In this document: one piece after another, positions 1 through 64,000 of the stretch | Position numbering within the stretch: position 1 is the first letter of the stretch | Layout: each line of letters begins with the position of its first letter | Source: a virus | Reading direction: 5' to 3' (one strand) | DNA length: 64,000 nucleotides | IMG/VR virus record: IMGVR_UViG_3300005095_000015 | Location: 31,676-95,675 of that record | Program-made: the position numbers and the translations under genes | Notes under the pieces: generated by a model | Told to the model about the DNA's origin: nothing | The model's input: the letters and a program-made list of their open reading frames with translations, nothing else | Databases searched by the model: none

Positions 1-1
1 A

Positions 2-799
2 TTTCTTAGCAGTTCTGCTAGGCTCAGTGCTCCTGGCAAAGTTACTACAGTTGATACCAGCGAGTTAGAACCTTATGTTGATAAGCTTTATTATGTCACG
101 GCTATCAAATCTGACATCTCAAAGTCAGAGTTAGCGAAGAAGATCCTTGAGGAAGCAAAATACTTTTTCATTCCTGGGTCCAAAGAAGGAAAAGGTCAAG
201 TATTTTGTTTTGGTGAAATGGAAGATGTTAAGTATAAGAAGATAAACACAAATCTTGGTATAATTATAGAGAAGTTCCAGAAAGAAAAAGACGGGCTCAA
301 GCTTTCATTCTCCCTTTTGAAAACAAAAGCCACAATCTATAGGATTGACGATATCTACAATCACCTTGCTTTCTGGGCAAACCTAAGAGATGTTTTTAAG
401 TTATGTAGAATAAGCAATTGGAAGGAACTTTACGACCAGAAAGTTGCAGAGTTCCAGAAAGAGATAAAGAAATCCCAAAAGAAAACCAAAAAGAAGAAGA
501 AGGGAGGCAAAGTCCTTTGCTACAAACTAATTCAAATCAAAGGGTTCAGTGATTTGAAAAAAGTTGATTATGATTGGATGGAAGACGAGGGAGTCGATTG
601 GACAGATCTTATAGATTGTTGGGTGGAGGCTCCTAACGAGATGCGTACCATAGATACAAGAAAAGCAAAAGCAGTTAAAGTTACCTACGCTTACTACGAT
701 AACAGGGCAGATGCAATTGGTAAAGTTGAAGTTACTGCGTACAAGAAAGGTTCAAGTTACTACATTCCTGTAGAGACAGTTGATAACATAACTGGGTAG
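2..799 (+). CDS. Hypothetical protein, 5' end outside window
   Basis: The frame is open from base 2, so the gene begins before the window; the ATG at 218 is internal and has no ribosome binding site. The visible part is about 265 residues. A lysine-rich stretch (KKTKKKKK) sits in the middle, followed by a mixed alpha/beta tail. It lies directly before the prohead protease gene, where T4-type phages carry portal and head-core genes. I do not recognise the family, and the basic stretch could equally mark a DNA-contacting head protein. Confidence 0.6.
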   Translation, partial: FLSSSARLSAPGKVTTVDTSELEPYVDKLYYVTAIKSDISKSELAKKILEEAKYFFIPGSKEGKGQVFCFGEMEDVKYKKINTNLGIIIEKFQKEKDGLKLSFSLLKTKATIYRIDDIYNHLAFWANLRDVFKLCRISNWKELYDQKVAEFQKEIKKSQKKTKKKKKGGKVLCYKLIQIKGFSDLKKVDYDWMEDEGVDWTDLIDCWVEAPNEMRTIDTRKAKAVKVTYAYYDNRADAIGKVEVTAYKKGSSYYIPVETVDNITG

Positions 800-813
800 G
801 ACTGGAGGAAGTG

Positions 814-1089
814 ATGAGTAAAGCTAAAGAGCTACTTGAATCGATCAGCCGATTGAAACTAAGTCGTGATTTTGAGCTTGATATTGAGGAGTTGTTGAAA
901 GACTTAGCAGACGACACTGTTGATGAGCTAAAGCATCAAGAGTTACTTGATGATAACTCAGTAGACGAAATGGATCTTGAAAAAGCTTTTGAAGAGGTAA
1001 TAAGAGACAACACTGAAAAAATAACCAAAACTTTACTGAAAGGCGTCATCGAAATTTTATCGTCTGAGTACAAGATCAAGGTGGAGTAA
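814..1089 (+). CDS. Small head-region protein with shared N-terminal leader
   Basis: A 91-residue acidic, helical protein. ATG at 814 is preferred over GTG at 811 because GGAGG at 803-807 is correctly spaced to the ATG. It begins MSKAKELLES, the leader shared with the genes at 2482, 5427, 35874, 37571, 37798 and 41340. The leader contains an L-L-E tripeptide at residues 7-9, similar to the L-x-E sites cut by T4-type prohead proteases. The gene immediately precedes the protease/scaffold gene. It may be an internal head or core protein (inference); no other domain is recognisable. Confidence 0.7.
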   Translation: MSKAKELLESISRLKLSRDFELDIEELLKDLADDTVDELKHQELLDDNSVDEMDLEKAFEEVIRDNTEKITKTLLKGVIEILSSEYKIKVE

Positions 1090-1119
1090 AACATTAAGAT
1101 AGAGATAGAGGGTAAAGCA

Positions 1120-2466
1120 ATGGCTGAGCGTTTAATTGACATCTTCCAACCAGAGATCAACTTTACGGTTGAGGAAGCCAGAGGCGAGGTTGACGGTAAG
1201 CACATACTTGCTAAGGTGAAGGGGCAGTTCTTTGTTCCTGAAGGTGTTTCTCGCAATCGTCGTTACTACTCAAAACGCCTCTGGGAGAAGGCAATAGCAA
1301 AGGTAAAGCCTAAACTAGAGAACAGAACCTTGTTTGGTACTATTGGGCATGAGCAGGAACTTACTGACACAGCTTTACTTGAAGGTAAAGTGAGTCACAT
1401 CGTTACCAACCTTTATATTGATGAGAAGGGGAGAGGTATTGGTGAGGCTCTTATCCTTAACACACCAGCTGGACGCATCCTAAACACCTTACTCAGGGCA
1501 GGTTCAAAGCTTTATGTTTCAAGCAGAGCTGAGGGTAAGTATAGTGGAACTAAAAATGGTGTTCCAGCTGTTGATGAGGATGCATACGACTTGAAAGGTT
1601 TTGACTTTGTTATAGATCCTGGCTTTCTTGAGGCTCAGCCCACTTTGGTTGAGTCTTTACAGAAGGATCTAAGTTACTGTTTTCCAAATCTTTGCAGAAC
1701 CAAAGACGAAAAACAATCTGAAGGAGGTAGTGAAATGCCTGACACCGCATTACTCGAAGCTAAGGTTAGGGAGAATTTAAAGCTACAGGAAGACTTGAAC
1801 AAGGCTTTAGAGCAGCTTGAGGAACTCAAGAAGCAAGTTGCAGTGCTTGAGAGCAAGAACAAAGAGCTTGAGAAAGAGGCTGAAGTGAAGAAAGAACTCG
1901 AAGCAAAGGTAAAAGAACTCTCTGACAAGCTTGAAGCTTACGAGAAGCTTGGCTCTGTTGATGAGTTAAGCAAAGCACTTGACGAAGCTAAGAAAGCTTT
2001 AGAAGCTTATAAAGAACTCGGTACTCCAGAGGAGATACAGGAAGCATTAGACAAGGCAAAAGAAGCACTTGAGGCTTACAAGGAACTTGGCTCACCTGAA
2101 GAGCTTGATGAGGCTATAGAGAAGGCAAGGGAGTTGCTTGAGAAGTACAAAGAACTCGGTACTCCAGAGGAGATAGAACAGGTATTTGAAAAGGCCGAGG
2201 TTCTTATCTCTGAGTCTCTTGAAGCAGCTAAGGAGAAGAAGATTGAAGAGCTGGCCAATGAGCTCGGTGTGGCTAAGGAGATGGTTGCTAAAGTGTATGA
2301 CAAGATGAGTGAGGGAGAGATTAGAGAGTTTTTCAAAGAGTTTTCTGAGCATCTCAAGATAAAGGAAAAGTACGAAAAGAAAGACGAAAGCAAAGAGCAC
2401 GAGCCAGCAAAGAAACCTTTATGGGAGAGCAGAGGCGAAAGACTTTTGTCTTATTTCAGCAAGTAA
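1120..2466 (+). CDS. Prohead protease fused to scaffold
   Basis: 448 residues. Residues 1-200 match the T4 gp21-type maturation protease: the N-R-R-Y-Y-S-K segment near 47, a candidate catalytic His77 in GHEQ, and Ser134/Ser135 in LYVSSRAEG. In this family the protease processes capsid and core proteins after assembly. From residue 206 the protein becomes a coiled-coil scaffold with about four repeats of roughly 24 residues (EAYKELGTPEEI type). Met206 is itself preceded by a strong ribosome binding site, so the scaffold is probably also made alone. DTALLEGKV near residue 83 recurs as DTALLEAKV near 208. The major capsid gene follows after one small gene. Confidence 0.88.
   Translation: MAERLIDIFQPEINFTVEEARGEVDGKHILAKVKGQFFVPEGVSRNRRYYSKRLWEKAIAKVKPKLENRTLFGTIGHEQELTDTALLEGKVSHIVTNLYIDEKGRGIGEALILNTPAGRILNTLLRAGSKLYVSSRAEGKYSGTKNGVPAVDEDAYDLKGFDFVIDPGFLEAQPTLVESLQKDLSYCFPNLCRTKDEKQSEGGSEMPDTALLEAKVRENLKLQEDLNKALEQLEELKKQVAVLESKNKELEKEAEVKKELEAKVKELSDKLEAYEKLGSVDELSKALDEAKKALEAYKELGTPEEIQEALDKAKEALEAYKELGSPEELDEAIEKARELLEKYKELGTPEEIEQVFEKAEVLISESLEAAKEKKIEELANELGVAKEMVAKVYDKMSEGEIREFFKEFSEHLKIKEKYEKKDESKEHEPAKKPLWESRGERLLSYFSK
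1735..2466 (+). CDS. Nested scaffold protein, internal start
   Basis: In-frame internal ATG at 1735, with AAGGAGG at 1720-1726 just upstream, would give a 243-residue protein that is nearly all coiled coil. It contains degenerate repeats of about 24 residues with the signature L-E-A-Y-K-E-L-G-[TS]-P-E-E. The arrangement resembles lambda C/Nu3, where a protease gene contains its scaffold as a nested product. The ribosome binding site and frame are seen directly; separate expression is inferred. Confidence 0.7.
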   Translation: MPDTALLEAKVRENLKLQEDLNKALEQLEELKKQVAVLESKNKELEKEAEVKKELEAKVKELSDKLEAYEKLGSVDELSKALDEAKKALEAYKELGTPEEIQEALDKAKEALEAYKELGSPEELDEAIEKARELLEKYKELGTPEEIEQVFEKAEVLISESLEAAKEKKIEELANELGVAKEMVAKVYDKMSEGEIREFFKEFSEHLKIKEKYEKKDESKEHEPAKKPLWESRGERLLSYFSK

Positions 2467-2481
2467 GAGTGGAGGTAGACG

Positions 2482-2832
2482 ATGAGTAAGGCTAAGAAGT
2501 TACTGGAGTTAATAGAGGGGTTATCTGAGAGTGAGAAAGTGGAATTAACCTTTTGGCGTTTATTGGAAGTAACTACTCCTGACGGTGTGCAGGTTGTCTT
2601 AGCAGTATACCGAGACAAACAAGGTAACAAGTATCTAAGCTGTTGTGGATGGGGTACGGACGAAGGTTACAAGCTAAGAAACGATTATCCTGAAGTCGAA
2701 GTAGTTTATGACGGCAAAGATGCTGACGGTGACGATCTTTACAAAGGAGAGAAAGGTATCTACTTTTCTAAGGTGAAAGATCCAAGGAAAGCAGCTAAGG
2801 AAGCCTTTGGTGGAAAGGCTAAGTATCTTTAG
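2482..2832 (+). CDS. Small head-region protein with shared leader
   Basis: 116 residues behind GGAGG. Residues 1-12 are MSKAKKLLELIE followed by Gly, the clearest copy of the shared leader, with L-I-E|G as a plausible protease site. The remainder is a small alpha/beta domain with a Cys-Cys pair (YLSCCGWG) and an Asp/Gly-rich loop. It lies between scaffold and major capsid genes. A packaged or decoration protein is plausible, but the family is not recognised. Confidence 0.7.
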   Translation: MSKAKKLLELIEGLSESEKVELTFWRLLEVTTPDGVQVVLAVYRDKQGNKYLSCCGWGTDEGYKLRNDYPEVEVVYDGKDADGDDLYKGEKGIYFSKVKDPRKAAKEAFGGKAKYL

Positions 2833-2837
2833 TTAGA

Positions 2838-2867
2838 CTGCCTCCCTGCACTTCAGGGACTGAGCAG
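2838..2867 (+). promoter_or_regulatory. Hairpin in leader of major capsid gene
   Basis: TCCCTG (2843-2848) pairs with CAGGGA (2854-2859), flanked by CTGC/GCAG (2838-2841/2864-2867). There is no T tract, so it is not an intrinsic terminator. Lying just upstream of the most highly expressed structural gene, it could be an mRNA processing or stabilising structure. Confidence 0.35.
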
Positions 2868-2911
2868 AGAACTTCAATCCAAAACTAAGACTTGAGAGGA
2901 GGTTGTTAGCA

Positions 2912-4318
2912 ATGGCTGACATGGTAGAAAGCAGAGTTAAGAAGATGGAACAGGAGGCAGAGATACTCTACGAGCGTTATCGTCCACAGATGGACTTGTT
3001 TGAAAAATCCATTGTAGCTCAACTCAGAGGAGGTTTACAGCCTTACGATGTGTACGCATTAGGAAAGCAACTCGAGGCATTCGATGTTTACAAGCAAATT
3101 TGTGAAGAGGACGGTAATGTTAATCAGCTTGGTAGAATTCCTGACATTGCTTACGATGTCATCACAGTGGCTTACGGAACATCTGTAATACCTGTTATTG
3201 CTTCTGTTCAGCCTGTGGATGACGAGAGAGGAACTGTATACTTCAAGAATGTAAAGGCTGGAACTACGAAGGGTGCAGTAACTGAAGGTGAGACCTTAGC
3301 GTCTCCGACTTCTGGTGCAACTACGCCTTCTGGTTATGCTTCTAACTACATTGAGGGTGAGGTTGTAGGAACTGGAGATACCGCTGGAACCACAACCTTC
3401 AGTGCAACCTTAGCACAGGCACCTGTTAGGTCTCAGACTGTAAAGGTAACTGTTTCTGGAGTTGCTAATGTCTTTGGACAGGATGATGGAAACGGAAACA
3501 TCATAGGTGCAGGTGTAAGTGGTACTATTGATTACACTACTGGTGCAATTACTCTTAACTTCCTCAATGCTCCACCTGCAGGAGCACAGATTCTTGTAAG
3601 CTATCAGACCAACTACGAGCTCGCAGAGGACATTCCTTCCATCTCCACATTCTGGGACAGCACTTCTATAATGGCAAGGGTCTATGCACTCAAAGGTACA
3701 ATTGGAATGCTCCAGAGCTTCGGAATGAGAAAGAGGTTTGGAATTGTTGCTGAGGACGAGCTTGCAAAAGACCTTGTTGCAGAGATCAATGCAGAGGTAG
3801 GAGGAGACCTCATCAGAAAGCTCAATGCAAACGCACCTGGGTCTGTAACCTGGAGCAAAACTCCTCCAGCCGGTGTTTCCTACTATGAGCATAAGCAGAC
3901 CTTTAAGGATGCATTAGCAGATGTTGAGTCTACCTTAGTTGGACAGGCTGGAAGAGGTGTGATTAGTACTCTTATCGCTGGAAGAAATGTGGCTGCAGTA
4001 ATTCAGACTTTACCTGGATTTACTAAACTTACTGATGGTTCCACAATAGGTGCACACATCTTTGGAACGCTTGACGGAATGACAGTGGTAAGAGTAACTG
4101 ATGCATCTGTGCTTGATCCTAATAGAGCAATTGCAATCTATAAGGGAGCTAACCCATTTGAGGCTGCAGGAGTGTATGCTCCTTATATGCCACTTACAGT
4201 AACTACAACCTTACCTGCAGGAAAGAATCCTCTTGGTAACCAGAGAGCTGCTGCTGTTTGGGCTGGTGTTGAGGTGCTCGTACAGAACTTTGTTGTTGCT
4301 CTTGTTATGACTTCTTAA
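2912..4318 (+). CDS. Major capsid protein
   Basis: 468 residues from ATG 2912, chosen over TTG 2903 because of the GAGGAGG at 2896-2902. Position after protease/scaffold, size and composition fit a HK97-fold major capsid protein of T4 gp23-like organisation. The N-terminal about 45 residues are helical and charged, like a delta/propeptide region. At roughly residues 148-233 an immunoglobulin-like module is inserted (VVGTGDTAGTT ... DDGNGN ... SGTIDYTTGAI), which recurs in tail proteins of this window. In the capsid it is probably surface-exposed (inference). A strong terminator follows the gene. Confidence 0.85.
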   Translation: MADMVESRVKKMEQEAEILYERYRPQMDLFEKSIVAQLRGGLQPYDVYALGKQLEAFDVYKQICEEDGNVNQLGRIPDIAYDVITVAYGTSVIPVIASVQPVDDERGTVYFKNVKAGTTKGAVTEGETLASPTSGATTPSGYASNYIEGEVVGTGDTAGTTTFSATLAQAPVRSQTVKVTVSGVANVFGQDDGNGNIIGAGVSGTIDYTTGAITLNFLNAPPAGAQILVSYQTNYELAEDIPSISTFWDSTSIMARVYALKGTIGMLQSFGMRKRFGIVAEDELAKDLVAEINAEVGGDLIRKLNANAPGSVTWSKTPPAGVSYYEHKQTFKDALADVESTLVGQAGRGVISTLIAGRNVAAVIQTLPGFTKLTDGSTIGAHIFGTLDGMTVVRVTDASVLDPNRAIAIYKGANPFEAAGVYAPYMPLTVTTTLPAGKNPLGNQRAAAVWAGVEVLVQNFVVALVMTS

Positions 4319-4328
4319 TTCCTGACTT

Positions 4329-4363
4329 AACCCAGCCTGCCTAAAGTGGCGGGCTGGGTTTTA
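4329..4363 (+). terminator. Intrinsic terminator after major capsid gene
   Basis: ACCCAGCCTGCC (4330-4341) pairs with GGCGGGCTGGGT (4348-4359) with one G-T wobble and a 6-nt loop, followed by TTTT. It would reduce read-through from capsid into neck and tail genes. Confidence 0.85.
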
Positions 4364-4395
4364 TGTGTTTACTCCAGCTATCTAAGGAGGTTACA

Positions 4396-4773
4396 ATGGC
4401 AAAGGTTAGAATTGTAAACAACACCAAAGGGCCTATCAGGATTAATAAGGTTGGGCGTTCTCCTCTGATTATTAGCCCAGGTGAGATGGTGGTAGATGTT
4501 AGTGTACTAGGACCTTACAATGACGCTCTTCTAGTTTGGCAAAAGGCAGGGGTTATACAGATTTTACCTGTTGAGGAAGAGATTGAGAAGTCAGCAGAAG
4601 TTAAAGTAAAAGAAGTGCCTACAAAGGTTGAAGCTGAAGCAGATGAAAAGGCAGAACAATCTGTAGCTGAAGAGCAAGAAGTAAAAGAAGAAGTTAAACC
4701 TGAAGAGGATAAAGAGGAAAAGAAGGAAAAACCTAAGAAGCGTGTAGTAAAACGCTCTAAGCGTAATAGATAA
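4396..4773 (+). CDS. Small virion protein with charged tail
   Basis: 125 residues from ATG 4396 (AAGGAGG upstream); the TTG/ATG candidates near 4363 fall inside or next to the terminator. Residues 1-60 form a small beta-rich domain (GPIRI ... SPGEMVV). The rest is a long Glu/Lys/Val-rich disordered tail ending in a basic cluster (KKRVVKRSKR). The N-terminal domain resembles that of the 64-residue protein at 7231. Probable minor head or neck protein; function unknown. Confidence 0.7.
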   Translation: MAKVRIVNNTKGPIRINKVGRSPLIISPGEMVVDVSVLGPYNDALLVWQKAGVIQILPVEEEIEKSAEVKVKEVPTKVEAEADEKAEQSVAEEQEVKEEVKPEEDKEEKKEKPKKRVVKRSKRNR

Positions 4774-4787
4774 AAGGGTAAAGCGAA

Positions 4788-5420
4788 ATGATCCCCCTTA
4801 CCGAACTTTGGGAAAGATTATTAGATGAGTCAGGACAGTACTTGTATGAGAACTTACCTGACACTACCTACGATCCAGCTAAGTTTGAACCTTTTGTTAA
4901 ACGGGTTCTGTCAATCTACAGCCAGTACCGTCCTATAGAGAGAACCTTCAATATAAGTGTAACAAACTTAAAGTTCGACTTTACTGATCACACTTACGGC
5001 GTACCTGAGTGGATCTCCAGAGCAGTTTGCGTTAGTTTTCCTTACGCACCGTTGCTTTGGAATATGCAAAAGAGCCCGGTAAGCCAACCACCTGAAATGC
5101 CTTGGACTTACAGAAAACCTATACTTTACACCTCAGCAAATGGAGAGTTTGAGGTCACAGCAGTCTATCACCACAGCATAGAGCAAGATACAGCTGGTAA
5201 CTATTACTTACCAACCATAGACTACAATGATGATTTATTCTTCAAACTCCTACTCGGTAAGTTTTTACAGAAGTTAGGTAGGTCAAGAAAAGCTTTCACC
5301 TTAAACGACTTACCCATAGCTTCAGATGCTGCTGATTTGGTAAGTGATGGTAGAGATTTGGAGCAGGAAGCATTGCAAGAGCTCGGTGAGCTTAGCAAGT
5401 GGTATTTAGCGTGGGGTTAA
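4788..5420 (+). CDS. Putative neck/head-tail connector protein
   Basis: 210 residues, alpha-helical at both ends with a beta-rich centre. It sits between the capsid and sheath genes, where myoviruses encode neck and connector proteins. No motif assigns it to a named family; the role is inferred from position. Confidence 0.6.
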   Translation: MIPLTELWERLLDESGQYLYENLPDTTYDPAKFEPFVKRVLSIYSQYRPIERTFNISVTNLKFDFTDHTYGVPEWISRAVCVSFPYAPLLWNMQKSPVSQPPEMPWTYRKPILYTSANGEFEVTAVYHHSIEQDTAGNYYLPTIDYNDDLFFKLLLGKFLQKLGRSRKAFTLNDLPIASDAADLVSDGRDLEQEALQELGELSKWYLAWG

Positions 5421-5426
5421 GGTTAA

Positions 5427-6173
5427 ATGCATGCAAAAGAGGTTTTAGCATTGGTAGAAGCAATAAAACCTAAACTTACTCTTTACGATCTGTATAAAAA
5501 TACAGCTGAGTTTCAAAGAAGACAGCCTTCACGGATAGGAAGAGTTCCTCCGCCTCATCAGGAGCTAAGGATACTTGAATGGAGTGTAGTTCCTTTTGTG
5601 GGAACTAAAAGCTTGCTTGTTACAGCATTGGTTGAGCCAGGAACTCCAGGAAGACTTCCCAAAAAAGCAATCATCAAGTTTTACAATGTTGAATTTGCTG
5701 AAAATCCTGCTGAGGTAAGGCACGATCCCGACTGGTATAACTTTGTGAGCTATGTGAAGATTCCTGTTAGAACAGGTGGCTTTGTTACTGAGCCGCAGGA
5801 AGTAGCTTTCAAAAAGATAAATGCTAAGTGGTGTCCAGTACAGGTTAGATGTAACTGTGAAGATTTTTACTTCAGGTTTGGTTGGTACTTGAAAGAGTTT
5901 GGTTCTTTTTATGGTAAAGGACCTAAACCTTACCAGAGGAAAACTACCTGGTGGCCGTCTCAGAACAGATATCACATACCTGCAATGTGCAAGCATCTAT
6001 GGAACCTAGCTAGGGCTTTAGAAAGAGCAGGTGTACTTTATGGGTTACCACCAATTAGACACAATGCGCCACCACCTAATGTAAGCAAGCCTACTACGGG
6101 TGGTAAGGTTGAAATGAGTGCACAAGCGTTTGTTAAGTTTATGCAGAAGATTTTAAGCGGAGATGTTAAGTAA
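5427..6173 (+). CDS. SWIM-like zinc protein with shared leader
   Basis: 248 residues. The leader MHAKEVLALVEA is a divergent copy of the shared N-terminal motif, with an L-V-E|A site at residue 11. Further on, C142-x-C144 and C188-x-H190 form the C-x-C...C-x-H signature of SWIM-type zinc modules, set in an aromatic-rich region (EDFYFRFGWY). SWIM modules bind nucleic acid or protein. It lies in the neck region and overlaps the next gene by 1 nt (TAATG). A packaged or connector protein is likely; the exact role is unknown. Confidence 0.65.
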   Translation: MHAKEVLALVEAIKPKLTLYDLYKNTAEFQRRQPSRIGRVPPPHQELRILEWSVVPFVGTKSLLVTALVEPGTPGRLPKKAIIKFYNVEFAENPAEVRHDPDWYNFVSYVKIPVRTGGFVTEPQEVAFKKINAKWCPVQVRCNCEDFYFRFGWYLKEFGSFYGKGPKPYQRKTTWWPSQNRYHIPAMCKHLWNLARALERAGVLYGLPPIRHNAPPPNVSKPTTGGKVEMSAQAFVKFMQKILSGDVK

Positions 6174-6577
6174 TGAGTGTTCTAGATGTGCTTGAGAATT
6201 ACTTAGAGATAGTAAGCAATGTTCTTACTAATACTTTTGGCAAGGTTTACGGAGTAGATTTTGAGCTGTATAGAGCTGATCCAGTTGATCCTTATACAGT
6301 ATATGGAGCTGATCCCGATGAAACTTCTTACAACCTTGTTACGACTGCTAAGGGAATACTTGTTCCTGCTTATGGCTTCGTTGATTATTCAAGTGAGGAA
6401 GCTGGTGTACTTGACGAGGCTTATCTCTATGCATCTGAAAACCTACAGCCTGGTGATATTGTGAAAATCCTGCGAAGTGATACAGCGACAAAGCGCTATA
6501 GGGTCTACGCAATGGAAGCTATTGGTATCACATCTCCTGTGATAAAGAGGTATAGGTTGAGACCTTTGGTGGATTAG
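6173..6577 (+). CDS. Putative neck/tail-completion protein
   Basis: 134 residues, translationally coupled to the preceding gene (TAATG). Beta-rich with a helical N terminus, a size typical of head-completion or tail-terminator proteins. Assignment is by position between capsid and sheath genes only. Confidence 0.5.
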   Translation: MSVLDVLENYLEIVSNVLTNTFGKVYGVDFELYRADPVDPYTVYGADPDETSYNLVTTAKGILVPAYGFVDYSSEEAGVLDEAYLYASENLQPGDIVKILRSDTATKRYRVYAMEAIGITSPVIKRYRLRPLVD

Positions 6578-6581
6578 CACT

Positions 6582-7217
6582 ATGGCTGCAACTGTTGCGT
6601 ATGTAATGAAACATTGGGCAGATCTGGTTGCTGAGGTTGAAGGTGTTAAAGTGCTCTATGCTCCTGACCTTAGCCTGCCTGATCCTATAAAGAGTGTTCG
6701 CAGGTTGCAGGTTAAGACTATTGCTGGTGTACCTATGCTCAGCGGCGGTGAACCTTTTATCGTTTTTTCGAGGAGACCTCTTACAACCAGCGATACAGCA
6801 CAACCAAGAATATTCAAGGTGAGTGGTCCTGTTGACACCACAGGAAGTGTTGCTATCTACAAAGCAAAGATGGCAAGCTGTGATTTTCAGTGCCTTTATC
6901 TTAGCAAAGACATTCGCAAAGTTGAAGAGTTTGAGCTTAAGTACATCACTCAGTCAGGCATAACTGAGAAAATGACAATGGAAGTCGATTACGGAGATCC
7001 AATAGGTATTATCAACTACAGCTTGCAATGGAAGGAGATTGACGATTTGCAGATCACAGGTGATGGGTTAGATGTAAAAGCTTTGAGTTTTACCTGTACG
7101 GTAAGCGGTTGGTTTGTATCGGCTCCAGTTGATACAGGTAAGATAATAACTGAAATTGATATATTTTACAAAGACTATGTAACTGAAATTGACATAGACT
7201 ACGACATAGTCACTTAG
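6582..7217 (+). CDS. Putative tail-region structural protein
   Basis: 211 residues, beta-rich, starting 4 nt after the previous stop. The C terminus contains a near-repeat (TEIDIFYKDYVTEIDIDYDI). It lies just upstream of the sheath gene; a tail-terminator or neck function is possible but not shown by any motif. Confidence 0.5.
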   Translation: MAATVAYVMKHWADLVAEVEGVKVLYAPDLSLPDPIKSVRRLQVKTIAGVPMLSGGEPFIVFSRRPLTTSDTAQPRIFKVSGPVDTTGSVAIYKAKMASCDFQCLYLSKDIRKVEEFELKYITQSGITEKMTMEVDYGDPIGIINYSLQWKEIDDLQITGDGLDVKALSFTCTVSGWFVSAPVDTGKIITEIDIFYKDYVTEIDIDYDIVT

Positions 7218-7230
7218 AGGAGGAGAGCTG

Positions 7231-7425
7231 ATGGCTAAAAAGAAGGCAAGAAAAGCCAAAGAAGTCAAACCTATAGTTCTCGTTTCAAGAGTAGATTACC
7301 CAATCAGATTATCACTTTCTGATGGAACTGCACTTATGCTCTCTCCAAGAGCAAAGGTAACACTTCCCAAGGGCACTGAACCTGCAGGGGAGTTACCAAG
7401 TGGTGTGATCAAGCTGAATGTGTAA
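7231..7425 (+). CDS. Small basic protein upstream of sheath
   Basis: 64 residues behind GGAGGAG. The N terminus is very basic (AKKKARKAK), followed by a small beta domain (PIRLSL ... LSPRAKV) like the N-terminal domain of the protein at 4396. Probably a small virion protein; no function assigned. Confidence 0.6.
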   Translation: MAKKKARKAKEVKPIVLVSRVDYPIRLSLSDGTALMLSPRAKVTLPKGTEPAGELPSGVIKLNV

Positions 7426-7447
7426 AACTTAGGTGGAGGTGAAAGAT

Positions 7448-9214
7448 ATGGGAGCTCCTGCAGTAACACTAAGAGAACAAGACATATCTACCAGGGTACC
7501 AAGTTTCCCTGGTATTTACGGTGGAATTGTTATTCCAGCTAAGAAAGGACCAGTAAACAAGCCAACACTTGTTACTAATGAATCAGACTTGCTTAAGTAT
7601 TTTACTCCTAACGAAAGAATAGAGGTTGGTTACGATCTTAGCTACTACTCTGCTCTAGCTTTCCTTCAGAAGAGTAATAAGCTTTGGGTGGTGAGAGTTG
7701 TTAACGGTGCTAAGTACGGTGGAGCTCAGATTGTAACTAGTACTTCAACTAACAGTAACTATCAAGCTGTCCAAGCTATAAGCGATTTAACCGCTTTCGA
7801 TTTCGGTGCAAATGCAAGCACCTGGTCTCCTGGTACAGCTTACACTGTAGGACAAGAGGTTGTGCCAACTACTGCTAATGGTTATTATTATGTATGTGTC
7901 ACTGCTGGTACTTCTGCCTCTGTTGAACCAACCTGGCCAACCACTTTGGGAGACACTGTAACAGATGGTGGTGTAACTTGGCTTTGTGTCGGAACATTAG
8001 ATAGCTGCTTACTTATAACAGGAGCAAATGAAGGTGCTTGGAATAATGACATAGGTATTACCATTATAACTGATCCTGATGTAGTGAAAGTTGATAACGC
8101 TTTTATAGTACAGGTGTATAGGAAAAACGGAGATGTTGTGGAGCAAGTTGAAGAGTTTCTCTGCTCCAGAACCCCAGGTGCTAAGGATGGTTATGGTAGA
8201 AACATCTATGTAGAAGATGTGACCGAAGGTTCTAATTACATTAGAATTCGGAATAATCCAACTATTGACTCAACTGTCTTACCAAAGGCTCAGGATACAA
8301 TTCTTTATCTTGCTCAGGGGACAGATGGTGATGCAGTAACGAGTGCTCAGATGATAGCTGGTGCTGACTTGCTAGCTAACCCCGATGATGTCCCTCTTAC
8401 TTTGCTTATGGATGGTGGCTGGGCTGTACCAGAGTATCAGCAAAAACTTTACAGTGTAGCTGAGTCGAGGAAAGATTGCGTAGCTATTTTGTCTACTCCT
8501 TATGACGCTGAAGACAGTGCTGATTATCTCAATGAAATTGTAAACTATAGAAAAGTTGACCTGAATGCAAACACAAGCTACGCAGCAATCTTTACTCCGC
8601 ATCTTAAAATCTATGATAAGTACAATGACAGGTACATCTATGTGGCACCTGACGGCTATGCGGCTGCAGCTATCTCTGAAACCGCTTCTAACTATGAGAT
8701 TTGGTTTGCTCCTGCTGGACCAAAGAGAGGTGTGCTCAATGTACTTGATGTGAAGAGAAGATTTGCTCAAGGTGAAATGGATTATCTCTACGATAACGGT
8801 ATCAACCCAATTAGGTTCAAGCCAGGTAAGGGTATAGCGATTTGGGGACAGAAAACCTTGCTCAGTACTCCAAGCGCACTTGACAGATTGAATGTAAGAT
8901 TGCTGTTTATAGTTATTGAGCCTGCTATTAAGGAAGCTCTTGATGGATTTTTGTTTGAGGTGAATGATGAGGCAACAAGGGCTTTGGTAACAGCTATGAT
9001 ACAATCTTATATGGACGGTATTAAGGCAAGAAGAGGAGTATACGATTATTACATTGTTTGTGACAGTACAAACAACACACCTGAAGACATAGACAATCAC
9101 AGACTTAATGTTTGGTTGTTTGTGAAGCCGATCCAGGTTGCTGAGTACATACAGTTCACCACTATTATCACAAGAACAGGAGTTGACTTCAAAATAGCAG
9201 CACAAACACTGTAA
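7448..9214 (+). CDS. Tail sheath protein
   Basis: 588 residues from ATG 7448, correctly spaced to GGAGG; GTG 7433 is inside the ribosome binding site. The N terminus (FPGIYGGIVIPAKKGPVN) and the C-terminal domain have the typical look of T4 gp18-like contractile sheath proteins. At about residues 125-185 there is an inserted module with Trp/Tyr/Gly spacing (EPTWPTTLGDTVTDGGVTW), common in phage structural proteins and resembling small carbohydrate-binding domains; it would lie on the outer sheath surface (inference). The tail-tube gene follows after a tRNA. Confidence 0.92.
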   Translation: MGAPAVTLREQDISTRVPSFPGIYGGIVIPAKKGPVNKPTLVTNESDLLKYFTPNERIEVGYDLSYYSALAFLQKSNKLWVVRVVNGAKYGGAQIVTSTSTNSNYQAVQAISDLTAFDFGANASTWSPGTAYTVGQEVVPTTANGYYYVCVTAGTSASVEPTWPTTLGDTVTDGGVTWLCVGTLDSCLLITGANEGAWNNDIGITIITDPDVVKVDNAFIVQVYRKNGDVVEQVEEFLCSRTPGAKDGYGRNIYVEDVTEGSNYIRIRNNPTIDSTVLPKAQDTILYLAQGTDGDAVTSAQMIAGADLLANPDDVPLTLLMDGGWAVPEYQQKLYSVAESRKDCVAILSTPYDAEDSADYLNEIVNYRKVDLNANTSYAAIFTPHLKIYDKYNDRYIYVAPDGYAAAAISETASNYEIWFAPAGPKRGVLNVLDVKRRFAQGEMDYLYDNGINPIRFKPGKGIAIWGQKTLLSTPSALDRLNVRLLFIVIEPAIKEALDGFLFEVNDEATRALVTAMIQSYMDGIKARRGVYDYYIVCDSTNNTPEDIDNHRLNVWLFVKPIQVAEYIQFTTIITRTGVDFKIAAQTL

Positions 9215-9215
9215 C

Positions 9216-9289
9216 GCCGGCGTAGCTCAACTTGGCAGAGCAGGGGATTTGTAATCCCTTGGGTGTGGGTTCAACTCCCTCCGCCGGCT
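9216..9289 (+). tRNA. tRNA-Thr (anticodon TGT)
   Basis: A complete cloverleaf starting one base after the sheath stop codon. Acceptor arms GCCGGCG (9216-9222) and CGCCGGC (9282-9288) pair fully; the D arm is GCTC/GAGC; the anticodon stem GGGGA/TCCCT encloses loop TTTGTAA with anticodon TGT (9250-9252); the T arm contains GGTTCAACTCC. CCA is not encoded. It reads ACA threonine codons, which are frequent in these structural genes. A tRNA inside a late structural operon must be processed out of the mRNA. Confidence 0.93.
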
Positions 9290-9315
9290 CTTAATCCAAG
9301 AGGAGGTGTTTAACG

Positions 9316-9834
9316 ATGGCAGTAACTATAGACCAAATTAGAAACTTGGGAGACTTTCTCCCAGTTTACAAGTGGGATGTGCAAATTTCCAAAGTGCCGA
9401 ATGGTGTCACTATTGACTCAAATGCCTTAAACTTTAGAATGCTTACCTCTGAAATACCAAAGATGACAGGCCAGTCTATTGAGATTAACATAAAAGGACA
9501 CAAGGTGAAGCAGCCCGGTATTTATAACTATTCTAACACCTTGAACATGACCTTTGCTGAGACAGTCGATGCTACAATACTTGACTTTATTAAACAGTGG
9601 AGAGAGTTGTGTTGGGAGACCAAAACGGGTAAGCAGAAAAAGTCAGAGGATGTAAAGGCTGAGTTCCTGATGTTTTTGCTTAACAGACAAGACGAGGCTG
9701 TTTGGAAGTTTAGACTAATTGGCTGCTATCTTGAAGACTACGACTTAGGTTCTCTTGATGGTTCCTCTAGTGACATAGTTAGACCTTCCATTACCATAAG
9801 CTACGATTACTTTGAGGATGAGAAGGTAGCATAA
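9316..9834 (+). CDS. Tail tube protein
   Basis: 172 residues behind GAGGAGG. Length, position after the sheath and sequence (VYKWDVQISKVP ... FRMLTSEIPKMTGQSIEI) fit the T4 gp19-like tube fold, whose hexamers stack to form the tail tube. The next gene begins similarly, suggesting duplication. Confidence 0.85.
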   Translation: MAVTIDQIRNLGDFLPVYKWDVQISKVPNGVTIDSNALNFRMLTSEIPKMTGQSIEINIKGHKVKQPGIYNYSNTLNMTFAETVDATILDFIKQWRELCWETKTGKQKKSEDVKAEFLMFLLNRQDEAVWKFRLIGCYLEDYDLGSLDGSSSDIVRPSITISYDYFEDEKVA

Positions 9835-9844
9835 GGTTTGAGCG

Positions 9845-10333
9845 ATGCCAGTATCTATAGATAAAGTTCGCAACATAGAATGGAGCAGGAGTTATCTTTG
9901 GGATGTTAAGTTTCCTGATGCACCTGCTCCGTTCAATGACTGGTTTCCGGCTATAGATGTTGAGCTCAACCTTGCAACTCTTAATTCTTACGAGTTTCAA
10001 GGTGGTGCGTCCACTTATAAGGTACCTCAGCTTTCATCAGCATTTGACTTAAAAATAACCTATGTTGATGATATCAATGACAGTTTGACTAGATGGATTA
10101 GTGATTGGATAAATGCTGATATTCTTTCAGAGAATAACACTTTGAAACCGTTAAAACAGATTGTAAAAATGGTTCAGATTATGACTTTAGACCTCGACAG
10201 GACTCCACTTCATGTCTATTCACTCTGGGTGTATCCTGAAGGCAGCATCTATTTTCACGGCGATTCAAATGCAGATCCTCATACTTACACAGTTGATTTT
10301 GTAATAGTTGGTAAGGCAAAAACTACTCATTAG
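9845..10333 (+). CDS. Second tail-tube-like protein
   Basis: 162 residues. The start (PVSIDKVRNIEWSRSYLWDVKF) parallels that of the tube protein, and the length is similar, so the two are probably paralogues. In related phages a second tube-like protein forms the baseplate-proximal tube initiator. The role is inferred from similarity and order. Confidence 0.65.
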   Translation: MPVSIDKVRNIEWSRSYLWDVKFPDAPAPFNDWFPAIDVELNLATLNSYEFQGGASTYKVPQLSSAFDLKITYVDDINDSLTRWISDWINADILSENNTLKPLKQIVKMVQIMTLDLDRTPLHVYSLWVYPEGSIYFHGDSNADPHTYTVDFVIVGKAKTTH

Positions 10334-10345
10334 AGAGGTGCTTAA

Positions 10346-11125
10346 ATGAGATTAGAGAGAGTAACTCAAGAGCAGAATGTCCAGCAAACCACTGTTCAGT
10401 CTTTACCTAAGTTTGAAGTTACAACTTTGCCTTCCCGAGGTATCCCTTATCCTAATGGATGGAAGATCTATTACTATCCTTATACTTACGGAGATTTGTT
10501 AAAACTTTCTCAATCTAAACTTGATCCTGTGTCTGAAATAGAAGAGGTTTTAAAAGGTATAGAGTGTCAAGGTTTTGATAAGTATGATTTGACTATTTTT
10601 GACTTTCAATATCTATCTATTTTACGACAGCTTTCCTTCTCTGATGATATCCAGGTTTTACTTGAAGCTCCTTGTCCTAGCTGTGGACAAATGGTTCAGA
10701 AGGCGGTATCTGCAAGCTCCGTACAGTACAGTGAGCTTGAAGTTCCCCAACTACCAGTAGTGGTTGAGATTGCTGGACAAGAGCTGGAGTTCTGCCCTCT
10801 TACTGTGGGAAAATTTGTAGAAGCAGTAAAGGTAAAGAAACATACAGATTTGATTTACCTCTTTGCTTTACAAGTTAGTAACCTTGACATCAATAAAGCG
10901 TATAGCCTTATCACTAATGCCTTTGGTGAGGATTTAGTAAAGCTAAAAACAGTTGAGGAAGTGCTTGACCACGGTTTACTACCAGTTGAACTGATCTGCA
11001 AGTGCGGCCACAAGTTTAGTGTGTTGTTTGGGAGAGATGCTGAGAACTACTTTTTTCGTCCCACATTTACCAACAAAAGAGCTGCTGGAACTTGGCTACG
11101 ATTTGGCAAGGTATCAAATAGTTGA
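10346..11125 (+). CDS. Baseplate hub assembly protein, T4 gp26-like
   Basis: 259 residues. The N-terminal segment TLPSRGIPYPNG and the following helical region match the T4 gp26 baseplate-assembly family. Two Cys pairs (C110/C113 and C218/C220) form a likely zinc site. Beyond residue 232 the sequence loses family character, while the +1 frame stays open and encodes a plausible helical continuation up to 11219. A +1 frameshift at TTTTTTC near 11050 would join them. It lies directly before the tape measure gene. Confidence 0.7.
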   Translation: MRLERVTQEQNVQQTTVQSLPKFEVTTLPSRGIPYPNGWKIYYYPYTYGDLLKLSQSKLDPVSEIEEVLKGIECQGFDKYDLTIFDFQYLSILRQLSFSDDIQVLLEAPCPSCGQMVQKAVSASSVQYSELEVPQLPVVVEIAGQELEFCPLTVGKFVEAVKVKKHTDLIYLFALQVSNLDINKAYSLITNAFGEDLVKLKTVEEVLDHGLLPVELICKCGHKFSVLFGRDAENYFFRPTFTNKRAAGTWLRFGKVSNS

Positions 11126-11219
11126 TTTCTATCATGTACAGTTTCTTGATGCAGGTATTCTCAGAGCTTTGCATGCAATGCTCATGAAGGAGTTAAAGGG
11201 AAAAGAAAATGCTCGGTGA
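11037..11219 (+). CDS. Overlapping +1-frame ORF, gp51-like or frameshift extension
   Basis: An open frame of about 60 residues from ATG 11037, overlapping the end of the gp26-like gene and the first 11 nt of the tape measure gene. The sequence (LLELGYDLARYQIVDFY ... ALHAMLMKEL) is regular helix and looks coding. It could be a separate gp51-like chaperone with a poorly spaced GGGAG, or the C-terminal extension of the upstream gene after a +1 slip. Confidence 0.5.
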   Translation: MLRTTFFVPHLPTKELLELGYDLARYQIVDFYHVQFLDAGILRALHAMLMKELKGKENAR

Positions 11220-12846
11220 AACCTTTAACAGAGTTAAAGGTAGATTTGTTTCAGTTGTAGCTACCCCTTTGTCAAAACTTAAATCATCAGGGCTATCAAG
11301 TACATTTGCTCCAGGGGTGGCTGAGAAGTATCATAATGAGCTGGTAAATACTCTAGTCCAAGCAAAACAAACTGCTTCAATTCTTACTTACAATCAAAAG
11401 ATACTTCAGGAGCTTGCTATAAAGGGAGATAAGCAGGCTATTGAAACGCTTAAGGTGCTAGAAAGCGTAAAGGAAACCAATACGATATTTGACAAGATTC
11501 TGAACCGTGAAAAGATTAGTAAAGAGGAAGCTGATCAGCTCGTTAATGTGCTAGAGAGGTTCACCGAGGTATTGCAAAACTTTGATAAGAATTTGGAAGT
11601 CAATCTAGGGCAGATTCTTGATGCATACAAAGAGCTTATTAAAGATGAGAGAGTTTCAAGAGAAACAAGAGAGCAGATTGTTGAAGAGATTAAGCAGGTT
11701 GTAAAAGAGTCGCAGTTAACAGACGAAGCTGCTGAAGCTATTCTCAAGGCAGGAACAGATGAGTTTGACAGAATAAGCCTTGCTTTAGATAGGTTGAGTT
11801 CTGATGCTACTAATAAAAAGATGTACGCTACATTGAGAGACTTAAACAAAAAATTTGATTTGTCTGTCCTTGAGAATAAAGAGCTTAAAGATTTACTTGA
11901 ATCTGAAGTTGAGAAAGGTAAAAGTTTCAAAGAAGCGTTTCTTGAACATCCCGAAATCTTCTCTACAGCTAAAGATGTTTCCCGGTCCTTGGTTGCTTAC
12001 GAAGCAGGAAGGATGTTCGGTCCAGTTGGACAGCTTATTGGCTCAATGTTTGGTGATAAATTTATAGAGTGGGTTGGTAAAGGGTTGTTTCGTGTTTTTA
12101 GTAGAGGTAGGATTGCTGGTTTGTTTGATAAAGTATTAGAGAAGATTCCTTTCGGCGGAAGGATAGGTGGTGTTGTAGAAGGAATGATACCTGCAGCTGG
12201 TGGCTTGGCTTCCGAGGCGGGAATCTTTGGCAAGATATTAGGTAAAGTTAAAGGACTTGGTGGTCTATTTAGCCTTGGTAAAATAGGAGATCTCCTGGGT
12301 GGTGTTACAAAGCTCGGTGGTGGATTAGTAAAAGGACTTGGTTCAGTTATGGACTTTGTACCTGGCTTAGGACAGCTCTTAGCAATAGGTACAGGTTTAT
12401 TTGGTGCTGTGAAGGGCTTCTTTAATGCCAATCAGATAGCAGGGCATAAGGTAGGCTTAGGTGGTAGGTTAGGTGCAGCTGGTGCATCAGCTTTGTCTGC
12501 TTTGACGCTTGGATTGATTTCACCAAAGAGCATTTACAAGTTTGGGGAATCTGTCATTGGTAAGATTTCAAACTTCTTTGGTTCTTTGTTTGGTGGAAGT
12601 ACAGAAGCCAAAGCTCAAACGAAACCCAAGTTAGTCCAAGAGAGTGCTACAGCAGTCAAGCAGATACAGCAAGCTAAAGGAGCGAAAACATTACCGATTG
12701 ATAAATCAGTAAAGAAAGAATCGCCAGCGGCTGGAGTAAGAGCTGAAGCTCCTACAGCTCAGTTTAACCTTACATTAGCAGCGCAGAGAAAGTTCTACAT
12801 TGATGACTACGGAATAGCTTTTGCTAATATGGTATTATTTGGGTAA
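11209..12846 (+). CDS. Tape measure protein
   Basis: 545 residues. Residues 1-290 are long amphipathic helices. A Gly/Leu/Ile-rich hydrophobic central region follows (about 300-460, with repeated GKIxGxxGGL-type segments). An Ala/Lys/Gln linker precedes a C-terminal end that probably binds the baseplate. This is the usual layout of tail tape measure proteins, which set tail length and enter the cell envelope on ejection. The small size suggests a short tail. Confidence 0.8.
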   Translation: MLGETFNRVKGRFVSVVATPLSKLKSSGLSSTFAPGVAEKYHNELVNTLVQAKQTASILTYNQKILQELAIKGDKQAIETLKVLESVKETNTIFDKILNREKISKEEADQLVNVLERFTEVLQNFDKNLEVNLGQILDAYKELIKDERVSRETREQIVEEIKQVVKESQLTDEAAEAILKAGTDEFDRISLALDRLSSDATNKKMYATLRDLNKKFDLSVLENKELKDLLESEVEKGKSFKEAFLEHPEIFSTAKDVSRSLVAYEAGRMFGPVGQLIGSMFGDKFIEWVGKGLFRVFSRGRIAGLFDKVLEKIPFGGRIGGVVEGMIPAAGGLASEAGIFGKILGKVKGLGGLFSLGKIGDLLGGVTKLGGGLVKGLGSVMDFVPGLGQLLAIGTGLFGAVKGFFNANQIAGHKVGLGGRLGAAGASALSALTLGLISPKSIYKFGESVIGKISNFFGSLFGGSTEAKAQTKPKLVQESATAVKQIQQAKGAKTLPIDKSVKKESPAAGVRAEAPTAQFNLTLAAQRKFYIDDYGIAFANMVLFG

Positions 12847-12852
12847 AGGACA

Positions 12853-13470
12853 ATGGCTGAGATAACTACATTCATAGAGCAAGAGCTACTGAATAATCCT
12901 TACTACAGGGTGTTAATTAACACTCCTGCAGGTGTGGTGAAAGGTTTTGTGATGACTGAGTTTCAGTTCTCTGCCCAAGCTGAGTACTCATCACCTTTTG
13001 AAAATATGGGACAGAGCGAAACTCTCAACATGGCAGCAACTGCTGTCTCAATGGCAACAGGTAAAGGGCAGTTTATGTTAAAGTCTTTGAGAACAACTGT
13101 AGCTACCTGGACAGGTACACAGAAACCAACCTTTACACTACCTTTATTGATGATTTCACTAAATGGAGAAGATGTCAAGCAAGAAGTAGCTAAACTACTC
13201 AAAGGAGTATTTCCTACAGGAGTTGATAAGTTGACTGCTCCTTATGGTTACGCAGTTGATGCTGAAGGTAATGTAAAGAGTGGAACTATATCGGTTCAGA
13301 TTGGACAATGGTTTTATGCAAGGAATCAGATATTACGCAGCGTTGATGTTCAGTTTTCCAAAGAGGTTTTGAACAACGGGCTACCTCTCTATGCAAGCGT
13401 AACTATCACTTTTGAACCATATAGACTGCCTAATGCAGATGAAATACTTAGGTATTTTAAGGTGAGTTAG
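12853..13470 (+). CDS. Baseplate/tube-cap structural protein
   Basis: 205 residues, mixed alpha/beta. The position after the tape measure and before gp53 matches the tube-cap genes (gp48/gp54 type) of T4-like phages. Similarity is too weak to name it, so the role rests on gene order. Confidence 0.55.
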   Translation: MAEITTFIEQELLNNPYYRVLINTPAGVVKGFVMTEFQFSAQAEYSSPFENMGQSETLNMAATAVSMATGKGQFMLKSLRTTVATWTGTQKPTFTLPLLMISLNGEDVKQEVAKLLKGVFPTGVDKLTAPYGYAVDAEGNVKSGTISVQIGQWFYARNQILRSVDVQFSKEVLNNGLPLYASVTITFEPYRLPNADEILRYFKVS

Positions 13471-13472
13471 TT

Positions 13473-13829
13473 ATGGCTGGATACTTTTACATAAATCTAG
13501 GCTATGATTCGCCGGTAAGATATGATGAAGCAAAGTTTATGGAATACGATACCGATGTGTACGATTCTCTCACTTCGTACTTTTTGGATGTACTAAGAAA
13601 ACTACCGGTTCACGGTGAGTATGTAGTGGTTGATGAGGAAGGAAGACCTGATCTGCTGTCTCACAGAATTTATGGATCTACACAGTACTGGTGGATATTA
13701 CTTGTGTACAACAATCTGGTAAGTCCTTTTGATGTACAAAGCGGAATGACTATAAGATATCCATCTATTGACGACTTAGAAGCTCTCTTCTTTAAACTAG
13801 CTGCCTTACAAAGAGGTAAGACCTTATGA
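13473..13829 (+). CDS. Baseplate wedge protein, gp53/LysM-like
   Basis: 118 residues. The segment HRIYGSTQYWWILLVYNN, followed by DVQSGMTIRYPS, is the hallmark of T4 gp53-like wedge proteins with a LysM-related fold. The stop overlaps the next ATG (ATGA), indicating translational coupling with the hub gene. Confidence 0.8.
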   Translation: MAGYFYINLGYDSPVRYDEAKFMEYDTDVYDSLTSYFLDVLRKLPVHGEYVVVDEEGRPDLLSHRIYGSTQYWWILLVYNNLVSPFDVQSGMTIRYPSIDDLEALFFKLAALQRGKTL

Positions 13830-14956
13830 TAGGTGTAGAAGGACAATATTTACTTAAAGTAAGTTTAGGCGACCTGGATGATTTCCTTAAAGAGGAGGAT
13901 TTGATATCTTTCACCTTGATAGAGGAAGTTGGTAATGTATTGCCACAGTTTGAGTTAATGTTTACTACCGCTGACGCTGATATTCTCTCGTACATAAGTG
14001 AAGGGAATAAACTGCAAATCTCTTTAGGAAGTCATCATTTAGAGCTACTTCCATCACCTTACATGATATTTAGTAAACAGATAGCAAAGGCTGGGCATCA
14101 GTTGTTTAGATTGAAATTGGTTGGCTTATATGACGCTCCTAGATATCTTTCTGAAGACAAAAGTCGTGCGTTTAGCGGAAACTCAAGTGAAGTTATTGTA
14201 CAAATAGCTCAAGAAAATGGTTTTACAGTAGACAACCAAGCAACGACTAACGATGCTCAGAACTGGTTGCAGTCTTCTATTTCTGATAAGCTGTTTGTAA
14301 ATAAAGTGTGGTTGCATTCGTGGATTGATAACTCGGTGCTTACTCTTGCTATAACATCTGATGGTTCTTTTCTACTCCGTGATATTAGAAAGCTCGCTAC
14401 AGAAGATGAAAAGTGGAAATTTGTACCTAATGATCCTAGAAGTGACAAAGAACATTCCTACGGCGGTGACTATGTGGTGATATCAGAGACAGGATTTTTG
14501 AATCAATATGCAGGCTACGGAAGACAGTTTGAGCAGATAAGCCTTTTAGATTCTACCATAGAGACTGTTGTGCCTGATATCTCACCAATCTTTGGACTTT
14601 CGCAAGCATTGGATAGGTTTGCTGAGCTGGTGGGTAAGAGGAAAAGTGTTCAGCTTCCTGTTAACGATAATGTGCACAGTAACTACTGGAAAGCTTACTT
14701 CAACAATTTAGCTTTTTTATCATCCTTAAGCTCAACGAGAATACAGCTTACGGTTGCAGGTTATTACTTACCAGTGCGCCCTTTAGACCTAGTTCACTTT
14801 TATGAGTATGATCCTAATAACAAAATCTCAGTTGGTGCTTATTCAGGTTTGTATGTTGTAACTAAGGTGTCAAGAGTTATTACCAACAAGTCCTTTCAAA
14901 CACATATAGAGATAAGTAGGGAAGTATTGAACTTCCTTAAAGGAGATATAGGGTAA
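13826..14956 (+). CDS. Baseplate hub protein, gp27/gpD-like
   Basis: 376 residues. Order (gp53, this gene, gp5-like spike) and domain character match the hub that joins tube to spike. The beta-barrel-rich N-terminal half and the segment SGNSSEVIVQIAQENGF are typical of late-control gpD/gp27 proteins. It overlaps both neighbours. Confidence 0.75.
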   Translation: MIGVEGQYLLKVSLGDLDDFLKEEDLISFTLIEEVGNVLPQFELMFTTADADILSYISEGNKLQISLGSHHLELLPSPYMIFSKQIAKAGHQLFRLKLVGLYDAPRYLSEDKSRAFSGNSSEVIVQIAQENGFTVDNQATTNDAQNWLQSSISDKLFVNKVWLHSWIDNSVLTLAITSDGSFLLRDIRKLATEDEKWKFVPNDPRSDKEHSYGGDYVVISETGFLNQYAGYGRQFEQISLLDSTIETVVPDISPIFGLSQALDRFAELVGKRKSVQLPVNDNVHSNYWKAYFNNLAFLSSLSSTRIQLTVAGYYLPVRPLDLVHFYEYDPNNKISVGAYSGLYVVTKVSRVITNKSFQTHIEISREVLNFLKGDIG

Positions 14957-15624
14957 TGTTTATCAAGTTACCTGAAGTGTTGAAAAAGAGAAACCCATTA
15001 GAGACAATCTGGCTTGGAACAGTGGTAGATAATAATGATCCAAAGAGGCTCGGCAGAGTAAAAGTTTCTATTCCTGGGCTGTGGGACGGTATAGAAACCG
15101 ATGACTTACCTTGGTGTAGTCCTATTAACCCTTACGGACTCGGTGGAAGTTCGAACTGTTCTTGGTTCTCTGTACCTGAAGTAGGAAGCGAGGTTTTAGT
15201 TTGCTTTCCTTACAAGGATCCGCACTTTCCTTTTTACTTTGGTTACTTCCAAACAAGTAAAACACACCAAACCAAGTTTGATGCTGACTATCCAAATAGT
15301 TATGGTTGGGTTGATAGCAAAGGAAACTACTTATTAGTAGATAAGTCGAGTGGGCAGGTAACGGTCAATCACTTCAGCGGCACAACCATAACGATAGATA
15401 GCAGTGGTAATGTGTCTATACAGATAGTGGGAAATGATACAGTGAATATAAGTGGGGATTGTAGCTTAACCGTTCAAGGATCTGCTTCGGTTAAGGCTAG
15501 CGGAGGGGTAACTATTGACGGAGGATCAGGTTCTTTATCTGGAGTTGTAACCCAGCAATGTATTTGTCCATTTACAGGTGCTCCTCACAGCGACTATTCA
15601 GGTGATGTCAAAGCAAGTAAGTAG
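14956..15624 (+). CDS. Baseplate spike protein, gp5/gpV-like
   Basis: 222 residues. Residues 15-90 form an OB-fold (TVVDNNDPKRLGRVKVSIPG ... PEVGSEVLVCFP), as in gpV and gp5 spikes. Residues 120-190 are a repetitive beta-helix (TITIDSSGNVSI ...). The C terminus has two Cys (QCICPFTG). A trimeric puncturing spike below the hub; no lysozyme domain is present, unlike T4 gp5. Confidence 0.85.
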   Translation: MFIKLPEVLKKRNPLETIWLGTVVDNNDPKRLGRVKVSIPGLWDGIETDDLPWCSPINPYGLGGSSNCSWFSVPEVGSEVLVCFPYKDPHFPFYFGYFQTSKTHQTKFDADYPNSYGWVDSKGNYLLVDKSSGQVTVNHFSGTTITIDSSGNVSIQIVGNDTVNISGDCSLTVQGSASVKASGGVTIDGGSGSLSGVVTQQCICPFTGAPHSDYSGDVKASK

Positions 15625-15635
15625 GAGGTAACGCA

Positions 15636-15848
15636 ATGGCAATGAGTGCTTCAAGTCTAAAATCAAGGATAGTTACAAATCTAACCAATGCTGGATTTGA
15701 TGTTACAGCAACCGGTAAAGACGGCATAACTTGGATGGATAAGTTTCTCGATGCTATCTCCCAGGCGATTATCGATGAGATAACATCAAATGCTGAGGCA
15801 GTAGGACAAGACAGTAACGGTGATACTCACGATCTTTCAATAATCTAA
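15636..15848 (+). CDS. Small baseplate-region protein
   Basis: 70 residues behind TAGGAGG. Helical with ITWMDKFLDAISQAIIDEIT, a pattern often found in a small phage protein encoded between spike and gp25. Possibly assembly-related; function unknown. Confidence 0.6.
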   Translation: MAMSASSLKSRIVTNLTNAGFDVTATGKDGITWMDKFLDAISQAIIDEITSNAEAVGQDSNGDTHDLSII

Positions 15849-15864
15849 TCGGTAGAGGTTAGCA

Positions 15865-16236
15865 ATGCCTATTTATTCAGATATAAATGTGCTGCCTGAA
15901 AAAGGTAAAAGCCCTGTTGTTTACGATGTAGAAGCTGTATACCAAAGCATAGAGCATATACTATCCACCAAACCGGGAGAAAGGCTTTTCCTACCTGACT
16001 TCTATGCAGAGCTTGAATCTTTGCTTATGGAGCCTATAGATGATGAAACCTCTTTTAAAATTCTTGATACCATCCTTGGTGCAATAGAGAAGTGGGAAAA
16101 CAGGGTGTATTTGCTTTATGCAGAATGTCAAGTTACTCCAAAGCCTGACGAGCATGCATACGATGTTAAGCTCGTATTCAGAATAAGAGGCATAGAAGGA
16201 CAAACATTTGAGTATAGAGGGGTGTTGAGGAAATGA
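15865..16236 (+). CDS. Baseplate wedge protein, gp25/gpW-like
   Basis: 123 residues, matching the GPW/gp25 family: AVYQSIEHILSTKPGERLFLPDF is the diagnostic central segment. It initiates sheath assembly at the baseplate. The stop overlaps the start of the gpJ-like gene by 4 nt. Confidence 0.88.
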   Translation: MPIYSDINVLPEKGKSPVVYDVEAVYQSIEHILSTKPGERLFLPDFYAELESLLMEPIDDETSFKILDTILGAIEKWENRVYLLYAECQVTPKPDEHAYDVKLVFRIRGIEGQTFEYRGVLRK

Positions 16237-18008
16237 TAAATCTAACTTCGTTATCATTTGAGAAGATAAAAGAAGACCTGCTTAACTACTTACAATCACG
16301 CCCTGACTATGAGAGGTGGAAAGACTTTTTTGAATCCTCTACAGGTACGATATTGATCGAATTGCTTGCGGGGCTAGGTTCTTTTCTATCTCATCTGCTT
16401 ACTGTTGGTAGAAGAGAGGCTTATCTATTTCCTGCTATGCTCAAGTCTTCAACAATAGCAATGGCACAGTTTCTTGGTTACTCAGCGTTTAGAGGTAAAA
16501 ACTCAACAGCCACTCTTACCATTACACCTGAGTATACTACCTCCGTAGCTCGATTTTCCTCTATCGGAACTTACAATGATTATGATTTGGTTATTTTAAG
16601 TGATGTATTTTTGACAGAAGGACAGAGCCAAAATGTAGAAGTTGTAATAGGTAAGAAAGGTGAAGAGACTTTATCAATAGACACAAACGGTATTCATCGA
16701 TTCTCTACCGCTTTTCTTAGTGAAGATGTCCGTCTCTTGCTTGACGGAGCTGAAGTGGAGTTAGGTACTTCGTTTGAAGATTTACTCAACGATAAGTGGT
16801 TGCTTGTTACTAACCCTCTAGAAAGTGTCGATGCAGTATATCTCGGAGAGATTACAGGTACTCACGAGTTGACTTTAGAGTATATCTTGTTTGCTCAAGT
16901 AGATAGTATAGACATTTCAAAAGCTCAATGCTACTACGGTACGATAGAAAGCCTTGTTGATTTCACTCGATATCAATCACCCGAGTCAATCGATAAAATT
17001 AAATCAGTTGCTCCAGCATATCACGATTTGCAAAAGGTAATAAGAAGTAGAGAGGATTATGTAAAGCTGGTTAAACAGTTATTACCAAACGCTGTTGATG
17101 TTGCAGGTAATGACCCTTCACCACCAGAAGTTCAAATCTCTTATGTATTAGAGGATGAGAGCTTGTTGAGTGACGATGACAAGACAAGTTTGCTTAACGA
17201 ACTTGACAAGTACAGACCTTTCGGTTTACCTGTACCAACGATTGTTGATCCTAAGAAGTTGAACTCTGAAATCATAGCACAGCTGAAAGTTTATTCAGGT
17301 TCAAACATGGATGAAATCAAAAGCACTGTTCAAAGCGTAGCTGGTTCTTTTAGTAAGAAACTCGGTATCACGGTGGATGTCGATGAGATTGAGTCAATGA
17401 TCGAATCAGATAGTGCTGTTAAGGTGGCTAGGGTGCAGTGGAAAGTACTCGGTGAGTTTCTAGGCGCTGGTAGCACCGCAACTTCAACCTTCACTGTTAG
17501 GTTCCCTCCCGTGGTTAGTGGTAGTGATATGGTGTACATAGATGGAACTCCAGCTAAAGAGATTACTTCGAGCGTGACAGGAGAAGTGGTTGGTACTGGC
17601 AGCACAGCAGGAACTACTGTTTTTACGGCTACTTTAGCTAATACCAACATCAAACCTAGCACAGTAACCGTTCACTATACCATAGGTACAACAAACTACA
17701 CGGCAGCCGATGATGGAAACGGAAACATAACAGGAACTTACTTGACAGGAACGATTAACTACACGACTGGTGACATTTCACTGACATTTTCCAGTGCTCC
17801 TGATGCTGGAACCAACATAACAGTTGACTATCTTTACTTTCCTTACTGGTACACAATGAACTACACGACAGGAGAGATCACCTTCAAATCTCCACCACCT
17901 GCTGGATCTTCTATAACTGCTGATTACATAACAACTTTAAACGAGGCTCAGCTAGAGTGGAATGAGTACACAACGATGAGTTATCAAATCTCAGTTGAGG
18001 TCGTATAA
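16233..18008 (+). CDS. Baseplate wedge protein, gpJ/gp6-like
   Basis: 591 residues. N-terminal helical arms (LIELLAGLGSFLSHLL ... YLFPAMLKSSTIAMAQFLGY) and order (gp25, this gene, gpI) fit gpJ/gp6 wedge proteins. From about residue 450 to 535 it carries the shared Ig-like module (VVGTGSTAGTT ... DDGNGN ... TGTINYTTGDI), followed by a second short beta unit (YTTGEITFKSPPPAGS) at the C terminus. Confidence 0.82.
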   Translation: MINLTSLSFEKIKEDLLNYLQSRPDYERWKDFFESSTGTILIELLAGLGSFLSHLLTVGRREAYLFPAMLKSSTIAMAQFLGYSAFRGKNSTATLTITPEYTTSVARFSSIGTYNDYDLVILSDVFLTEGQSQNVEVVIGKKGEETLSIDTNGIHRFSTAFLSEDVRLLLDGAEVELGTSFEDLLNDKWLLVTNPLESVDAVYLGEITGTHELTLEYILFAQVDSIDISKAQCYYGTIESLVDFTRYQSPESIDKIKSVAPAYHDLQKVIRSREDYVKLVKQLLPNAVDVAGNDPSPPEVQISYVLEDESLLSDDDKTSLLNELDKYRPFGLPVPTIVDPKKLNSEIIAQLKVYSGSNMDEIKSTVQSVAGSFSKKLGITVDVDEIESMIESDSAVKVARVQWKVLGEFLGAGSTATSTFTVRFPPVVSGSDMVYIDGTPAKEITSSVTGEVVGTGSTAGTTVFTATLANTNIKPSTVTVHYTIGTTNYTAADDGNGNITGTYLTGTINYTTGDISLTFSSAPDAGTNITVDYLYFPYWYTMNYTTGEITFKSPPPAGSSITADYITTLNEAQLEWNEYTTMSYQISVEVV

Positions 18009-18010
18009 AG

Positions 18011-18649
18011 ATGAAGAAGCCTTGCAAAGATTACCTTCCTGATTATTTGAAAGAGAACGATTTCTTTGTATTGATAACGGACTTACTTGACTGGCTATTT
18101 GATGAGGAGTTGAGTATCGAGAATCTATCCCCATCCGAAAAGTACAATCTCGATGTAACTGATGAGGACGGACTTAAAGAGATAATGGCTGAGCTTGGTT
18201 TTGATTACATCAGTGATGTGGTAAATTTAACCAAAGAAGAGCTGAAAACTTTAGTTCAGCACACCTTTTTACTTCACTATCTTAAAGGAACTAGAACAGG
18301 ACTTGAACTTGCCTTAAAACTACTTGGAATAGAACACACAGTTGAAGAGTGGTTTGAAATGGATCCTCCTGGTGATCCTTATACCTTTAACCTCGTCATT
18401 GATATGCCGCTTAACCAGGTGCCTGAGCAGGTGCTTGATAAGCTTAGAACATTCTTTCGCTCCTATGTGTTTCCAAAGTGGATCATGTTCCTCACTTGGT
18501 ACGGAGATATAGCTCAGGTAAGCGGTGCTTTTGGTGGATTTTCAAAAACCGAAGTGAGTGCAGAGTTTACCAGTTACATACCAGTACCAAGTGGATGGTT
18601 AGGAACTAGTGTTACTTCAATACCTGTAACTTTCGAGGCTACTTTGTAG
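18011..18649 (+). CDS. Tail protein I-like baseplate protein
   Basis: 212 residues. The LLHYLKGTRTGLELALKLLGI segment is typical of the P2 gpI family that links wedges to tail fibres. It sits between gpJ and a fibre gene as in P2-like tails. Confidence 0.8.
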   Translation: MKKPCKDYLPDYLKENDFFVLITDLLDWLFDEELSIENLSPSEKYNLDVTDEDGLKEIMAELGFDYISDVVNLTKEELKTLVQHTFLLHYLKGTRTGLELALKLLGIEHTVEEWFEMDPPGDPYTFNLVIDMPLNQVPEQVLDKLRTFFRSYVFPKWIMFLTWYGDIAQVSGAFGGFSKTEVSAEFTSYIPVPSGWLGTSVTSIPVTFEATL

Positions 18650-18662
18650 GAGGTAGGCTGAT

Positions 18663-19691
18663 ATGGCAATCATAGGAATAATCACAAACGCAGGACTTGA
18701 AGCTGCTCAGAAGGCTGCAACTAACGAAGGTTGGTACCTAAAACCAGTAAAGTTTAGCGTGAGTGAGCTGTCTGGTACTTTGGATCCGTCAAGAACTGAA
18801 CCTTACACTGAATGGTACAGCGGACCTGTATCACCACCAACAATCCGTTCAGCTTCTTACATAGAATTTCCTTGCCACATACCACCTGATGCAAGCACTA
18901 GCAGTAAGAACATAGCCGAGATTTATCTCTGGGTAGAAGATCCCGAGAATGCTGGTCAGTACATACTGTTCGGTATAGGACAACCAGATAATCCGATTCC
19001 TTACTATCCTGACTCAGATATTACGCTTAGATTGAGCATCATCATTCAAAATGTTAACCTTACTGAACTCTTTGAATTTAAGTACAGCCAGGCTTACGAA
19101 ATCTCTGAGCACAATTCTGATCTTTATGCTCATCCAGATATTCAAGACGCACTTGAGAAGGCAGGAATCTATGTAAGACCAGATAAGGATTTTAAGTACG
19201 CTGGGCAGTACTGGGATCAGTATGCAGTGTTCGATAGTACAGTATCCGACGGTGATGTTGTTTACAAAGGAAATGACGGAAAGTATTACCCAGCACTTGC
19301 TGATGGTAGTGAGAAGTCAAATGTAGTTGGTGTCGCTGATTTGAATAGAGGGTTGGTCATAGTTCAGGGGCTTATCCAGACCGCTTATACAACTTATCCA
19401 GCCAATGCAATGGTTTATCTCTCTGACACTCAGCCAGGCAGACTTACGACGGAACAGACAATTGTACCAATCGGTGTTTGCCTTGGCAATGGAGTGATCC
19501 TGGTTGCTGGTAGGGGCGGGGGCGGTGGATCGATAGGTTTGCCTTACAGGACAAAACTTAGCTTGACTTCCAAGTTCACTGTACCAAGTGACTACGGCTG
19601 TGTTGTTCCAGATAGGTTTGTGGTTGATACTGGCGGTGAGCTAATTGTAGAAGATGGTGGCGTGTTTATAGTAGTTGATAACGAAGTGTAA
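18663..19691 (+). CDS. Tail fibre/collar-like protein
   Basis: 342 residues. The N-terminal 150 residues resemble gpH/tail-collar base domains (GLEAAQKAATNEGWYLKPVKF ... SKNIAEIYLWV), which attach fibres to gpI. The rest is beta-rich with a G-rich hinge (GRGGGGGSIG, about residue 280) and a short repetitive C terminus. Followed by three tailspike genes. Confidence 0.75.
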   Translation: MAIIGIITNAGLEAAQKAATNEGWYLKPVKFSVSELSGTLDPSRTEPYTEWYSGPVSPPTIRSASYIEFPCHIPPDASTSSKNIAEIYLWVEDPENAGQYILFGIGQPDNPIPYYPDSDITLRLSIIIQNVNLTELFEFKYSQAYEISEHNSDLYAHPDIQDALEKAGIYVRPDKDFKYAGQYWDQYAVFDSTVSDGDVVYKGNDGKYYPALADGSEKSNVVGVADLNRGLVIVQGLIQTAYTTYPANAMVYLSDTQPGRLTTEQTIVPIGVCLGNGVILVAGRGGGGGSIGLPYRTKLSLTSKFTVPSDYGCVVPDRFVVDTGGELIVEDGGVFIVVDNEV

Positions 19692-19710
19692 AGGTAGGAG
19701 GTGCTAAGAT

Positions 19711-21840
19711 ATGAGCACTTTAAAGGATAATCAGCTTTTAGTCCAAGATGTTATAACTAAAGGTATTGTGAGAGACATCAGAGCATACAATGGGTCTTTA
19801 ACCGATGCTATAGCTGATATAGGTAGTGATGAGGTAACTCTACTCATCTCTGAGCCTATTACGGTCAATCAGGATTTGACTGTACCTGAGAATATATGTT
19901 TGAAAGTATTGAAAGGCTGTCCCATTACAGTTGGGGTTAAAGCTCAGGCAAACGAAGTTATAGGTACAGGAAGCACAGCAGGTACTACATCCTTCAGTAC
20001 CACCTTAAGTGATCCGCCTGTTGTTTGGAAATCGGTAACAGTGTCTTGGATAAGTGGAGGTGTAAGCTATACAGCAACTGATGATGGTAAAGGAAATATC
20101 AGCTCTCCCTATGTAAGTGGAACTATTGACTATGATTCAGGAGCAATCTCTCTCACTTTTAGCACTGTTGCAGTTCCTGATGCAGGAACTAATATAATGT
20201 GTACTTATACTCCTGCTCATGTACTGACTATCAATGGAGCAATAGAAGCTGGACTGTGGCAGATATTCGACGGTCAAGGCAAAGTTACCGGCAATCCAAA
20301 GATCGAAGCCGTTTATCCAGAGTGGTTTGGAGCTAAGGGGGATGGGATGACGGATGATGCTCCTGCAATACAGAAAGCTATAGATTTTTGTGCGCAAAAT
20401 CAAAAGGCTAAAGGCAGTTGTATTAAGCTTTCACGAAACCATTATAGGATAACTTCAAATATTTGTGTAAAAACCGATAATGTAACGATTGAAGGAGAAG
20501 GAGGCGGAAACTGGCAGAGCTCGGATATCAACAATTTTGACTCTGCCGAGACTGTTATTGAGTACACTGGTGCAGATTACGCTTTTGTATGCGGAGACAA
20601 CAGTGGAAGGACTTTCAGTGGTATATGTTTTAGAGGTTTTAAGCTACTTTTGACGGGTGGGGGAGGTGGGATAAACTATGTTCGGTTATGTCATGGTAAT
20701 TGCAATGTCGAAAATGTAGCTTTTTATGGAAATGACGCTACTCCTTATTCGGGAGTTGGTATACGATATGGTGATATGTGTCAAAGTAATAGGGTTATAA
20801 ACTGTTCTTTTTGGTATCTTGACTATGGCGTATACCTTTATGGGTTGAATGACAATTTGGTCTTCATTGGTAATAAATTTATAAGGACAGGGACAGCTGG
20901 AATAAAACTTGGTGATTCAGCTTCTACTTATACTGCTGGCAACAGTTTTCTTATTATAGGGAATCATTTTGGTAAGAATGGTAAAGCGGGAGTTTGGGTG
21001 TTCAAGAGCCCAAAGCCTGTTGCTATCATAGGAAACTACTTTGAGAACTCAACAGACCTTGATGAAAGAGCGATAATAGTAGGGGATACTGGATACACAG
21101 CCTACTCTGTTGAGATAAGAGGGAATGTTATATCGGGCTCTGGAATTTCAAATTATGGAATAGAATTGATAAATGTTGATGGTTGTGTGATCGAAAGCAA
21201 CGCTCACATGGCGTATCTTGCGAAGTTTATACTTGTGTCTGGAGGGTCTGATGTAAGAAATGTTGTAGTAAGAAATAATTCTCGATTTTCTGGGAGTTAT
21301 GGAGATTTGTCTGCCTATGATGGAGTTGTTGAATGGAAACCGAGCTCTACGAGTAATACTATCTATCTGAATACTCTAGGAGCAATTGTTTTAGCTGCAA
21401 GAGTGACGGGGAATAGCAACAACAACTTTGCTGTTACTGCTGATGGTAAGTTAGAATGGGGGGATGGTATTAATCCTTTAGATATCGTTCTCTATAGGGC
21501 TGCTACAAAAAGACTGAACTTAATTGGGCACTTGCGAACGGAAGGGGGGGCTTTTTCTTCTGTGATTCAAACTTTTGTTGACGGAGATACTACCCCAAGT
21601 GTGGCCAATTCTAATGTATTTAGGACAGCAAATACTTCAGCGACTTCAATTATACAGTTCGATGACGGTATAGATGGTCAAGAAATAACAGTTATTTTTG
21701 GCGATTCTAACACCACTATCGTTCACAACAGTACAGCTGCTACTTATCCTATCTTGCTTAAAGGAGGCGTAAGTATTACACCTTCTACTAATACAGCTAT
21801 AAAGTTTGTTTTCAGTGGAAACCGTTGGATAGAAGTGTAA
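19711..21840 (+). CDS. Tailspike 1, beta-helix with Ig-like module
   Basis: 709 residues. An N-terminal head-binding part (SDEVTLLISEPI ... VPENICLK) is interrupted by the Ig-like module at about 81-168. The pectate-lyase-type start PEWFGAKGDGMTDDAPAIQKA at about 205 then leads into a parallel beta-helix to about 600. The C-terminal domain (FVDGDTTPSVANSN ... FSGNRWIEV) is shared with tailspike 3. Such spikes bind and often cleave host polysaccharide. A 54-bp stretch is identical to tailspike 3. Confidence 0.85.
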   Translation: MSTLKDNQLLVQDVITKGIVRDIRAYNGSLTDAIADIGSDEVTLLISEPITVNQDLTVPENICLKVLKGCPITVGVKAQANEVIGTGSTAGTTSFSTTLSDPPVVWKSVTVSWISGGVSYTATDDGKGNISSPYVSGTIDYDSGAISLTFSTVAVPDAGTNIMCTYTPAHVLTINGAIEAGLWQIFDGQGKVTGNPKIEAVYPEWFGAKGDGMTDDAPAIQKAIDFCAQNQKAKGSCIKLSRNHYRITSNICVKTDNVTIEGEGGGNWQSSDINNFDSAETVIEYTGADYAFVCGDNSGRTFSGICFRGFKLLLTGGGGGINYVRLCHGNCNVENVAFYGNDATPYSGVGIRYGDMCQSNRVINCSFWYLDYGVYLYGLNDNLVFIGNKFIRTGTAGIKLGDSASTYTAGNSFLIIGNHFGKNGKAGVWVFKSPKPVAIIGNYFENSTDLDERAIIVGDTGYTAYSVEIRGNVISGSGISNYGIELINVDGCVIESNAHMAYLAKFILVSGGSDVRNVVVRNNSRFSGSYGDLSAYDGVVEWKPSSTSNTIYLNTLGAIVLAARVTGNSNNNFAVTADGKLEWGDGINPLDIVLYRAATKRLNLIGHLRTEGGAFSSVIQTFVDGDTTPSVANSNVFRTANTSATSIIQFDDGIDGQEITVIFGDSNTTIVHNSTAATYPILLKGGVSITPSTNTAIKFVFSGNRWIEV
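20314..20367 (+). repeat. 54-bp direct repeat, copy 1
   Basis: Identical at every base to 28041-28094 in tailspike 3, while flanking sequence diverges. It encodes the start of the beta-helix (PEWFGAKGDGMTDDAP). It could serve as a recombination site for swapping receptor-binding domains. Confidence 0.9.
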
Positions 21841-21855
21841 AGGAGGTAACTAACC

Positions 21856-23745
21856 ATGTCAGTAAAAATAACCTCTGACTACATCAGCACTCCAAACATC
21901 ATCGATATCCGCCAGTACAGCACCTTATCCGAAGCTCTAACCCTCATAGGTTCCAACGAAGTTACCCTGCTTATTGCTGAGCCTTTTACAGTAGAGGAGA
22001 ATGCAACAGTTCCTGAAAATATTTGTCTGAAGTTTACCAAGGGTGGAAAGCTTGTAATCAGTGCTGGATATACAGTTACAATAAATGGCGGGATTGAAGC
22101 TGGATTGTGGCAAATATTTGATGGAGATGGAAAGGTAACAGGTTCACCTAAAATCGAAGCTGTTTATCCAGAATGGTTCGGTGCAGTTGGTAATGGAGTT
22201 ACGGATGATACATCCGCTTTTAACAAAGCAATTGATTTCGCTAAGACTTGTAATTTTGCTAAAGTTGAGTTAAGCGAAGCAGTTTATGTAGTGAGTAGTA
22301 CACTATCACCATTGAATAATTCCTTTAATTCAATATCAATCGTGGGTAGAGGAAGATCGACAACTATAGATGGATCTGCAATTGGAAGTGAAGTTCCAAT
22401 CTTTCAGCTAGTAGGAGGTTCCGGTGTCGTGACTTTGGGGTATATACAAGATCTTACAATCAAAGGAAGTGGAGCGGAAATAGGAATTGAAAATAAAGGA
22501 TGTTGTGGTTTCAAATTTTACAGAGTAACTTTCAAAGGTCTTAAATATGGTATAGTATTCAGCAACGATATCGCTGCTGGAACATTCACAGAATATTCAG
22601 TTGCAGAGGAGTGTTCTTTCGAGTCAGATGTAGAAACAGCTGTCTTTTATAAGAGAGGAGCTGGTGATCCTAGCTTTCATGGTAGTGGTCTTAGAAAGTG
22701 CACGATAAATAATGGAGACACAATAACAGCTCCTTCGATACGGATAGGGGATGCTATCGATACAGGTATTGTTTTGTATAACGCACCGTTGGACTTTCAA
22801 GTATGGACTCGCAATACTTATAATATTATTGAAGCAAACGCATCTTTGATAACTACTTACGGAACAATTACAATAGAAAGATTCAATGGTACACCAACTC
22901 TTTGTAGTGGAACAACAATACACCATGCAGGAGATGTATTGTTATGGGGTTCCACAGAAGGTGTGAAACTGGGGGATTTTGTCTTATGTGATCGACTTTG
23001 GACAAATTCAGACGGATCAATCAACGCATTTGAAAAAACTACAAATTACTATGCAGAAACAAATGCTAATGAAAGTGTAACTTTATGTAAAGTAGACGAA
23101 GAAGGTAGTTTAATTTTTGTTCATTTAATTTCCAACAATTACGACAAAAAGTATTTGATTTGTGCTCACAAAGATAACTATGGTGGGGTTGGTGATGCTG
23201 GTTTCTTTCACGAAACAGTAACAGCCTTTGGTAGTGGGAGTGCAGTGGCCAGTAGCACTGTTGATACAACAATACACGAATTTTTTCTATCTCAACCAGC
23301 AATCTTGCAGCGAATAGATGCTTACTTTCAATCTGCTTTTGCTCAGTATAATACGGCAGATTCAGCAGAGATTTTGATATTAAAAGGAACATCTGAAGTT
23401 GCATCACTCTCTTTGACACCAGGAAGCAAATATAATGCAAGTTGGGTGAATGTTGATCTTTCTACAGGAACTTACCAAATTGTTATTCGTGTAACATCTG
23501 CTGGAACAACTGCAGCAACACCTCCACAATCAGGGAACATAACTCTTCGTTTAGTTCATCCTTACATTACACTTAATTCGTTTGATGTTGCAGGCTTAGG
23601 AGATCCCACTTTTAGCATAGACAGCGCAGGAAATCTGATAGTATCAAACCCAAACTGGGCAACTACCGCTGTCAATGTTTCTATCCGTGTAGTAAAAATA
23701 GGTACTATGCGTACTCCTTATTTTAATAATTTTGTACAACAGTAG
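21856..23745 (+). CDS. Tailspike 2, beta-helix
   Basis: 629 residues with the same N-terminal region as tailspikes 1 and 3 (SNEVTLLIAEPF ... VPENICLKFTKGGK ... EAVYPEWFGAVGNGVTDD) but without the Ig-like module. A beta-helix follows, with a different C-terminal jelly-roll-like domain. Translation signals GGAGGTAACTAACCATG are the same as for the next gene. Alternative receptor specificity is likely. Confidence 0.8.
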   Translation: MSVKITSDYISTPNIIDIRQYSTLSEALTLIGSNEVTLLIAEPFTVEENATVPENICLKFTKGGKLVISAGYTVTINGGIEAGLWQIFDGDGKVTGSPKIEAVYPEWFGAVGNGVTDDTSAFNKAIDFAKTCNFAKVELSEAVYVVSSTLSPLNNSFNSISIVGRGRSTTIDGSAIGSEVPIFQLVGGSGVVTLGYIQDLTIKGSGAEIGIENKGCCGFKFYRVTFKGLKYGIVFSNDIAAGTFTEYSVAEECSFESDVETAVFYKRGAGDPSFHGSGLRKCTINNGDTITAPSIRIGDAIDTGIVLYNAPLDFQVWTRNTYNIIEANASLITTYGTITIERFNGTPTLCSGTTIHHAGDVLLWGSTEGVKLGDFVLCDRLWTNSDGSINAFEKTTNYYAETNANESVTLCKVDEEGSLIFVHLISNNYDKKYLICAHKDNYGGVGDAGFFHETVTAFGSGSAVASSTVDTTIHEFFLSQPAILQRIDAYFQSAFAQYNTADSAEILILKGTSEVASLSLTPGSKYNASWVNVDLSTGTYQIVIRVTSAGTTAATPPQSGNITLRLVHPYITLNSFDVAGLGDPTFSIDSAGNLIVSNPNWATTAVNVSIRVVKIGTMRTPYFNNFVQQ

Positions 23746-23758
23746 GAGGTAACTAACC

Positions 23759-24343
23759 ATGAAACCGCTTTGGTCTGATTGGCGTAAAGTTGGCTTTTCT
23801 TTGATGAGATGGGGAATTAACATTGCCAAGCCTTTACTTACAAACAACCAATTTTGGCTACTTGAAACAGTAACCTCCGATACTCAGCTTGAGCTTGCAA
23901 GGAAGCTTACCATCACTCAAGTTACCGCAAACGAACTTTCACAGCTCACCAAGCGGCAGCTAAATGTTGAGGCTTGGTGTTGGGATAGTAAGTATAACTG
24001 TATTAAACTAACCGATTTTCAGGCAATCATAGCTTCCGACTTTACCAACCGAATGAAATGGCTCGCTGAGACCTGGGATTGTGATAACTTCGCATCATTA
24101 TTCTCCTCACTTATGAGCCTTATCTACAACTTCAATGGAGCAGGCATAGCACTTGGAGCTGTTGTAAATAAGCAAACGAAACAGATAGAAGGTTACCATG
24201 CCTACAACTGCGTGATACTTGACACTAACAACACCAAGAAACTCTATCTCTACGAACCACAAGCCGACATACTTAAGCCAGCAGCAAAAGAAACAGACAT
24301 GGAATGGGGTGTTTATAGAACCGATTTAGTTATCTATCACTAA
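23759..24343 (+). CDS. Papain-like (MOA C-terminal type) protein
   Basis: 194 residues. Cys108 in ETWDCDNFA, His147 in GYHAYN and a following LYEPQ segment match the Cys-His order of the papain-like fold seen in agglutinin (MOA) C-terminal domains and related phage proteins. It may be a cysteine protease or a catalytically idle relative. It shares the leader GGAGGTAACTAACCATG with tailspike 2, so co-expression with receptor-binding proteins is likely. Fold call moderate, activity not shown. Confidence 0.5.
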   Translation: MKPLWSDWRKVGFSLMRWGINIAKPLLTNNQFWLLETVTSDTQLELARKLTITQVTANELSQLTKRQLNVEAWCWDSKYNCIKLTDFQAIIASDFTNRMKWLAETWDCDNFASLFSSLMSLIYNFNGAGIALGAVVNKQTKQIEGYHAYNCVILDTNNTKKLYLYEPQADILKPAAKETDMEWGVYRTDLVIYH

Positions 24344-24353
24344 GGAACCAAAG

Positions 24354-25025
24354 ATGACAACCTTCATCATTCTAGGTTTACATAGAAGTGGCACCTCGCT
24401 GACAGCTTGCTTGTTGCATCATCTAGGTGTTCATCTAGGTGACACCCTCATCGGTGCTAATGAAGGTAACCCCAAGGGACATTATGAAAATATTGACATA
24501 ACTCTTACCCACGAAGAGTGGTTGAGAGAGCTTGGCGGTTCTTGGTGCGAGGTGCCCTCTGTTGCTAAGGTTTGTAATAGCCTGGAGCGATTTGTTCCAA
24601 AGGCAAAGGAATTGGTTGAAAAACATAAGAAGGATGGGTTATGGGGATGGAAAGATCCAAGGAACACTATCTTTTTACCTGTTTACTTAGAACTCTATCA
24701 GCAAGGACTTTTAGGGAATCTAAAGGTAATGGTCTGTACACGCAACTTTGTTTCTGCAGCAAGGTCAGTTTGTATAAGAGATAAATTTGATCAGCAAAAA
24801 GCATTCAAAGTTGTGTTTGCTTACCTCGAACACCTACAACATAACTTAAATCTGCTTTTCTTAGAAAAGATACCAGTGTTGTTTGTTGAATTTGAAAAGT
24901 ACTTCAATCCAAAGTTTGCCAGAAGTCAGGTAGAAGAGATTGTGAGGTTTGTGTTAGGAAGACGGGATGTACAGCTTACTGATAAACTACTAACCTTGAT
25001 TGATCCTACTCTCTGGAGGAGTTAA
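24354..25025 (+). CDS. Sulfotransferase family protein
   Basis: 223 residues. The N-terminal P-loop-like GLHRSGTSLTACLL is the 5'-phosphosulfate binding loop, and the VMVCTRNFVSAARS segment fits the 3'-phosphate site of PAPS-dependent sulfotransferases. It is coupled to the following glycosyltransferase gene (TAATG) in a cassette set between tailspikes, suggesting sulfation of a glycan on host surface or virion. Confidence 0.8.
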   Translation: MTTFIILGLHRSGTSLTACLLHHLGVHLGDTLIGANEGNPKGHYENIDITLTHEEWLRELGGSWCEVPSVAKVCNSLERFVPKAKELVEKHKKDGLWGWKDPRNTIFLPVYLELYQQGLLGNLKVMVCTRNFVSAARSVCIRDKFDQQKAFKVVFAYLEHLQHNLNLLFLEKIPVLFVEFEKYFNPKFARSQVEEIVRFVLGRRDVQLTDKLLTLIDPTLWRS

Positions 25026-25741
25026 TGGATAAGGTAAGAGTGGTAATACCTACTGCTTTCAAGCATGAAAATGTTAGCTATGCAATACATTCCTTCATTG
25101 ACCATAATGCACCTTGGATTGATAGCTTAGAAGTAGTGAACAGGGGAACATTTGCTGAGAACTGCAATTACGGAGCTGAGAAGTGTAGAGCTCCTTGGTT
25201 GCTTTTTCTAAACGACGACACTTATACGAGAAACTCTATCCTGAAGTTGATGCTAGACACCGCTAAGCAGTTTGATGCTCAAGTTGTAGGTGCTTATTTA
25301 CAGTTCCCTGATGGTTCAATCCAACACTACGGAGTGTATTACACAGACGCTGGTTTACCTTTTCACTTGTTTTACAAACAGTACTTAGAAAGTGCTCTGC
25401 ATTTTGGTGTGAAGCCTAGATTGGAACCACACCTTGTTCCTTCTGTCACTGGAGCTTGCATCCTGATTAGAACTGAGCTTTTCTTTGACCTTGGTGGATT
25501 TGACACAGTATTTGTTAACGGATTTGAAGATGTAGATTTTAATCTAAAAGCCTTAAATGTTGGAGCAAAGATAGCTCTTTGCACAGAGACAAGTATTGTG
25601 CATTACGAGAAGGTTTCAAGGGGCGACCCGAATAAAAAGAACAAAATGGATAACAGATTCCATGAGAACTTAAAGCTATTGACAAATAGATGGGACAGAA
25701 ATAAGGTTCGTAGACTTGTCAAGGAGTATCAACCGTGGTAA
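25025..25741 (+). CDS. Family 2 glycosyltransferase
   Basis: 238 residues, GT-A fold. It has the nucleotide-sugar site VVIPTAFK and metal-binding LFLNDDT. The acceptor region VTGACILIRTELFFDLGGFDTVFVNGFEDVDFNLKA (shown here in part) is characteristic of GT2 rhamnosyl/glycosyl transferases. It overlaps the next gene, which starts at GTG 25735. Confidence 0.82.
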   Translation: MDKVRVVIPTAFKHENVSYAIHSFIDHNAPWIDSLEVVNRGTFAENCNYGAEKCRAPWLLFLNDDTYTRNSILKLMLDTAKQFDAQVVGAYLQFPDGSIQHYGVYYTDAGLPFHLFYKQYLESALHFGVKPRLEPHLVPSVTGACILIRTELFFDLGGFDTVFVNGFEDVDFNLKALNVGAKIALCTETSIVHYEKVSRGDPNKKNKMDNRFHENLKLLTNRWDRNKVRRLVKEYQPW

Positions 25742-26370
25742 GGATTCTTATCCATACTCCTGTAGTGAAACCAAATTGGCTGAATATTATTTCGACTTTA
25801 GAACTTAGGAAACCTGTAAGGTTTGCTTGGTACATCACGAAGGGGCAGGATAATCAAAATATCTATGATATAAGGGGGCAAGAGACAGATGGTAGGTGGA
25901 GAAAGTTTGTTGCTGACAAGATGAACAGAGCTAGAGAGTTGGTTCTTTCTGAAGGCTACGATTACATGCTCAACATTGAGCATGACCACATGTTTACACC
26001 AAATACTTTAGAGTTGCTCCTCAAACACGCAAAGCCTGACATCTATATCTCAGCTCTCTACAGACCAAGACCAAGCAGAAACCCAAGATCAGTGTACTGT
26101 TTACATATAAAAGCTCAAAGAGGTGGAAGGTTTCCTGATAAAGAGTTTGTTGACAGTAATGAATTAATCAAAGCGTTTACCGTGGTATTTGGCTTCACCT
26201 TATTTGGCAGAAAGGTTCTAGAGAGGTTAGATTTTGATGAGGGTTTAGACGGAACATTTGCTTGGAAAGCTGAAAGAGTAGGTATAAAAAGGTATGTCTT
26301 AACTACCGCAAGAATAGCTCACATAGACAGAGACGGGAAGGTGTATTGGGCATGGTTAGACGAATCTTAG
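25735..26370 (+). CDS. Glycosyltransferase-like protein A
   Basis: 211 residues from GTG 25735. GT-A-like: Rossmann start ILIHTPVV, then YDYMLNIEHDHMFTP, where E-H-D-H replaces the usual D-x-D, and an FGFTLFGRKVLE segment. Paralogue of the proteins at 26352 and 26789. Part of the sulfotransferase/glycosyltransferase cassette; substrate unknown. Confidence 0.7.
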   Translation: MVRILIHTPVVKPNWLNIISTLELRKPVRFAWYITKGQDNQNIYDIRGQETDGRWRKFVADKMNRARELVLSEGYDYMLNIEHDHMFTPNTLELLLKHAKPDIYISALYRPRPSRNPRSVYCLHIKAQRGGRFPDKEFVDSNELIKAFTVVFGFTLFGRKVLERLDFDEGLDGTFAWKAERVGIKRYVLTTARIAHIDRDGKVYWAWLDES

Positions 26371-26792
26371 TTTCAGCTAAGGTTACCTTTACCATTACTG
26401 CTTTCTTTCTCACAGTTTTGTCATTGGATGCAAATGGATTTTGGGTAGATTACTTGTTTGTAGAGGACAAGGAGGTGCAAACAGTTTACCGAACAGCTAA
26501 GAACTACGATTACTTGCTTTGGTTAAGAGAAGATTTGCTTCCTTCTGCGGATTGCTTACATAGGATGGTTGCTAAGGGACACCCTGTAGTGACTGGTATT
26601 TGGAGAGGATGTGAGCATAAAGATACAGAGGTTGAACTAGGCTGCTTGCTAATTCAAACAAACTTACTCTCTACTATAGATTTGAAAAGCAAATTTGTTA
26701 AGCTACCAGTTAATCCCTTCATTGCCAAAGATGTTGTTTGCGGTTTAATCTCAGACAACGGGTCAGTAGTTTACCCTAGAGGTGAGCTATGA
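26352..26792 (+). CDS. Short glycosyltransferase-like paralogue
   Basis: 146 residues from ATG 26352. Same opening as its neighbours (VRRILVSAKV) and an equivalent central helix, but the acidic metal motif is reduced to LREDLLPS and the C-terminal third is missing. Probably a degenerate or non-catalytic copy from tandem duplication. Overlaps both neighbours. Confidence 0.55.
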   Translation: MVRRILVSAKVTFTITAFFLTVLSLDANGFWVDYLFVEDKEVQTVYRTAKNYDYLLWLREDLLPSADCLHRMVAKGHPVVTGIWRGCEHKDTEVELGCLLIQTNLLSTIDLKSKFVKLPVNPFIAKDVVCGLISDNGSVVYPRGEL

Positions 26793-27400
26793 CAAAGGTA
26801 CTTATCCATGTACCTATCTTCAATAATTGCCCGCAGTTTTGGGAAAGTTTTTGGAAGTTAGACATTGAAGGGCTTGAAGTTGACTACTTTTTCACTAAGA
26901 CAGATAAAGTCAAGACAAGGCTAGATGATAAAGGCAACTATGATGCAAGAGATGTAGGAGTAAACTTACCCTGGAAAATGGAGAAGGCCAGGAAAGCCGC
27001 ATTGGAAGGTGGTTATGATTATTTGTTTAATATAGAAGACGATCACATCATACCCAGTGACGCTTTAAAGAAGCTGCTTAGCTTCGGCAAAGATGTCATT
27101 TCAGGAGTTTACAGGTTGAGACCAAGCAAGTTTCCAGCCAAGCCTATTGCTGCTACGAAAACAGATAGAAAGTCTTGGGTTACAGTTGAGGATTTAGAAA
27201 AGACTCCTTTGCTAGAGTGTCATCTCGTGCCTTGGGGATGCTTATTACTCAGCAGGAGGGTACTTGAATCTGTTTCATTTGAAGGTGCTTTAGACGGGTT
27301 GTTCGTGGATAGGCTTGACAAAGCTGGATTCAAAAGATGGCTTGCAACTGAGGTAAGGTTGGGACATATAGATAGAGATGGAACTATTATTTGGGTTTAA
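26789..27400 (+). CDS. Glycosyltransferase-like protein B
   Basis: 203 residues. Opens VLIHVPIFNN and carries YDYLFNIEDDHIIPS, an intact acidic motif, plus a C-terminal HIDRDGTIIW also present in protein A. Last gene of the glycan cassette before tailspike 3. Confidence 0.7.
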   Translation: MTKVLIHVPIFNNCPQFWESFWKLDIEGLEVDYFFTKTDKVKTRLDDKGNYDARDVGVNLPWKMEKARKAALEGGYDYLFNIEDDHIIPSDALKKLLSFGKDVISGVYRLRPSKFPAKPIAATKTDRKSWVTVEDLEKTPLLECHLVPWGCLLLSRRVLESVSFEGALDGLFVDRLDKAGFKRWLATEVRLGHIDRDGTIIWV

Positions 27401-27413
27401 GGAGGTGTAAAGT

Positions 27414-29501
27414 ATGGGAAGAGCTAAACTCACAGCAACTGGACTTAACTATGTAGATGACAATCAGATAGAGCATACTGTGGTGGACTTAACTAAGCAG
27501 AGCTTAATCTCTAAGTTTCCGCTTGTCGATATAAGGGCTTACGGAGCCAAAGGAGATGGAGTGTATGATGATGCTCAGGCTATAACAGCCGCTCTTAATG
27601 AGATAGGGGCAAACGAATCTACCTTGCTGATACCTATTCCTATCTATCTTATGTCAGATGTAACTATCCCTGAAAATGTATGCTTAAAGTTTACCAAGGG
27701 CGGAAAGTGCGTAGTTGAAACGGAAGATATAAAGAGTGAACAGATTGGAGTAGGAGATACTGCTGGAACAACAACTTTTTATTTGAGCAGAACACCTGTG
27801 CTCAAAGATTCTGAGAAGATTTATGTAGATGGTGTTTTGCAAACAAGAGATACAGATTACGCAATTGATTATGAGACAGGAGAGATTGTGTTTACTACTG
27901 CTCCCTCGGCTGGAGCTGTTATTACAGCTGATTACACACACAGATTCGTGTTGACAATAGATGGAGGGATACAAGCTGAACTCTTTCAGATCTTCTCTGG
28001 AAACGGAAAGATAACAGGTTCTCCAAAGATTGAGGCGGTGTATCCAGAGTGGTTTGGAGCTAAGGGGGATGGGATGACGGATGATGCTCCTGCATTTCAC
28101 AAGTTGATAGAATTTGCTGAGAATGCGGTGAGAAGAATAGCATTGCAGAGCAAAACTTACTTATTGGCCTCGTACCAAGTAAGCACTTACATTCTCTACA
28201 TTACATTCCCCGTTGTAATAGAAGGAAATGGTACAGTTATCAAGAAAGGACAGACTGGCTACTGTATAGTGATCGAAGGAACTGATGTCAGTCCTTTGGA
28301 TTTTGTAGAAATATCAAATCTCGAAATTGATGGAAACTCTTTAGGGCTACAATGCCTGACGATAAATTATGCTAAAAAAGTGATTTTAAAGAATGTTAAG
28401 GCTCACAATACAAGTTCTGACGATTGTATTTCTATTGCAAGAACAGAACAGGCTGATTTGACTAACATAGAAGCATACACAGCGGGGGCTTGGCCTTTGT
28501 TCTTCTATATGGTCGACGATGTCAGAATAAACGGATTCAGAGGATACAACTCTGCGAACAATGTAGATGTCATAGATGTTAAAGGAAGTTCCAATATTTT
28601 TATCAGAAATGTTGTAATAACAGGATCTGCAAGGTACGGTATTAGAATCCGCAACAATGGAGTCAAAGTTTTAAAAACCTTGCTCATAGAAAATGCCGAT
28701 ATAACAAGTGACTGGGATGGTATTTCGATAGAAGCTGATCAAACTGACGGAACAACATCCGATATCTACTGTGTCATGTTAAACAACATCGCAACGAAGC
28801 GTATAGAGGCTACGGGATATTCAACTACTCCAATTAAGTGCATCTATGTTAATAACCTGAAGGCAGAAGACTGGGGTGGAGACTATGCAACCGCCTTCAA
28901 CTACGCCGAGCTTGTTAAGATAGAAAATAGCTACTTCGACATAGGATTCTACGGAATTTGTAATGCGCAGAATTGTAAACTGGTTATTGTTGAAGGTAAT
29001 GTCATCAAGAATATAGGAGCAGGTAGTACGATAACAAGACCTGTTATTAGAATATACAACACGGAACATTTATATGTCAAAAACAATTTAGTAGAAGGTG
29101 GAACTTATACAGGATACTTAGTGGAAGATGACAGTACTTCAAAGATCGTACCGGTGTTTGAAAACAACAAGCTCTTTAATGTTCCTTCTTTGTTCAATGG
29201 TGACTTATATGTTTCCTTTCCTGATGGAGACACAGCTCCCTCAGTTGCAAATGGAAATTACTTCAAAACGGTCAATACCAACACAGCAGGGACAGCTATC
29301 ATTGAATTTAAAGACGGAATCCCCGGGCAGCGCATTACTGTAATCTTTACTGATGGGCTTACGACAGTAGTACATAATTCAGCTTCCGCTACACATCCTA
29401 TTATTCTCAAAGGCGGAATTAACGCAGCTCCTCCGGCTGATTCAACTATGGAATTTGTATTTGACGGTAGCAAATGGTACGAAGTAAGTAGGAGCTTTTA
29501 A
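27414..29501 (+). CDS. Tailspike 3, beta-helix with Ig-like module
   Basis: 695 residues. N-terminal region like tailspikes 1 and 2, with a shorter Ig-like module at about 108-177 (IGVGDTAGTTTF). The beta-helix starts at PEWFGAKGDGMTDDAPAF, and the C-terminal domain (FPDGDTAPSVANGN ... FDGSKWYEV) is homologous to tailspike 1. The helix body differs, implying another glycan target. Confidence 0.85.
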   Translation: MGRAKLTATGLNYVDDNQIEHTVVDLTKQSLISKFPLVDIRAYGAKGDGVYDDAQAITAALNEIGANESTLLIPIPIYLMSDVTIPENVCLKFTKGGKCVVETEDIKSEQIGVGDTAGTTTFYLSRTPVLKDSEKIYVDGVLQTRDTDYAIDYETGEIVFTTAPSAGAVITADYTHRFVLTIDGGIQAELFQIFSGNGKITGSPKIEAVYPEWFGAKGDGMTDDAPAFHKLIEFAENAVRRIALQSKTYLLASYQVSTYILYITFPVVIEGNGTVIKKGQTGYCIVIEGTDVSPLDFVEISNLEIDGNSLGLQCLTINYAKKVILKNVKAHNTSSDDCISIARTEQADLTNIEAYTAGAWPLFFYMVDDVRINGFRGYNSANNVDVIDVKGSSNIFIRNVVITGSARYGIRIRNNGVKVLKTLLIENADITSDWDGISIEADQTDGTTSDIYCVMLNNIATKRIEATGYSTTPIKCIYVNNLKAEDWGGDYATAFNYAELVKIENSYFDIGFYGICNAQNCKLVIVEGNVIKNIGAGSTITRPVIRIYNTEHLYVKNNLVEGGTYTGYLVEDDSTSKIVPVFENNKLFNVPSLFNGDLYVSFPDGDTAPSVANGNYFKTVNTNTAGTAIIEFKDGIPGQRITVIFTDGLTTVVHNSASATHPIILKGGINAAPPADSTMEFVFDGSKWYEVSRSF
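28041..28094 (+). repeat. 54-bp direct repeat, copy 2
   Basis: Identical to 20314-20367. See copy 1. Confidence 0.9.
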
Positions 29502-29546
29502 GAAACAGAGAGTATAGTAAATTAACAACCACAAGGAGGTGTTACT

Positions 29547-29726
29547 ATGAAGTTTAACTTTACAGTTATTTTAGCAGTAGTGATGGCAATTGCAACTAAG
29601 CTCCAGCAGGCAACCGAAGATAATCAGATTACAGTGAACGAGCTTTTTGAAATTGCTCAGGGAGTTGTACAAGCACTTGGCATTGGGGATCATGTAGTTG
29701 TTAAGTTTGACAAGAAGGAGAACTAA
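29547..29726 (+). CDS. Small protein with hydrophobic N terminus
   Basis: 59 residues from ATG 29547 behind AAGGAGGTG; too short for most gene callers. Hydrophobic N-terminal segment (FTVILAVVMAIA) and an amphipathic rest. The stop abuts the next start. Start of the lysis region; function unknown. Confidence 0.65.
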   Translation: MKFNFTVILAVVMAIATKLQQATEDNQITVNELFEIAQGVVQALGIGDHVVVKFDKKEN

Positions 29727-29933
29727 ATGTTTTCCTTTGCTGAAGCATTAAAACTTCTAAACAAAGCTGTTAACATTCTACTCAAGGTCTATCGTAAGTA
29801 CCAACTCAAGGAAGTGGAGGAAACTTATGAAAAGATTCACGAGGATCCTGCTAATGCTTTTGCTGAGCACTTCGATACTAAGCTGCGCAAGATGCCCAAG
29901 ACCTCCAGCACAGATGATTCCTCCGAAGCCTAA
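29727..29933 (+). CDS. Small helical protein overlapping lipoprotein gene
   Basis: 68 residues, amphipathic helix (ALKLLNKAVNILLKVYRKY) then charged. There is no clear membrane segment. It overlaps the lipoprotein gene at 29827 in another frame, as Rz/Rz1-like genes do. Lysis-related by position only. Confidence 0.5.
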   Translation: MFSFAEALKLLNKAVNILLKVYRKYQLKEVEETYEKIHEDPANAFAEHFDTKLRKMPKTSSTDDSSEA

Positions 29934-30048
29934 CATTCATCCTTACAGCTGGAATGGAGGTATTTGCCTAGACAAGCAGGACACAGAGAACTTGTTGAAG
30001 TACATTGTTCAACTTGAAAACTGTTGCAAGGCTTGTATTACACAATAA
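29827..30048 (+). CDS. Outer-membrane lipoprotein, o-spanin-like
   Basis: 73 residues behind GGAGG. Signal peptide (KRFTRILLMLLLSTSILSC) with lipobox ending at Cys20, then a Pro-rich stretch (CPRPPAQMIPPKP). Size, lipobox and Pro content match Rz1-type outer-membrane spanins, which implies a host with an outer membrane (inference). Confidence 0.65.
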   Translation: MKRFTRILLMLLLSTSILSCARCPRPPAQMIPPKPNIHPYSWNGGICLDKQDTENLLKYIVQLENCCKACITQ

Positions 30049-30069
30049 CTCAAAGGAGGTGATTAAACT

Positions 30070-30291
30070 ATGAACGAAACAAAGAAATGGTGGCAAAGTA
30101 AGACAATTTGGGGAGCAATAGTTACTATACTTGCTATAATCTACGGACTTACAACAGGACACATGCCCTCCCAAGAAACCCAGCAAGCCATAACAAACAA
30201 CATTGGACAGATTGTCTCTGCCATAGTTGCCATTATAGGCGCTATTACTGCTATAATCGGACGGCTTAAAGCTGATAAGATTATAAAGTAG
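30070..30291 (+). CDS. Holin-like membrane protein
   Basis: 73 residues. Two membrane segments (IWGAIVTILAIIYGL and IVSAIVAIIGAITAIIG) and the KWWQSKTIWGA start found in many small phage membrane proteins annotated as holins. Lies in the lysis region. Confidence 0.65.
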   Translation: MNETKKWWQSKTIWGAIVTILAIIYGLTTGHMPSQETQQAITNNIGQIVSAIVAIIGAITAIIGRLKADKIIK

Positions 30292-30304
30292 CTTGCTAAT
30301 TCAA

Positions 30305-30324
30305 AGCCCGCTACCCAGCGGGCT
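30305..30324 (+). other. Intergenic hairpin in lysis region
   Basis: AGCCCGCT (30305-30312) pairs perfectly with AGCGGGCT (30317-30324). No T tract follows, so it is more likely an mRNA processing or attenuating structure than a terminator. Confidence 0.4.
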
Positions 30325-30347
30325 ACTCCCCTAAAGGAGTTAGAGCG

Positions 30348-30650
30348 GTGAATGAATTTCAGTTTTTCGATAAGCATCCCTTTCTCGCAGGATTTGTGCT
30401 TATACTATGCATCCCACTTGCTTTAATAGTAAAAAACTTGCTTAAGTCTACAGGTATCGATTTGCAAAGATTTATTGAGAAGTTAACAAAAGTGGAATCA
30501 AACATAGACTTATTAGAAGAGAAACTGTCAAAGGAGTCTGACCTTGGTAAGTTGAGACACGAGCAAATTCTTTCCTCTTTGCGTGAGATAAAGGAAGAGA
30601 TCAGAGAGCTGAAGTCATCTATAAATAAAGGTAACTTCGGAGGACTGTAA
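30348..30650 (+). CDS. Membrane-anchored coiled coil, i-spanin-like
   Basis: 100 residues from GTG 30348 (AAAGGAG upstream). One N-terminal membrane segment (FLAGFVLILCIPLALIV), then a long heptad-rich coiled coil to the end. This is the layout of inner-membrane spanins and would pair with the lipoprotein at 29827. Alternative: a structural membrane protein. Confidence 0.5.
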   Translation: MNEFQFFDKHPFLAGFVLILCIPLALIVKNLLKSTGIDLQRFIEKLTKVESNIDLLEEKLSKESDLGKLRHEQILSSLREIKEEIRELKSSINKGNFGGL

Positions 30651-31468
30651 TGCAACTTTGTAAACAGTGCAAAAAGCACTGCCTACCCATCAGTTTCTCA
30701 GACTACATAACTCAGTACTTCGGATTATTAGATGAGAATATAATTGTTCCTGACATAGAGATAGATAATGGTTTATTCAAACGAATGGCTAGGTTATCTT
30801 CAGCTACAGCTTCAGGACTTAGCTACTTCTACTCACTAAAAAGCGAAGTGATGAAGCAAATCTATAGCAGCACTATGTTTTTTCATGCTAGCACACTTTA
30901 CCTGATTGATATAGGTGTTGAATTGATTCTCGACTGGTACAAGGTTATCTCTGCTTGGAACAAGTTTCTTGGTATTAGGGATGAGAAGTGCAGGAATTTT
31001 AATTCTTTCTTAGTGTCGTCGTTTAAAGAACTGATTACGAAGGCAATAAAAGTGAAGAGAAAGCTCGGTGATGTATTGTCAGAGAGAGGGCAACTCATTG
31101 CCGAGTATACGATAAAAAGCCATAGCAAAGTTGGTGAGCAATGGTTTTACCCAAAGTTAAAAGAACTCGATCCTAGTAAGAGCGAGGATTTTTATGTAAA
31201 TTTTGTTTACGAAGTAACATCTTTGCTTTCAACCTTTATCAATGTATTTATAGGTGTTGCCTTGAGTGCTGATCAGCTATTAGAGAACAAAAGGATAATT
31301 TACACACAAGGATTTGCCCATCTGTTTTTAGACGGTGTTGATGTAGTAAAGATTTTAGTTAACACTATAGGGATTGAACCTAGAGAGGTTAGAGTGCTCA
31401 GACCTGACATATTGACCACAGCAAGGATAAATGTAGCTGAGCTGGGTTTGCATAGCCATGTGTATTAG
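30650..31468 (+). CDS. Hypothetical helical protein
   Basis: 272 residues, mainly helical, with an N-terminal C-x2-C...C (LCKQCKKHC). No family recognised. It is coupled to the neighbours at both ends (1-nt and 11-nt overlaps), so it belongs to the same transcript as the lysis genes. Confidence 0.55.
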   Translation: MQLCKQCKKHCLPISFSDYITQYFGLLDENIIVPDIEIDNGLFKRMARLSSATASGLSYFYSLKSEVMKQIYSSTMFFHASTLYLIDIGVELILDWYKVISAWNKFLGIRDEKCRNFNSFLVSSFKELITKAIKVKRKLGDVLSERGQLIAEYTIKSHSKVGEQWFYPKLKELDPSKSEDFYVNFVYEVTSLLSTFINVFIGVALSADQLLENKRIIYTQGFAHLFLDGVDVVKILVNTIGIEPREVRVLRPDILTTARINVAELGLHSHVY

Positions 31469-31943
31469 AATCGCTGCATTTAAGGGAATAACTCTTACCT
31501 CTAAAATAATCAGGTTCTGGACTAGAAGCTGTTACTCACATGTTGCTTATGTGTTTGATGAGGGAATTATAGAAGCGTGGAAATTTAAAGGTGGTATGAG
31601 ATGGGGTTACTCCGATTGGAGCTTGCACACTCCAGGCACTCCAGTTGAGATTTGGGAGAAAGAAGTTACCCCCGAGCAAAAGGCTATAGTTGAAGGTGTG
31701 CTTAAGGCTATGGCTAATGCTAAGACTAAGTATGACTGGAAAGGGATTCTGGGTTTTGTGGTTAAGTGTGATGATTGGAAGGATAAGTACTTTTGTAGTG
31801 AGGGTGTTGCTTATGCATTGGTCAAAGCAGGTATTTGGCCTAAAGAGTTAAACATCCATGTAATCCATCCAGGCTACTTTGTACAATTAGCCTTGGTTTC
31901 AGGATTTAAAAAGATAAAAGAGTTTACAGTAGGGAGGTGTTAG
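31458..31943 (+). CDS. Permuted NlpC/P60-like hydrolase
   Basis: 161 residues. His28 in YSHVAYV, Glu39 in IIEAW and Cys113 in YFCSEGVAYAL give the H...C order of YiiX-type permuted papain-like enzymes. These act on peptidoglycan amides or lipids. Near the lysis cassette, so a cell-wall role is plausible. Confidence 0.7.
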   Translation: MCIRIAAFKGITLTSKIIRFWTRSCYSHVAYVFDEGIIEAWKFKGGMRWGYSDWSLHTPGTPVEIWEKEVTPEQKAIVEGVLKAMANAKTKYDWKGILGFVVKCDDWKDKYFCSEGVAYALVKAGIWPKELNIHVIHPGYFVQLALVSGFKKIKEFTVGRC

Positions 31944-31946
31944 GTT

Positions 31947-32339
31947 ATGGCTATAACAGTGTACACTTGGAATGGTAGTGGATGGAACGATCCTGTTACA
32001 GCTGATACTTCACTGGTTTTTACACAGGAGACATTCCGTCAAGATGTAGTGCTTTTGTATGTCGATTACACCAAAGGCGATGAGATAGGTTTGTTTTTAA
32101 CAGCCTATTTCAAGGATTCTGATGTTGATGCGTTCTTTCAAGATAGCTATGTTGCTTCTGACATTTTATCAAACCGTACGATGTCCACTCCAGTGAGTGG
32201 AACATTTAGAGTACCGATTCCAGTCGGTATGAATGAAAGCGAGGTACAGATTAACATAGAATTGCAAGGAGCAACCACTTCTCCAGGCACAGTGAAAATA
32301 TGGGCTAAGCCTACAATCATAGGAGGAAACTATGCGTAA
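31947..32339 (+). CDS. Beta-rich virion-type protein
   Basis: 130 residues of beta-sandwich character starting MAITVYTWNGSGWND, as in phage decoration or fibre-associated proteins. Overlaps the next gene by 8 nt. Function unknown. Confidence 0.55.
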   Translation: MAITVYTWNGSGWNDPVTADTSLVFTQETFRQDVVLLYVDYTKGDEIGLFLTAYFKDSDVDAFFQDSYVASDILSNRTMSTPVSGTFRVPIPVGMNESEVQINIELQGATTSPGTVKIWAKPTIIGGNYA

Positions 32340-33117
32340 ACTAAACTCTTTGCTTCCTGGGTTTTACTCTTACAAACCTTTGCAGAATGTAGCTCCATAT
32401 TGTACCGTTACAACTTCCGGTTGGACAGGCAGTAAAACAGGTGAAGTTTTAACAACTGTAACTACTGCTACTGCAAGTCCAATAACTGGAAAAATTTCAT
32501 TGCCCCCAGTTAATCCATTATCTTCTTTTACTGTCCACTATACTATTGGGACCGTTACTCATAGTGTTACAGCAGATGAAAACGGTAATTTGTCTGACGG
32601 TAATCTAACTGGAACAATTGCTCAGGATGGGACATACAGTTTAAGTTTTACCACATTACCAACTGCTGGAACTGATATTACTGCTGATTATAGTTATGGT
32701 ATTCCACCTGCAAATATTGAGAATGCTTTAGACCCTTCAAATCCAAATCCAAGTGACTGGGGGTGGAAAACTTTAATTGCAAGCGGTAGAATAGGAAGTA
32801 TTGGAATTACTCCACCAACTCCAGGACATTATCTAATAGGGATTGATAGTGGATTTTTAACCCTAGAAGCACTAGGATATACAGTTTGGTGCATTCCGTT
32901 ATATTCATGGATAACTGGAGGTACAGGAGATTGGGGAATCGCTACTATACAAGGAGGCTTAACTGCCCAAACTTATGAAAGACGAAGAACCTCTTTATTT
33001 GTATTTTATTCTTATGACCCTGCTGTTACTGACAAACTAATTTTACAATTTTCAACTAATGGAGGAAGTAGTTACAAAATACGCTTATACAATATAGTAG
33101 TTTATAAATTAAGCTAG
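32332..33117 (+). CDS. Structural protein with Ig-like module
   Basis: 261 residues. At about 35-122 it carries the Ig-like module also present in capsid and tailspikes (VHYTIGTVTHSV ... LTGTIAQDG ... AGTDITADY). A C-terminal beta-sandwich follows. A-rich third-position use suggests a separate origin from neighbours. Probably part of the virion surface. Confidence 0.6.
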   Translation: MRKLNSLLPGFYSYKPLQNVAPYCTVTTSGWTGSKTGEVLTTVTTATASPITGKISLPPVNPLSSFTVHYTIGTVTHSVTADENGNLSDGNLTGTIAQDGTYSLSFTTLPTAGTDITADYSYGIPPANIENALDPSNPNPSDWGWKTLIASGRIGSIGITPPTPGHYLIGIDSGFLTLEALGYTVWCIPLYSWITGGTGDWGIATIQGGLTAQTYERRRTSLFVFYSYDPAVTDKLILQFSTNGGSSYKIRLYNIVVYKLS

Positions 33118-33127
33118 GAGATAAGAA

Positions 33128-33625
33128 ATGCTTTATGACATAACAAATTTAGAAAAAACACCACATTATTCTTTTCAAAATTTGCCTCTTTATGTTTATC
33201 AAGACTTAGGAACTTTTAGAATTTTAACTGATGGTTATTATCTCTACAAAGAATTTCCAAACAGAAAAGGTATAGAACCATTTCCAATTGCAGAAGGTTT
33301 GCCAAACCATATTCTTGTAGAAGCTTCTCCTATTGATCAATTCTTTATGTCTTTAAAAGAAGATGTAAAACAACTTGCAATCGCTTTCATTAAAACTAAT
33401 CCTACTTGTCTACTTATGGATGTTATAGGTTATATAGAAGCTCAAAGAGACGAAACTTGTGCAGACCTTTGCAAAGTGTTACTTGAAGCTTACGGTAAAG
33501 TAGGAAATTCAAGGGGATTATTTACTTTTCCTGACAATGCTACAGCAGACCAAAAATTTGAAATATTAAGAGATTTTATAGTAAACACACCTTTAGAAGA
33601 TTTGGAAGATTTGTTAAACTCTTAG
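33128..33625 (+). CDS. Hypothetical protein
   Basis: 165 residues, alpha/beta, same AT-rich codon use as the preceding gene, with which it probably moved. No motif recognised. Confidence 0.5.
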   Translation: MLYDITNLEKTPHYSFQNLPLYVYQDLGTFRILTDGYYLYKEFPNRKGIEPFPIAEGLPNHILVEASPIDQFFMSLKEDVKQLAIAFIKTNPTCLLMDVIGYIEAQRDETCADLCKVLLEAYGKVGNSRGLFTFPDNATADQKFEILRDFIVNTPLEDLEDLLNS

Positions 33626-33637
33626 GAGGTTGTGTAA

Positions 33638-34216
33638 ATGGGTAAGTACTCTGTGCAGTTTTTCATGGGTGATTATCCTTACAGGCAAATGCTTGCAAAC
33701 GAAGCTGGTGTAGATGTTTATATCGAGCAGCACTTCAATAGTGGACCAAAAGAAGCCGATTACTGTATGGCAGTTGTTGCTCACAATGCAAGTGAAAAGT
33801 CAATTGAGATTGCTGAGACTTACGCTGACTTTGTATCTAATCGATTTAAGATACCGAAGTTTAAAGGTAACCCCGAAGGGGTTAAAAAATGCAAGTTCAG
33901 AGAACGAGGAGATTTCAATCTAAGATTTACCAAAATGCCAGCCGTCTTACTTGAACCTCTGTTCGTTTCAAATGCTGAGCATGTAAAGATATTAATTGAT
34001 AAACAGGGTTATTATGACTTAGCTGAGATTTTAGTAGATACAATTCGTAAACACTTTCCGAATGGAGCGAAGGTAGGTTTCTCTGTAGGGCATAAGTATA
34101 AACGCAAATCCCCTTTAGATCGTGGAGCACCAGTGAGGGGATACCCGGAATTCTTCGAGGCAGACATTGCTGAGTGGGTATTATGGATAGCTAGGAGTAT
34201 GCTTGAGTTAATCTAA
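33638..34216 (+). CDS. Circularly permuted Amidase_3 (MurNAc-L-Ala amidase)
   Basis: 192 residues. Amidase_3 elements are all present but in rotated order. The second zinc His32 (YIEQHFNSG) and the catalytic Glu106 (MPAVLLEPLFVSN) come first. The segment that normally opens the domain comes last: His152 (VGFSVGHKYK), GA, and Glu171/Glu174 (GYPEFFEADIAEW). The enzyme would cleave MurNAc from the stem peptide in peptidoglycan. It lies with lysis genes; the likely endolysin, or a virion wall-degrading enzyme. Confidence 0.72.
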   Translation: MGKYSVQFFMGDYPYRQMLANEAGVDVYIEQHFNSGPKEADYCMAVVAHNASEKSIEIAETYADFVSNRFKIPKFKGNPEGVKKCKFRERGDFNLRFTKMPAVLLEPLFVSNAEHVKILIDKQGYYDLAEILVDTIRKHFPNGAKVGFSVGHKYKRKSPLDRGAPVRGYPEFFEADIAEWVLWIARSMLELI

Positions 34217-34227
34217 GGAGGAACATA

Positions 34228-35550
34228 ATGTCTATCCTTGCTCTTTCAACAGGAATTGAACTTGGACTTATCACCGAGCTTGCTAAACACGATAAGGTTT
34301 ATCTCTTTGCTGATTACATTTCCCCTTTTCCTGAGTTTGAAGAGCTTGCTATAGGCAGAAATTTACCTAACATAGAACCTATAACGACTTTAGATATAGA
34401 GCTTAAACAAATCAGCAAGGTAGTTGCTTTTGACTGTTACTTTGGATTCATTATAGAGTTGTTCAAAAGGTTAAATATTCCAACTTTTGGCGCTGGTAAT
34501 GAGGCAGAGCTGGAGAACAATCGTAAGTTACAAAAACAGCTCATACCTAATCCATCTCCTTACGAAGAGACAACCTTTGACAATCTAAAACCAGGTAAAG
34601 TCATCAAGGTTAATCCTATCTACAGAGGCTCTTTTGAGACTGCCGTGGTAAGAACACAGGCTGAGCTCGACTTCTTCAAGGAAATGCTTAAGCGTAATGG
34701 TGGACCTCTGGCTGAGGAGATAACCTATTTTGAAGAGGATGTTCTTGACATAGAATTTGAGATTGGAATAGATACTGTGTGCCTTGGTAATGGTTTAGAG
34801 TTTCCCTTGTTCTTTGGTATAGAGCAAAGCAAGAGCACCTATATGGCTGTGGTTATATCTGACTGGGAATCTTTAAGTAGATTCCCACTCTATAAAAACA
34901 CTTTTGCCTTACATGAAGTGCTCAAAAAGTACGGTTACAAAGGATTCTTCAGTACAGAAGAGATTGTAACAAAAAGCCGTCCATCTGAGTCTTACCTCAT
35001 TGATATTTGCATGAGAGCTCCTTTCCCACTTGGATGTTCTTACCCAAAGTTCTATAACAACTTTGCTAACATAGTACTAAAAGAGAAAAAGCCAAGAATA
35101 GATGCTAAGTTTGTAGTTTCTATTCCTCTAACCACCAGATTAGCAAACGACTACTTTGTGCCAGCTATCTTTAAAGACCAAACTATGTTTAACAAGTACA
35201 TAACTCTACAAACTTTCTACAAACCGAAGAAGCAACCAAGAAATGCCATTCTGCTCTATTACATAAAAGGTTATAGCAATATAGGTACAGTAACTTTGCT
35301 TTACAACGAGATTCCACCCGCAGACAGAATACTTGAGGATTATAACAAAGTAGTACAAACCATAGAAATCCCAGACTTGGTTGATGAAACAGGTACTATT
35401 GCTGAAAACTACGAATCGTTTATTCAAGCTCTAAACTTCTATGGTTATAATACTAAAAACAAAACTCAAATCTTTATTAACCAGCCAGAGGAGTCTTTCA
35501 GACCAGCTATTAAGGCAAAGGATGTATTAAAACTCCTTGAGATGAGGTAG
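34228..35550 (+). CDS. ATP-grasp family protein
   Basis: 440 residues. N-terminal Rossmann-like region, then IPTFGAGNEAELENNRKL, as in PurD-like ATP-grasp ligases. The central part contains acidic metal/ATP positions (EFEIGIDTVCLG, YLIDICMRAP). Such enzymes ligate a carboxylate to an amine using ATP. Phage homologues are known but substrates are not. Overlap with the wall enzymes' operon suggests peptide or cell-wall chemistry, a speculation. Confidence 0.65.
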   Translation: MSILALSTGIELGLITELAKHDKVYLFADYISPFPEFEELAIGRNLPNIEPITTLDIELKQISKVVAFDCYFGFIIELFKRLNIPTFGAGNEAELENNRKLQKQLIPNPSPYEETTFDNLKPGKVIKVNPIYRGSFETAVVRTQAELDFFKEMLKRNGGPLAEEITYFEEDVLDIEFEIGIDTVCLGNGLEFPLFFGIEQSKSTYMAVVISDWESLSRFPLYKNTFALHEVLKKYGYKGFFSTEEIVTKSRPSESYLIDICMRAPFPLGCSYPKFYNNFANIVLKEKKPRIDAKFVVSIPLTTRLANDYFVPAIFKDQTMFNKYITLQTFYKPKKQPRNAILLYYIKGYSNIGTVTLLYNEIPPADRILEDYNKVVQTIEIPDLVDETGTIAENYESFIQALNFYGYNTKNKTQIFINQPEESFRPAIKAKDVLKLLEMR

Positions 35551-35555
35551 GAAAT

Positions 35556-35654
35556 ATGGCTAAAAAGATAGTTCTGAACAAAAAACAAAAGCTATACGGT
35601 TACCTCAAAACTGGACATTATGTAAGGCAGAAGCTTGCAAGCGATAAAGGTTGA
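35556..35654 (+). pseudogene. Short basic ORF ended by in-frame TGA
   Basis: ATG 35556 opens 32 residues (MAKKIVLNKKQKLYGYL ...) and stops at TGA 35652-35654. The same frame then stays open without another stop through a very basic stretch (about 73 residues) into the gene at 35874. The upstream part may be a broken 5' end, a read-through fusion or an independent micro-protein. Confidence 0.45.
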
Positions 35655-35873
35655 AAGGAATATAGAGTAAAACCCGTGAAGCTGGGTGTGAAACTTCTGC
35701 TTTGTGTAACAGATAAGAAAGGACCTGAAGGTGGCAAAACAAAAGCTGTAGCTATCTTAAGAGACATCAAAGTTGACCTGCGTAAGTATAGAAAGAAAGG
35801 CAAGAAGATGATAGCTAAGGCTATAAAGAAAGCGAGAAAACTCAAGAGAAAGGAAAGAAAGGAGGAATCATTT

Positions 35874-36326
35874 ATGTCAAAAGCAGTACAATTGCTCGCT
35901 CTCGTCGAAGCTATACAGCAGAGCAAACTTAACGAGCTTTATTTTGCCTATGTCCTGCTTGAATCTTATCTATCTTACAAAAACTACTCACTCAGCAAGT
36001 TAGAACATGGAATAGAAATAAGAATAAACAAAGAAATAGACTTTAGTAAAGATCTTCAAGATGCTATAGAGGAAAACGAATTTAAACAAGTTGCTGAGAA
36101 GTTTCTAAGCAAAGGTATAGAGATTGGAAGTGAGGATTATGGGGTGCCTGAGCAGTGGCCAGGTGGAATCGTAACAAAAGGTAAAGCAATGTCAATTCAT
36201 TACCACTTAACAGGTAAAGGTAGGTATTTAGGCGAATATAAGTTGCAACTTAACTCCGTTCTTGTTAAAGCAAAGCCAGGAAAGGAGGTGAAAGAAGAGG
36301 AGCTGGAGAATCCATTTAAAGCTTAG
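35874..36326 (+). CDS. Protein with shared leader
   Basis: 150 residues from ATG 35874, behind AAAGGAGG. GTG 35676 in the same frame has no usable ribosome binding site. The leader MSKAVQLLALVE|A has the L-V-E site. The body has a LYFAYVLLESYLSYKNY helix and a C-terminal alpha/beta part. Candidate packaged protein; no further family. Confidence 0.65.
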   Translation: MSKAVQLLALVEAIQQSKLNELYFAYVLLESYLSYKNYSLSKLEHGIEIRINKEIDFSKDLQDAIEENEFKQVAEKFLSKGIEIGSEDYGVPEQWPGGIVTKGKAMSIHYHLTGKGRYLGEYKLQLNSVLVKAKPGKEVKEEELENPFKA

Positions 36327-36347
36327 CTCTTCGTGGAGGGAACAACA

Positions 36348-36914
36348 TTGAAAATTGCTCCTGAACTCTGGCGTAAGGCTTTGCTCGTATGGAAGAAACA
36401 CTTAGAAGTTGAAGGTAAGCCTATAGGTAGAAAGAAGTTTGCTGAGGTTCTTGAGATATCAGAGCAGTTGGCAAGAGGATTGCTTTTCGCTATAGAGAAC
36501 AAGGAGATCATCGGCTTACAACCAACAGAAGAGCAAATTGCAGGGCTTAGAACAGCACTTGTTTTGGCTGACCTTCACATTCCGTTCCTTGATAGATCAG
36601 CCCTAAGTGCTGTATTTAGTTATCTTGAGGAGCAAAAAGTAAAACCTGATTTGATGGTGTTGCTTGGTGATGTGCTTGACTTCTTTAAAATTTCGAGGTT
36701 TCCAAGGGCAAAAGACAACACGAAGCCTTCGGTGCTTGAGGAGATAACCCAAACACAAGTCTTTCTTAAAGAACTAAGGGGTAAGTTCCCTGAAGCAAAA
36801 ATCATTTACTACGAAGGTAACCATGAACGCAGGTTGACTACTTATATAATGCAAAATGCAAGTGAAATATATGGAGTTAGTAATGAATTTATTGGAGGAA
36901 AAACTTGGGCTTAA
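36348..36914 (+). pseudogene. Metallophosphoesterase, N-terminal part (frame-shifted)
   Basis: Start TTG 36348 fits GGAGGG; GTG 36333 lies before that site. An N-terminal HTH-like region is followed by calcineurin-type motifs: LADLHIPF, LLGDVLDF and EGNHERRL. The frame then diverges near 36880 and ends. The remaining motifs continue in the +1 frame at 36856-37263. Either a disrupted gene, a sequencing indel or a frameshifted product. Confidence 0.65.
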
Positions 36915-37263
36915 AGAGTTAGATATAGAATATCGCTCATGCCCTTTTAGAATTGGTAAACTTTGGTTTCTTCACGGGCATGAGCGTCCTGGCGGAAGCT
37001 ACAACCCTGAATACATCACAAATGTTATTTGGAAGTATGTACATGATCACTTCATTGTAGGGCATTTCCATAGAAACCAGGAAAAGGTATTTAAACGCAT
37101 AGACGGAGAGCTTTACTGGGGTGGAGCGGTTGGGCATCTTGCTACCACTTTTGAGTATGCTATTTTGAATAACTGGACGCAGGGTTTCGCTATAGTTAAA
37201 TATGATGAGCAAGGCAGATTTAAGGCAGAAATAAAAACTATTTACAACGGCGAGGTTTACTAA
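36856..37263 (+). pseudogene. Metallophosphoesterase, C-terminal part
   Basis: Continues the enzyme in the +1 frame: NLLEEKLGLKELDIEY, FLHGHE and FIVGHFHRNQ, the last two supplying the remaining metal-binding His residues. No ribosome binding site precedes ATG 36856. Together with the upstream part it makes a full domain. Confidence 0.65.
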
Positions 37264-37569
37264 ATGACTTACCTAACTAAAGAAGAACTCAAGCTACTTA
37301 ATAGAATAAGAAGCAAAGTGTTACGGATCATAGAAAAGGAGTTTGAAAAGGCTGGTATTGATCAGGCTTACTATGAGTTTACGCTGAAAGTGGATTTGCT
37401 GGAAAGCGCGACTTTTAGGAAGCTTGGAGAGATAATTTTGATTGATGATCATGCTAGATTTTGCGCCTTTTGCGGTAGAAAGACCTACTACTATGATTAC
37501 AATCTGCATGCTCCTATATGCGCGGAATGTTATAGCAAAATCAACAAAACTGCTCAGGAGGTGAGATAA
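37264..37569 (+). CDS. Small zinc-binding protein
   Basis: 101 residues. N-terminal helical half, then C-x2-C (CAFCGRK) and C-x2-C (CAECYSK), a likely zinc ribbon. Begins directly after the metallophosphoesterase stop. Function unknown. Confidence 0.6.
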   Translation: MTYLTKEELKLLNRIRSKVLRIIEKEFEKAGIDQAYYEFTLKVDLLESATFRKLGEIILIDDHARFCAFCGRKTYYYDYNLHAPICAECYSKINKTAQEVR

Positions 37570-37570
37570 G

Positions 37571-37798
37571 ATGAGTAAGGCAAGGGAGTTGCTGGAGCTT
37601 GTGGAACAAATGGGAGGAAGCGGGCAAGGTGTAGGTAATCCAAGGGTTGGAGACGGTGGAACAGATGTTTGTGTTTGTCCTAACTGCGGATACGAAGAAC
37701 CGCACGAAAAAGGAGTACCTTGCAATCAGAAAAAGTGTCCCAAGTGCGGAACACCAATGGTAGGTAAGCGAGAAAACAGCGAAGGAGGTGAGGAGTAA
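37571..37798 (+). CDS. Zinc ribbon protein with shared leader
   Basis: 75 residues. The leader MSKARELLELVE|Q is followed by a Gly-rich linker and a zinc ribbon (CPNCGYEEPHEKGVPC, then CPKCGTPMVG), a widespread small module of unknown function in bacteria and archaea. Leader plus independent domain suggests the leader is a targeting signal. Confidence 0.7.
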   Translation: MSKARELLELVEQMGGSGQGVGNPRVGDGGTDVCVCPNCGYEEPHEKGVPCNQKKCPKCGTPMVGKRENSEGGEE

Positions 37799-38067
37799 TG
37801 AGCAGGGCAAAACAGATCTTAGACCTTTACGAGAAATGGGTTCAAAAGGTTAAGGTTAAGCATCATCCGCCTGAGGGGCTCTTCAAGGAAGGATCAGCCG
37901 AAGACATCGCTAAGTGGGCTAAGAAGACTCACAAGGACTTAAAGTCTGCTATGGCTGCACTTAACTTCTTTTTAAATCGTGGTGGAAAGGGAGTTGATCC
38001 TAAAATCAAGAAAAAGGTTGAAAAGGCTAAGGAGTTACTTAGGAAGATGTTTGGAGAAAAGGAGTAA
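37798..38067 (+). CDS. DUF3175-like protein with leader variant
   Basis: 89 residues. The start MSRAKQILDLYE is a divergent leader with an L-Y-E site. The remainder (PPEGLFKEGSAEDIAKW ... ALNFFLNRGGKGV) matches DUF3175-type proteins, unknown in function. Last gene before the terminator; overlaps the previous stop by 1 nt. Confidence 0.65.
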   Translation: MSRAKQILDLYEKWVQKVKVKHHPPEGLFKEGSAEDIAKWAKKTHKDLKSAMAALNFFLNRGGKGVDPKIKKKVEKAKELLRKMFGEKE

Positions 38068-38079
38068 TGGTCTCATTTT

Positions 38080-38113
38080 GCCCAGTCCCGCTCGCCGGGC
38101 TGGGTTTCTTTTT
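38080..38113 (+). terminator. Intrinsic terminator ending the late region
   Basis: CCCAGTCC (38081-38088) pairs with GGGCTGGG (38097-38104), one G-T pair, followed by TTTCTTTTT. Separates the late genes from the AAA+/VWA and replication region. Confidence 0.85.
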
Positions 38114-38268
38114 AGTAAAAATTCTTAAAAATTTGGAAAACCATTAGCGATCATCAAATAATTCCCTGTAATTAAGTTTAATCAACTTTATTTCAGATTT
38201 TTGAGACTTGTATTTTTAAAAAATCTTATTATATTTAAAAGTAAGAACAAAATAAGAGGAGGACAAAG
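38114..38268 (+). promoter_or_regulatory. AT-rich intergenic region with possible promoter
   Basis: 155 bp, strongly AT-rich, between terminator and MoxR gene. A candidate sigma70-type promoter is TTGTAT (38208-38213), 16 nt, TATATT (38230-38235). The TTTCATCTCT element used farther downstream is absent. RBS GAGGAGG precedes ATG 38269. Confidence 0.45.
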
Positions 38269-39165
38269 ATGAATAACATAAAAGAGTTTTTACTAAAATT
38301 AGCTGAGGCTGGTTACAAGGCCTCGGCTAAAGATGCCCTGGTTACCCAGGGCTGGCTTCTGTTGAATTCGAAGCCAGCCCAGCGGGTGCCAGGGCTTTTA
38401 TTATTAGGCCCCGCCGGGGCTGGCAAGACATTCTTCGTAGAATGTCTTGCCAAGGCTCTGAGCAGAGCTCTACTTCCCTACCAGTGCCATTACGGTACTG
38501 GTAGGGAAGAGCTTCTCTATGACCTTGATGTTAAGGGGGTCATAGAGAAGCTCAGTGGAGGCAAGGGAGATCTTGTCTCCTATCTCAGGCCTGGAATTCT
38601 CCCCCAGGCCATTCAAAAGGCAAATGAAGCAGGGGGGCACCCTGTTTTTCTGCTTCTGGATGAGTTAGATAAAACTCATCCGGAAGTGGACGCCTTCCTG
38701 CTTACATTCCTCCAGAGCGGGAGGGTATACGACCCGCATCTGGGGGAATTTGTCCTGGAGGAGGGAGCGCTGCTTTATGTCTGTGCTACCTCCAACCAGG
38801 AGCGCCTCCTCTCGGAACCTCTCATGAGGAGGTTCCGGAGGGTATACTGCAAATACCCTCCGGCCGAGGTGGAGGCGGAGATTATTCAAAGGGACTGCCC
38901 AGAGGCTCACCCTGCTTTTATAAAGGGTTTGGTTTCTGTGGCGGGCTGGCTCCGGAAGAGGGAGGATATTATTAAGCCTCCTTCTACTCCGGAGCTTATA
39001 AACCTTGCCCGGGATGTTCTTCTGCTGGACAATCCCGAGGCAAGGGCAGAGGTAGTCCTGTCCTGGCTTTGTGCTTATGAAGAGGATAGAGCTATTTTGG
39101 AACAGAAGTATCCCCGTTCTTGGTGGGTGGGGATGTTGCAGAACAAGGATATAAGGGGGGTTTAG
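38269..39165 (+). CDS. MoxR-type AAA+ ATPase
   Basis: 298 residues. Walker A GPAGAGKT (47-54), Walker B LLLDELD (128-134), sensor ATSN (173-176) and Arg-rich MRRFRR (186-191). MoxR ATPases remodel or insert metals into partner proteins together with a VWA protein, which here is the next gene. The coding sequence is clearly GC-richer than neighbouring genes. It is built of successive near-perfect inverted repeats (see the hairpin features), which its neighbours upstream lack. Recent acquisition or selection on mRNA structure are possible causes. Confidence 0.85.
   Translation: MNNIKEFLLKLAEAGYKASAKDALVTQGWLLLNSKPAQRVPGLLLLGPAGAGKTFFVECLAKALSRALLPYQCHYGTGREELLYDLDVKGVIEKLSGGKGDLVSYLRPGILPQAIQKANEAGGHPVFLLLDELDKTHPEVDAFLLTFLQSGRVYDPHLGEFVLEEGALLYVCATSNQERLLSEPLMRRFRRVYCKYPPAEVEAEIIQRDCPEAHPAFIKGLVSVAGWLRKREDIIKPPSTPELINLARDVLLLDNPEARAEVVLSWLCAYEEDRAILEQKYPRSWWVGMLQNKDIRGV
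38299..38453 (+). other. Coding hairpins H1-H5 in MoxR gene
   Basis: Successive stems: 38299-38309/38320-38330 (11 bp, one wobble); 38335-38341/38346-38352 (7 bp, 4-nt loop); 38349-38359/38370-38380 (11 bp); 38408-38412/38416-38420 (5 bp GC); 38421-38434/38439-38452 (14 bp perfect, loop TCGT). The stems abut or share a few bases. Confidence 0.9.
38473..38686 (+). other. Coding hairpins H7-H11 in MoxR gene
   Basis: 38473-38488/38494-38509 (16 bp, one wobble, 5-nt loop); 38509-38524/38538-38553 (16 bp perfect); 38557-38565/38572-38580 (9 bp); 38588-38594/38604-38610 (7 bp); 38653-38666/38673-38686 (14 bp, one wobble). Two 16-bp hairpins meet at base 38509. Confidence 0.9.
38707..39045 (+). other. 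Coding hairpins H12-H16 in MoxR gene
   Basis: An outer stem 38707-38715/38755-38763 encloses 38712-38721/38733-38743 (one bulge). Then 38813-38821/38829-38837 (9 bp), 38835-38845/38853-38863 (11 bp perfect) and 39003-39015/39032-39045 (13 bp with one bulged base). Confidence 0.85.
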
Positions 39166-40938
39166 ATGAAGTTCTATGTGGCATGGGGTGAACAAAGCAA
39201 AAGCTATTTAAGTTACTCTAGGAAAATCTCTGGACAGGTTATAATTAACTCGTCAAGATTGAAAACTTTATGCAGATTTCTACCCATAGAAAAAGATTTT
39301 CTGTACAAAGGTGTTATTTATCATTGGGACGGAGAGAATTTGTGGCTACAGGGAAAATTTAAATGTGAAAATCCAGATTACTTTCGTGAATGCTGGGGTA
39401 TCGATGACCCTTGGGGATACAAGAAAGCACCCGTAGAATGTCGCACTAAGTGCCTCATACAAAGAATAACACAATCATTATTTACCTATCTCGCTAAGAA
39501 GGCCAAGGAATCATCCGGTTTCTCCTGTACTCCTGAGAAGGAGGAAAGAGCTAAACCGGATGATTCCTTACACTCTCCTGCCTCTGCTGAGGCTGAGGAG
39601 CGAGAACAGCAGCAAAGTCATTCCGACTGCTCCAAAGCTGAGGCAGAGGGTACTGAGGATGCTCTTGAAACTTTACAAAGCGATGCTCAGAGCTCCTCGG
39701 AAAGTGCTGAGTACTCCTCAGGGGAGGATACTCAGCGCCAGGAGGGTGAGGGCTCTGCGGAAGCCCCGGACGCAGAGTCGCCAGGGTCTAACAGCGCAAT
39801 CGAGGAAATCGACGCACTGAAGATCCTGGAAGAAATTCTATCCGAGGGCACCGAGGAAGAGAGTTGCCAGGTTCGCTCTTCCTCGGACAGTACAGAGGCT
39901 GATGGGTCGCCCGCCTCTGCAGAGGCTGGGGCTGGCAAGGAGAAAGATTCCTCGCTGGATTCCCGCTCTGCAGGTGCCAGTGAAAGCAGGCAACAGGAGT
40001 CCCAGAAAAAAGATGAACCTGGCCGGGGCTCCTCTCCAGACGAGGAAGTCCTCTCTGACGAGGAGAGGGCTTCCAAAATTCTGGAGGAGTTTATATCTGA
40101 AGATAAAACGACTGACTCTTTAGATATAAGCTCCTCTGAGTCTAAATCTCTCTGGGAAATCAGTTACAACCCGAAAGAGGATCAACACTCCTACGGCGGA
40201 GGTGGCGGACAGGCAGGAGCACTCACTGCCAAGGATTCCTCTACTGCCTCTGAAAAAGAAGTCCTTTATCTCTTGAGAAGATTTTTCTCTGAAATAGAAG
40301 ATCTTTTTAGAAAGAAAGAAGGTTTTGACCGTTGGGATGCCAAGAAAGTAATTCGCTCTCTCACTATGGAACCTGGAGAACTTCCAAAAGCAAAGTTCTC
40401 CAGACAGAAATCGAGGAAAATCTCTCTCTGGGTCGATGTCAGTGGTAGTGTAAGTCATCTTACCAAATTTATAATCACCCTAATTACTGCCGCTTGCAAA
40501 GATAACGATGTCCAAGTAGTTATCGGTTCAGAAGCTCACCCAGAGAAAGTTCTCCCAAGAACATTTATCCACCAGGACAAAGACTGGTGGGATATAAGAG
40601 GAATGTGGGAGGCAGAATACATTTATGACTTTCATCTCCAAGTAAAGAAATTTCTAAAAGATAATTCTCTTCCAGCTGGCAGCACCATAGTTATCTGGAG
40701 CGATTACATGGATATTAATACAACAGATCTTAAAGAACTTTCCCGTCTACTCAAACCTTACAAGGTAGTCTGGCTCTGCTCCCACAATGGCAAGGATCCT
40801 GACTATAGAGGTAATGAGTCTTTCAAGATTGAAAGGTTTGCTAAAAAAGAAGGACATTTATTCCTCTGGGGTATTGACAGTCTCCAGGGAATTAAAAAAG
40901 CAATAAAGCAACTAAACATAAGGAGGTATAGGAGATGA
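39166..40938 (+). CDS. VWA-domain protein with Ser/Glu-rich linker
   Basis: 590 residues. An N-terminal domain (1-110, Trp/Tyr-rich) is followed by a very long low-complexity Ser/Glu/Ala/Asp linker (about 115-345). Residues 370-590 form a VWA domain with MIDAS D424-V-S-G-S428 and Asp513 in WSDYMD. A helix motif is duplicated in the linker (LKILEEILSEG, SKILEEFISED). It partners the MoxR ATPase, as in RavA-ViaA or chelatase pairs. The linker DNA contains 9-17-bp inverted repeats whose arms encode different residues. Overlaps the next gene by 4 nt. Confidence 0.8.
   Translation: MKFYVAWGEQSKSYLSYSRKISGQVIINSSRLKTLCRFLPIEKDFLYKGVIYHWDGENLWLQGKFKCENPDYFRECWGIDDPWGYKKAPVECRTKCLIQRITQSLFTYLAKKAKESSGFSCTPEKEERAKPDDSLHSPASAEAEEREQQQSHSDCSKAEAEGTEDALETLQSDAQSSSESAEYSSGEDTQRQEGEGSAEAPDAESPGSNSAIEEIDALKILEEILSEGTEEESCQVRSSSDSTEADGSPASAEAGAGKEKDSSLDSRSAGASESRQQESQKKDEPGRGSSPDEEVLSDEERASKILEEFISEDKTTDSLDISSSESKSLWEISYNPKEDQHSYGGGGGQAGALTAKDSSTASEKEVLYLLRRFFSEIEDLFRKKEGFDRWDAKKVIRSLTMEPGELPKAKFSRQKSRKISLWVDVSGSVSHLTKFIITLITAACKDNDVQVVIGSEAHPEKVLPRTFIHQDKDWWDIRGMWEAEYIYDFHLQVKKFLKDNSLPAGSTIVIWSDYMDINTTDLKELSRLLKPYKVVWLCSHNGKDPDYRGNESFKIERFAKKEGHLFLWGIDSLQGIKKAIKQLNIRRYRR
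39505..39886 (+). other. Coding hairpins in VWA linker, first group
   Basis: 39505-39521/39553-39569 (17 bp perfect, with an inner stem); 39704-39713/39729-39738 (10 bp, one wobble, inner CTCC/GGAG); 39751-39759/39771-39779 (9 bp, one wobble); 39851-39861/39876-39886 (11 bp perfect). Confidence 0.88.
40044..40403 (+). other. Coding hairpins in VWA linker and domain, second group
   Basis: 40044-40055/40063-40074 (12 bp, one wobble); 40084-40098/40122-40136 (15 bp, one wobble); 40373-40383/40393-40403 (11 bp perfect). After 40410 the density falls. Confidence 0.88.
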
Positions 40939-41321
40939 GCAAGTGGACAGACTTTGAAGTTAAACCAGAAGAAAAGAAAGCTATTGAGGTTCCTTTAGTT
41001 CCTCCTGGAAGTAGGATAGGCGTAAAACTGGAATTCCAGAAACCAAATCGTTGGGGATTTGGCTTGAAGCAAGTTATAAGACAAGCTTGCAAGGGATTTC
41101 CTGAGTATTTTCTTCCACTTGCAAATCCGTTTGAAGTCACTACTACAGAAGGGGAAAAGATAACCATTGATACTCTCGGCAAGTGGGCTTTTGGTACCCC
41201 TGGTTGGGCAAGTAGGTTGCTATTCGAGGGTGGCGAGTCAAAAAAGATTGTCATCTATGTACCTAAGAATGTACCGCAAGAGCTTGTTTCGCTACTGCAG
41301 AAAGCAGTAGAAAGTTTGTAG
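40935..41321 (+). CDS. Hypothetical protein following VWA gene
   Basis: 128 residues, coupled by ATGA to the VWA gene, beta-rich with a C-terminal helix. Base composition has returned to the phage average. A possible substrate or partner of the MoxR/VWA pair by position; no family recognised. Confidence 0.55.
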   Translation: MSKWTDFEVKPEEKKAIEVPLVPPGSRIGVKLEFQKPNRWGFGLKQVIRQACKGFPEYFLPLANPFEVTTTEGEKITIDTLGKWAFGTPGWASRLLFEGGESKKIVIYVPKNVPQELVSLLQKAVESL

Positions 41322-41339
41322 ACGAAAGGAGAAGTAAAG

Positions 41340-41759
41340 ATGACAAAAGCAAAAGAACTACTTGAAGTAATGCCTATCACAGAAATGGCAAACTTTGCAC
41401 AGCCTGATGTAGATATTCCAGGGTGTATTCACATTTGGTCAGTAGGTGATAAAAAGATTTATCACGAACCAAGAATAAAGTATTATCTTCAAAAGTGTGG
41501 AAAAGGAGAATCAGTAGAAGTTACTATAGAAGAAAACCCAAGAATAATTGGAAAAGCAAAACTCAGAAAAAAGATTAGAAAATTCCTTATGAGGTTTGTT
41601 AAAGAAACCAAACCACTTCTGATAAAGTACTGGCACGAAGCCATCTATATGACCAGATCTGAACAAAATCAACTTTTGGATGAAATAGAAAAATTAATAA
41701 ACAAAGTTTGGTTAAGAAGGAGGCTTAGCAATGCTTATACATCCAGATCCAGCAGTTAA
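41340..41759 (+). CDS. Protein with shared leader, early side
   Basis: 139 residues. The leader MTKAKELLEV, with L-L-E at 7-9, places it in the shared-leader group although it lies after the late terminator. The rest is helical and basic. Function unknown. Confidence 0.6.
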   Translation: MTKAKELLEVMPITEMANFAQPDVDIPGCIHIWSVGDKKIYHEPRIKYYLQKCGKGESVEVTIEENPRIIGKAKLRKKIRKFLMRFVKETKPLLIKYWHEAIYMTRSEQNQLLDEIEKLINKVWLRRRLSNAYTSRSSS

Positions 41760-42057
41760 TAAATCAATAAACCGACTTATCAAATTGTCACAATCTAAAA
41801 AATTATATATTCTTAAATGTTCCTGGTGTAATGGTTCAGGAAGATTTTTCAACCAGCCTTGTCCTATCTGCAAAGGTAAGGGTTTTGAGATTAGAATATT
41901 CAAACCAAGTTGTATTAAAAGAGATACATGGTGGAAAAATTTAATTGCTTCCTTGCCGAGAACCACAGAAAATGAAAACTGGCTAGACAAAACTGTATCA
42001 CTTAAACAACTTTACAAAGAACTAAAAGCAAAGAAGATCCCTTATAAGGAGGTTTAA
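41731..42057 (+). CDS. DnaJ-type zinc finger protein
   Basis: 108 residues. C-x2-C-x-G-x-G (CSWCNGSGR) and C-x2-C-x-G-x-G (CPICKGKGF) form one DnaJ-like zinc centre; no J domain is present. Overlaps the previous gene by 29 nt. Possible small chaperone or adaptor. Confidence 0.6.
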   Translation: MLIHPDPAVNKSINRLIKLSQSKKLYILKCSWCNGSGRFFNQPCPICKGKGFEIRIFKPSCIKRDTWWKNLIASLPRTTENENWLDKTVSLKQLYKELKAKKIPYKEV

Positions 42058-42059
42058 CA

Positions 42060-42170
42060 ATGAATGAGTTTTGGGAATGGGTTGAGATATTGGGCGGAAA
42101 CCTGTTAATTCTTGTATTCTTTTTGTTGTTACGATTTGTTATTCTTCCGTCATTAGGACTCGGAGGTTAA
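42060..42170 (+). CDS. 36-residue membrane protein
   Basis: ATG 42060 behind AAGGAGG; one membrane segment (NLLILVFFLLLRFVILP). Short, but the ribosome binding site and tight packing support it. Function unknown. Confidence 0.6.
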   Translation: MNEFWEWVEILGGNLLILVFFLLLRFVILPSLGLGG

Positions 42171-42173
42171 TTC

Positions 42174-42434
42174 ATGAGCAAAATAAGCCCAACTTACAAA
42201 CTCTCCCTGCTAAGACTTTTGAAAGAAGAACCAAAGGATGTCACAACTCTTGCTTACCTTACCAAATCCTCCATCTCACTATGTCATACGGCTCTAAAAG
42301 AGCTCATCGAAGAGAATAAAGTCGTAAAGTTTATTGATGGTATAGTAGTAAAGTACAAAATAAAGAGATCAAAACTTAGGAAAAGAAACAAAAGAAAACT
42401 ACTCAGAAGGAGGTGTAAAAATGAGGCTAAGTAG
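42174..42434 (+). CDS. Small winged-helix protein
   Basis: 86 residues: a wHTH (LSLLRLLKEEPKDVTTLAYL ... LIEENKVVKFIDG) and a very basic tail (KRNKRKLLRRR). Probable DNA-binding regulator. Overlaps the next gene by 14 nt. Confidence 0.6.
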   Translation: MSKISPTYKLSLLRLLKEEPKDVTTLAYLTKSSISLCHTALKELIEENKVVKFIDGIVVKYKIKRSKLRKRNKRKLLRRRCKNEAK

Positions 42435-42816
42435 AAAAGAAAAGGAGCTTTATCAACTCAAGTATGCACTTACTGTTATCAACAATGTTCTTAGCAATCA
42501 AGGAATCATTTACTTTGACGACCCGAATGTTGGTTGGAATGCTCCGTGCTATGACACACCTGAAGATTATCTGCTTCGCAAAGAGCGAGACAGACATTTC
42601 AAACAACTTGAAGGGTTAAGTGAAGAAGCAAAGCAGATTGTCCGTTTGATATTTAACTCACCAAAGGAAATCTTTACCAACGGTGAGTACAGAGGTTGGA
42701 ACGGCAAGATCACAAAAAAGTCTATCGAACGATTTGTCTATAATGAGTGGAAGTGGTCTTACAGAAAAATCTGGAAAGCTTTTAAAGAGATAAAGGAGTG
42801 GCTTAACAACCTTTAG
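42421..42816 (+). CDS. Hypothetical basic helical protein
   Basis: 131 residues behind GGAGGTG; helical with an aromatic-rich C terminus (FVYNEWKWSYRKIWKAFKEI) reminiscent of HTH-containing transcription regulators. Not assigned. Confidence 0.5.
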   Translation: MRLSRKEKELYQLKYALTVINNVLSNQGIIYFDDPNVGWNAPCYDTPEDYLLRKERDRHFKQLEGLSEEAKQIVRLIFNSPKEIFTNGEYRGWNGKITKKSIERFVYNEWKWSYRKIWKAFKEIKEWLNNL

Positions 42817-42829
42817 TAGGAGGTTTGTT

Positions 42830-44392
42830 ATGTATCACTACGAGGTGTATGATGATTGTATACAAATTCAGTTGTTAAAATACTCACCTGAACTAAACGA
42901 ACTTTGCAAAAATGCACCAACAAGAAAATACTTAGGTGATGGTAAGTGGGAATTTCCTGCTACCGCTGAGAATCTTGAATATCTAAAAACCTGGCTACCC
43001 TCTCCCGAGCTGGACAAAGTGCAGGAATGTTATGACATAGTACAAACAAGCTATGTTTGGGCTAAAGTTGTCAATCCTGCCGTCAAAGAACAGCTTAAAA
43101 AAGAACTAGGCTATTACAAAGTTTTTTGGGAGAGAGATTCTTGGGGTAGAATGATCAAGCATAAGGAATGGGTAAGTTGTATTACCTATACAGGTTACTT
43201 CTTTGCCGGACTAATCCCAGAGATAGGATCAAAATGGAAGTTAAAAATAAAGAAATTAAACTACAAACCAAAAATCAGAGAACCTCAGCTCAACGGTATA
43301 TCACTCAGACCTTATCAGAAAAGGGCTGTTCAATCAGCACTTACCAAACAACGAGGCATCATTCACTCCCCAACCGGTAGCGGCAAAACAGTAATCGCTG
43401 CTGGTATTATTTCCTCACTACAAAATCCAAAAGTCCTGTTCCTTGTACATACCAAAGCACTTCTCAATCAAACAAAGAAGACTTTTAGAAAGCTCTTACC
43501 TGAACTCAGTATAGGTATGATAGGAGGTGGTAAAGAAACAATAGGTGATATTACGATAGCTATGGTGCAAACCTTAGCTAAGTGGGAAAAAAACAAACTA
43601 AGGCAGTTGGGAAAGCAACTGAAATTAATAATTGTCGATGAAGCCCATCACAGTCACGCTGACTCTTATAGGAAAGTACTGGCTCATCTTGAAGTACCTC
43701 TTCGAATAGGACTAACTGCTACACCGCACAAACTTTGGACTAAAGAAGAATACATGAAAGCCACAGGTATTCTCGGACCAATTATTGAATCTATCAGCTA
43801 CAAAGAACTAGCTAAATACGGTTTTGTTGCTCTACCGCAAGTTATCATAGTATATTGTAAAGCTGATGTTAGTGGCTCCTGGTATACAGTATACAGAGAT
43901 GGAATAGTTTGTAACAAAGAAAGGAACTTAGTAATTGCGACTATGGCAAGGAAACTTGCTCAGCAAGGTACTGTTCTAATACAAGTAGCTCAAGTTGAGC
44001 ACGGAGAGATCATCAAGAGTATGTTATCTGAAGCTTACTTAGTCACCGGAAAAACAAGTGATGAGCTACAAACTAAGATAAAAGAAAGCCTTCAAAACAA
44101 AGAGATCAGAATAGTTATAGCTACAACTGTGTGGAAAGAGGGGGTAGATGTTCCATCTCTCGATGCTGTTATAAACGCAGCGGGGAAAAAGAGTGAAATA
44201 AGTACTATACAAGCAGTGGGTAGAGCACTTAGACCATCAGGCAGCACACCTGTGGTCGTTGATTTTTACGACTACAGCAACAACATACTAGAAGACCACA
44301 GTGATCAACGCCTTGCTGTCTATCAAGCATTTGAATGGCCCATAAAGACTATAGACGCAAAGGAGGTCATACAAAATGAGCAGGCGTCGTAA
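42830..44392 (+). CDS. SF2 DNA helicase, UvsW-like
   Basis: 520 residues. Q-motif-like LRPYQKRAVQSAL, Walker A SPTGSGKT (180-187), DEAH (270-273), TATP, and C-terminal motifs (TTVWKEGVDVPSLD, QAVGRALRPSG). A T4 UvsW/RadD-type branch-remodelling helicase for recombination-dependent replication. Extra N-terminal domain of about 150 residues. Confidence 0.85.
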   Translation: MYHYEVYDDCIQIQLLKYSPELNELCKNAPTRKYLGDGKWEFPATAENLEYLKTWLPSPELDKVQECYDIVQTSYVWAKVVNPAVKEQLKKELGYYKVFWERDSWGRMIKHKEWVSCITYTGYFFAGLIPEIGSKWKLKIKKLNYKPKIREPQLNGISLRPYQKRAVQSALTKQRGIIHSPTGSGKTVIAAGIISSLQNPKVLFLVHTKALLNQTKKTFRKLLPELSIGMIGGGKETIGDITIAMVQTLAKWEKNKLRQLGKQLKLIIVDEAHHSHADSYRKVLAHLEVPLRIGLTATPHKLWTKEEYMKATGILGPIIESISYKELAKYGFVALPQVIIVYCKADVSGSWYTVYRDGIVCNKERNLVIATMARKLAQQGTVLIQVAQVEHGEIIKSMLSEAYLVTGKTSDELQTKIKESLQNKEIRIVIATTVWKEGVDVPSLDAVINAAGKKSEISTIQAVGRALRPSGSTPVVVDFYDYSNNILEDHSDQRLAVYQAFEWPIKTIDAKEVIQNEQAS

Positions 44393-44813
44393 AAAGAAAA
44401 GACTCAGAAGAAGACCTTTTAAATGTAGAGTTGTTATCGACGGTATCAAAATAGGAACTAGCCTGAAAGAAAAACAAATTTTATGGCATTGCCTAGTTGA
44501 TCTCATTCCTCAGCTAAAGTACATGCATCCAGAAGCTATAAGATTCTGGCTTTTGTACTCAGTTCAAACTGCTTTCTATCGTCAGCTTCATCACTACCGT
44601 ATTAGAAGGCTGTGTAAAATTATAGAAAGACTTGATTCCTGGGAAGCACTGGCAAAAAAGGCTTGTGAGTTGTTTCTATACACTGAAGGATATAGCTTGC
44701 TGTCTGGGTTTAGGATAGGTGTCAAGAAGGGCGCAGATAGAGGGCGACTTAAAGCAACTCCAACAAACTATGATGCTGAAAGAGTATCAATTTGGAAATT
44801 TTCACAGAGATAA
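44376..44813 (+). CDS. Hypothetical basic protein
   Basis: 145 residues, N-terminal cluster of Arg/Lys (SRRRKKKRLRRRPFK), then helical. Overlaps the helicase gene. Probably nucleic-acid binding; unknown. Confidence 0.5.
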   Translation: MSRRRKKKRLRRRPFKCRVVIDGIKIGTSLKEKQILWHCLVDLIPQLKYMHPEAIRFWLLYSVQTAFYRQLHHYRIRRLCKIIERLDSWEALAKKACELFLYTEGYSLLSGFRIGVKKGADRGRLKATPTNYDAERVSIWKFSQR

Positions 44814-44820
44814 ATAACTC

Positions 44821-45768
44821 ATGATGGCCTTCTCCTTATTGATTGAAAATTTTGATGTAGTTGCCTACCTTGATGACAAAGGTATAGAATACCATACTCA
44901 CGGTAAGAATGTATCTTATGGCTGGATAGAGGTTAACTGTCCATGGTGCGATGACCCAAGCTTCCATCTTGGTATTAGTCCTCAGAAAAGACTTAATTGT
45001 TGGAGATGCGGTCCTCATGGTAGTGTCATCAATTACATAAAAGTTATCGAGAAGTGCTCCACCAAAGAAGCAAGAAGAATCCTTGCAAAGTATCAGCAGT
45101 TTGGTGCTATAATACCACTGGAAGAGATTGCTGAGGAAGAGGGCGAGCAAGATAAACAGGTAGTTATACCTAAAAGTGCAGTAACCCCTTTGCCCGAAAT
45201 GCACAAGGAATATTTACTAAGCAGAGGTTTTAACCCCGATTATCTTACGAGGAAATACTTACTCAGAGGTTGCGGACCCGTTGGAAAATACAAGTTTAGG
45301 ATTATTATTCCAGTTTTTGTTGAGAATAGACTCGTAACTTTTACTTCAAGAGATGTTACAGGAAGAACTGAAATAAGGTATAAAAACTATCCAAATGACT
45401 TATCAATTATCCCTGTAAAAGAATCTATCTATAATATAGACTCGGTAAAACCTGGTGGTAGAATGATTATTGTAGAAGGGCCTTTTGATGTCTGGAGAAT
45501 AGGTGATGGGGCAGTTGCTACCTTTGGTACAAACTTCACCGATGAGCAAGTAAAACTTATCATTAATAAAAAACCGAGCAGTGTTGCTATTATGTATGAT
45601 CCGGAACCAGAAGCATTGGAAAAGGCTGAAGAGCTTGCTTATAAGCTATCGCCTTTTGTTGATAAAGTAGAGATTGTTGAGATTGACGCTGAAGACCCAG
45701 CAAGTCTAACTGAGAAAGAAGTAAGGAAAATCAGGAGGATATTTTTAGATGATTTGTTTCATCTCTAA
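44821..45768 (+). CDS. DNA primase
   Basis: 315 residues. CHC2-type zinc finger with C40-x2-C43 and C60-x2-C63, and a Toprim domain with E219 (IIVEGPFD) and D260-x-E. It lacks the C-terminal helicase-binding domain of DnaG. Makes RNA primers with the helicase at 49503. Its last codons (DLFHL-stop) contain the first copy of the TTTCATCTCT promoter. Confidence 0.85.
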   Translation: MMAFSLLIENFDVVAYLDDKGIEYHTHGKNVSYGWIEVNCPWCDDPSFHLGISPQKRLNCWRCGPHGSVINYIKVIEKCSTKEARRILAKYQQFGAIIPLEEIAEEEGEQDKQVVIPKSAVTPLPEMHKEYLLSRGFNPDYLTRKYLLRGCGPVGKYKFRIIIPVFVENRLVTFTSRDVTGRTEIRYKNYPNDLSIIPVKESIYNIDSVKPGGRMIIVEGPFDVWRIGDGAVATFGTNFTDEQVKLIINKKPSSVAIMYDPEPEALEKAEELAYKLSPFVDKVEIVEIDAEDPASLTEKEVRKIRRIFLDDLFHL

Positions 45769-45785
45769 AGTGCAAAGGTTATAAT
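45757..45785 (+). promoter_or_regulatory. TTTCATCTCT promoter, copy 1
   Basis: TTTCAT (45757-45762), 17 nt, TATAAT (45780-45785). The spacer CTCTAAAGTGCAAAGGT is the same as in copies 2 and 5. It overlaps the end of the primase gene and reads into the RHH gene. Confidence 0.8.
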
Positions 45786-45808
45786 TAAAATGAGGGGAGG
45801 TGTAAGCT

Positions 45809-45994
45809 ATGAACAAGATGGGAAGACCAGTAGAGATTAAAGATGGGAGAAAGCCAGTCCAGGTCATTGTGGACTACAAAGTTTGGAAGAAAGTAAGGGA
45901 AGAGGCGGTTAAGAAGGACACGACTACAAGTAGGTTGGTAGAGCAGATTCTGAGAGATTACTTTGCTGAAAAGAAGCAGGAGGTTAAATCTTAA
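45809..45994 (+). CDS. Ribbon-helix-helix regulator
   Basis: 61 residues. QVIVDYKVWKKVREEAVKKDTT with a following amphipathic helix is an RHH (CopG/Arc) DNA-binding domain. First gene after promoter copy 1. Candidate regulator of the repeated promoter set. Confidence 0.75.
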   Translation: MNKMGRPVEIKDGRKPVQVIVDYKVWKKVREEAVKKDTTTSRLVEQILRDYFAEKKQEVKS

Positions 45995-46055
45995 GATGTT
46001 AAGTACTTTAACCTATAAACTTATAAAAATTCGCTTTTCTTAATGGGGGTGGACT

Positions 46056-46310
46056 ATGGATAGAAATTGCCAACATAAAACCAAGATCCTTCTGCAAGTT
46101 GATACTGCTAAGTGGAAGACAGTAGCGAGTATAACTGAACTGATTGGTAAATCTCGTGTCGTTCTTGCTGAAGAGCTTTTAGAAAAAGCACTTGATAGCA
46201 TCATTAGGCAATACCAATTAGAACCGCTCTATGAACAACTTTGCAACCTGATACAAAAAACAAAGGAGGTAGAACATGGGAAAACGCAAGAAGAAAAGAA
46301 CAAAGATTAA
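46056..46310 (+). CDS. Second RHH-like small protein
   Basis: 84 residues; ILLQVDTAKWKTVASITELIG followed by helices resembles RHH proteins such as the preceding gene. Overlaps the next gene by 35 nt. DNA-binding regulator likely. Confidence 0.55.
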   Translation: MDRNCQHKTKILLQVDTAKWKTVASITELIGKSRVVLAEELLEKALDSIIRQYQLEPLYEQLCNLIQKTKEVEHGKTQEEKNKD

Positions 46311-47157
46311 GCACAAACACCTATCGCTGAATGACATGATAGATCATTCAACTTACGAAGCTTCTCAATCTACATCAATTGAGGACAACGATGATACAAT
46401 AGAGATTCATGATGATAAAATTATTCATATTGACTTTCAGCGATATACTCAGTATCAAGAAGCAATCAAATCCTATAGGAACATTGAACAGCAGATCCAA
46501 GAGTGTATCAAGTATGGCAATGAAAACAATATTATAAGTGCTTGTGCTTGGATGGAAGAATTTTCACCGCTTGTAGTTCCTATATCGTGGAGTATAGCAC
46601 ATTTGGTAGGATTTGAAGGGGCATTGCTTGTTGGTTTGCTTCTTTCTTTTTGGCGCTATAAGAAAAAGGAGCGTCCTCCTGAAGGCGCAAGAATTATATT
46701 TCGTCTACCTAAGCGACTTCTACGCAAACTGCTCAGTATAAGTGAAAGCAAACTTGAGACTTTACTTGAAAACATGGAGCTATATTTACTTGTAACCTAT
46801 GGTAAGGCTTACAGTCCTGGGAGTAGGAAAGCGAAGGATATTATCATTGAGCTTCACCTAAACATGATCAGAAAATACGCTATGGCTGATTATGCAAGGT
46901 TGTTAAAGTTGCCTGAAGAGATAGCTTGTGATCTTGCTGATGTACCGCACGACCTTCTGAGCTTAGGTAATTGTAATTTGAACATTGTTCAACTTGAAAG
47001 CGTCATAAGAGAAACGCAGATGGTTACTAATGCAGATGAAAATGATAAGCGTATATTTGATAGATGGGATTTAGAAGTTGATATATTCAAAGAGGAAGAG
47101 TTTGAAAGAGAAATCGAGGAACTTGCAAATGAAAGCTTAGAGGAGGAAGAGATATGA
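46276..47157 (+). CDS. Replication-region wHTH protein
   Basis: 293 residues. Basic N terminus, an acidic His/Asp-rich middle, and a wHTH-like region (PKRLLRKLLSISESKLETLLENMEL), with an acidic C terminus. Overlaps the initiator-like gene by 4 nt. Possibly a helicase loader or initiator partner; inferred. Confidence 0.5.
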   Translation: MGKRKKKRTKIKHKHLSLNDMIDHSTYEASQSTSIEDNDDTIEIHDDKIIHIDFQRYTQYQEAIKSYRNIEQQIQECIKYGNENNIISACAWMEEFSPLVVPISWSIAHLVGFEGALLVGLLLSFWRYKKKERPPEGARIIFRLPKRLLRKLLSISESKLETLLENMELYLLVTYGKAYSPGSRKAKDIIIELHLNMIRKYAMADYARLLKLPEEIACDLADVPHDLLSLGNCNLNIVQLESVIRETQMVTNADENDKRIFDRWDLEVDIFKEEEFEREIEELANESLEEEEI

Positions 47158-49490
47158 TAAAACCTTGTACAGTCCTACTACAAGTAACAAGACATCTCAA
47201 AAAGCTCAAACCAAATTTTCACTTCTACCGCCTTTACAAGCCTTTCTACACTCCACAAAAGGAAGGTAAGAGAATTCCCATCTGGCAGTACAAATTCGGT
47301 TACTTATATGGAGTGCTTCTAAGTTGGTTTGAGATTGATGATGATTTAGTGATAGATCAACTCATGGAAAAAGGTAAAGAATGGTTTTCACTTAAGCTAA
47401 ATGCAAAAATGATAAACATCACAAGAGAAGCTCTTTCCCAAAGGTCAGGACTCAGCTTAGATGAAGTAGATAGAGGATTAAAGTGGCTTAGTGAAAAAGA
47501 TCTGATTCATATAAGTCCAAGATACGATGATAAAGGATTCAACATAGGTTTATCTATTTTAGTAAAGGGAGATTATGTAACCGCTTACTTCGCTACTATA
47601 CCCAAACCAATGAATGAGATAGAGCAGACCTCATCTAGATGGAGAAACTTTTATCTCCAAAGTTGGATAGTACTGAGTGAACTTCTACAGAACAGACTCT
47701 ATAGTTTACTCAACAAGAATTATAGCTGGACAGCGTCTTTGCATCAATTGAACCTGATGGATAAGCTTGGAATGACTCCTTATAGGTTTAAACAATGTTT
47801 AGAGTTTCTTAAAGAGACAGGCCTCATAACGCTCAAAAGGGAAAAGAAAAAGACAACTATAAGAATTGAGCTCAAGAACTTTTTCAGTAACCCCGTACAT
47901 ACAGGTATGCTGTGTGACTCACTGATAAGGCTGCTTGCAAGAATGGGAGGTATATTCAAGAAAGTAGAAAATGCATCAGAAGAATGTGTAAGAAATCAAT
48001 GGAAACTTTTGCAAAGAGTTCTAAGTAGAATCAGTAACCTGGTTGGAGGTGAAGGATGTGAACTTATTAGCCCGTCTGCCAAGGTGTATATATACCTTCT
48101 AAATTTAGGTAAAAATTTCCGGAGGCCTGTTTTCAAAAAATTTCCGGAAGCATTAATATATAGCATAAGAGAGATATATGGTAAAATATATAAGCTAGGT
48201 AATGTTATTGATTCTATAGAATCAATAAATAAGGAACTTGATAGTTCCTTTGAAGAGATTTCAAAAAAGTTCTATGAAAGAAAATTCAATAAAGTTGCTT
48301 ATCTTAATTTGCTTATTGAGCAAGACCTTTCATCTTTCCCTACCACTTTTTACAACCCTGAAAGGGAAGTAGTGGTGGCAGGGGATGATAAGAGATTTAT
48401 AAATCAAAACATTTCTTATTCATCTGTTCAGAAAGCAAAAGCACAGGGCGAACCTGTGCAGGTGCTTCCTGATAAGAAATATAGTAAACGAGTTTCTTTA
48501 TTGTCAAACAAGAAAGATTCAGTTTACTCGCTTCGTCACAGGAAGGTTGTTGAGCCGCCTGCACCACCCTCCTCCACCCCTGTGGTGAGGAAGGTTGATA
48601 GGAAAGCATTAAGCAAAAGTCTTAAGGAAACATTAAAGCGCAACAAGATAGAAGCAGTTCGTAAGCGTTATTCTAAGCGAGTTAATGAGATTCTTGATTA
48701 CTGGTTATCTATAAGGTCGAAAGATGGTAAGAGGCTTTGGCATCCAGTTAAAGATACGACTTACAGAAGAGCGCTTGAGGCTATAAAGGCAGCGCTTAAT
48801 GGAACTCATACAGGGCTTGGTGGGAGGAAGGTGTCAGTTGAGGAGATAAAAAAAGCTATAGATTATTTTACAAAGAAGGTATTTGATCCTGCTTATCCAC
48901 CATTTGACGAGGTAAGAAAGCATAAGTTAAGATCAACTCCAATCGATATTTTTATTTATGATTCTTTCAATCAGTATAGCCTTATGCTTAAGGTACTTGA
49001 AGAGTTAGAAAAGGGAACATTGAAACAAGTTAGTGAAAACAGAGATATCTATCGAGGCTTGGTAAAGGAATGGGACAAGAGAGTTAACACAAAGCTTACC
49101 CCAATACAGGAAAGATATCTATTACAAATTGCTTCTAAAGTGGTTGACGCTTTTGAGAAGATAAACGAGAAGATAGACGATGTTCTTCGTATTAAGCGTG
49201 AGTATTGGCCAAGGCTTTGGTTTGATACGATTTGCTATACCCTTTACAGAGATGATGAGGAGCTAATGCGTAAACGAATCAACTTAGGTTTTATTGCGAA
49301 GAGGGATGATTACTTCGAACTTATCAAAAGCTACTTAAAAGCAATCAAACGCTGGGCAGTGAAAGGTGATAGTTACTGGTCTATGCTATTCCTTCAAAAT
49401 TCTTTATTTCCTACCAAGACTCAGAAAGAGTTTCTCAAGCAATGGGAACATCCTTATGATTCTAATGTTTCGGTCGTTACGGACTGGTAA
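47154..49490 (+). CDS. Replication initiator-like protein
   Basis: 778 residues. The N-terminal half has two or three winged-helix units (NITREALSQRSGLSLDEVDRGLKWL; MDKLGMTPYRFKQCLEFLKETG). A flexible, charged middle (about 480-520, Pro-rich near PPAPPSSTP) and a long helical C terminus follow. It lies directly before the replicative helicase. Its gene contains a palindrome/direct-repeat cluster at 48081-48250, like the lambda O gene that holds its own origin. Confidence 0.55.
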   Translation: MIKPCTVLLQVTRHLKKLKPNFHFYRLYKPFYTPQKEGKRIPIWQYKFGYLYGVLLSWFEIDDDLVIDQLMEKGKEWFSLKLNAKMINITREALSQRSGLSLDEVDRGLKWLSEKDLIHISPRYDDKGFNIGLSILVKGDYVTAYFATIPKPMNEIEQTSSRWRNFYLQSWIVLSELLQNRLYSLLNKNYSWTASLHQLNLMDKLGMTPYRFKQCLEFLKETGLITLKREKKKTTIRIELKNFFSNPVHTGMLCDSLIRLLARMGGIFKKVENASEECVRNQWKLLQRVLSRISNLVGGEGCELISPSAKVYIYLLNLGKNFRRPVFKKFPEALIYSIREIYGKIYKLGNVIDSIESINKELDSSFEEISKKFYERKFNKVAYLNLLIEQDLSSFPTTFYNPEREVVVAGDDKRFINQNISYSSVQKAKAQGEPVQVLPDKKYSKRVSLLSNKKDSVYSLRHRKVVEPPAPPSSTPVVRKVDRKALSKSLKETLKRNKIEAVRKRYSKRVNEILDYWLSIRSKDGKRLWHPVKDTTYRRALEAIKAALNGTHTGLGGRKVSVEEIKKAIDYFTKKVFDPAYPPFDEVRKHKLRSTPIDIFIYDSFNQYSLMLKVLEELEKGTLKQVSENRDIYRGLVKEWDKRVNTKLTPIQERYLLQIASKVVDAFEKINEKIDDVLRIKREYWPRLWFDTICYTLYRDDEELMRKRINLGFIAKRDDYFELIKSYLKAIKRWAVKGDSYWSMLFLQNSLFPTKTQKEFLKQWEHPYDSNVSVVTDW
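48081..48250 (+). other. Candidate origin: palindromes and direct repeats
   Basis: Within the initiator-like gene: quasi-palindrome 48081-48098; 13-bp direct repeat AAAAATTTCCGGA at 48111-48123 and 48136-48148; AT-rich tract; perfect 24-bp palindrome 48205-48228; hairpin 48231-48237/48244-48250. Structure seen; origin function inferred. Confidence 0.45.
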
Positions 49491-49502
49491 GGAGGCTAAC
49501 TT

Positions 49503-51035
49503 ATGGTATTACGCAAAAGACAAATTGACACAACAATTGAGCAAAGGATACTCACCGGATTTATTGTTAGTACTGCTTTCTGTAAAAAGGTATTACCAAT
49601 TGCAAAGGAAGTGTATTTCACAAATTCTTATGGGAGGAGAGTATTTGGGTGGGTAAAGGAGTATTTTAACAAGTATGAGAAAGCACCCTTTCGTGATATA
49701 CAACTTATCTTTGAAACTGAACGCAGTAAGTTGAAGTCTGATGAGGCAGAGCTTATTGAGCAATTCTTGCTCAAGCTTTCAGAACAATATGAGAACGAAG
49801 AATCTATAAATTATGACTATTTTGTTGATCAGGCTTTAACTTATTTTCGTAAGCGTTCACTTGAGGTTTTGGCTGATCAGTTGAAAGTAGCTTTGATGAG
49901 AGATCATGTAGAAGAAGCAGAGAGGCTTCTGGATAGCTACAAGGATATAGCAAAAGAGGTAAGTGGGTGGGAAGACCCGTTTGCATCTGAAAGTATTTGG
50001 GAAGTATTTGAGAAGGAATCAGACCAGTTGTTTACATTCCCTGGTGCGTTGGGTGAGATGGTAGGGCCTTTGGAGCGAGGACAATTGGTCGGTGTTATGG
50101 GCTCTATGAAAAAAGGCAAGAGTTGGGTTTTGCAAGAGTTTGCTATACAGGCAGTAGCTGCCAAGCTTAGAACTGTTTATATCTCATTGGAAATGCCTTC
50201 AAAGCAGGTGAAAGCTCGTTTGTTAAAGAGAATAGCTGGAAAAGGGTTTCAAGAGATCTTATACTATCCTTGTTTTGATTGTAAGAAAAACCAATCAGGT
50301 TCTTGTATGCGATCAGAGCGAACAAGCACAGTACCTTTACTTGTTAATGGGAAACTACCCAGCCCAGAGGAAGCCCCACCTGATTATCAACCATGTACTT
50401 ATTGTCGTGACCGTGGATTATCTGAATGGGATCCAGCAGTTTGGTATACTTTTGTCAAGATACCACCTTTAACTTATCCAGAAGCAGTTAGAAAGGTTAA
50501 GTCTTTCAAAACCATGTTTGGAGATAGAATAAGAGTAAAATCTTATCCTTCATTTTCAGCAACTTTACGGCAAATTTTGTCAGATTTGGAAAATCTTGAA
50601 TATACTGAGGACTTTCCACCAGATGTAATAGTTGTAGATTATGCTGATATTATAGCTCCCAGCAGATTTGTAGGTGAGGAGAGAACCGGAATAAACGAGA
50701 TTTGGAAGCAGTTAAAAAGGTTAGCAATGGAGAAGAAATGTCTTGTTGTTACAGCTACACAAACAAACCGTGGTGGTATTCGTAAAGCTGTGGTTACGGA
50801 AGAGGATACAGCAGAGGATATTAGAAAGCTTGCTCATGTAGATTTGCTCCTCACTTTAAACCAAACCCCTCTGGAGAAAAGGTTAGGTATGTTGAGGATA
50901 GGTGTGTTGGTAAGGCGTGAAGGTGATTTTTCTCATGAGAAGCAGGTTGCGGTGTTAACGAATTGGAAAGCGGGACAACTGCTGCTTGATAGTGAGTGGT
51001 GGGATGCTCCTGAAGAGGAAAAGAATGAAAATTAG
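49503..51035 (+). CDS. DnaB-like replicative helicase
   Basis: 510 residues. N-terminal helical domain, then a RecA-type motor: Walker A GSMKKGKS (200-207), Walker B VIVVDYAD (D379), TATQTNR. Between these is a Cys-rich insertion of about 65 residues (C257, C260, C267, C298, C301), not found in standard DnaB, that probably binds zinc. Works with the primase at 44821. Promoter copy 2 follows its stop. Confidence 0.82.
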   Translation: MVLRKRQIDTTIEQRILTGFIVSTAFCKKVLPIAKEVYFTNSYGRRVFGWVKEYFNKYEKAPFRDIQLIFETERSKLKSDEAELIEQFLLKLSEQYENEESINYDYFVDQALTYFRKRSLEVLADQLKVALMRDHVEEAERLLDSYKDIAKEVSGWEDPFASESIWEVFEKESDQLFTFPGALGEMVGPLERGQLVGVMGSMKKGKSWVLQEFAIQAVAAKLRTVYISLEMPSKQVKARLLKRIAGKGFQEILYYPCFDCKKNQSGSCMRSERTSTVPLLVNGKLPSPEEAPPDYQPCTYCRDRGLSEWDPAVWYTFVKIPPLTYPEAVRKVKSFKTMFGDRIRVKSYPSFSATLRQILSDLENLEYTEDFPPDVIVVDYADIIAPSRFVGEERTGINEIWKQLKRLAMEKKCLVVTATQTNRGGIRKAVVTEEDTAEDIRKLAHVDLLLTLNQTPLEKRLGMLRIGVLVRREGDFSHEKQVAVLTNWKAGQLLLDSEWWDAPEEEKNEN

Positions 51036-51037
51036 TG

Positions 51038-51066
51038 TTTCATCTCTAAAGTGCAAAGGTTATAAT
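51038..51066 (+). promoter_or_regulatory. TTTCATCTCT promoter, copy 2
   Basis: TTTCAT (51038-51043), 17 nt, TATAAT (51061-51066), followed by AAGTGAAAGGGAA as in copy 5. Drives queD and downstream genes. Confidence 0.85.
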
Positions 51067-51102
51067 AATAAGTGAAAGGGAATACAGTTAGGAGGGTTAG
51101 TT

Positions 51103-51645
51103 ATGGAAACAAAATTACCACTCAAATGTCCCGATTGTAGTTGTGATGATATAAAAACATGGACACTTATGCATAATGGTAAGTATTTACTAACAGTGTT
51201 TTATTGTCCTGAGTGTAATCACTTTGATGTTATACCATTGACTGCTTCACCAAGGAAACAAGGCGCTTCATCAGAGATCAAAGTTACGGTTACTAAGAAG
51301 TTTGCTTTTGATTTTGCTCACAAGCTCCCAGGTTACAAGGGATCATGTGGTAAACTTCATGGGCATAGAGGGATTCTAGAAGTAGAAGTCAGTGGGCCTC
51401 CAAAGAATTCCGGGGAAGTTTATGCTACAATGGTGCTTGATTTCAATGATTTGAAAAAGATTATTCATGAAAAAGTTATTTCTAAATTTGATCATGCTTA
51501 TTTGAATGATTTCTTTCAATACCCTACAGCTGAAGAGATGGTTAGATATGTGGTAAAAGTCTTGAAAAGCGAGTTTGATGACAATCTTGTAAGGGTTAGA
51601 TTCTATGAGACGCCGGATAGCTATGCTGAATGGAAGAAGGAATAA
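51103..51645 (+). CDS. queD: QueD, 6-carboxytetrahydropterin synthase with zinc ribbon
   Basis: 180 residues. Residues 60-180 are the QueD/PTPS fold: His73, Cys82, His86 and His88 (CGKLHGH) supply the catalytic Cys and zinc ligands, with FDHAYLN downstream. Converts dihydroneopterin triphosphate to carboxytetrahydropterin in preQ0 synthesis. Residues 1-45 are an unusual N-terminal zinc ribbon (C9, C12, C35, C38). Confidence 0.88.
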   Translation: METKLPLKCPDCSCDDIKTWTLMHNGKYLLTVFYCPECNHFDVIPLTASPRKQGASSEIKVTVTKKFAFDFAHKLPGYKGSCGKLHGHRGILEVEVSGPPKNSGEVYATMVLDFNDLKKIIHEKVISKFDHAYLNDFFQYPTAEEMVRYVVKVLKSEFDDNLVRVRFYETPDSYAEWKKE

Positions 51646-51648
51646 CCA

Positions 51649-51897
51649 ATGAGTGAACAAAACAGATTTTACCAGTATCTGAAGGACTCTGAAGGTATTC
51701 CGTTAAGCGATGTAAGGTTGCTCTATCCGTACTATGGCGGAGTGGATGGAACCAAGATGCATATTAGTTTGAATTATGTTGATATAGAGTGCGAAGAGTG
51801 CGGTTACGGTTCTGAGGCAGATATAACTATTAGAGTTTTATGTGATAATCGTCAGAGGGTTATACATTGGCGCAAAATAACTCTCTACGGAGGATAG
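51649..51897 (+). CDS. Small protein between queD and queE
   Basis: 82 residues with C-x2-C (IECEECGYG) and a beta-rich rest. Located between two deazaguanine genes and overlapped by the queE ribosome binding site. Unknown; possibly a pathway accessory. Confidence 0.55.
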   Translation: MSEQNRFYQYLKDSEGIPLSDVRLLYPYYGGVDGTKMHISLNYVDIECEECGYGSEADITIRVLCDNRQRVIHWRKITLYGG

Positions 51898-51899
51898 CT

Positions 51900-52589
51900 A
51901 TGCAGCACTTTCCGGTAGTAGAAGCTTTCAAGTCTATACAGGGAGAAGGTCCCTTTGCGGGACATCCTGCATTCTTCCTGCGGGTTAAGAAGTGTAATTA
52001 CAATGGTGAATGCATTGTCGGTTGCGATACTATTCCAAGAACTAGGAATTTGGAAGAGTTGCTTATTCCTTATGATTCTGTCTTGCAGAAGGCTAAAGAA
52101 GTGGGCAGGATCGTAATAACAGGCGGCGAACCTACTTTGTACTATGCGGAGGTAGTCAATTTGCTTAAGTATCTCGATACTTGGTTAGAGCCAGATAAGC
52201 AAGTGTTTGTGGAGATAGAAACTAATGGTTACTTGTTACACGAACTTCTTTCTGAGCTTCCTCATTTCACTCATCTCAAGATATGGATCAATTGGAGTCC
52301 TAAAGAATACAGCATAAATAACTTTCGGCTCAAATATGATCAATGCAAACAACTTCGTGCATCTTATATTACAGGTTATTGTATCAAAGTTGTGGTTTGG
52401 GATTCTATGAAAGTTAAAACTTTTGTCATTGATTTAGTTGAAGCAGGTTTCAGTAAAGCTCTTTGGCTTATGCCGAGAGGAAAGACAGCAGAAGAACTTA
52501 AGCAATCTTGGCCTGTAGTGTATAAGCTTGCAATGGAGTATAATCTAAAGATTTCGGGTAGGTTGCAAATTGAAGGACAAATTTTATGA
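51900..52589 (+). CDS. queE: QueE, 7-carboxy-7-deazaguanine synthase
   Basis: 229 residues from ATG 51900 (GGAGG upstream; ATG 51867 is inside the previous gene). Opens with VVEAFKSIQGEGPFAG, typical of QueE, then GGEP (75-78). The radical-SAM cluster Cys are C32, C38 and C42, spaced C-x5-C-x3-C instead of C-x3-C-x2-C. Converts carboxytetrahydropterin to carboxydeazaguanine. Confidence 0.82.
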   Translation: MQHFPVVEAFKSIQGEGPFAGHPAFFLRVKKCNYNGECIVGCDTIPRTRNLEELLIPYDSVLQKAKEVGRIVITGGEPTLYYAEVVNLLKYLDTWLEPDKQVFVEIETNGYLLHELLSELPHFTHLKIWINWSPKEYSINNFRLKYDQCKQLRASYITGYCIKVVVWDSMKVKTFVIDLVEAGFSKALWLMPRGKTAEELKQSWPVVYKLAMEYNLKISGRLQIEGQIL

Positions 52590-52596
52590 TATTTTG

Positions 52597-52625
52597 TTTC
52601 ATCTCTGATGTCGATATCATATTAT
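52597..52625 (+). promoter_or_regulatory. TTTCATCTCT promoter, copy 3 (divergent)
   Basis: TTTCAT (52597-52602), CTCT, then a divergent spacer of the same 17 nt, and TATTAT (52620-52625). The spacer includes a GATATC repeat. Reads into the gene at 52671. Confidence 0.7.
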
Positions 52626-52670
52626 CATATAATATAAGATGAAGGAGAAAATAGTAAGGAGGTAGGAGAG

Positions 52671-53288
52671 ATGAAGGATGCAAAAGAGATCAGCGTAAGA
52701 GCTTTACTTAAAGCCATAAAGGATTTTAATGAATTGGAAATCATGGAACCTATTGAGATTCCCAACAAGAAGCGCCTTACGAGAAAAGATATAGAGCGTC
52801 TTAGAGATGAGTTTGTTGATGCGATTGAGAGTCTGACTGAAGATGAGGAAGAGTTGCTGCCTGATAGTGTGGTGGACATGTATCATGATATAGTTGCTGA
52901 TGAGTTAGAGGAAGAATATGATGAGGAGAAAGTCGAGGTTCAGGCTGAAGAGATTCCGGTTGGTCCTGCGGGGCAGAAAGCTAAAGAAGAATTTAAACAG
53001 CAGAGTGCAAAGCTTCGATCTTCTGCTATTCAGGTCAATATTGTGAAGGAAAAATCTAAAAGTGAGCAAAAGGTTAAGAAAGGTAAAGGTGAAAGGTTAG
53101 CCTTTTTAGAAACACTTATTGCGGAGGGTAAACACACGGTAGAAGCTATTGTTGAGATGTATGTGAAGAAGTTTGGAACTTCTCCTAATACAGTTAAAAC
53201 CTATATCTATGATGGAAAGAATCCCAAATACTGTAAGTTTTCTAAGCTTGTTAAGATTGAGAATGGTATTGTTAAGTTTGAAGAATAA
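52671..53288 (+). CDS. Hypothetical acidic protein with C-terminal HTH-like part
   Basis: 205 residues. Acidic N-terminal half; residues 140-185 (LAFLETLIAEGKHTVEAIVEMYVKKFG, shown in part) look like a helix-turn-helix with a following basic beta pair. It sits between queE and queC behind promoter copy 3. Possible regulator; not recognised. Confidence 0.55.
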   Translation: MKDAKEISVRALLKAIKDFNELEIMEPIEIPNKKRLTRKDIERLRDEFVDAIESLTEDEEELLPDSVVDMYHDIVADELEEEYDEEKVEVQAEEIPVGPAGQKAKEEFKQQSAKLRSSAIQVNIVKEKSKSEQKVKKGKGERLAFLETLIAEGKHTVEAIVEMYVKKFGTSPNTVKTYIYDGKNPKYCKFSKLVKIENGIVKFEE

Positions 53289-53310
53289 AGTAGATAAGAG
53301 GAGGTAGGTC

Positions 53311-54036
53311 ATGAATGATTTGTTAGGAAAACCGAAAAGGGCTTTGGTAGTCTTGTCAGGAGGGCAAGACTCTACCACCACACTTTTCATTGCTATTCAT
53401 AGGTATGGGTTTAAAGACATTTTAGCTCTCACATTTGATTACAAACAGCGCCATAGGATTGAGATTGAGGCGGCTAAGAAGGTGGTAGAGGTTGCGAGTG
53501 AGTATTGCGATAAGATTGAGCACAGAATTATCAACACAGAGATTATGAGAGAGATTGGTGAGTCTGCTCTTTTGAATACTGAAGATGATATTTCTGTGGC
53601 GCACAAAAGGGATAGCAATTTGCCTGCAAGCTTTCTACCAGGTAGAAATCTTATCTTTCTTACTGCCGCAGCTATGATTGCTTATAGTGAGAGGATCCAT
53701 GATATCTTCACTGGTGTATGCCAAACAGACTATTCTGGTTATCCTGATTGTCGCGACGCTACAATCAAAGCCCTCAATGTTACTTTAGATCTTGGAATGG
53801 ATTATCAATTTAGGATTCATACTCCTATGATGTGGATAACTAAGAAGGAAGAGGTAGAGCTTGCTACCACTTTGCCCGGTTGTATGGAAGCACTCGCTTA
53901 TAGCCATACTTGTTACAATGGTAAGTTCCCACCTTGTGGTGAATGTCCTGCGTGTAAACTTAGAGCAAAAGGGTTTGAGGAGGCAGGAATTGAAGATCCT
54001 TTGATTACAAGAGTTAAAAAAGAAGGATTGTTCTAA
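53311..54036 (+). CDS. queC: QueC, preQ0 synthase
   Basis: 241 residues. ATP pyrophosphatase P-loop SGGQDST (16-22), and a C-terminal zinc site (CYNGKFPPCGECPAC). Converts carboxydeazaguanine to preQ0 using ATP and ammonia. Confidence 0.92.
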   Translation: MNDLLGKPKRALVVLSGGQDSTTTLFIAIHRYGFKDILALTFDYKQRHRIEIEAAKKVVEVASEYCDKIEHRIINTEIMREIGESALLNTEDDISVAHKRDSNLPASFLPGRNLIFLTAAAMIAYSERIHDIFTGVCQTDYSGYPDCRDATIKALNVTLDLGMDYQFRIHTPMMWITKKEEVELATTLPGCMEALAYSHTCYNGKFPPCGECPACKLRAKGFEEAGIEDPLITRVKKEGLF

Positions 54037-54046
54037 GGAGGGGCAA

Positions 54047-54646
54047 ATGAAAAGAGTGTCTCTGTTTGAGAAAGATATTGAGGATACACTTAAAGGATTT
54101 ATACGGTTGCTTTTTGAATGGGTAGGAGAAGATCCGGCAAGGGATGGTTTGAGGGAGACTCCTGATCGTATAGTGAGGATGTGGAAGGAAATTTTTAGAG
54201 GATATGATCCTGCACAGAAGCCGAAGGTTACTGTGTTTGAGAATGGCGGGGATGTAAAGTATTCTGGTATGATTATAGACCATGGTTATTTTTTCTCTAT
54301 TTGTGAGCATCATATGGTACCTTTCTTTGGTCATTACTATTTTGGTTACATACCTGATAAATGGCTTGTAGGTGCGAGTAAGATAGGAAGAGTGGTTGAT
54401 TATTTCTCTGCGAGGCTTCAGGTTCAGGAGAGGCTTTGTGAGCAGATTGCGGATTTCTTTGATGAGGTGTTGAAGCCCAAAGGATTGATTGTACTCATGA
54501 GAGGTAGACATCTCTGTAAAGAGATGCGTGGGTTGAGAAAGTACAATTCTCCTTTTGAAACCATAGCGGTGAGGGGGGTGTTTGAGAGAAATGAAGATGG
54601 TTGTAAGGATGAGTTTATGTCAAGAGTTTTAAATATTAGAGATTAG
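54047..54646 (+). CDS. folE: GTP cyclohydrolase I
   Basis: 199 residues. FolE type I signatures: ICEHHMVPFFGH, VGASKIGRVVDYFSARLQVQERL (shown in part) and RHLCKEMRG with the zinc Cys/His. Makes dihydroneopterin triphosphate, the pathway's first step. Starts 10 nt after queC. Confidence 0.92.
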   Translation: MKRVSLFEKDIEDTLKGFIRLLFEWVGEDPARDGLRETPDRIVRMWKEIFRGYDPAQKPKVTVFENGGDVKYSGMIIDHGYFFSICEHHMVPFFGHYYFGYIPDKWLVGASKIGRVVDYFSARLQVQERLCEQIADFFDEVLKPKGLIVLMRGRHLCKEMRGLRKYNSPFETIAVRGVFERNEDGCKDEFMSRVLNIRD

Positions 54647-54654
54647 GTGGGTTT

Positions 54655-55131
54655 ATGAGTGCAGAAGTAAAGATAGTTTATGGAAAGGATAGGCACTTAG
54701 AGGCTGTATGTGATATTTTTGATGATGATTATGTGATCCTTGGGCTTCCGAACTTGCCAGCTTTGAGGGAAAGTATTGAGAGGAAGGAGCTTCTTGTAGC
54801 AGAAGTGAAAGGAGAAGTTGTTGGGTTTGTGGAATTTCATATTAGAAAGGACAAAAAAGCCACTCTTTATCATATTGGGGTGAGAAAAGATTGGAGAAAG
54901 AAAAGCATAGGCAAAAAACTTATTCAGCGTCTCATAGAGGTATGCAAGGAAAGAGGATGTCATGAGATTAGATTACTTTGTCCAGAATGGGGTGAAGCGG
55001 ATAAGTTTTATAAGCGGGTTGGGTTTGAGTGTATAGGAAAAGAGAGTAGAGTGAATAGAAAAGGAGTCAAGAGAAATTTTACAGTTTGGAGGTACAAGTT
55101 AAGTTTTGGTAAAGTACACCCTCTATTCTGA
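54655..55131 (+). CDS. GNAT N-acetyltransferase
   Basis: 158 residues. GNAT fold: VAEVKGEVVGFVEF, then the acetyl-CoA loop RKKSIGKKLIQRL, and a C-terminal FYKRVGFECIG. Lies between folE and queF, so acylation of the free amine of preQ1 is an attractive but unproven role. Confidence 0.75.
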   Translation: MSAEVKIVYGKDRHLEAVCDIFDDDYVILGLPNLPALRESIERKELLVAEVKGEVVGFVEFHIRKDKKATLYHIGVRKDWRKKSIGKKLIQRLIEVCKERGCHEIRLLCPEWGEADKFYKRVGFECIGKESRVNRKGVKRNFTVWRYKLSFGKVHPLF

Positions 55132-55172
55132 ACTCTACATAAAGACTAAAATACAAATAAAAGGAGGTAAAG

Positions 55173-55616
55173 ATGGAAGAAAAGAAACCGCTTGAGGAGA
55201 AGCTTCTTGAGGATGAGAAAGCACTTCTACCAGGAAGTAAAGTGAAATGGTATCAGTTTTCTGAACCAAAGAAAGAAATCTTAAGGACTTTTCCAAGTCC
55301 TAAGCCTGAGGCTGAGTTTGAGGTTGTAATTGAGACAGAAGAAATGACAGCGCTTTGTCCTTTGACTGGCCACCCGGATTTTTATTATGTGAAGGTATCT
55401 TATGTGCCTGATAAACTTTGTGTAGAGTCTAAAAGTATTAAGTTCTACTTTGGTGCCTTTCGCAACTACAATGGATTCATTGAGACAATTGCTAATAAGA
55501 TTCTTGATGATCTTGTAGAGGTTTTGAAACCAAGAAAAGCCTCTGTTTGTATCCGTATGAAACCTCGTGGTGGTATTCCTATTACTGTTGTTAGAGAGTA
55601 TAAGGCAGAGAAGTAA
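55173..55616 (+). CDS. queF: QueF-type preQ0 reductase
   Basis: 147 residues, the short (YkvM-type) form. Candidate nucleophile Cys62 in ALCPLTGHPDF, with Asp69, and the substrate loop ESKSIKFYFGAFRN (85-98). The usual F-H-E is F-I-E (102-104), so one conserved His is replaced. The family reduces preQ0 to preQ1 with NADPH. Own ribosome binding site (GGAGG). Confidence 0.8.
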   Translation: MEEKKPLEEKLLEDEKALLPGSKVKWYQFSEPKKEILRTFPSPKPEAEFEVVIETEEMTALCPLTGHPDFYYVKVSYVPDKLCVESKSIKFYFGAFRNYNGFIETIANKILDDLVEVLKPRKASVCIRMKPRGGIPITVVREYKAEK

Positions 55617-55675
55617 GGCTTAAAAGGGGCGGTGATTTTGCTCCTCCTCACCTTTTTGTTTGGGAGGTAAAAAGT

Positions 55676-56635
55676 ATGGGGCAACATCCCTTCATATTAT
55701 ATTTTGCAAGTACATCACCTACGAAGAAAGAACTTGAGATGATAAAAGTGAAGAACCGACTATTCTCTTATTTCTATAAAGAAGGGATTCTATCTTGGGT
55801 TAAGTACTGTAGAGAGTGTTCATTTGAAGGTGGAAAGGTGGTTCTTGATTCTGGTGCTTTTTCTGCATGGAGTAGAGGAGAGGAGATTGACCTTGATAAG
55901 TACATTGAGTTTGCCCATCAGATGAGAAAGGAGTTTAGGAAGCTTGGAATGGAGCTTTTCATTGTCAATCTTGATGTGATTCCAGGAAAGAAAGGAGAGA
56001 CAAGTTCATTGAATAGGGGATTTAATCAGGAGATAATTGATCAGGCAGCGGCTAAGGGGTTTCAGAATATGCTTAGGATGATTGAGAATGGAATTAAGCC
56101 AATTCATGTCTTCCATCAAGGTGAGAGTTTCAAGTGGTTGGATAAGATGGTTGAACATGTAGACTATATAGGGATTTCGCCCGCAAATGATCTACCTACT
56201 ATACAGAAAAGGCGCTGGATAGATTCAGTGTTTGATTATTTAGTGAAGAATGGGATCAAAGTTAGGACGCATGGGTTTGCTGTCACATCACCGAGTATGA
56301 TGCGTGATTATCCTTGGACAAGTTGTGATTCCTCCACCTGGAGAGTGCTTGCAGGCATGGGCGGAATTTACTATCCGGTTGGTGGTTTCAAGAACGCTGA
56401 TTATTCAAAACAGCCTCTAATGATTCATATGGGTCGTAAAAGGGATTTGTCTCCTGGTGAGGAGAAAAGGTTGAAGGCAATGCTTGAAGCTGATGGTTAT
56501 CAATGGGAGAAAGTTATTGAAGATGCTAATGTGAGGGCGGCCATAAACGCTCGGTATTTTTTAGGTCTTGAGGAGTATATCAATAAGCAAAGGAAGAAGT
56601 CAGCTTTTAAAGTAAGAAAAGGATTCTTCAAATAA
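55676..56635 (+). CDS. dpdA: DpdA, DNA 7-deazaguanine transglycosylase
   Basis: 319 residues. TGT-related barrel with VVLDSGAFSAW (Asp58), VNLDVIPG, FHQGESFKWLDKMV, DYIGISPAND and HGFAVTSPSMMRDYPW. This set is characteristic of phage DpdA, which exchanges guanine in DNA for a 7-deazaguanine. The presence of the complete precursor pathway confirms the assignment. Confidence 0.85.
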   Translation: MGQHPFILYFASTSPTKKELEMIKVKNRLFSYFYKEGILSWVKYCRECSFEGGKVVLDSGAFSAWSRGEEIDLDKYIEFAHQMRKEFRKLGMELFIVNLDVIPGKKGETSSLNRGFNQEIIDQAAAKGFQNMLRMIENGIKPIHVFHQGESFKWLDKMVEHVDYIGISPANDLPTIQKRRWIDSVFDYLVKNGIKVRTHGFAVTSPSMMRDYPWTSCDSSTWRVLAGMGGIYYPVGGFKNADYSKQPLMIHMGRKRDLSPGEEKRLKAMLEADGYQWEKVIEDANVRAAINARYFLGLEEYINKQRKKSAFKVRKGFFK

Positions 56636-56656
56636 ACTCTACTGGGAGGAGACAAA

Positions 56657-57682
56657 GTGAAGTATAGAAAAGATAAACTAGCAGGTCTGCTAAAACTTTT
56701 ACGACGCCTTGTGGATAAAAGTAATGTTTTAGGAGAGACAATCTGTTTTCTTCCCGGAAAGCTTGTCGGATATGATGGAATGGTTTCTATGCAGATTCCT
56801 TTTGATACTGATCTTTCTTGTGGAATAGAACCAGATAAGTTACTTTCTGTGTTGAATGGGGTGAAGGATAGTGAGGTAGATTTATCACTTAGAGATGGTG
56901 TGCTTAAACTCTCCTCCGCAGATACCAAGGCTGAACTTAAGGTTAATACTGATATTGAGATGTTTGAGGTGTTTGATACTTCAAGCATAAAATTCAAACC
57001 TCTACCAAGGGATTTGCCTGATGCTATGTATTTGGTTTCATTTTCAACCTCAAGAGATATCACAAACAAAGTATTTTCTTGTGTTTATGTAGATGGGGAT
57101 ATGCTCTTTGCTACTGATAATTTTAGAGTTAGTAAATATACCTTAGCGGAACCAGTTGATGCCTCTTTTTTAATTCCTGCTCCTTCTATAGTTAAACTAA
57201 TATCTTTCTCTAAAGAGTTTCCATTAAAAGGATTTACTTGGGATGGTGCTTGGATTCATTTTACAGGTAAAGGAGGAGCGATGTTTAGTTGTCGTCTGTT
57301 TTTAGATGAGGAGTTCCCTAAGAGAGATGCGATTTTGCCTCTTTTTGAGATTGAAGGAAAAGAATTTTGTTTTCCTCCAGAAGTTAAGGAAGCAGTAGAG
57401 GTGGTATCTTTTCTTGTTAAAGATCAGTTTGAGCTTGACAGAATCGTTTCTATTACAATAAGAAAGGATAAGGTTATATGTCGGGCGGAGAGAGAAGGAG
57501 AATGGGTTGAGAAGATAGTCCCATTTCAAGGAAATGAAGAGTTTCAATTTTTGTGTAATCCAACTTTTATGATAGAGGCACTTGGGAGGGCTTTTGAAGT
57601 GGTTGTAGGTGAAAGGAGTATTTTGTTTAGATCTCAGTCTGGCAGTTTTGAGCATCTTGTGGCGCTTTGTATAGAAGAGTAG
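56657..57682 (+). CDS. Sliding clamp, DnaN-like
   Basis: 341 residues from GTG 56657. Three-domain clamp character, with CVYVDGDMLFATDNFRVSKY as in beta clamps. Adjacent to the polymerase gene. Processivity factor loaded by the protein at 62739. Confidence 0.72.
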   Translation: MKYRKDKLAGLLKLLRRLVDKSNVLGETICFLPGKLVGYDGMVSMQIPFDTDLSCGIEPDKLLSVLNGVKDSEVDLSLRDGVLKLSSADTKAELKVNTDIEMFEVFDTSSIKFKPLPRDLPDAMYLVSFSTSRDITNKVFSCVYVDGDMLFATDNFRVSKYTLAEPVDASFLIPAPSIVKLISFSKEFPLKGFTWDGAWIHFTGKGGAMFSCRLFLDEEFPKRDAILPLFEIEGKEFCFPPEVKEAVEVVSFLVKDQFELDRIVSITIRKDKVICRAEREGEWVEKIVPFQGNEEFQFLCNPTFMIEALGRAFEVVVGERSILFRSQSGSFEHLVALCIEE

Positions 57683-57692
57683 GGAGGATGGA

Positions 57693-60440
57693 ATGAGATT
57701 AAAGGGATTTTTTATTAAAGAGGAGAAACTTTCTAAGACTAAAAAACCTACTCTTACCACCCGAAGAACCATCTCTTCTAAAACGAGAAAACAGAGAGTT
57801 ACTCATATTGCTGATCCATGTGAGGTTTGTGGTCTTTATAAAAACTGTCTCTCTCCTAAGATGAACTACACCGGAAAAGGTGGACTTGGTGTATTGATTG
57901 TTGCTGAAGCTCCTGGAGAAGAGGAGGATAAGAAAGGCATGCAGCTCATCGGTCCAGCGGGTCAGGTGTTAAGAGAGAAACTTGCTAAGTTTGGGCTTGA
58001 TTTAGATAGAGACTTTTGGAAGATAAACGCTGTAAATTGCCATCCTCCAGGCAATGCAAAGCCTACCAGGAAGCAGTTGGAATGCTGTCGCCCAATGGTT
58101 GAGAAAGCTATACAGGAACTTAAGCCAAAGTTCATTTGGCTGCTTGGCGGTAAAGCTATTGAAAGTTTCTATATGGGCAGGTTCCGTGATCATTCTGTTA
58201 CTCGTTGGCGTAGACTTTGTATTCCTGATAGAAGGTATAATGCTTGGATAATTCCTCTCTTCCATCCTTCTTACCTTCTTCATAGTCGGGGAAATGATCT
58301 TGTTGAATCTCTTTATGAGAAGGATCTTAGATGGGCAATTAGTTGTTTACGGCGAGGAGAACCTGAGTTTGTAGATCCTGAGGATTATGTAGAGATCTTG
58401 ATTGAGTTTGATAAGGTAGCGGAGGTACTTGAAGAGGTTTTAAGGAGAAAACCTGTTCTGGCGTTTGACTACGAGACAACAGGATTGAAACCTTATAGAG
58501 AAGGCCATAAAATCTTGTCAGTGTCTCTTTGTTTTGATAAAGAGATTGCTTATGCTTTCCCTTTGTATTATCGTAACCATTGGGATCAGAAGCAACTAAA
58601 GGTTATTGTTGATTTATGGAAAAGAGTTCTTAGAGAGGTTCCACTTGTTGCTCATAATTTGAAGTTTGAGGATCGTTGGAGTAGAGTAATTCTTGGTATA
58701 GAGCCAAAGAATTGGATTTGGGATACTATGGTCACTGCCCATGTGCTTGATAGCCGTCCTGGGTTCACTTCACTTAAGTTTCAAGCTTATCTGCATTGGG
58801 GGATTTTAGGGTATGATGACGAGATAAAGTCCTACATAAGAAGCAAAGATGCTCATTCATTCAATAAGATGGAGCAGGCCCCGCTTGACAAATTGCTCTT
58901 CTACAACGCAATTGACTCTTTAGTGACTTATTGGTTGTATGAGAAACAGAAAAAGGAGCTTAGGGGAGACTTAAAGCGAGCCAATGCTTTCTTTCTCAAA
59001 GGGCTTAAAGCATTAGCTGATGCCGAGAATCACGGAATCAGGATGGATGAAGAGCACTACGAACAGCAATATGTTGAACTTACAAGGGAGATCAAGGAGC
59101 TTGAACAAGAGCTTTTGAATTCTGAAGAGGCTTTGCTGTTTAGAAAGAAGACAGGTAGGGCAATAAAGCTAACCTCTTCTACTGATCTTAGGATTCTCTT
59201 CTATGATATTCTAAAGATTCCTCCTATTAAGTACACTGAGAAGGGAGAGCCTTCGGTAGATAAGGAGGTTCTGGCTAATTTAGAGAATGAGTTTGCGAAA
59301 AAGCTTGCAAGGTTAAGGAAGTTGTTGAAAGTCAGAGATACTTACTTGGCTCAGTTTAGACGCGAGATTGTAAATGGCAAAATGTATCCGGTGTTTAACC
59401 TGCATATAGCCAGAACTTATCGTTCGAGTTCTGAGACGCCTAACTTTCAGAACATACCTGCAAGGGATGAGGATGCCAAAAGAGTTACTCGAGGAGGAAT
59501 TATTCCCTCTCCCGGGTTTAGAATATGTGAAGTTGACTATAGTGCAATTGAGGTTAGGATCATTGCCTGCTACACAAAAGATCCAGTTTTGATTTCTTAC
59601 ATACATGATCCGTCTTCAGATATGCATCGAGATCAAGCAAAAGAGATATTCATTCTTACCGATGAACAGGTTACAAAAGAGCTTCGTTCTTATGCTAAGA
59701 ATAAATTTGTCTTTCCAGAGTTCTACGGTTCTTACTATAAGAGCTGTGCAAGGGATCTTTGGGAGTTTGTGGTAGATGCGGGGCTATTGACGGCAGAAGG
59801 TATCACTGTGAAAGAGCACCTTGCCCGCTATGGAATAAAGACTTATGAGCGGTTTGAAAGGCATATTCAAGAGGTAGAAGCTAAGTTTTGGGACAGATTT
59901 AGAGTAGTAAGGGAATGGCAAGAAGAAATGATAGAGTTTTACAAGCGTCGCGGGTATGTCAGTACATACTTTGGGTTCCGCAGAACAGATCCTCTGGATA
60001 GAAACCGTATCATTAACTCTCCTATTCAGGGCACAGCGTTTCATTGTTTGCTTTGGTCCTTTATTAGGTTGAATGAGATCAGGAAAGAGGAAGGCTGGAG
60101 GACAGCTTTGATAGGTCAGATTCATGACTCTATTGTGTCTGACTTAGATCTGGATGAAACAGATCATGTGCTTACAACTTATCGAAGGGTTATGTGCGAG
60201 GATATCAGGAAAGAATTTGATTGGATCATTGTTCCGCTCGAGATAGAGATTGAAATGTCCCCTATTGATAAGAGTTGGTATGATAAGAAAGAAACTACAA
60301 AGGATAAGGTTGAATTTCCTGACGGCGAGGTTAGAGAAGAATGGATTATGCTTTTGGATAAAGAGAACGGCGTTCTTGCTACTAAGGATGAGCCTGAGGT
60401 AGTGAAGGAAGGAGATGTTTGGAAAGTTGTTCCTTTTTAA
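57693..60440 (+). CDS. polA: Family A DNA polymerase with N-terminal UDG domain
   Basis: 915 residues. Residues 40-225 are a family 4-type uracil-DNA glycosylase domain: C43/C46/C52 and C131/C132 for a possible Fe-S cluster, AEAPGEEEDKKG, and NCHPPGN. Residues 255-440 are a 3'-5' exonuclease (DYETTG 259-264, AHNLKFED, YNAIDSL). Residues 480-860 are the polymerase: motif A DYSAIEVRI from Asp615, motif B near 671-682, motif C HDS (811-813). SPO1-type polymerases carry a similar fusion. Confidence 0.92.
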   Translation: MRLKGFFIKEEKLSKTKKPTLTTRRTISSKTRKQRVTHIADPCEVCGLYKNCLSPKMNYTGKGGLGVLIVAEAPGEEEDKKGMQLIGPAGQVLREKLAKFGLDLDRDFWKINAVNCHPPGNAKPTRKQLECCRPMVEKAIQELKPKFIWLLGGKAIESFYMGRFRDHSVTRWRRLCIPDRRYNAWIIPLFHPSYLLHSRGNDLVESLYEKDLRWAISCLRRGEPEFVDPEDYVEILIEFDKVAEVLEEVLRRKPVLAFDYETTGLKPYREGHKILSVSLCFDKEIAYAFPLYYRNHWDQKQLKVIVDLWKRVLREVPLVAHNLKFEDRWSRVILGIEPKNWIWDTMVTAHVLDSRPGFTSLKFQAYLHWGILGYDDEIKSYIRSKDAHSFNKMEQAPLDKLLFYNAIDSLVTYWLYEKQKKELRGDLKRANAFFLKGLKALADAENHGIRMDEEHYEQQYVELTREIKELEQELLNSEEALLFRKKTGRAIKLTSSTDLRILFYDILKIPPIKYTEKGEPSVDKEVLANLENEFAKKLARLRKLLKVRDTYLAQFRREIVNGKMYPVFNLHIARTYRSSSETPNFQNIPARDEDAKRVTRGGIIPSPGFRICEVDYSAIEVRIIACYTKDPVLISYIHDPSSDMHRDQAKEIFILTDEQVTKELRSYAKNKFVFPEFYGSYYKSCARDLWEFVVDAGLLTAEGITVKEHLARYGIKTYERFERHIQEVEAKFWDRFRVVREWQEEMIEFYKRRGYVSTYFGFRRTDPLDRNRIINSPIQGTAFHCLLWSFIRLNEIRKEEGWRTALIGQIHDSIVSDLDLDETDHVLTTYRRVMCEDIRKEFDWIIVPLEIEIEMSPIDKSWYDKKETTKDKVEFPDGEVREEWIMLLDKENGVLATKDEPEVVKEGDVWKVVPF

Positions 60441-60442
60441 TG

Positions 60443-60471
60443 TTTCATCTCTAAACTCAAAAGGTTATAAT
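60443..60471 (+). promoter_or_regulatory. TTTCATCTCT promoter, copy 4
   Basis: TTTCAT (60443-60448), 17 nt (CTCTAAACTCAAAAGGT), TATAAT (60466-60471). Starts 3 nt after the polA stop. Confidence 0.82.
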
Positions 60472-60493
60472 CCTTAATGAAGGGAGGAAGTGG

Positions 60494-60688
60494 ATGAAAG
60501 CTAAGGATGTTTTTGTAAGGTATATTAAACAGTTTAAGGAGGACGAAGTAGCTATAATCGATGACTTCAAAGTTTTAACCATTATCAAGAATATAGCTGA
60601 GTATTGTCTTACAAATGTGGACATCGCAAGAAAGCTTACCAATTTTCTGCAAGACTTAATGATTGAACTTGGGGAGAAGGAGGTTTGA
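60494..60688 (+). CDS. Small helical protein
   Basis: 64 residues, helical, behind GGGAGG and promoter copy 4. Overlaps only the ribosome binding site of the next gene. Unknown. Confidence 0.6.
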   Translation: MKAKDVFVRYIKQFKEDEVAIIDDFKVLTIIKNIAEYCLTNVDIARKLTNFLQDLMIELGEKEV

Positions 60689-60689
60689 T

Positions 60690-61151
60690 ATGAGTAATGG
60701 TTTCGAATGTAAGGCTAAGACTGAAGTAGAGATGGTAGAGGAGAAAGTCCCTTGGCTTGACACCGAAGAGCAGCTTTTGTCTTATATCAGAAGCCTGATT
60801 GATAGGAGTCACGACTACGGTACTGCAGCGAGAGCGGCAGGTATGGCAGCAACAGCGGCTTTCTATTATGTTTCTAAGGAGCTCGGTCTTACTGCCTTTC
60901 AAGCTTCCTGTGCTGCCTTAGATTTCATCCGTAGGGTGTTTGGATTCGAGCACGGCTTTCGTATTCTTGACTATGGCAATTCGCTTTATCCGCAATATTG
61001 CAATTCTGAGGAGTTTCCTTCTTGGCGGGAGTTGATCGAGCAGAATAAATCTTGGTTGGCTAAGGAAGCTAAGAAGATGTTGGAGGAGAGCCCAGATGCT
61101 GCGCCAGAGGTAAGAGAACATTGGGAATGGTTGGCCAGTTTGGACTCTTAG
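60690..61151 (+). CDS. Conserved phage protein, unknown function
   Basis: 153 residues from ATG 60690 (AAGGAGG upstream; ATG 60663 lies inside the previous gene). Ala-rich helix (YGTAARAAGMAATAAFYYVS) and GNSLYPQYC. It looks like a phage family of unknown role. Confidence 0.6.
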   Translation: MSNGFECKAKTEVEMVEEKVPWLDTEEQLLSYIRSLIDRSHDYGTAARAAGMAATAAFYYVSKELGLTAFQASCAALDFIRRVFGFEHGFRILDYGNSLYPQYCNSEEFPSWRELIEQNKSWLAKEAKKMLEESPDAAPEVREHWEWLASLDS

Positions 61152-61161
61152 GGGTTTGGGT

Positions 61162-61461
61162 ATGGTTGAGATTGAAATCCTTAAGGAACTGATTGGTCTT
61201 TTAGATGAGAAACAGAAGAAGGAGGTATCATCGACTCTTTGTGAGGAGTTGAAGAAAGCAATTAAGTTGTTTGATTGGAATCAGATACTTGGGGAGGTTT
61301 TCCGTCCAGACACTATATGGGATAACATCATTGAACCGGAATTTCAAGAGCTTGACAGGGAGGGCGGCATGTTGGATTCTGAATGGGTAAAGAGCTTGTT
61401 TCGCAGAGCTCTTCTCTTAGGTTTAGCTGAAGCAGTTGAAGAGGAGTTAGAGGAAGAGTGA
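61162..61461 (+). CDS. Small acidic helical protein
   Basis: 99 residues from ATG 61162. Acidic and helical; weak ribosome binding site. No family recognised. Confidence 0.5.
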   Translation: MVEIEILKELIGLLDEKQKKEVSSTLCEELKKAIKLFDWNQILGEVFRPDTIWDNIIEPEFQELDREGGMLDSEWVKSLFRRALLLGLAEAVEEELEEE

Positions 61462-61503
61462 GATGAGTCTGATCATTCGTTGTATTACTAGAGGAGGGCT
61501 ATT

Positions 61504-61767
61504 ATGGCCAAGAGATTCATTTTGTATAGTGAGGGCTTAGGAGTGTTTCTCGGGACTTGCTTTGGCTTGTGTTTCTGGAGCAAAGTTGATCCTGTAGGAC
61601 AGCCAGCTGCTATTACCTTTGCTTCTAAAGCTGAAGTGCTGGAGGTAGTTAAAGCGATGCATAATCTGCCGGATGATTGGAGAATTGTTGAGGTGGAGGT
61701 AAGTGAGCCACCTTATGCTACGGTGAAGGAATGTGTTGACGCAGGGTTACCTGCTTGGAGCGTATAA
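61504..61767 (+). CDS. Small hypothetical protein
   Basis: 87 residues behind GAGGAGGG. Mixed alpha/beta with FWSKVDPVGQPAAITF. Not recognised. Confidence 0.55.
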   Translation: MAKRFILYSEGLGVFLGTCFGLCFWSKVDPVGQPAAITFASKAEVLEVVKAMHNLPDDWRIVEVEVSEPPYATVKECVDAGLPAWSV

Positions 61768-61785
61768 GCAAGGGAGGCGAGTACG

Positions 61786-62058
61786 ATGTTTATTAAGTAT
61801 GGATTTGAGCTGTTTAGCATTGTTAAGATTTACTACGATTGGACAGAGGAGTGTTTAGTGTTTGAGAGTATAGGGATTAAGTTTAAGCTTAAGAGTAAGC
61901 CTAAATGGTCAACTGTGGTGGATGAGATTATTCATCCTATCTGCAACTGTTTTAGGGTAGTGGACTTAGTAGAACTTGAGTCTATGGTTTCAGGTTGTAT
62001 GGGGATGCAAGGTTGGAAGGTAGAGGTAAAGGGGGGAATAAAAAATGCAGGAAACTAA
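61786..62058 (+). CDS. Small hypothetical protein
   Basis: 90 residues behind GGGAGG; beta-rich with two Cys. Overlaps the nucleotidyltransferase-like gene by 14 nt. Not recognised. Confidence 0.5.
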   Translation: MFIKYGFELFSIVKIYYDWTEECLVFESIGIKFKLKSKPKWSTVVDEIIHPICNCFRVVDLVELESMVSGCMGMQGWKVEVKGGIKNAGN

Positions 62059-62737
62059 GTTTTTCAACCTTGGAGATGAACACCCAAACAGGGTAGTGGA
62101 GCCTATTAGGGATCTTCTCTTAGATGTAGCCAAGAAGTTTAATTTGCAAAGATTGTTTATAGCAGGCTCATCTGCTTTACCGTCTGTTCCTTACAGAGAT
62201 ATTGATGTTTTCTTTGATCGTAGGGCCAGTTTTGATCATAAGGCAGATTTATCGGATTGGAAAGATTTCATTATCTACACCACAAGGAATGCAGTGTCTT
62301 TACGCTTTAATGGTAAGGTAGTTCAGCTTTGCAAGTACTATAAGTCATCTTTAGAGGAGTTATTGCTGTCTTTTGACTTTGCTCACATCCAGGCAGGATT
62401 TGAGGTTAAGTTTGATAAAGGGGTTATTACCGCGGGCGATCTACTGGTAACTTACGATTGTATGTTAGCTCATTTTAAAAAGACTACTTGGTATACAGGC
62501 TCGGAGTATCCGTTGTCTTCTTTGTTGCGGTTGTTTAAGTATGCAAAGAGGTTGAACCTACCAAGTAAAGTGATAAGGCTTGAGGCAATTAAGATAGTTA
62601 CAGATATTATGACAAGGGGATTCTATAGTTACGAGGACTTAAAGGATCAACTTGATGCAGTCGACTTGCTTTTGAAAAACTTACCGCAGGAAGTTATGGA
62701 TAAATTAATCAGTTGCCTAAAGGAAAAGGAGGAGTAA
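62045..62737 (+). CDS. Nucleotidyltransferase-like protein
   Basis: 230 residues. AGSSALPSVPYRDIDVFF is the G-S...D-x-D signature (G41-S42, D52, D54) of the Pol-beta-type nucleotidyltransferase fold, and a helical C-terminal half follows. Substrate unknown; adjacent to the clamp loader. Confidence 0.68.
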   Translation: MQETKFFNLGDEHPNRVVEPIRDLLLDVAKKFNLQRLFIAGSSALPSVPYRDIDVFFDRRASFDHKADLSDWKDFIIYTTRNAVSLRFNGKVVQLCKYYKSSLEELLLSFDFAHIQAGFEVKFDKGVITAGDLLVTYDCMLAHFKKTTWYTGSEYPLSSLLRLFKYAKRLNLPSKVIRLEAIKIVTDIMTRGFYSYEDLKDQLDAVDLLLKNLPQEVMDKLISCLKEKEE

Positions 62738-62738
62738 T

Positions 62739-63674
62739 ATGAGTGAACCTTTGCATCTTAAGTACAGACCTAAGACCTTGGACGAAGTTGTGGGCAATGA
62801 GTCAGTTGTGGAAGCCTTGAGAAACATCTTATCTCGCGAAGAAGGCATACCGCATGCTTTCCTATTTCAAGGACCCTCAGGAACGGGTAAGACGACACTT
62901 GCTCGTATTGTAGCAAGGGAGCTTGGATGTGATGATAGAGAGTACTACGAGTACAATATTGCTGATTTGAGAGGGATTGATACTATAAGAGAGATTATTA
63001 AACACTGCAAGTTTGCCCCTATTAGGGGAAAGTGTAAAGTGTATGTACTTGATGAGGCACATCAGCTTACAAAGGATTCAATGAATGCTTTGTTGAAAAT
63101 TCTTGAGGACACACCAAAACATGTTTACTTTATTCTTTGTACCACTGATCCCGAGAAGTTACTCAAAACTATTAGAACCAGATGTACAACTTTTTCTACT
63201 TCTTTATTACCTATCCCCAAGCTCATCTCTCTTCTGAAAAGGGTCTGCAAGAGCGAAGGAGTTGAGCTTTCTCCTAAAGTTTTAAGGGAGATTGTCAAGG
63301 CTTCTGGTGGTTCTCCGAGGAAAGCCCTTGTTATTCTTGACACTGTTATAGACATGGAAGACGAAGAAGAGATTCTTGCCGCTGTTGAAGAGTTTGTGCC
63401 TGATGAGGTTCAAGCGGTGGAGATATGCAGGAAGCTACTTGATTGGAAGTTGTCCCCTGCGGTTAAGTGGAAAGAGATTAGCAAAATATTGAAAGGATTG
63501 GACAATGACCCAGAGCAAATTCGTTATATGATTCTCAACTACATGGCAAAGGTGTTGATTGACAGACCAGATGATAGAATAGCCGAGATTATGTCTTTGT
63601 TCCAAGATTCTTTTATGTACACTGGAAAAGCAGGGCTTGTGTATAATCTGTATTTAGCTTGCAAAATTAGATAA
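62739..63674 (+). CDS. Clamp loader ATPase (DnaX-like)
   Basis: 311 residues. YRPKTLDEVVGNE start, Walker A GPSGTGKT (45-52), Walker B LDEAH (D105), sensor CTTDP, TIRTRC. Single-subunit clamp loader for the clamp at 56657. No tau-type extension. Confidence 0.88.
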   Translation: MSEPLHLKYRPKTLDEVVGNESVVEALRNILSREEGIPHAFLFQGPSGTGKTTLARIVARELGCDDREYYEYNIADLRGIDTIREIIKHCKFAPIRGKCKVYVLDEAHQLTKDSMNALLKILEDTPKHVYFILCTTDPEKLLKTIRTRCTTFSTSLLPIPKLISLLKRVCKSEGVELSPKVLREIVKASGGSPRKALVILDTVIDMEDEEEILAAVEEFVPDEVQAVEICRKLLDWKLSPAVKWKEISKILKGLDNDPEQIRYMILNYMAKVLIDRPDDRIAEIMSLFQDSFMYTGKAGLVYNLYLACKIR

Positions 63675-63681
63675 ACTTTTG

Positions 63682-63710
63682 TTTCATCTCTAAAGTGCAA
63701 AGGTTATAAT
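63682..63710 (+). promoter_or_regulatory. TTTCATCTCT promoter, copy 5
   Basis: TTTCAT (63682-63687), 17 nt identical to copies 1 and 2, TATAAT (63705-63710), then TATAAGTGAAAGGGAA. Confidence 0.85.
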
Positions 63711-63743
63711 TATAAGTGAAAGGGAAAATAAGAGGAGGCAGAG

Positions 63744-64000
63744 ATGAGCGGGCAAAGCATTAAGGAGCAACTAAAGATCGACAAGTATGATTTAGATAGG
63801 GAATGGGAGCTTCAGCCACAGCTCTATCTTGATTGGGCTGACAAGTGTGCTAAGGCTATAGAAGAAAAGGATAGAGCAGAGTTTAGGCTTAAGGTTATAG
63901 AAGCAGAGCTCTTTGAGAAGATCAAGAAGAACTGGAAAGAGTTTGGTTTAGATAAAAGCCCATCGGATACAATGGCAAAGCAGCTTGTGCTATTGCAGCC
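63744..64000 (+). CDS. Hypothetical protein, 3' end outside window
   Basis: ATG 63744 behind GAGGAGG; 85 residues visible and still open at the window end. Helical, with LYLDWADKCAKAIEEKD and WKEFGLDKSPSDTMAKQ. The pattern resembles small phage recombination/replication accessory proteins, but the assignment is weak. Confidence 0.6.
   Translation, partial: MSGQSIKEQLKIDKYDLDREWELQPQLYLDWADKCAKAIEEKDRAEFRLKVIEAELFEKIKKNWKEFGLDKSPSDTMAKQLVLLQ

What the first reader, a model, noticed from the sequence alone, without database searches (positions are those of the whole stretch)
38299..40403. Chain of long perfect hairpins inside coding sequence of the MoxR and VWA genes
At least 20 inverted repeats of 7-17 bp with short loops follow one another, often touching, over about 2.1 kb. 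The best are 14 bp perfect (38421-38434/38439-38452), two abutting 16-bp stems (38473-38509 and 38509-38553), 17 bp perfect (39505-39521/39553-39569) and 15 bp (40084-40098/40122-40136). Arms encode different amino acids, so this is not protein repetition. Several mismatches are G-U, as expected for selection on RNA. Upstream genes read the same way show nothing comparable. Possible explanations are mRNA folding that controls translation or RNase access, a nuclease or packaging signal, or quasi-palindrome correction by template switching during replication.
Basis: seen in the sequence. Interest (0 to 1): 0.85.

Follow-up and report, generated by a model that had tools for sequence, protein, structure and literature searches.

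The report
Hyper-folded mRNA of mobile MoxR–VWA genes
A pair of chaperone-like genes carried by unrelated phages, plasmids and genome fragments keeps its coding message folded into a near-continuous chain of hairpins, in this phage about twice the excess folding of genes of the RNA virus MS2, although the individual hairpins differ from relative to relative; this points to selection on messenger-RNA folding as such, for a reason not yet known.

Summary
The hairpin chain is real and far beyond chance. The MoxR gene (38269-39165) folds at -0.45 kcal/nt against -0.29 for codon-preserving shuffles (Z -14; dinucleotide shuffles z -21). A second block lies in the VWA gene's linker (about 39466-40125). 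Other genes in the window sit near zero. The excess is about twice that of phage MS2 genes.

The same excess marks homologues only 23-31% identical: a second phage (L064), the Thermovibrio ammonificans plasmid pTHEAM01, and two genome-fragment members found afterwards by protein profile alone (a blind test). Fourteen mobile-type MoxR genes show it; fourteen other MoxR genes, mostly cellular, do not. On a tree the trait needs one change (modest support, 67/73).

Relative to shuffles the sense strand gains more than the antisense strand (combined z -6; controls about 0), so selection on mRNA is favoured over a DNA-level cause. Stem arms are as protein-conserved as the rest. Individual helices are not conserved and covariation is absent: foldedness persists while hairpins turn over.

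Best reading: selection for global folding of the MoxR–VWA message, probably keeping it inaccessible to single-strand-specific nucleases or guides. The RNA-level trait is well supported; its purpose is inferred.

The parts
38080..38105 (+). Rho-independent-type terminator that ends the upstream transcript, so the MoxR-VWA cassette probably starts a new transcript
   Evidence: 9-pair stem followed by TTTCTTTTT; a consensus match, function not tested
38190..38268 (+). Putative promoter region and short leader with Shine-Dalgarno AGGAGG (38257-38262)
   Evidence: Read by eye: TTGAGA then TATTAT with a spacing of about 19-20; the scan (16-18 spacing) does not report it. Weak evidence
38269..39165 (+). 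MoxR-type AAA+ ATPase gene (298 aa), hyper-structured along almost its whole length
   Evidence: Pfam AAA_5 1.8e-14; codon-shuffle Z -14.4, d -0.162 kcal/nt; dinucleotide z -21
38299..38570 (+). Densest run of touching hairpins: 38349-38380, 38421-38452, 38473-38509, 38509-38553 and neighbours
39166..40938 (+). VWA-domain (CoxE-like) gene, 590 aa; start codon directly after the MoxR stop
   Evidence: Pfam VWA_CoxE E 0.0011, below the curated cut-off; MIDAS-like DVSGS; codon-shuffle Z -6.6
39466..40125 (+). Second hairpin block, in the acidic, Ser-rich linker of the VWA protein
   Evidence: Window d -0.05 to -0.15 here, about 0 on both sides; 17-bp stem 39505-39569
40935..41321 (+). Third gene (128 aa), not structured; homologue of the gene in the same position of the Thermovibrio plasmid cassette
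   Evidence: 41% identity over 51 aa, E 3.5e-4 in a small comparison; d about 0

Best explanation
A distinct, mobile-element type of MoxR-VWA gene pair is under selection to keep its sense mRNA folded along its length. Shown: the excess structure comes from the arrangement of synonymous codons, is concentrated in these two genes, recurs in diverged members, and is better on the sense than on the antisense strand. Shown: individual helices are not conserved, so what is kept is overall foldedness, as in genome-scale ordered RNA structure (GORS) of some RNA viruses. Inferred: global, sequence-independent folding keeps the message inaccessible to single-strand-specific nucleases or guide RNAs, so that MoxR-VWA goes on being made when other messages are destroyed; ribosomes unwind the hairpins during translation. 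Selection at the RNA level: probability about 0.75. Inaccessibility or persistence as the purpose, given that: about 0.5.
For: Codon-preserving shuffles: own MoxR d -0.162 (Z -14.4), L064 MoxR d -0.135 (Z -15.1), neighbours about 0; Thermovibrio plasmid MoxR d -0.128 and VWA -0.086, 13 flanking genes +0.006 to -0.042. Blind test: the two members found by protein profile in about 1,900 genomes, L165 and L166, have MoxR d -0.08 and -0.145, ordinary MoxR of the same screen -0.017 to +0.007. 14 against 14 MoxR genes separate without overlap; one change on the tree. MS2 genes -0.061 and -0.081; 252 phage control genes mean -0.0095, sd 0.0155. Strand test: sense strand gains more in 16 of 18 genes, mean z -1.41 against +0.19 in 34 controls. 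Stem arms no less conserved as protein.
Against: No covariation between members 59-70% identical and an unfavourable covariation term for L055-L059. The strict G-T against A-C count is only suggestive (p 0.017 and 0.11 at two thresholds) and does not detect MS2 either. Several members show only modest excess (L060, L061, L063, L118). Nothing observed bears directly on RNase or guide evasion, and other genes of the same phage are not protected in this way.
Confidence: 0.5

Rival explanations
1. The hairpins pace translation: they slow ribosomes and couple VWA synthesis to MoxR synthesis, setting subunit stoichiometry (MoxR ring to VWA adaptor) or co-translational folding.
For: MoxR and VWA reading frames abut or overlap in the window, L064, L139, L165 and L166. 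In L064 the VWA ribosome-binding site lies in a predicted hairpin. The 3' part of the window's MoxR pairs near the VWA start.
Against: Predicted accessibility of the start regions is not consistently low (0.23-0.61 unpaired). Structure covers whole genes, far more than coupling needs, and helix positions are not conserved. Cellular MoxR-VWA pairs have the same architecture without the structure.
Confidence: 0.2
2. The hairpins are made and kept at the DNA level by template-switch (quasi-palindrome) correction, perhaps in elements that often pass through single-stranded DNA. They are tolerated where the protein allows and have no RNA function.
For: Many long, nearly perfect stems; helix turnover without covariation; the process is discussed for coding palindromes of nematomorph mitochondria (PMC6649704).
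Against: It should not prefer the sense strand (combined z -6, controls +0.19), nor strike the same two genes in unrelated elements while sparing all neighbours, and should erode protein conservation in the arms, which is not seen.
Confidence: 0.17
3. The folded message has a role in trans: it binds the MoxR-VWA complex as scaffold, autoregulator or RNA inhibitor.
For: The trait follows the protein family and stops at the third gene.
Against: No conserved loop, motif or helix; no Rfam family reaches its cut-off; no RNA-binding domain was recognised in either protein.
Confidence: 0.1
4. Chance, codon or GC bias, or an assembly artefact.
For: MoxR has the highest GC3 of the window's genes (0.557 against a mean of 0.359); the window's record is a single contig.
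Against: Nulls keep protein and codon usage or dinucleotides. The trait recurs in two L064-type records identical apart from two unread bases and in the complete plasmid record of a cultured bacterium.
Confidence: 0.01

Closest known systems
GORS and highly backfolded coding sequences of RNA viruses (PMC6544989); phage MS2 as yardstick
   Same: Coding RNA folded well beyond codon shuffles along whole genes; sense-strand advantage and G-U shift of similar sign
   Different: Here it is two genes of a DNA phage, plasmid or genome fragment, with unfolded neighbours; the excess is up to about twice that of MS2 genes
Coding palindromes of nematomorph mitochondria (PMC6649704)
   Same: Inverted repeats inside conserved protein-coding sequence; hairpins gained and lost between species
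   Different: There the repeats are perfect, up to 284 bp and scattered over many mitochondrial genes; here they are short (about 10-20 bp), touching, with G-U pairs, and confined to one gene pair
Viral MoxR-vWA chaperone pairs (jumbo phages, Acidianus two-tailed virus, haloviruses; PMC7824862, PMC7911831)
   Same: An AAA+ MoxR gene next to a vWA gene in viral genomes, thought to be chaperone and adaptor
   Different: mRNA structure is not mentioned in the passages read; HHTV-2 gp10 tested here has no excess (d -0.007); members also occur on plasmids
Cellular MoxR-VWA pairs of metabolic operons (CoxD/CoxE type)
   Same: Two-gene architecture; MoxR about 30-33% identical over the matched part
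   Different: No excess folding in MoxR (d -0.003 to +0.013)
MadB family AAA-type ATPase (NCBIfam NF047784)
   Same: Best NCBIfam match of the window's MoxR, E 1.3e-25
   Different: 90 bits against a cut-off of 475, so not a member by that model

Membership tests
GORS-like coding RNA | Folding energy of whole genes below sequence-shuffled controls | tested here: met
GORS-like coding RNA | Spread over the whole genome of an RNA virus | tested here: not met
   DNA virus record; structure confined to two genes. So it works like GORS but is not a member
Conserved cis-acting RNA element (Rfam sense) | Conserved helices with covariation, or a match to a known family | tested here: not met
Template-switch (quasi-palindrome) inverted repeats | No strand preference of the imperfections | tested here: inconclusive
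   Folding energies prefer the sense strand; direct mismatch counts only suggestive
Template-switch (quasi-palindrome) inverted repeats | Multi-base templated changes between close strains | not testable with these tools
   No close strain variants were available
MoxR AAA+ ATPase | AAA_5-type domain with Walker A and Walker B, followed by a VWA partner | tested here: met
   AAA_5 E 1.8e-14; GPAGAGKT and LLLDELDK; adjacent VWA gene
CoxE-like VWA | Pfam VWA_CoxE above its gathering score | tested here: not met
   18.8 bits against 26.4; profile weak for the viral and plasmid partners too
Virion-assembly MoxR-vWA chaperone | Acts on virion proteins | not testable with these tools
   Occurrence on the Thermovibrio and Gloeobacter plasmids argues against a purely virion role

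The most novel reading that the evidence does not exclude
The MoxR-VWA cassette is a conflict (defence or counter-defence) module that leads to destruction of single-stranded RNA, and its own message is exempt because it is folded along its length: self/non-self discrimination written into synonymous codons. A variant: the folded message is an RNA inhibitor of the complex, and its loss during shut-off triggers the complex.
Probability: 0.12. Interest if true: 0.95.

Novelty: new variant of a known kind. Interest (0 to 1): 0.8.

Why it matters
RNA viruses are known for heavily folded coding RNA. A gene family of DNA elements that keeps such folding across phages, plasmids and hosts, without keeping any particular hairpin, was not found in the literature searched. 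It gives a natural system, including a cultured host (Thermovibrio ammonificans HB-1), in which to ask why mRNA foldedness as such is selected, and a signature that separates a mobile type of MoxR-VWA pair from the metabolic types.

Tried and rejected
Close-relative searches with the window's own MoxR and VWA proteins in viral contigs found nothing. Phages related through tail sheath or helicase gave no match to the cassette; the hairpin-rich places in two of them (L040, L042) are mainly short dispersed GTTGGATAA-type repeats, a different phenomenon. Rfam: nothing above a family's cut-off. Conserved helices and covariation: negative. Codon register of stems: uneven in a first small count, not significant in a larger one. 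Foreign-gene GC as the cause: unpaired third positions have near-genome GC3 (0.38), paired ones 0.63, but MFE pairing biases this comparison. 'Thermophile-only trait': weakened, since Gloeobacter, L054 and L067 show it too, and hyperthermophiles are reported to have weaker folding bias (PMC7063772). Defence-family search (PADLOC): only weak AAA-motif matches.

Full report
THE OBSERVATION. The window is bases 31676-95675 of a 95,675-base DNA virus record. Eight of 11 perfect stems of at least 10 bp in the whole 64 kb lie between 38349 and 40403. Over 69 genes, with codons shuffled among synonymous positions within each gene, the MoxR gene has mean window Z -4.65 (observed -59.0 against -36.6 kcal per 120 nt) and the VWA gene -0.95 with local minima near -3.7; the others scatter around zero. 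With dinucleotide shuffles the MoxR stretch has z -21. The excess covers almost the whole MoxR ORF, vanishes at 39166-39465, returns in the acidic, Ser-rich linker of the VWA protein (39466-40125) and is weak or absent in the VWA domain and the following gene. The predicted MoxR message is a chain of touching hairpins at -0.50 kcal/nt.

HOW STRONG. With d = observed minus codon-shuffle energy per nt, the MoxR gene has d -0.162. In 252 genes of related phages d averages -0.0095 (sd 0.0155, minimum -0.063). The maturation and replicase genes of RNA phage MS2 have -0.061 and -0.081. So this message of a DNA virus carries about twice the excess folding of genes of an RNA virus.

HOMOLOGUES. Direct searches with the two proteins found no close relative. 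A profile from distant MoxR proteins did. L064, a phage contig whose MoxR is about 30% identical, has MoxR d -0.135 (Z -15) and VWA Z -10.6, while its neighbours, on the opposite strand, are near zero; a short gene just upstream on the same strand is structured too. The Gloeobacter morelensis plasmid MoxR has Z -6 to -8. A plasmid search then led to pTHEAM01 of Thermovibrio ammonificans HB-1: MoxR d -0.128 (Z -12.3), VWA -0.086 (Z -10.1), 13 flanking genes between +0.006 and -0.042. There too the cassette is on the + strand next to - strand genes, and its third gene is a weak homologue of the window's third gene.

BLIND TEST. A protein profile (A8) was run over about 1,900 genomes drawn from five phyla and some subgroups. 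Only two carried a true member: L165 (phylum of a Desulfatitalea genome) and L166 (phylum of an Azospirillum genome), each on a contig under 6 kb. Both were hyper-structured: L165 MoxR d -0.08, L166 MoxR -0.145 and VWA -0.079. Ordinary MoxR genes from the first of these genome sets had d -0.017 to +0.007. Over the data set, 14 mobile-type MoxR genes lie below 14 comparison MoxR genes with no overlap (Mann-Whitney p 4e-6), and the label needs a single change on the tree, though support for that branch is modest (67/73) and the window's own branch is long. Cautions: the p value treats related genes as independent; apart from L165 and L166 the grouping was made after d was known; and genes of other architecture with intermediate values (L063 -0.023, L118 -0.021, L119 -0.014) were left out of the comparison. 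A paired test over 15 loci, some of these included, also finds MoxR more folded than the median neighbour (p 0.003).

WHICH LEVEL. If pairing mattered only as DNA, both strands would gain equally. Relative to shuffles the sense strand gains more in 16 of 18 family genes (mean z -1.41, Stouffer -6.0), against a mean of +0.19 in 34 control genes of the window; G-U pairs shift the same way. A stricter count of G-T against A-C mismatches in strand-neutral stems is only suggestive (34 to 15, expected 26, p 0.017 at one threshold; 84 to 63, p 0.11 at another), and MS2 shows no bias in that count. Residues in stem arms depart no more from the family consensus than others, so the hairpins were not bought with damaged protein.

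WHAT IS NOT CONSERVED. Helix positions differ among members. Between members 59-70% identical in protein, pairs changed on both sides are no more frequent than in codon shuffles, and the L055-L059 alignment has an unfavourable covariation term. One compensated synonymous pair between L064 and L113 (CTCTTGGTC/GACCAAGAG to CTCCTGGTC/GACCAGGAG) is clear but isolated. The selected quantity is therefore foldedness, not a fold.

MECHANISM. Steps shown: codon order makes the fold; it is specific to the gene pair; it recurs with the protein family; it favours the sense strand. Step inferred: global folding makes the message hard to reach for single-strand-specific nucleases or guides, so that MoxR-VWA keeps being produced while other messages are destroyed. 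Inaccessibility to small guide RNAs is also what has been proposed for highly backfolded viral ORFs (PMC6544989). Pacing of translation, DNA-level template switching and a trans role of the RNA remain open.

COMPARISON WITH THE KNOWN. Viral MoxR-vWA pairs are described as chaperone and adaptor, possibly for virion assembly (PMC7824862; PMC7911831), with no mention of mRNA structure in the passages read. Nematomorph mitochondria have coding palindromes, for which template switching is discussed (PMC6649704). Surveys of folding bias in coding sequences exist (PMC6544989, PMC7063772); the passages read name no such gene family. The library holds open-licence papers only, so a description elsewhere cannot be excluded.

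LIMITS. All structure is predicted. Folding was scored in 120-nt windows at 37 C; at 80 C the model still gives -135 against -50 kcal for shuffles. Environments and hosts of the metagenomic members are not known from the tools. The promoter of the cassette is inferred by eye and was not found by the scan.

Noticed in passing
L042:6800-15500 and L040:14990-18500: Phage relatives (by the replicative-helicase-like gene) carry a dispersed short repeat of type GTTGGATAA in both orientations, giving many inverted repeats, largely between genes; a different phenomenon from the coding hairpin chain.
   Followed up: partly
L055:425-1105, L118:9251-10060: Two other phage genes with strong codon-shuffle folding excess (Z -8.2 and -9.4) that are not MoxR or VWA; in these phages several genes are mildly structured.
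   Followed up: no
L064:3619-3969: A 116-aa gene just upstream of the hyper-structured MoxR, on the same strand, is itself structured (Z about -4.7); the flanking phage genes are on the other strand, so the three look like a moron-type cassette.
   Followed up: partly
L051 (Gloeobacter morelensis pGMOR1 151760-158473): The plasmid's MoxR-VWA pair lies beside a type I-D cas3 gene and a DNA methyltransferase gene.
   Followed up: no
window 51103-54646: Predicted proteins read like a queuosine/7-deazaguanine precursor set (QueD-, QueE-, QueC- and FolE-like), suggesting modified phage DNA; judged from the sequences only.
   Followed up: no
window 40935-41321 and L139:8463-8816: The small gene after VWA is shared, weakly, between this phage and the Thermovibrio plasmid and may be a third part of the cassette; it is not structured.
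   Followed up: partly
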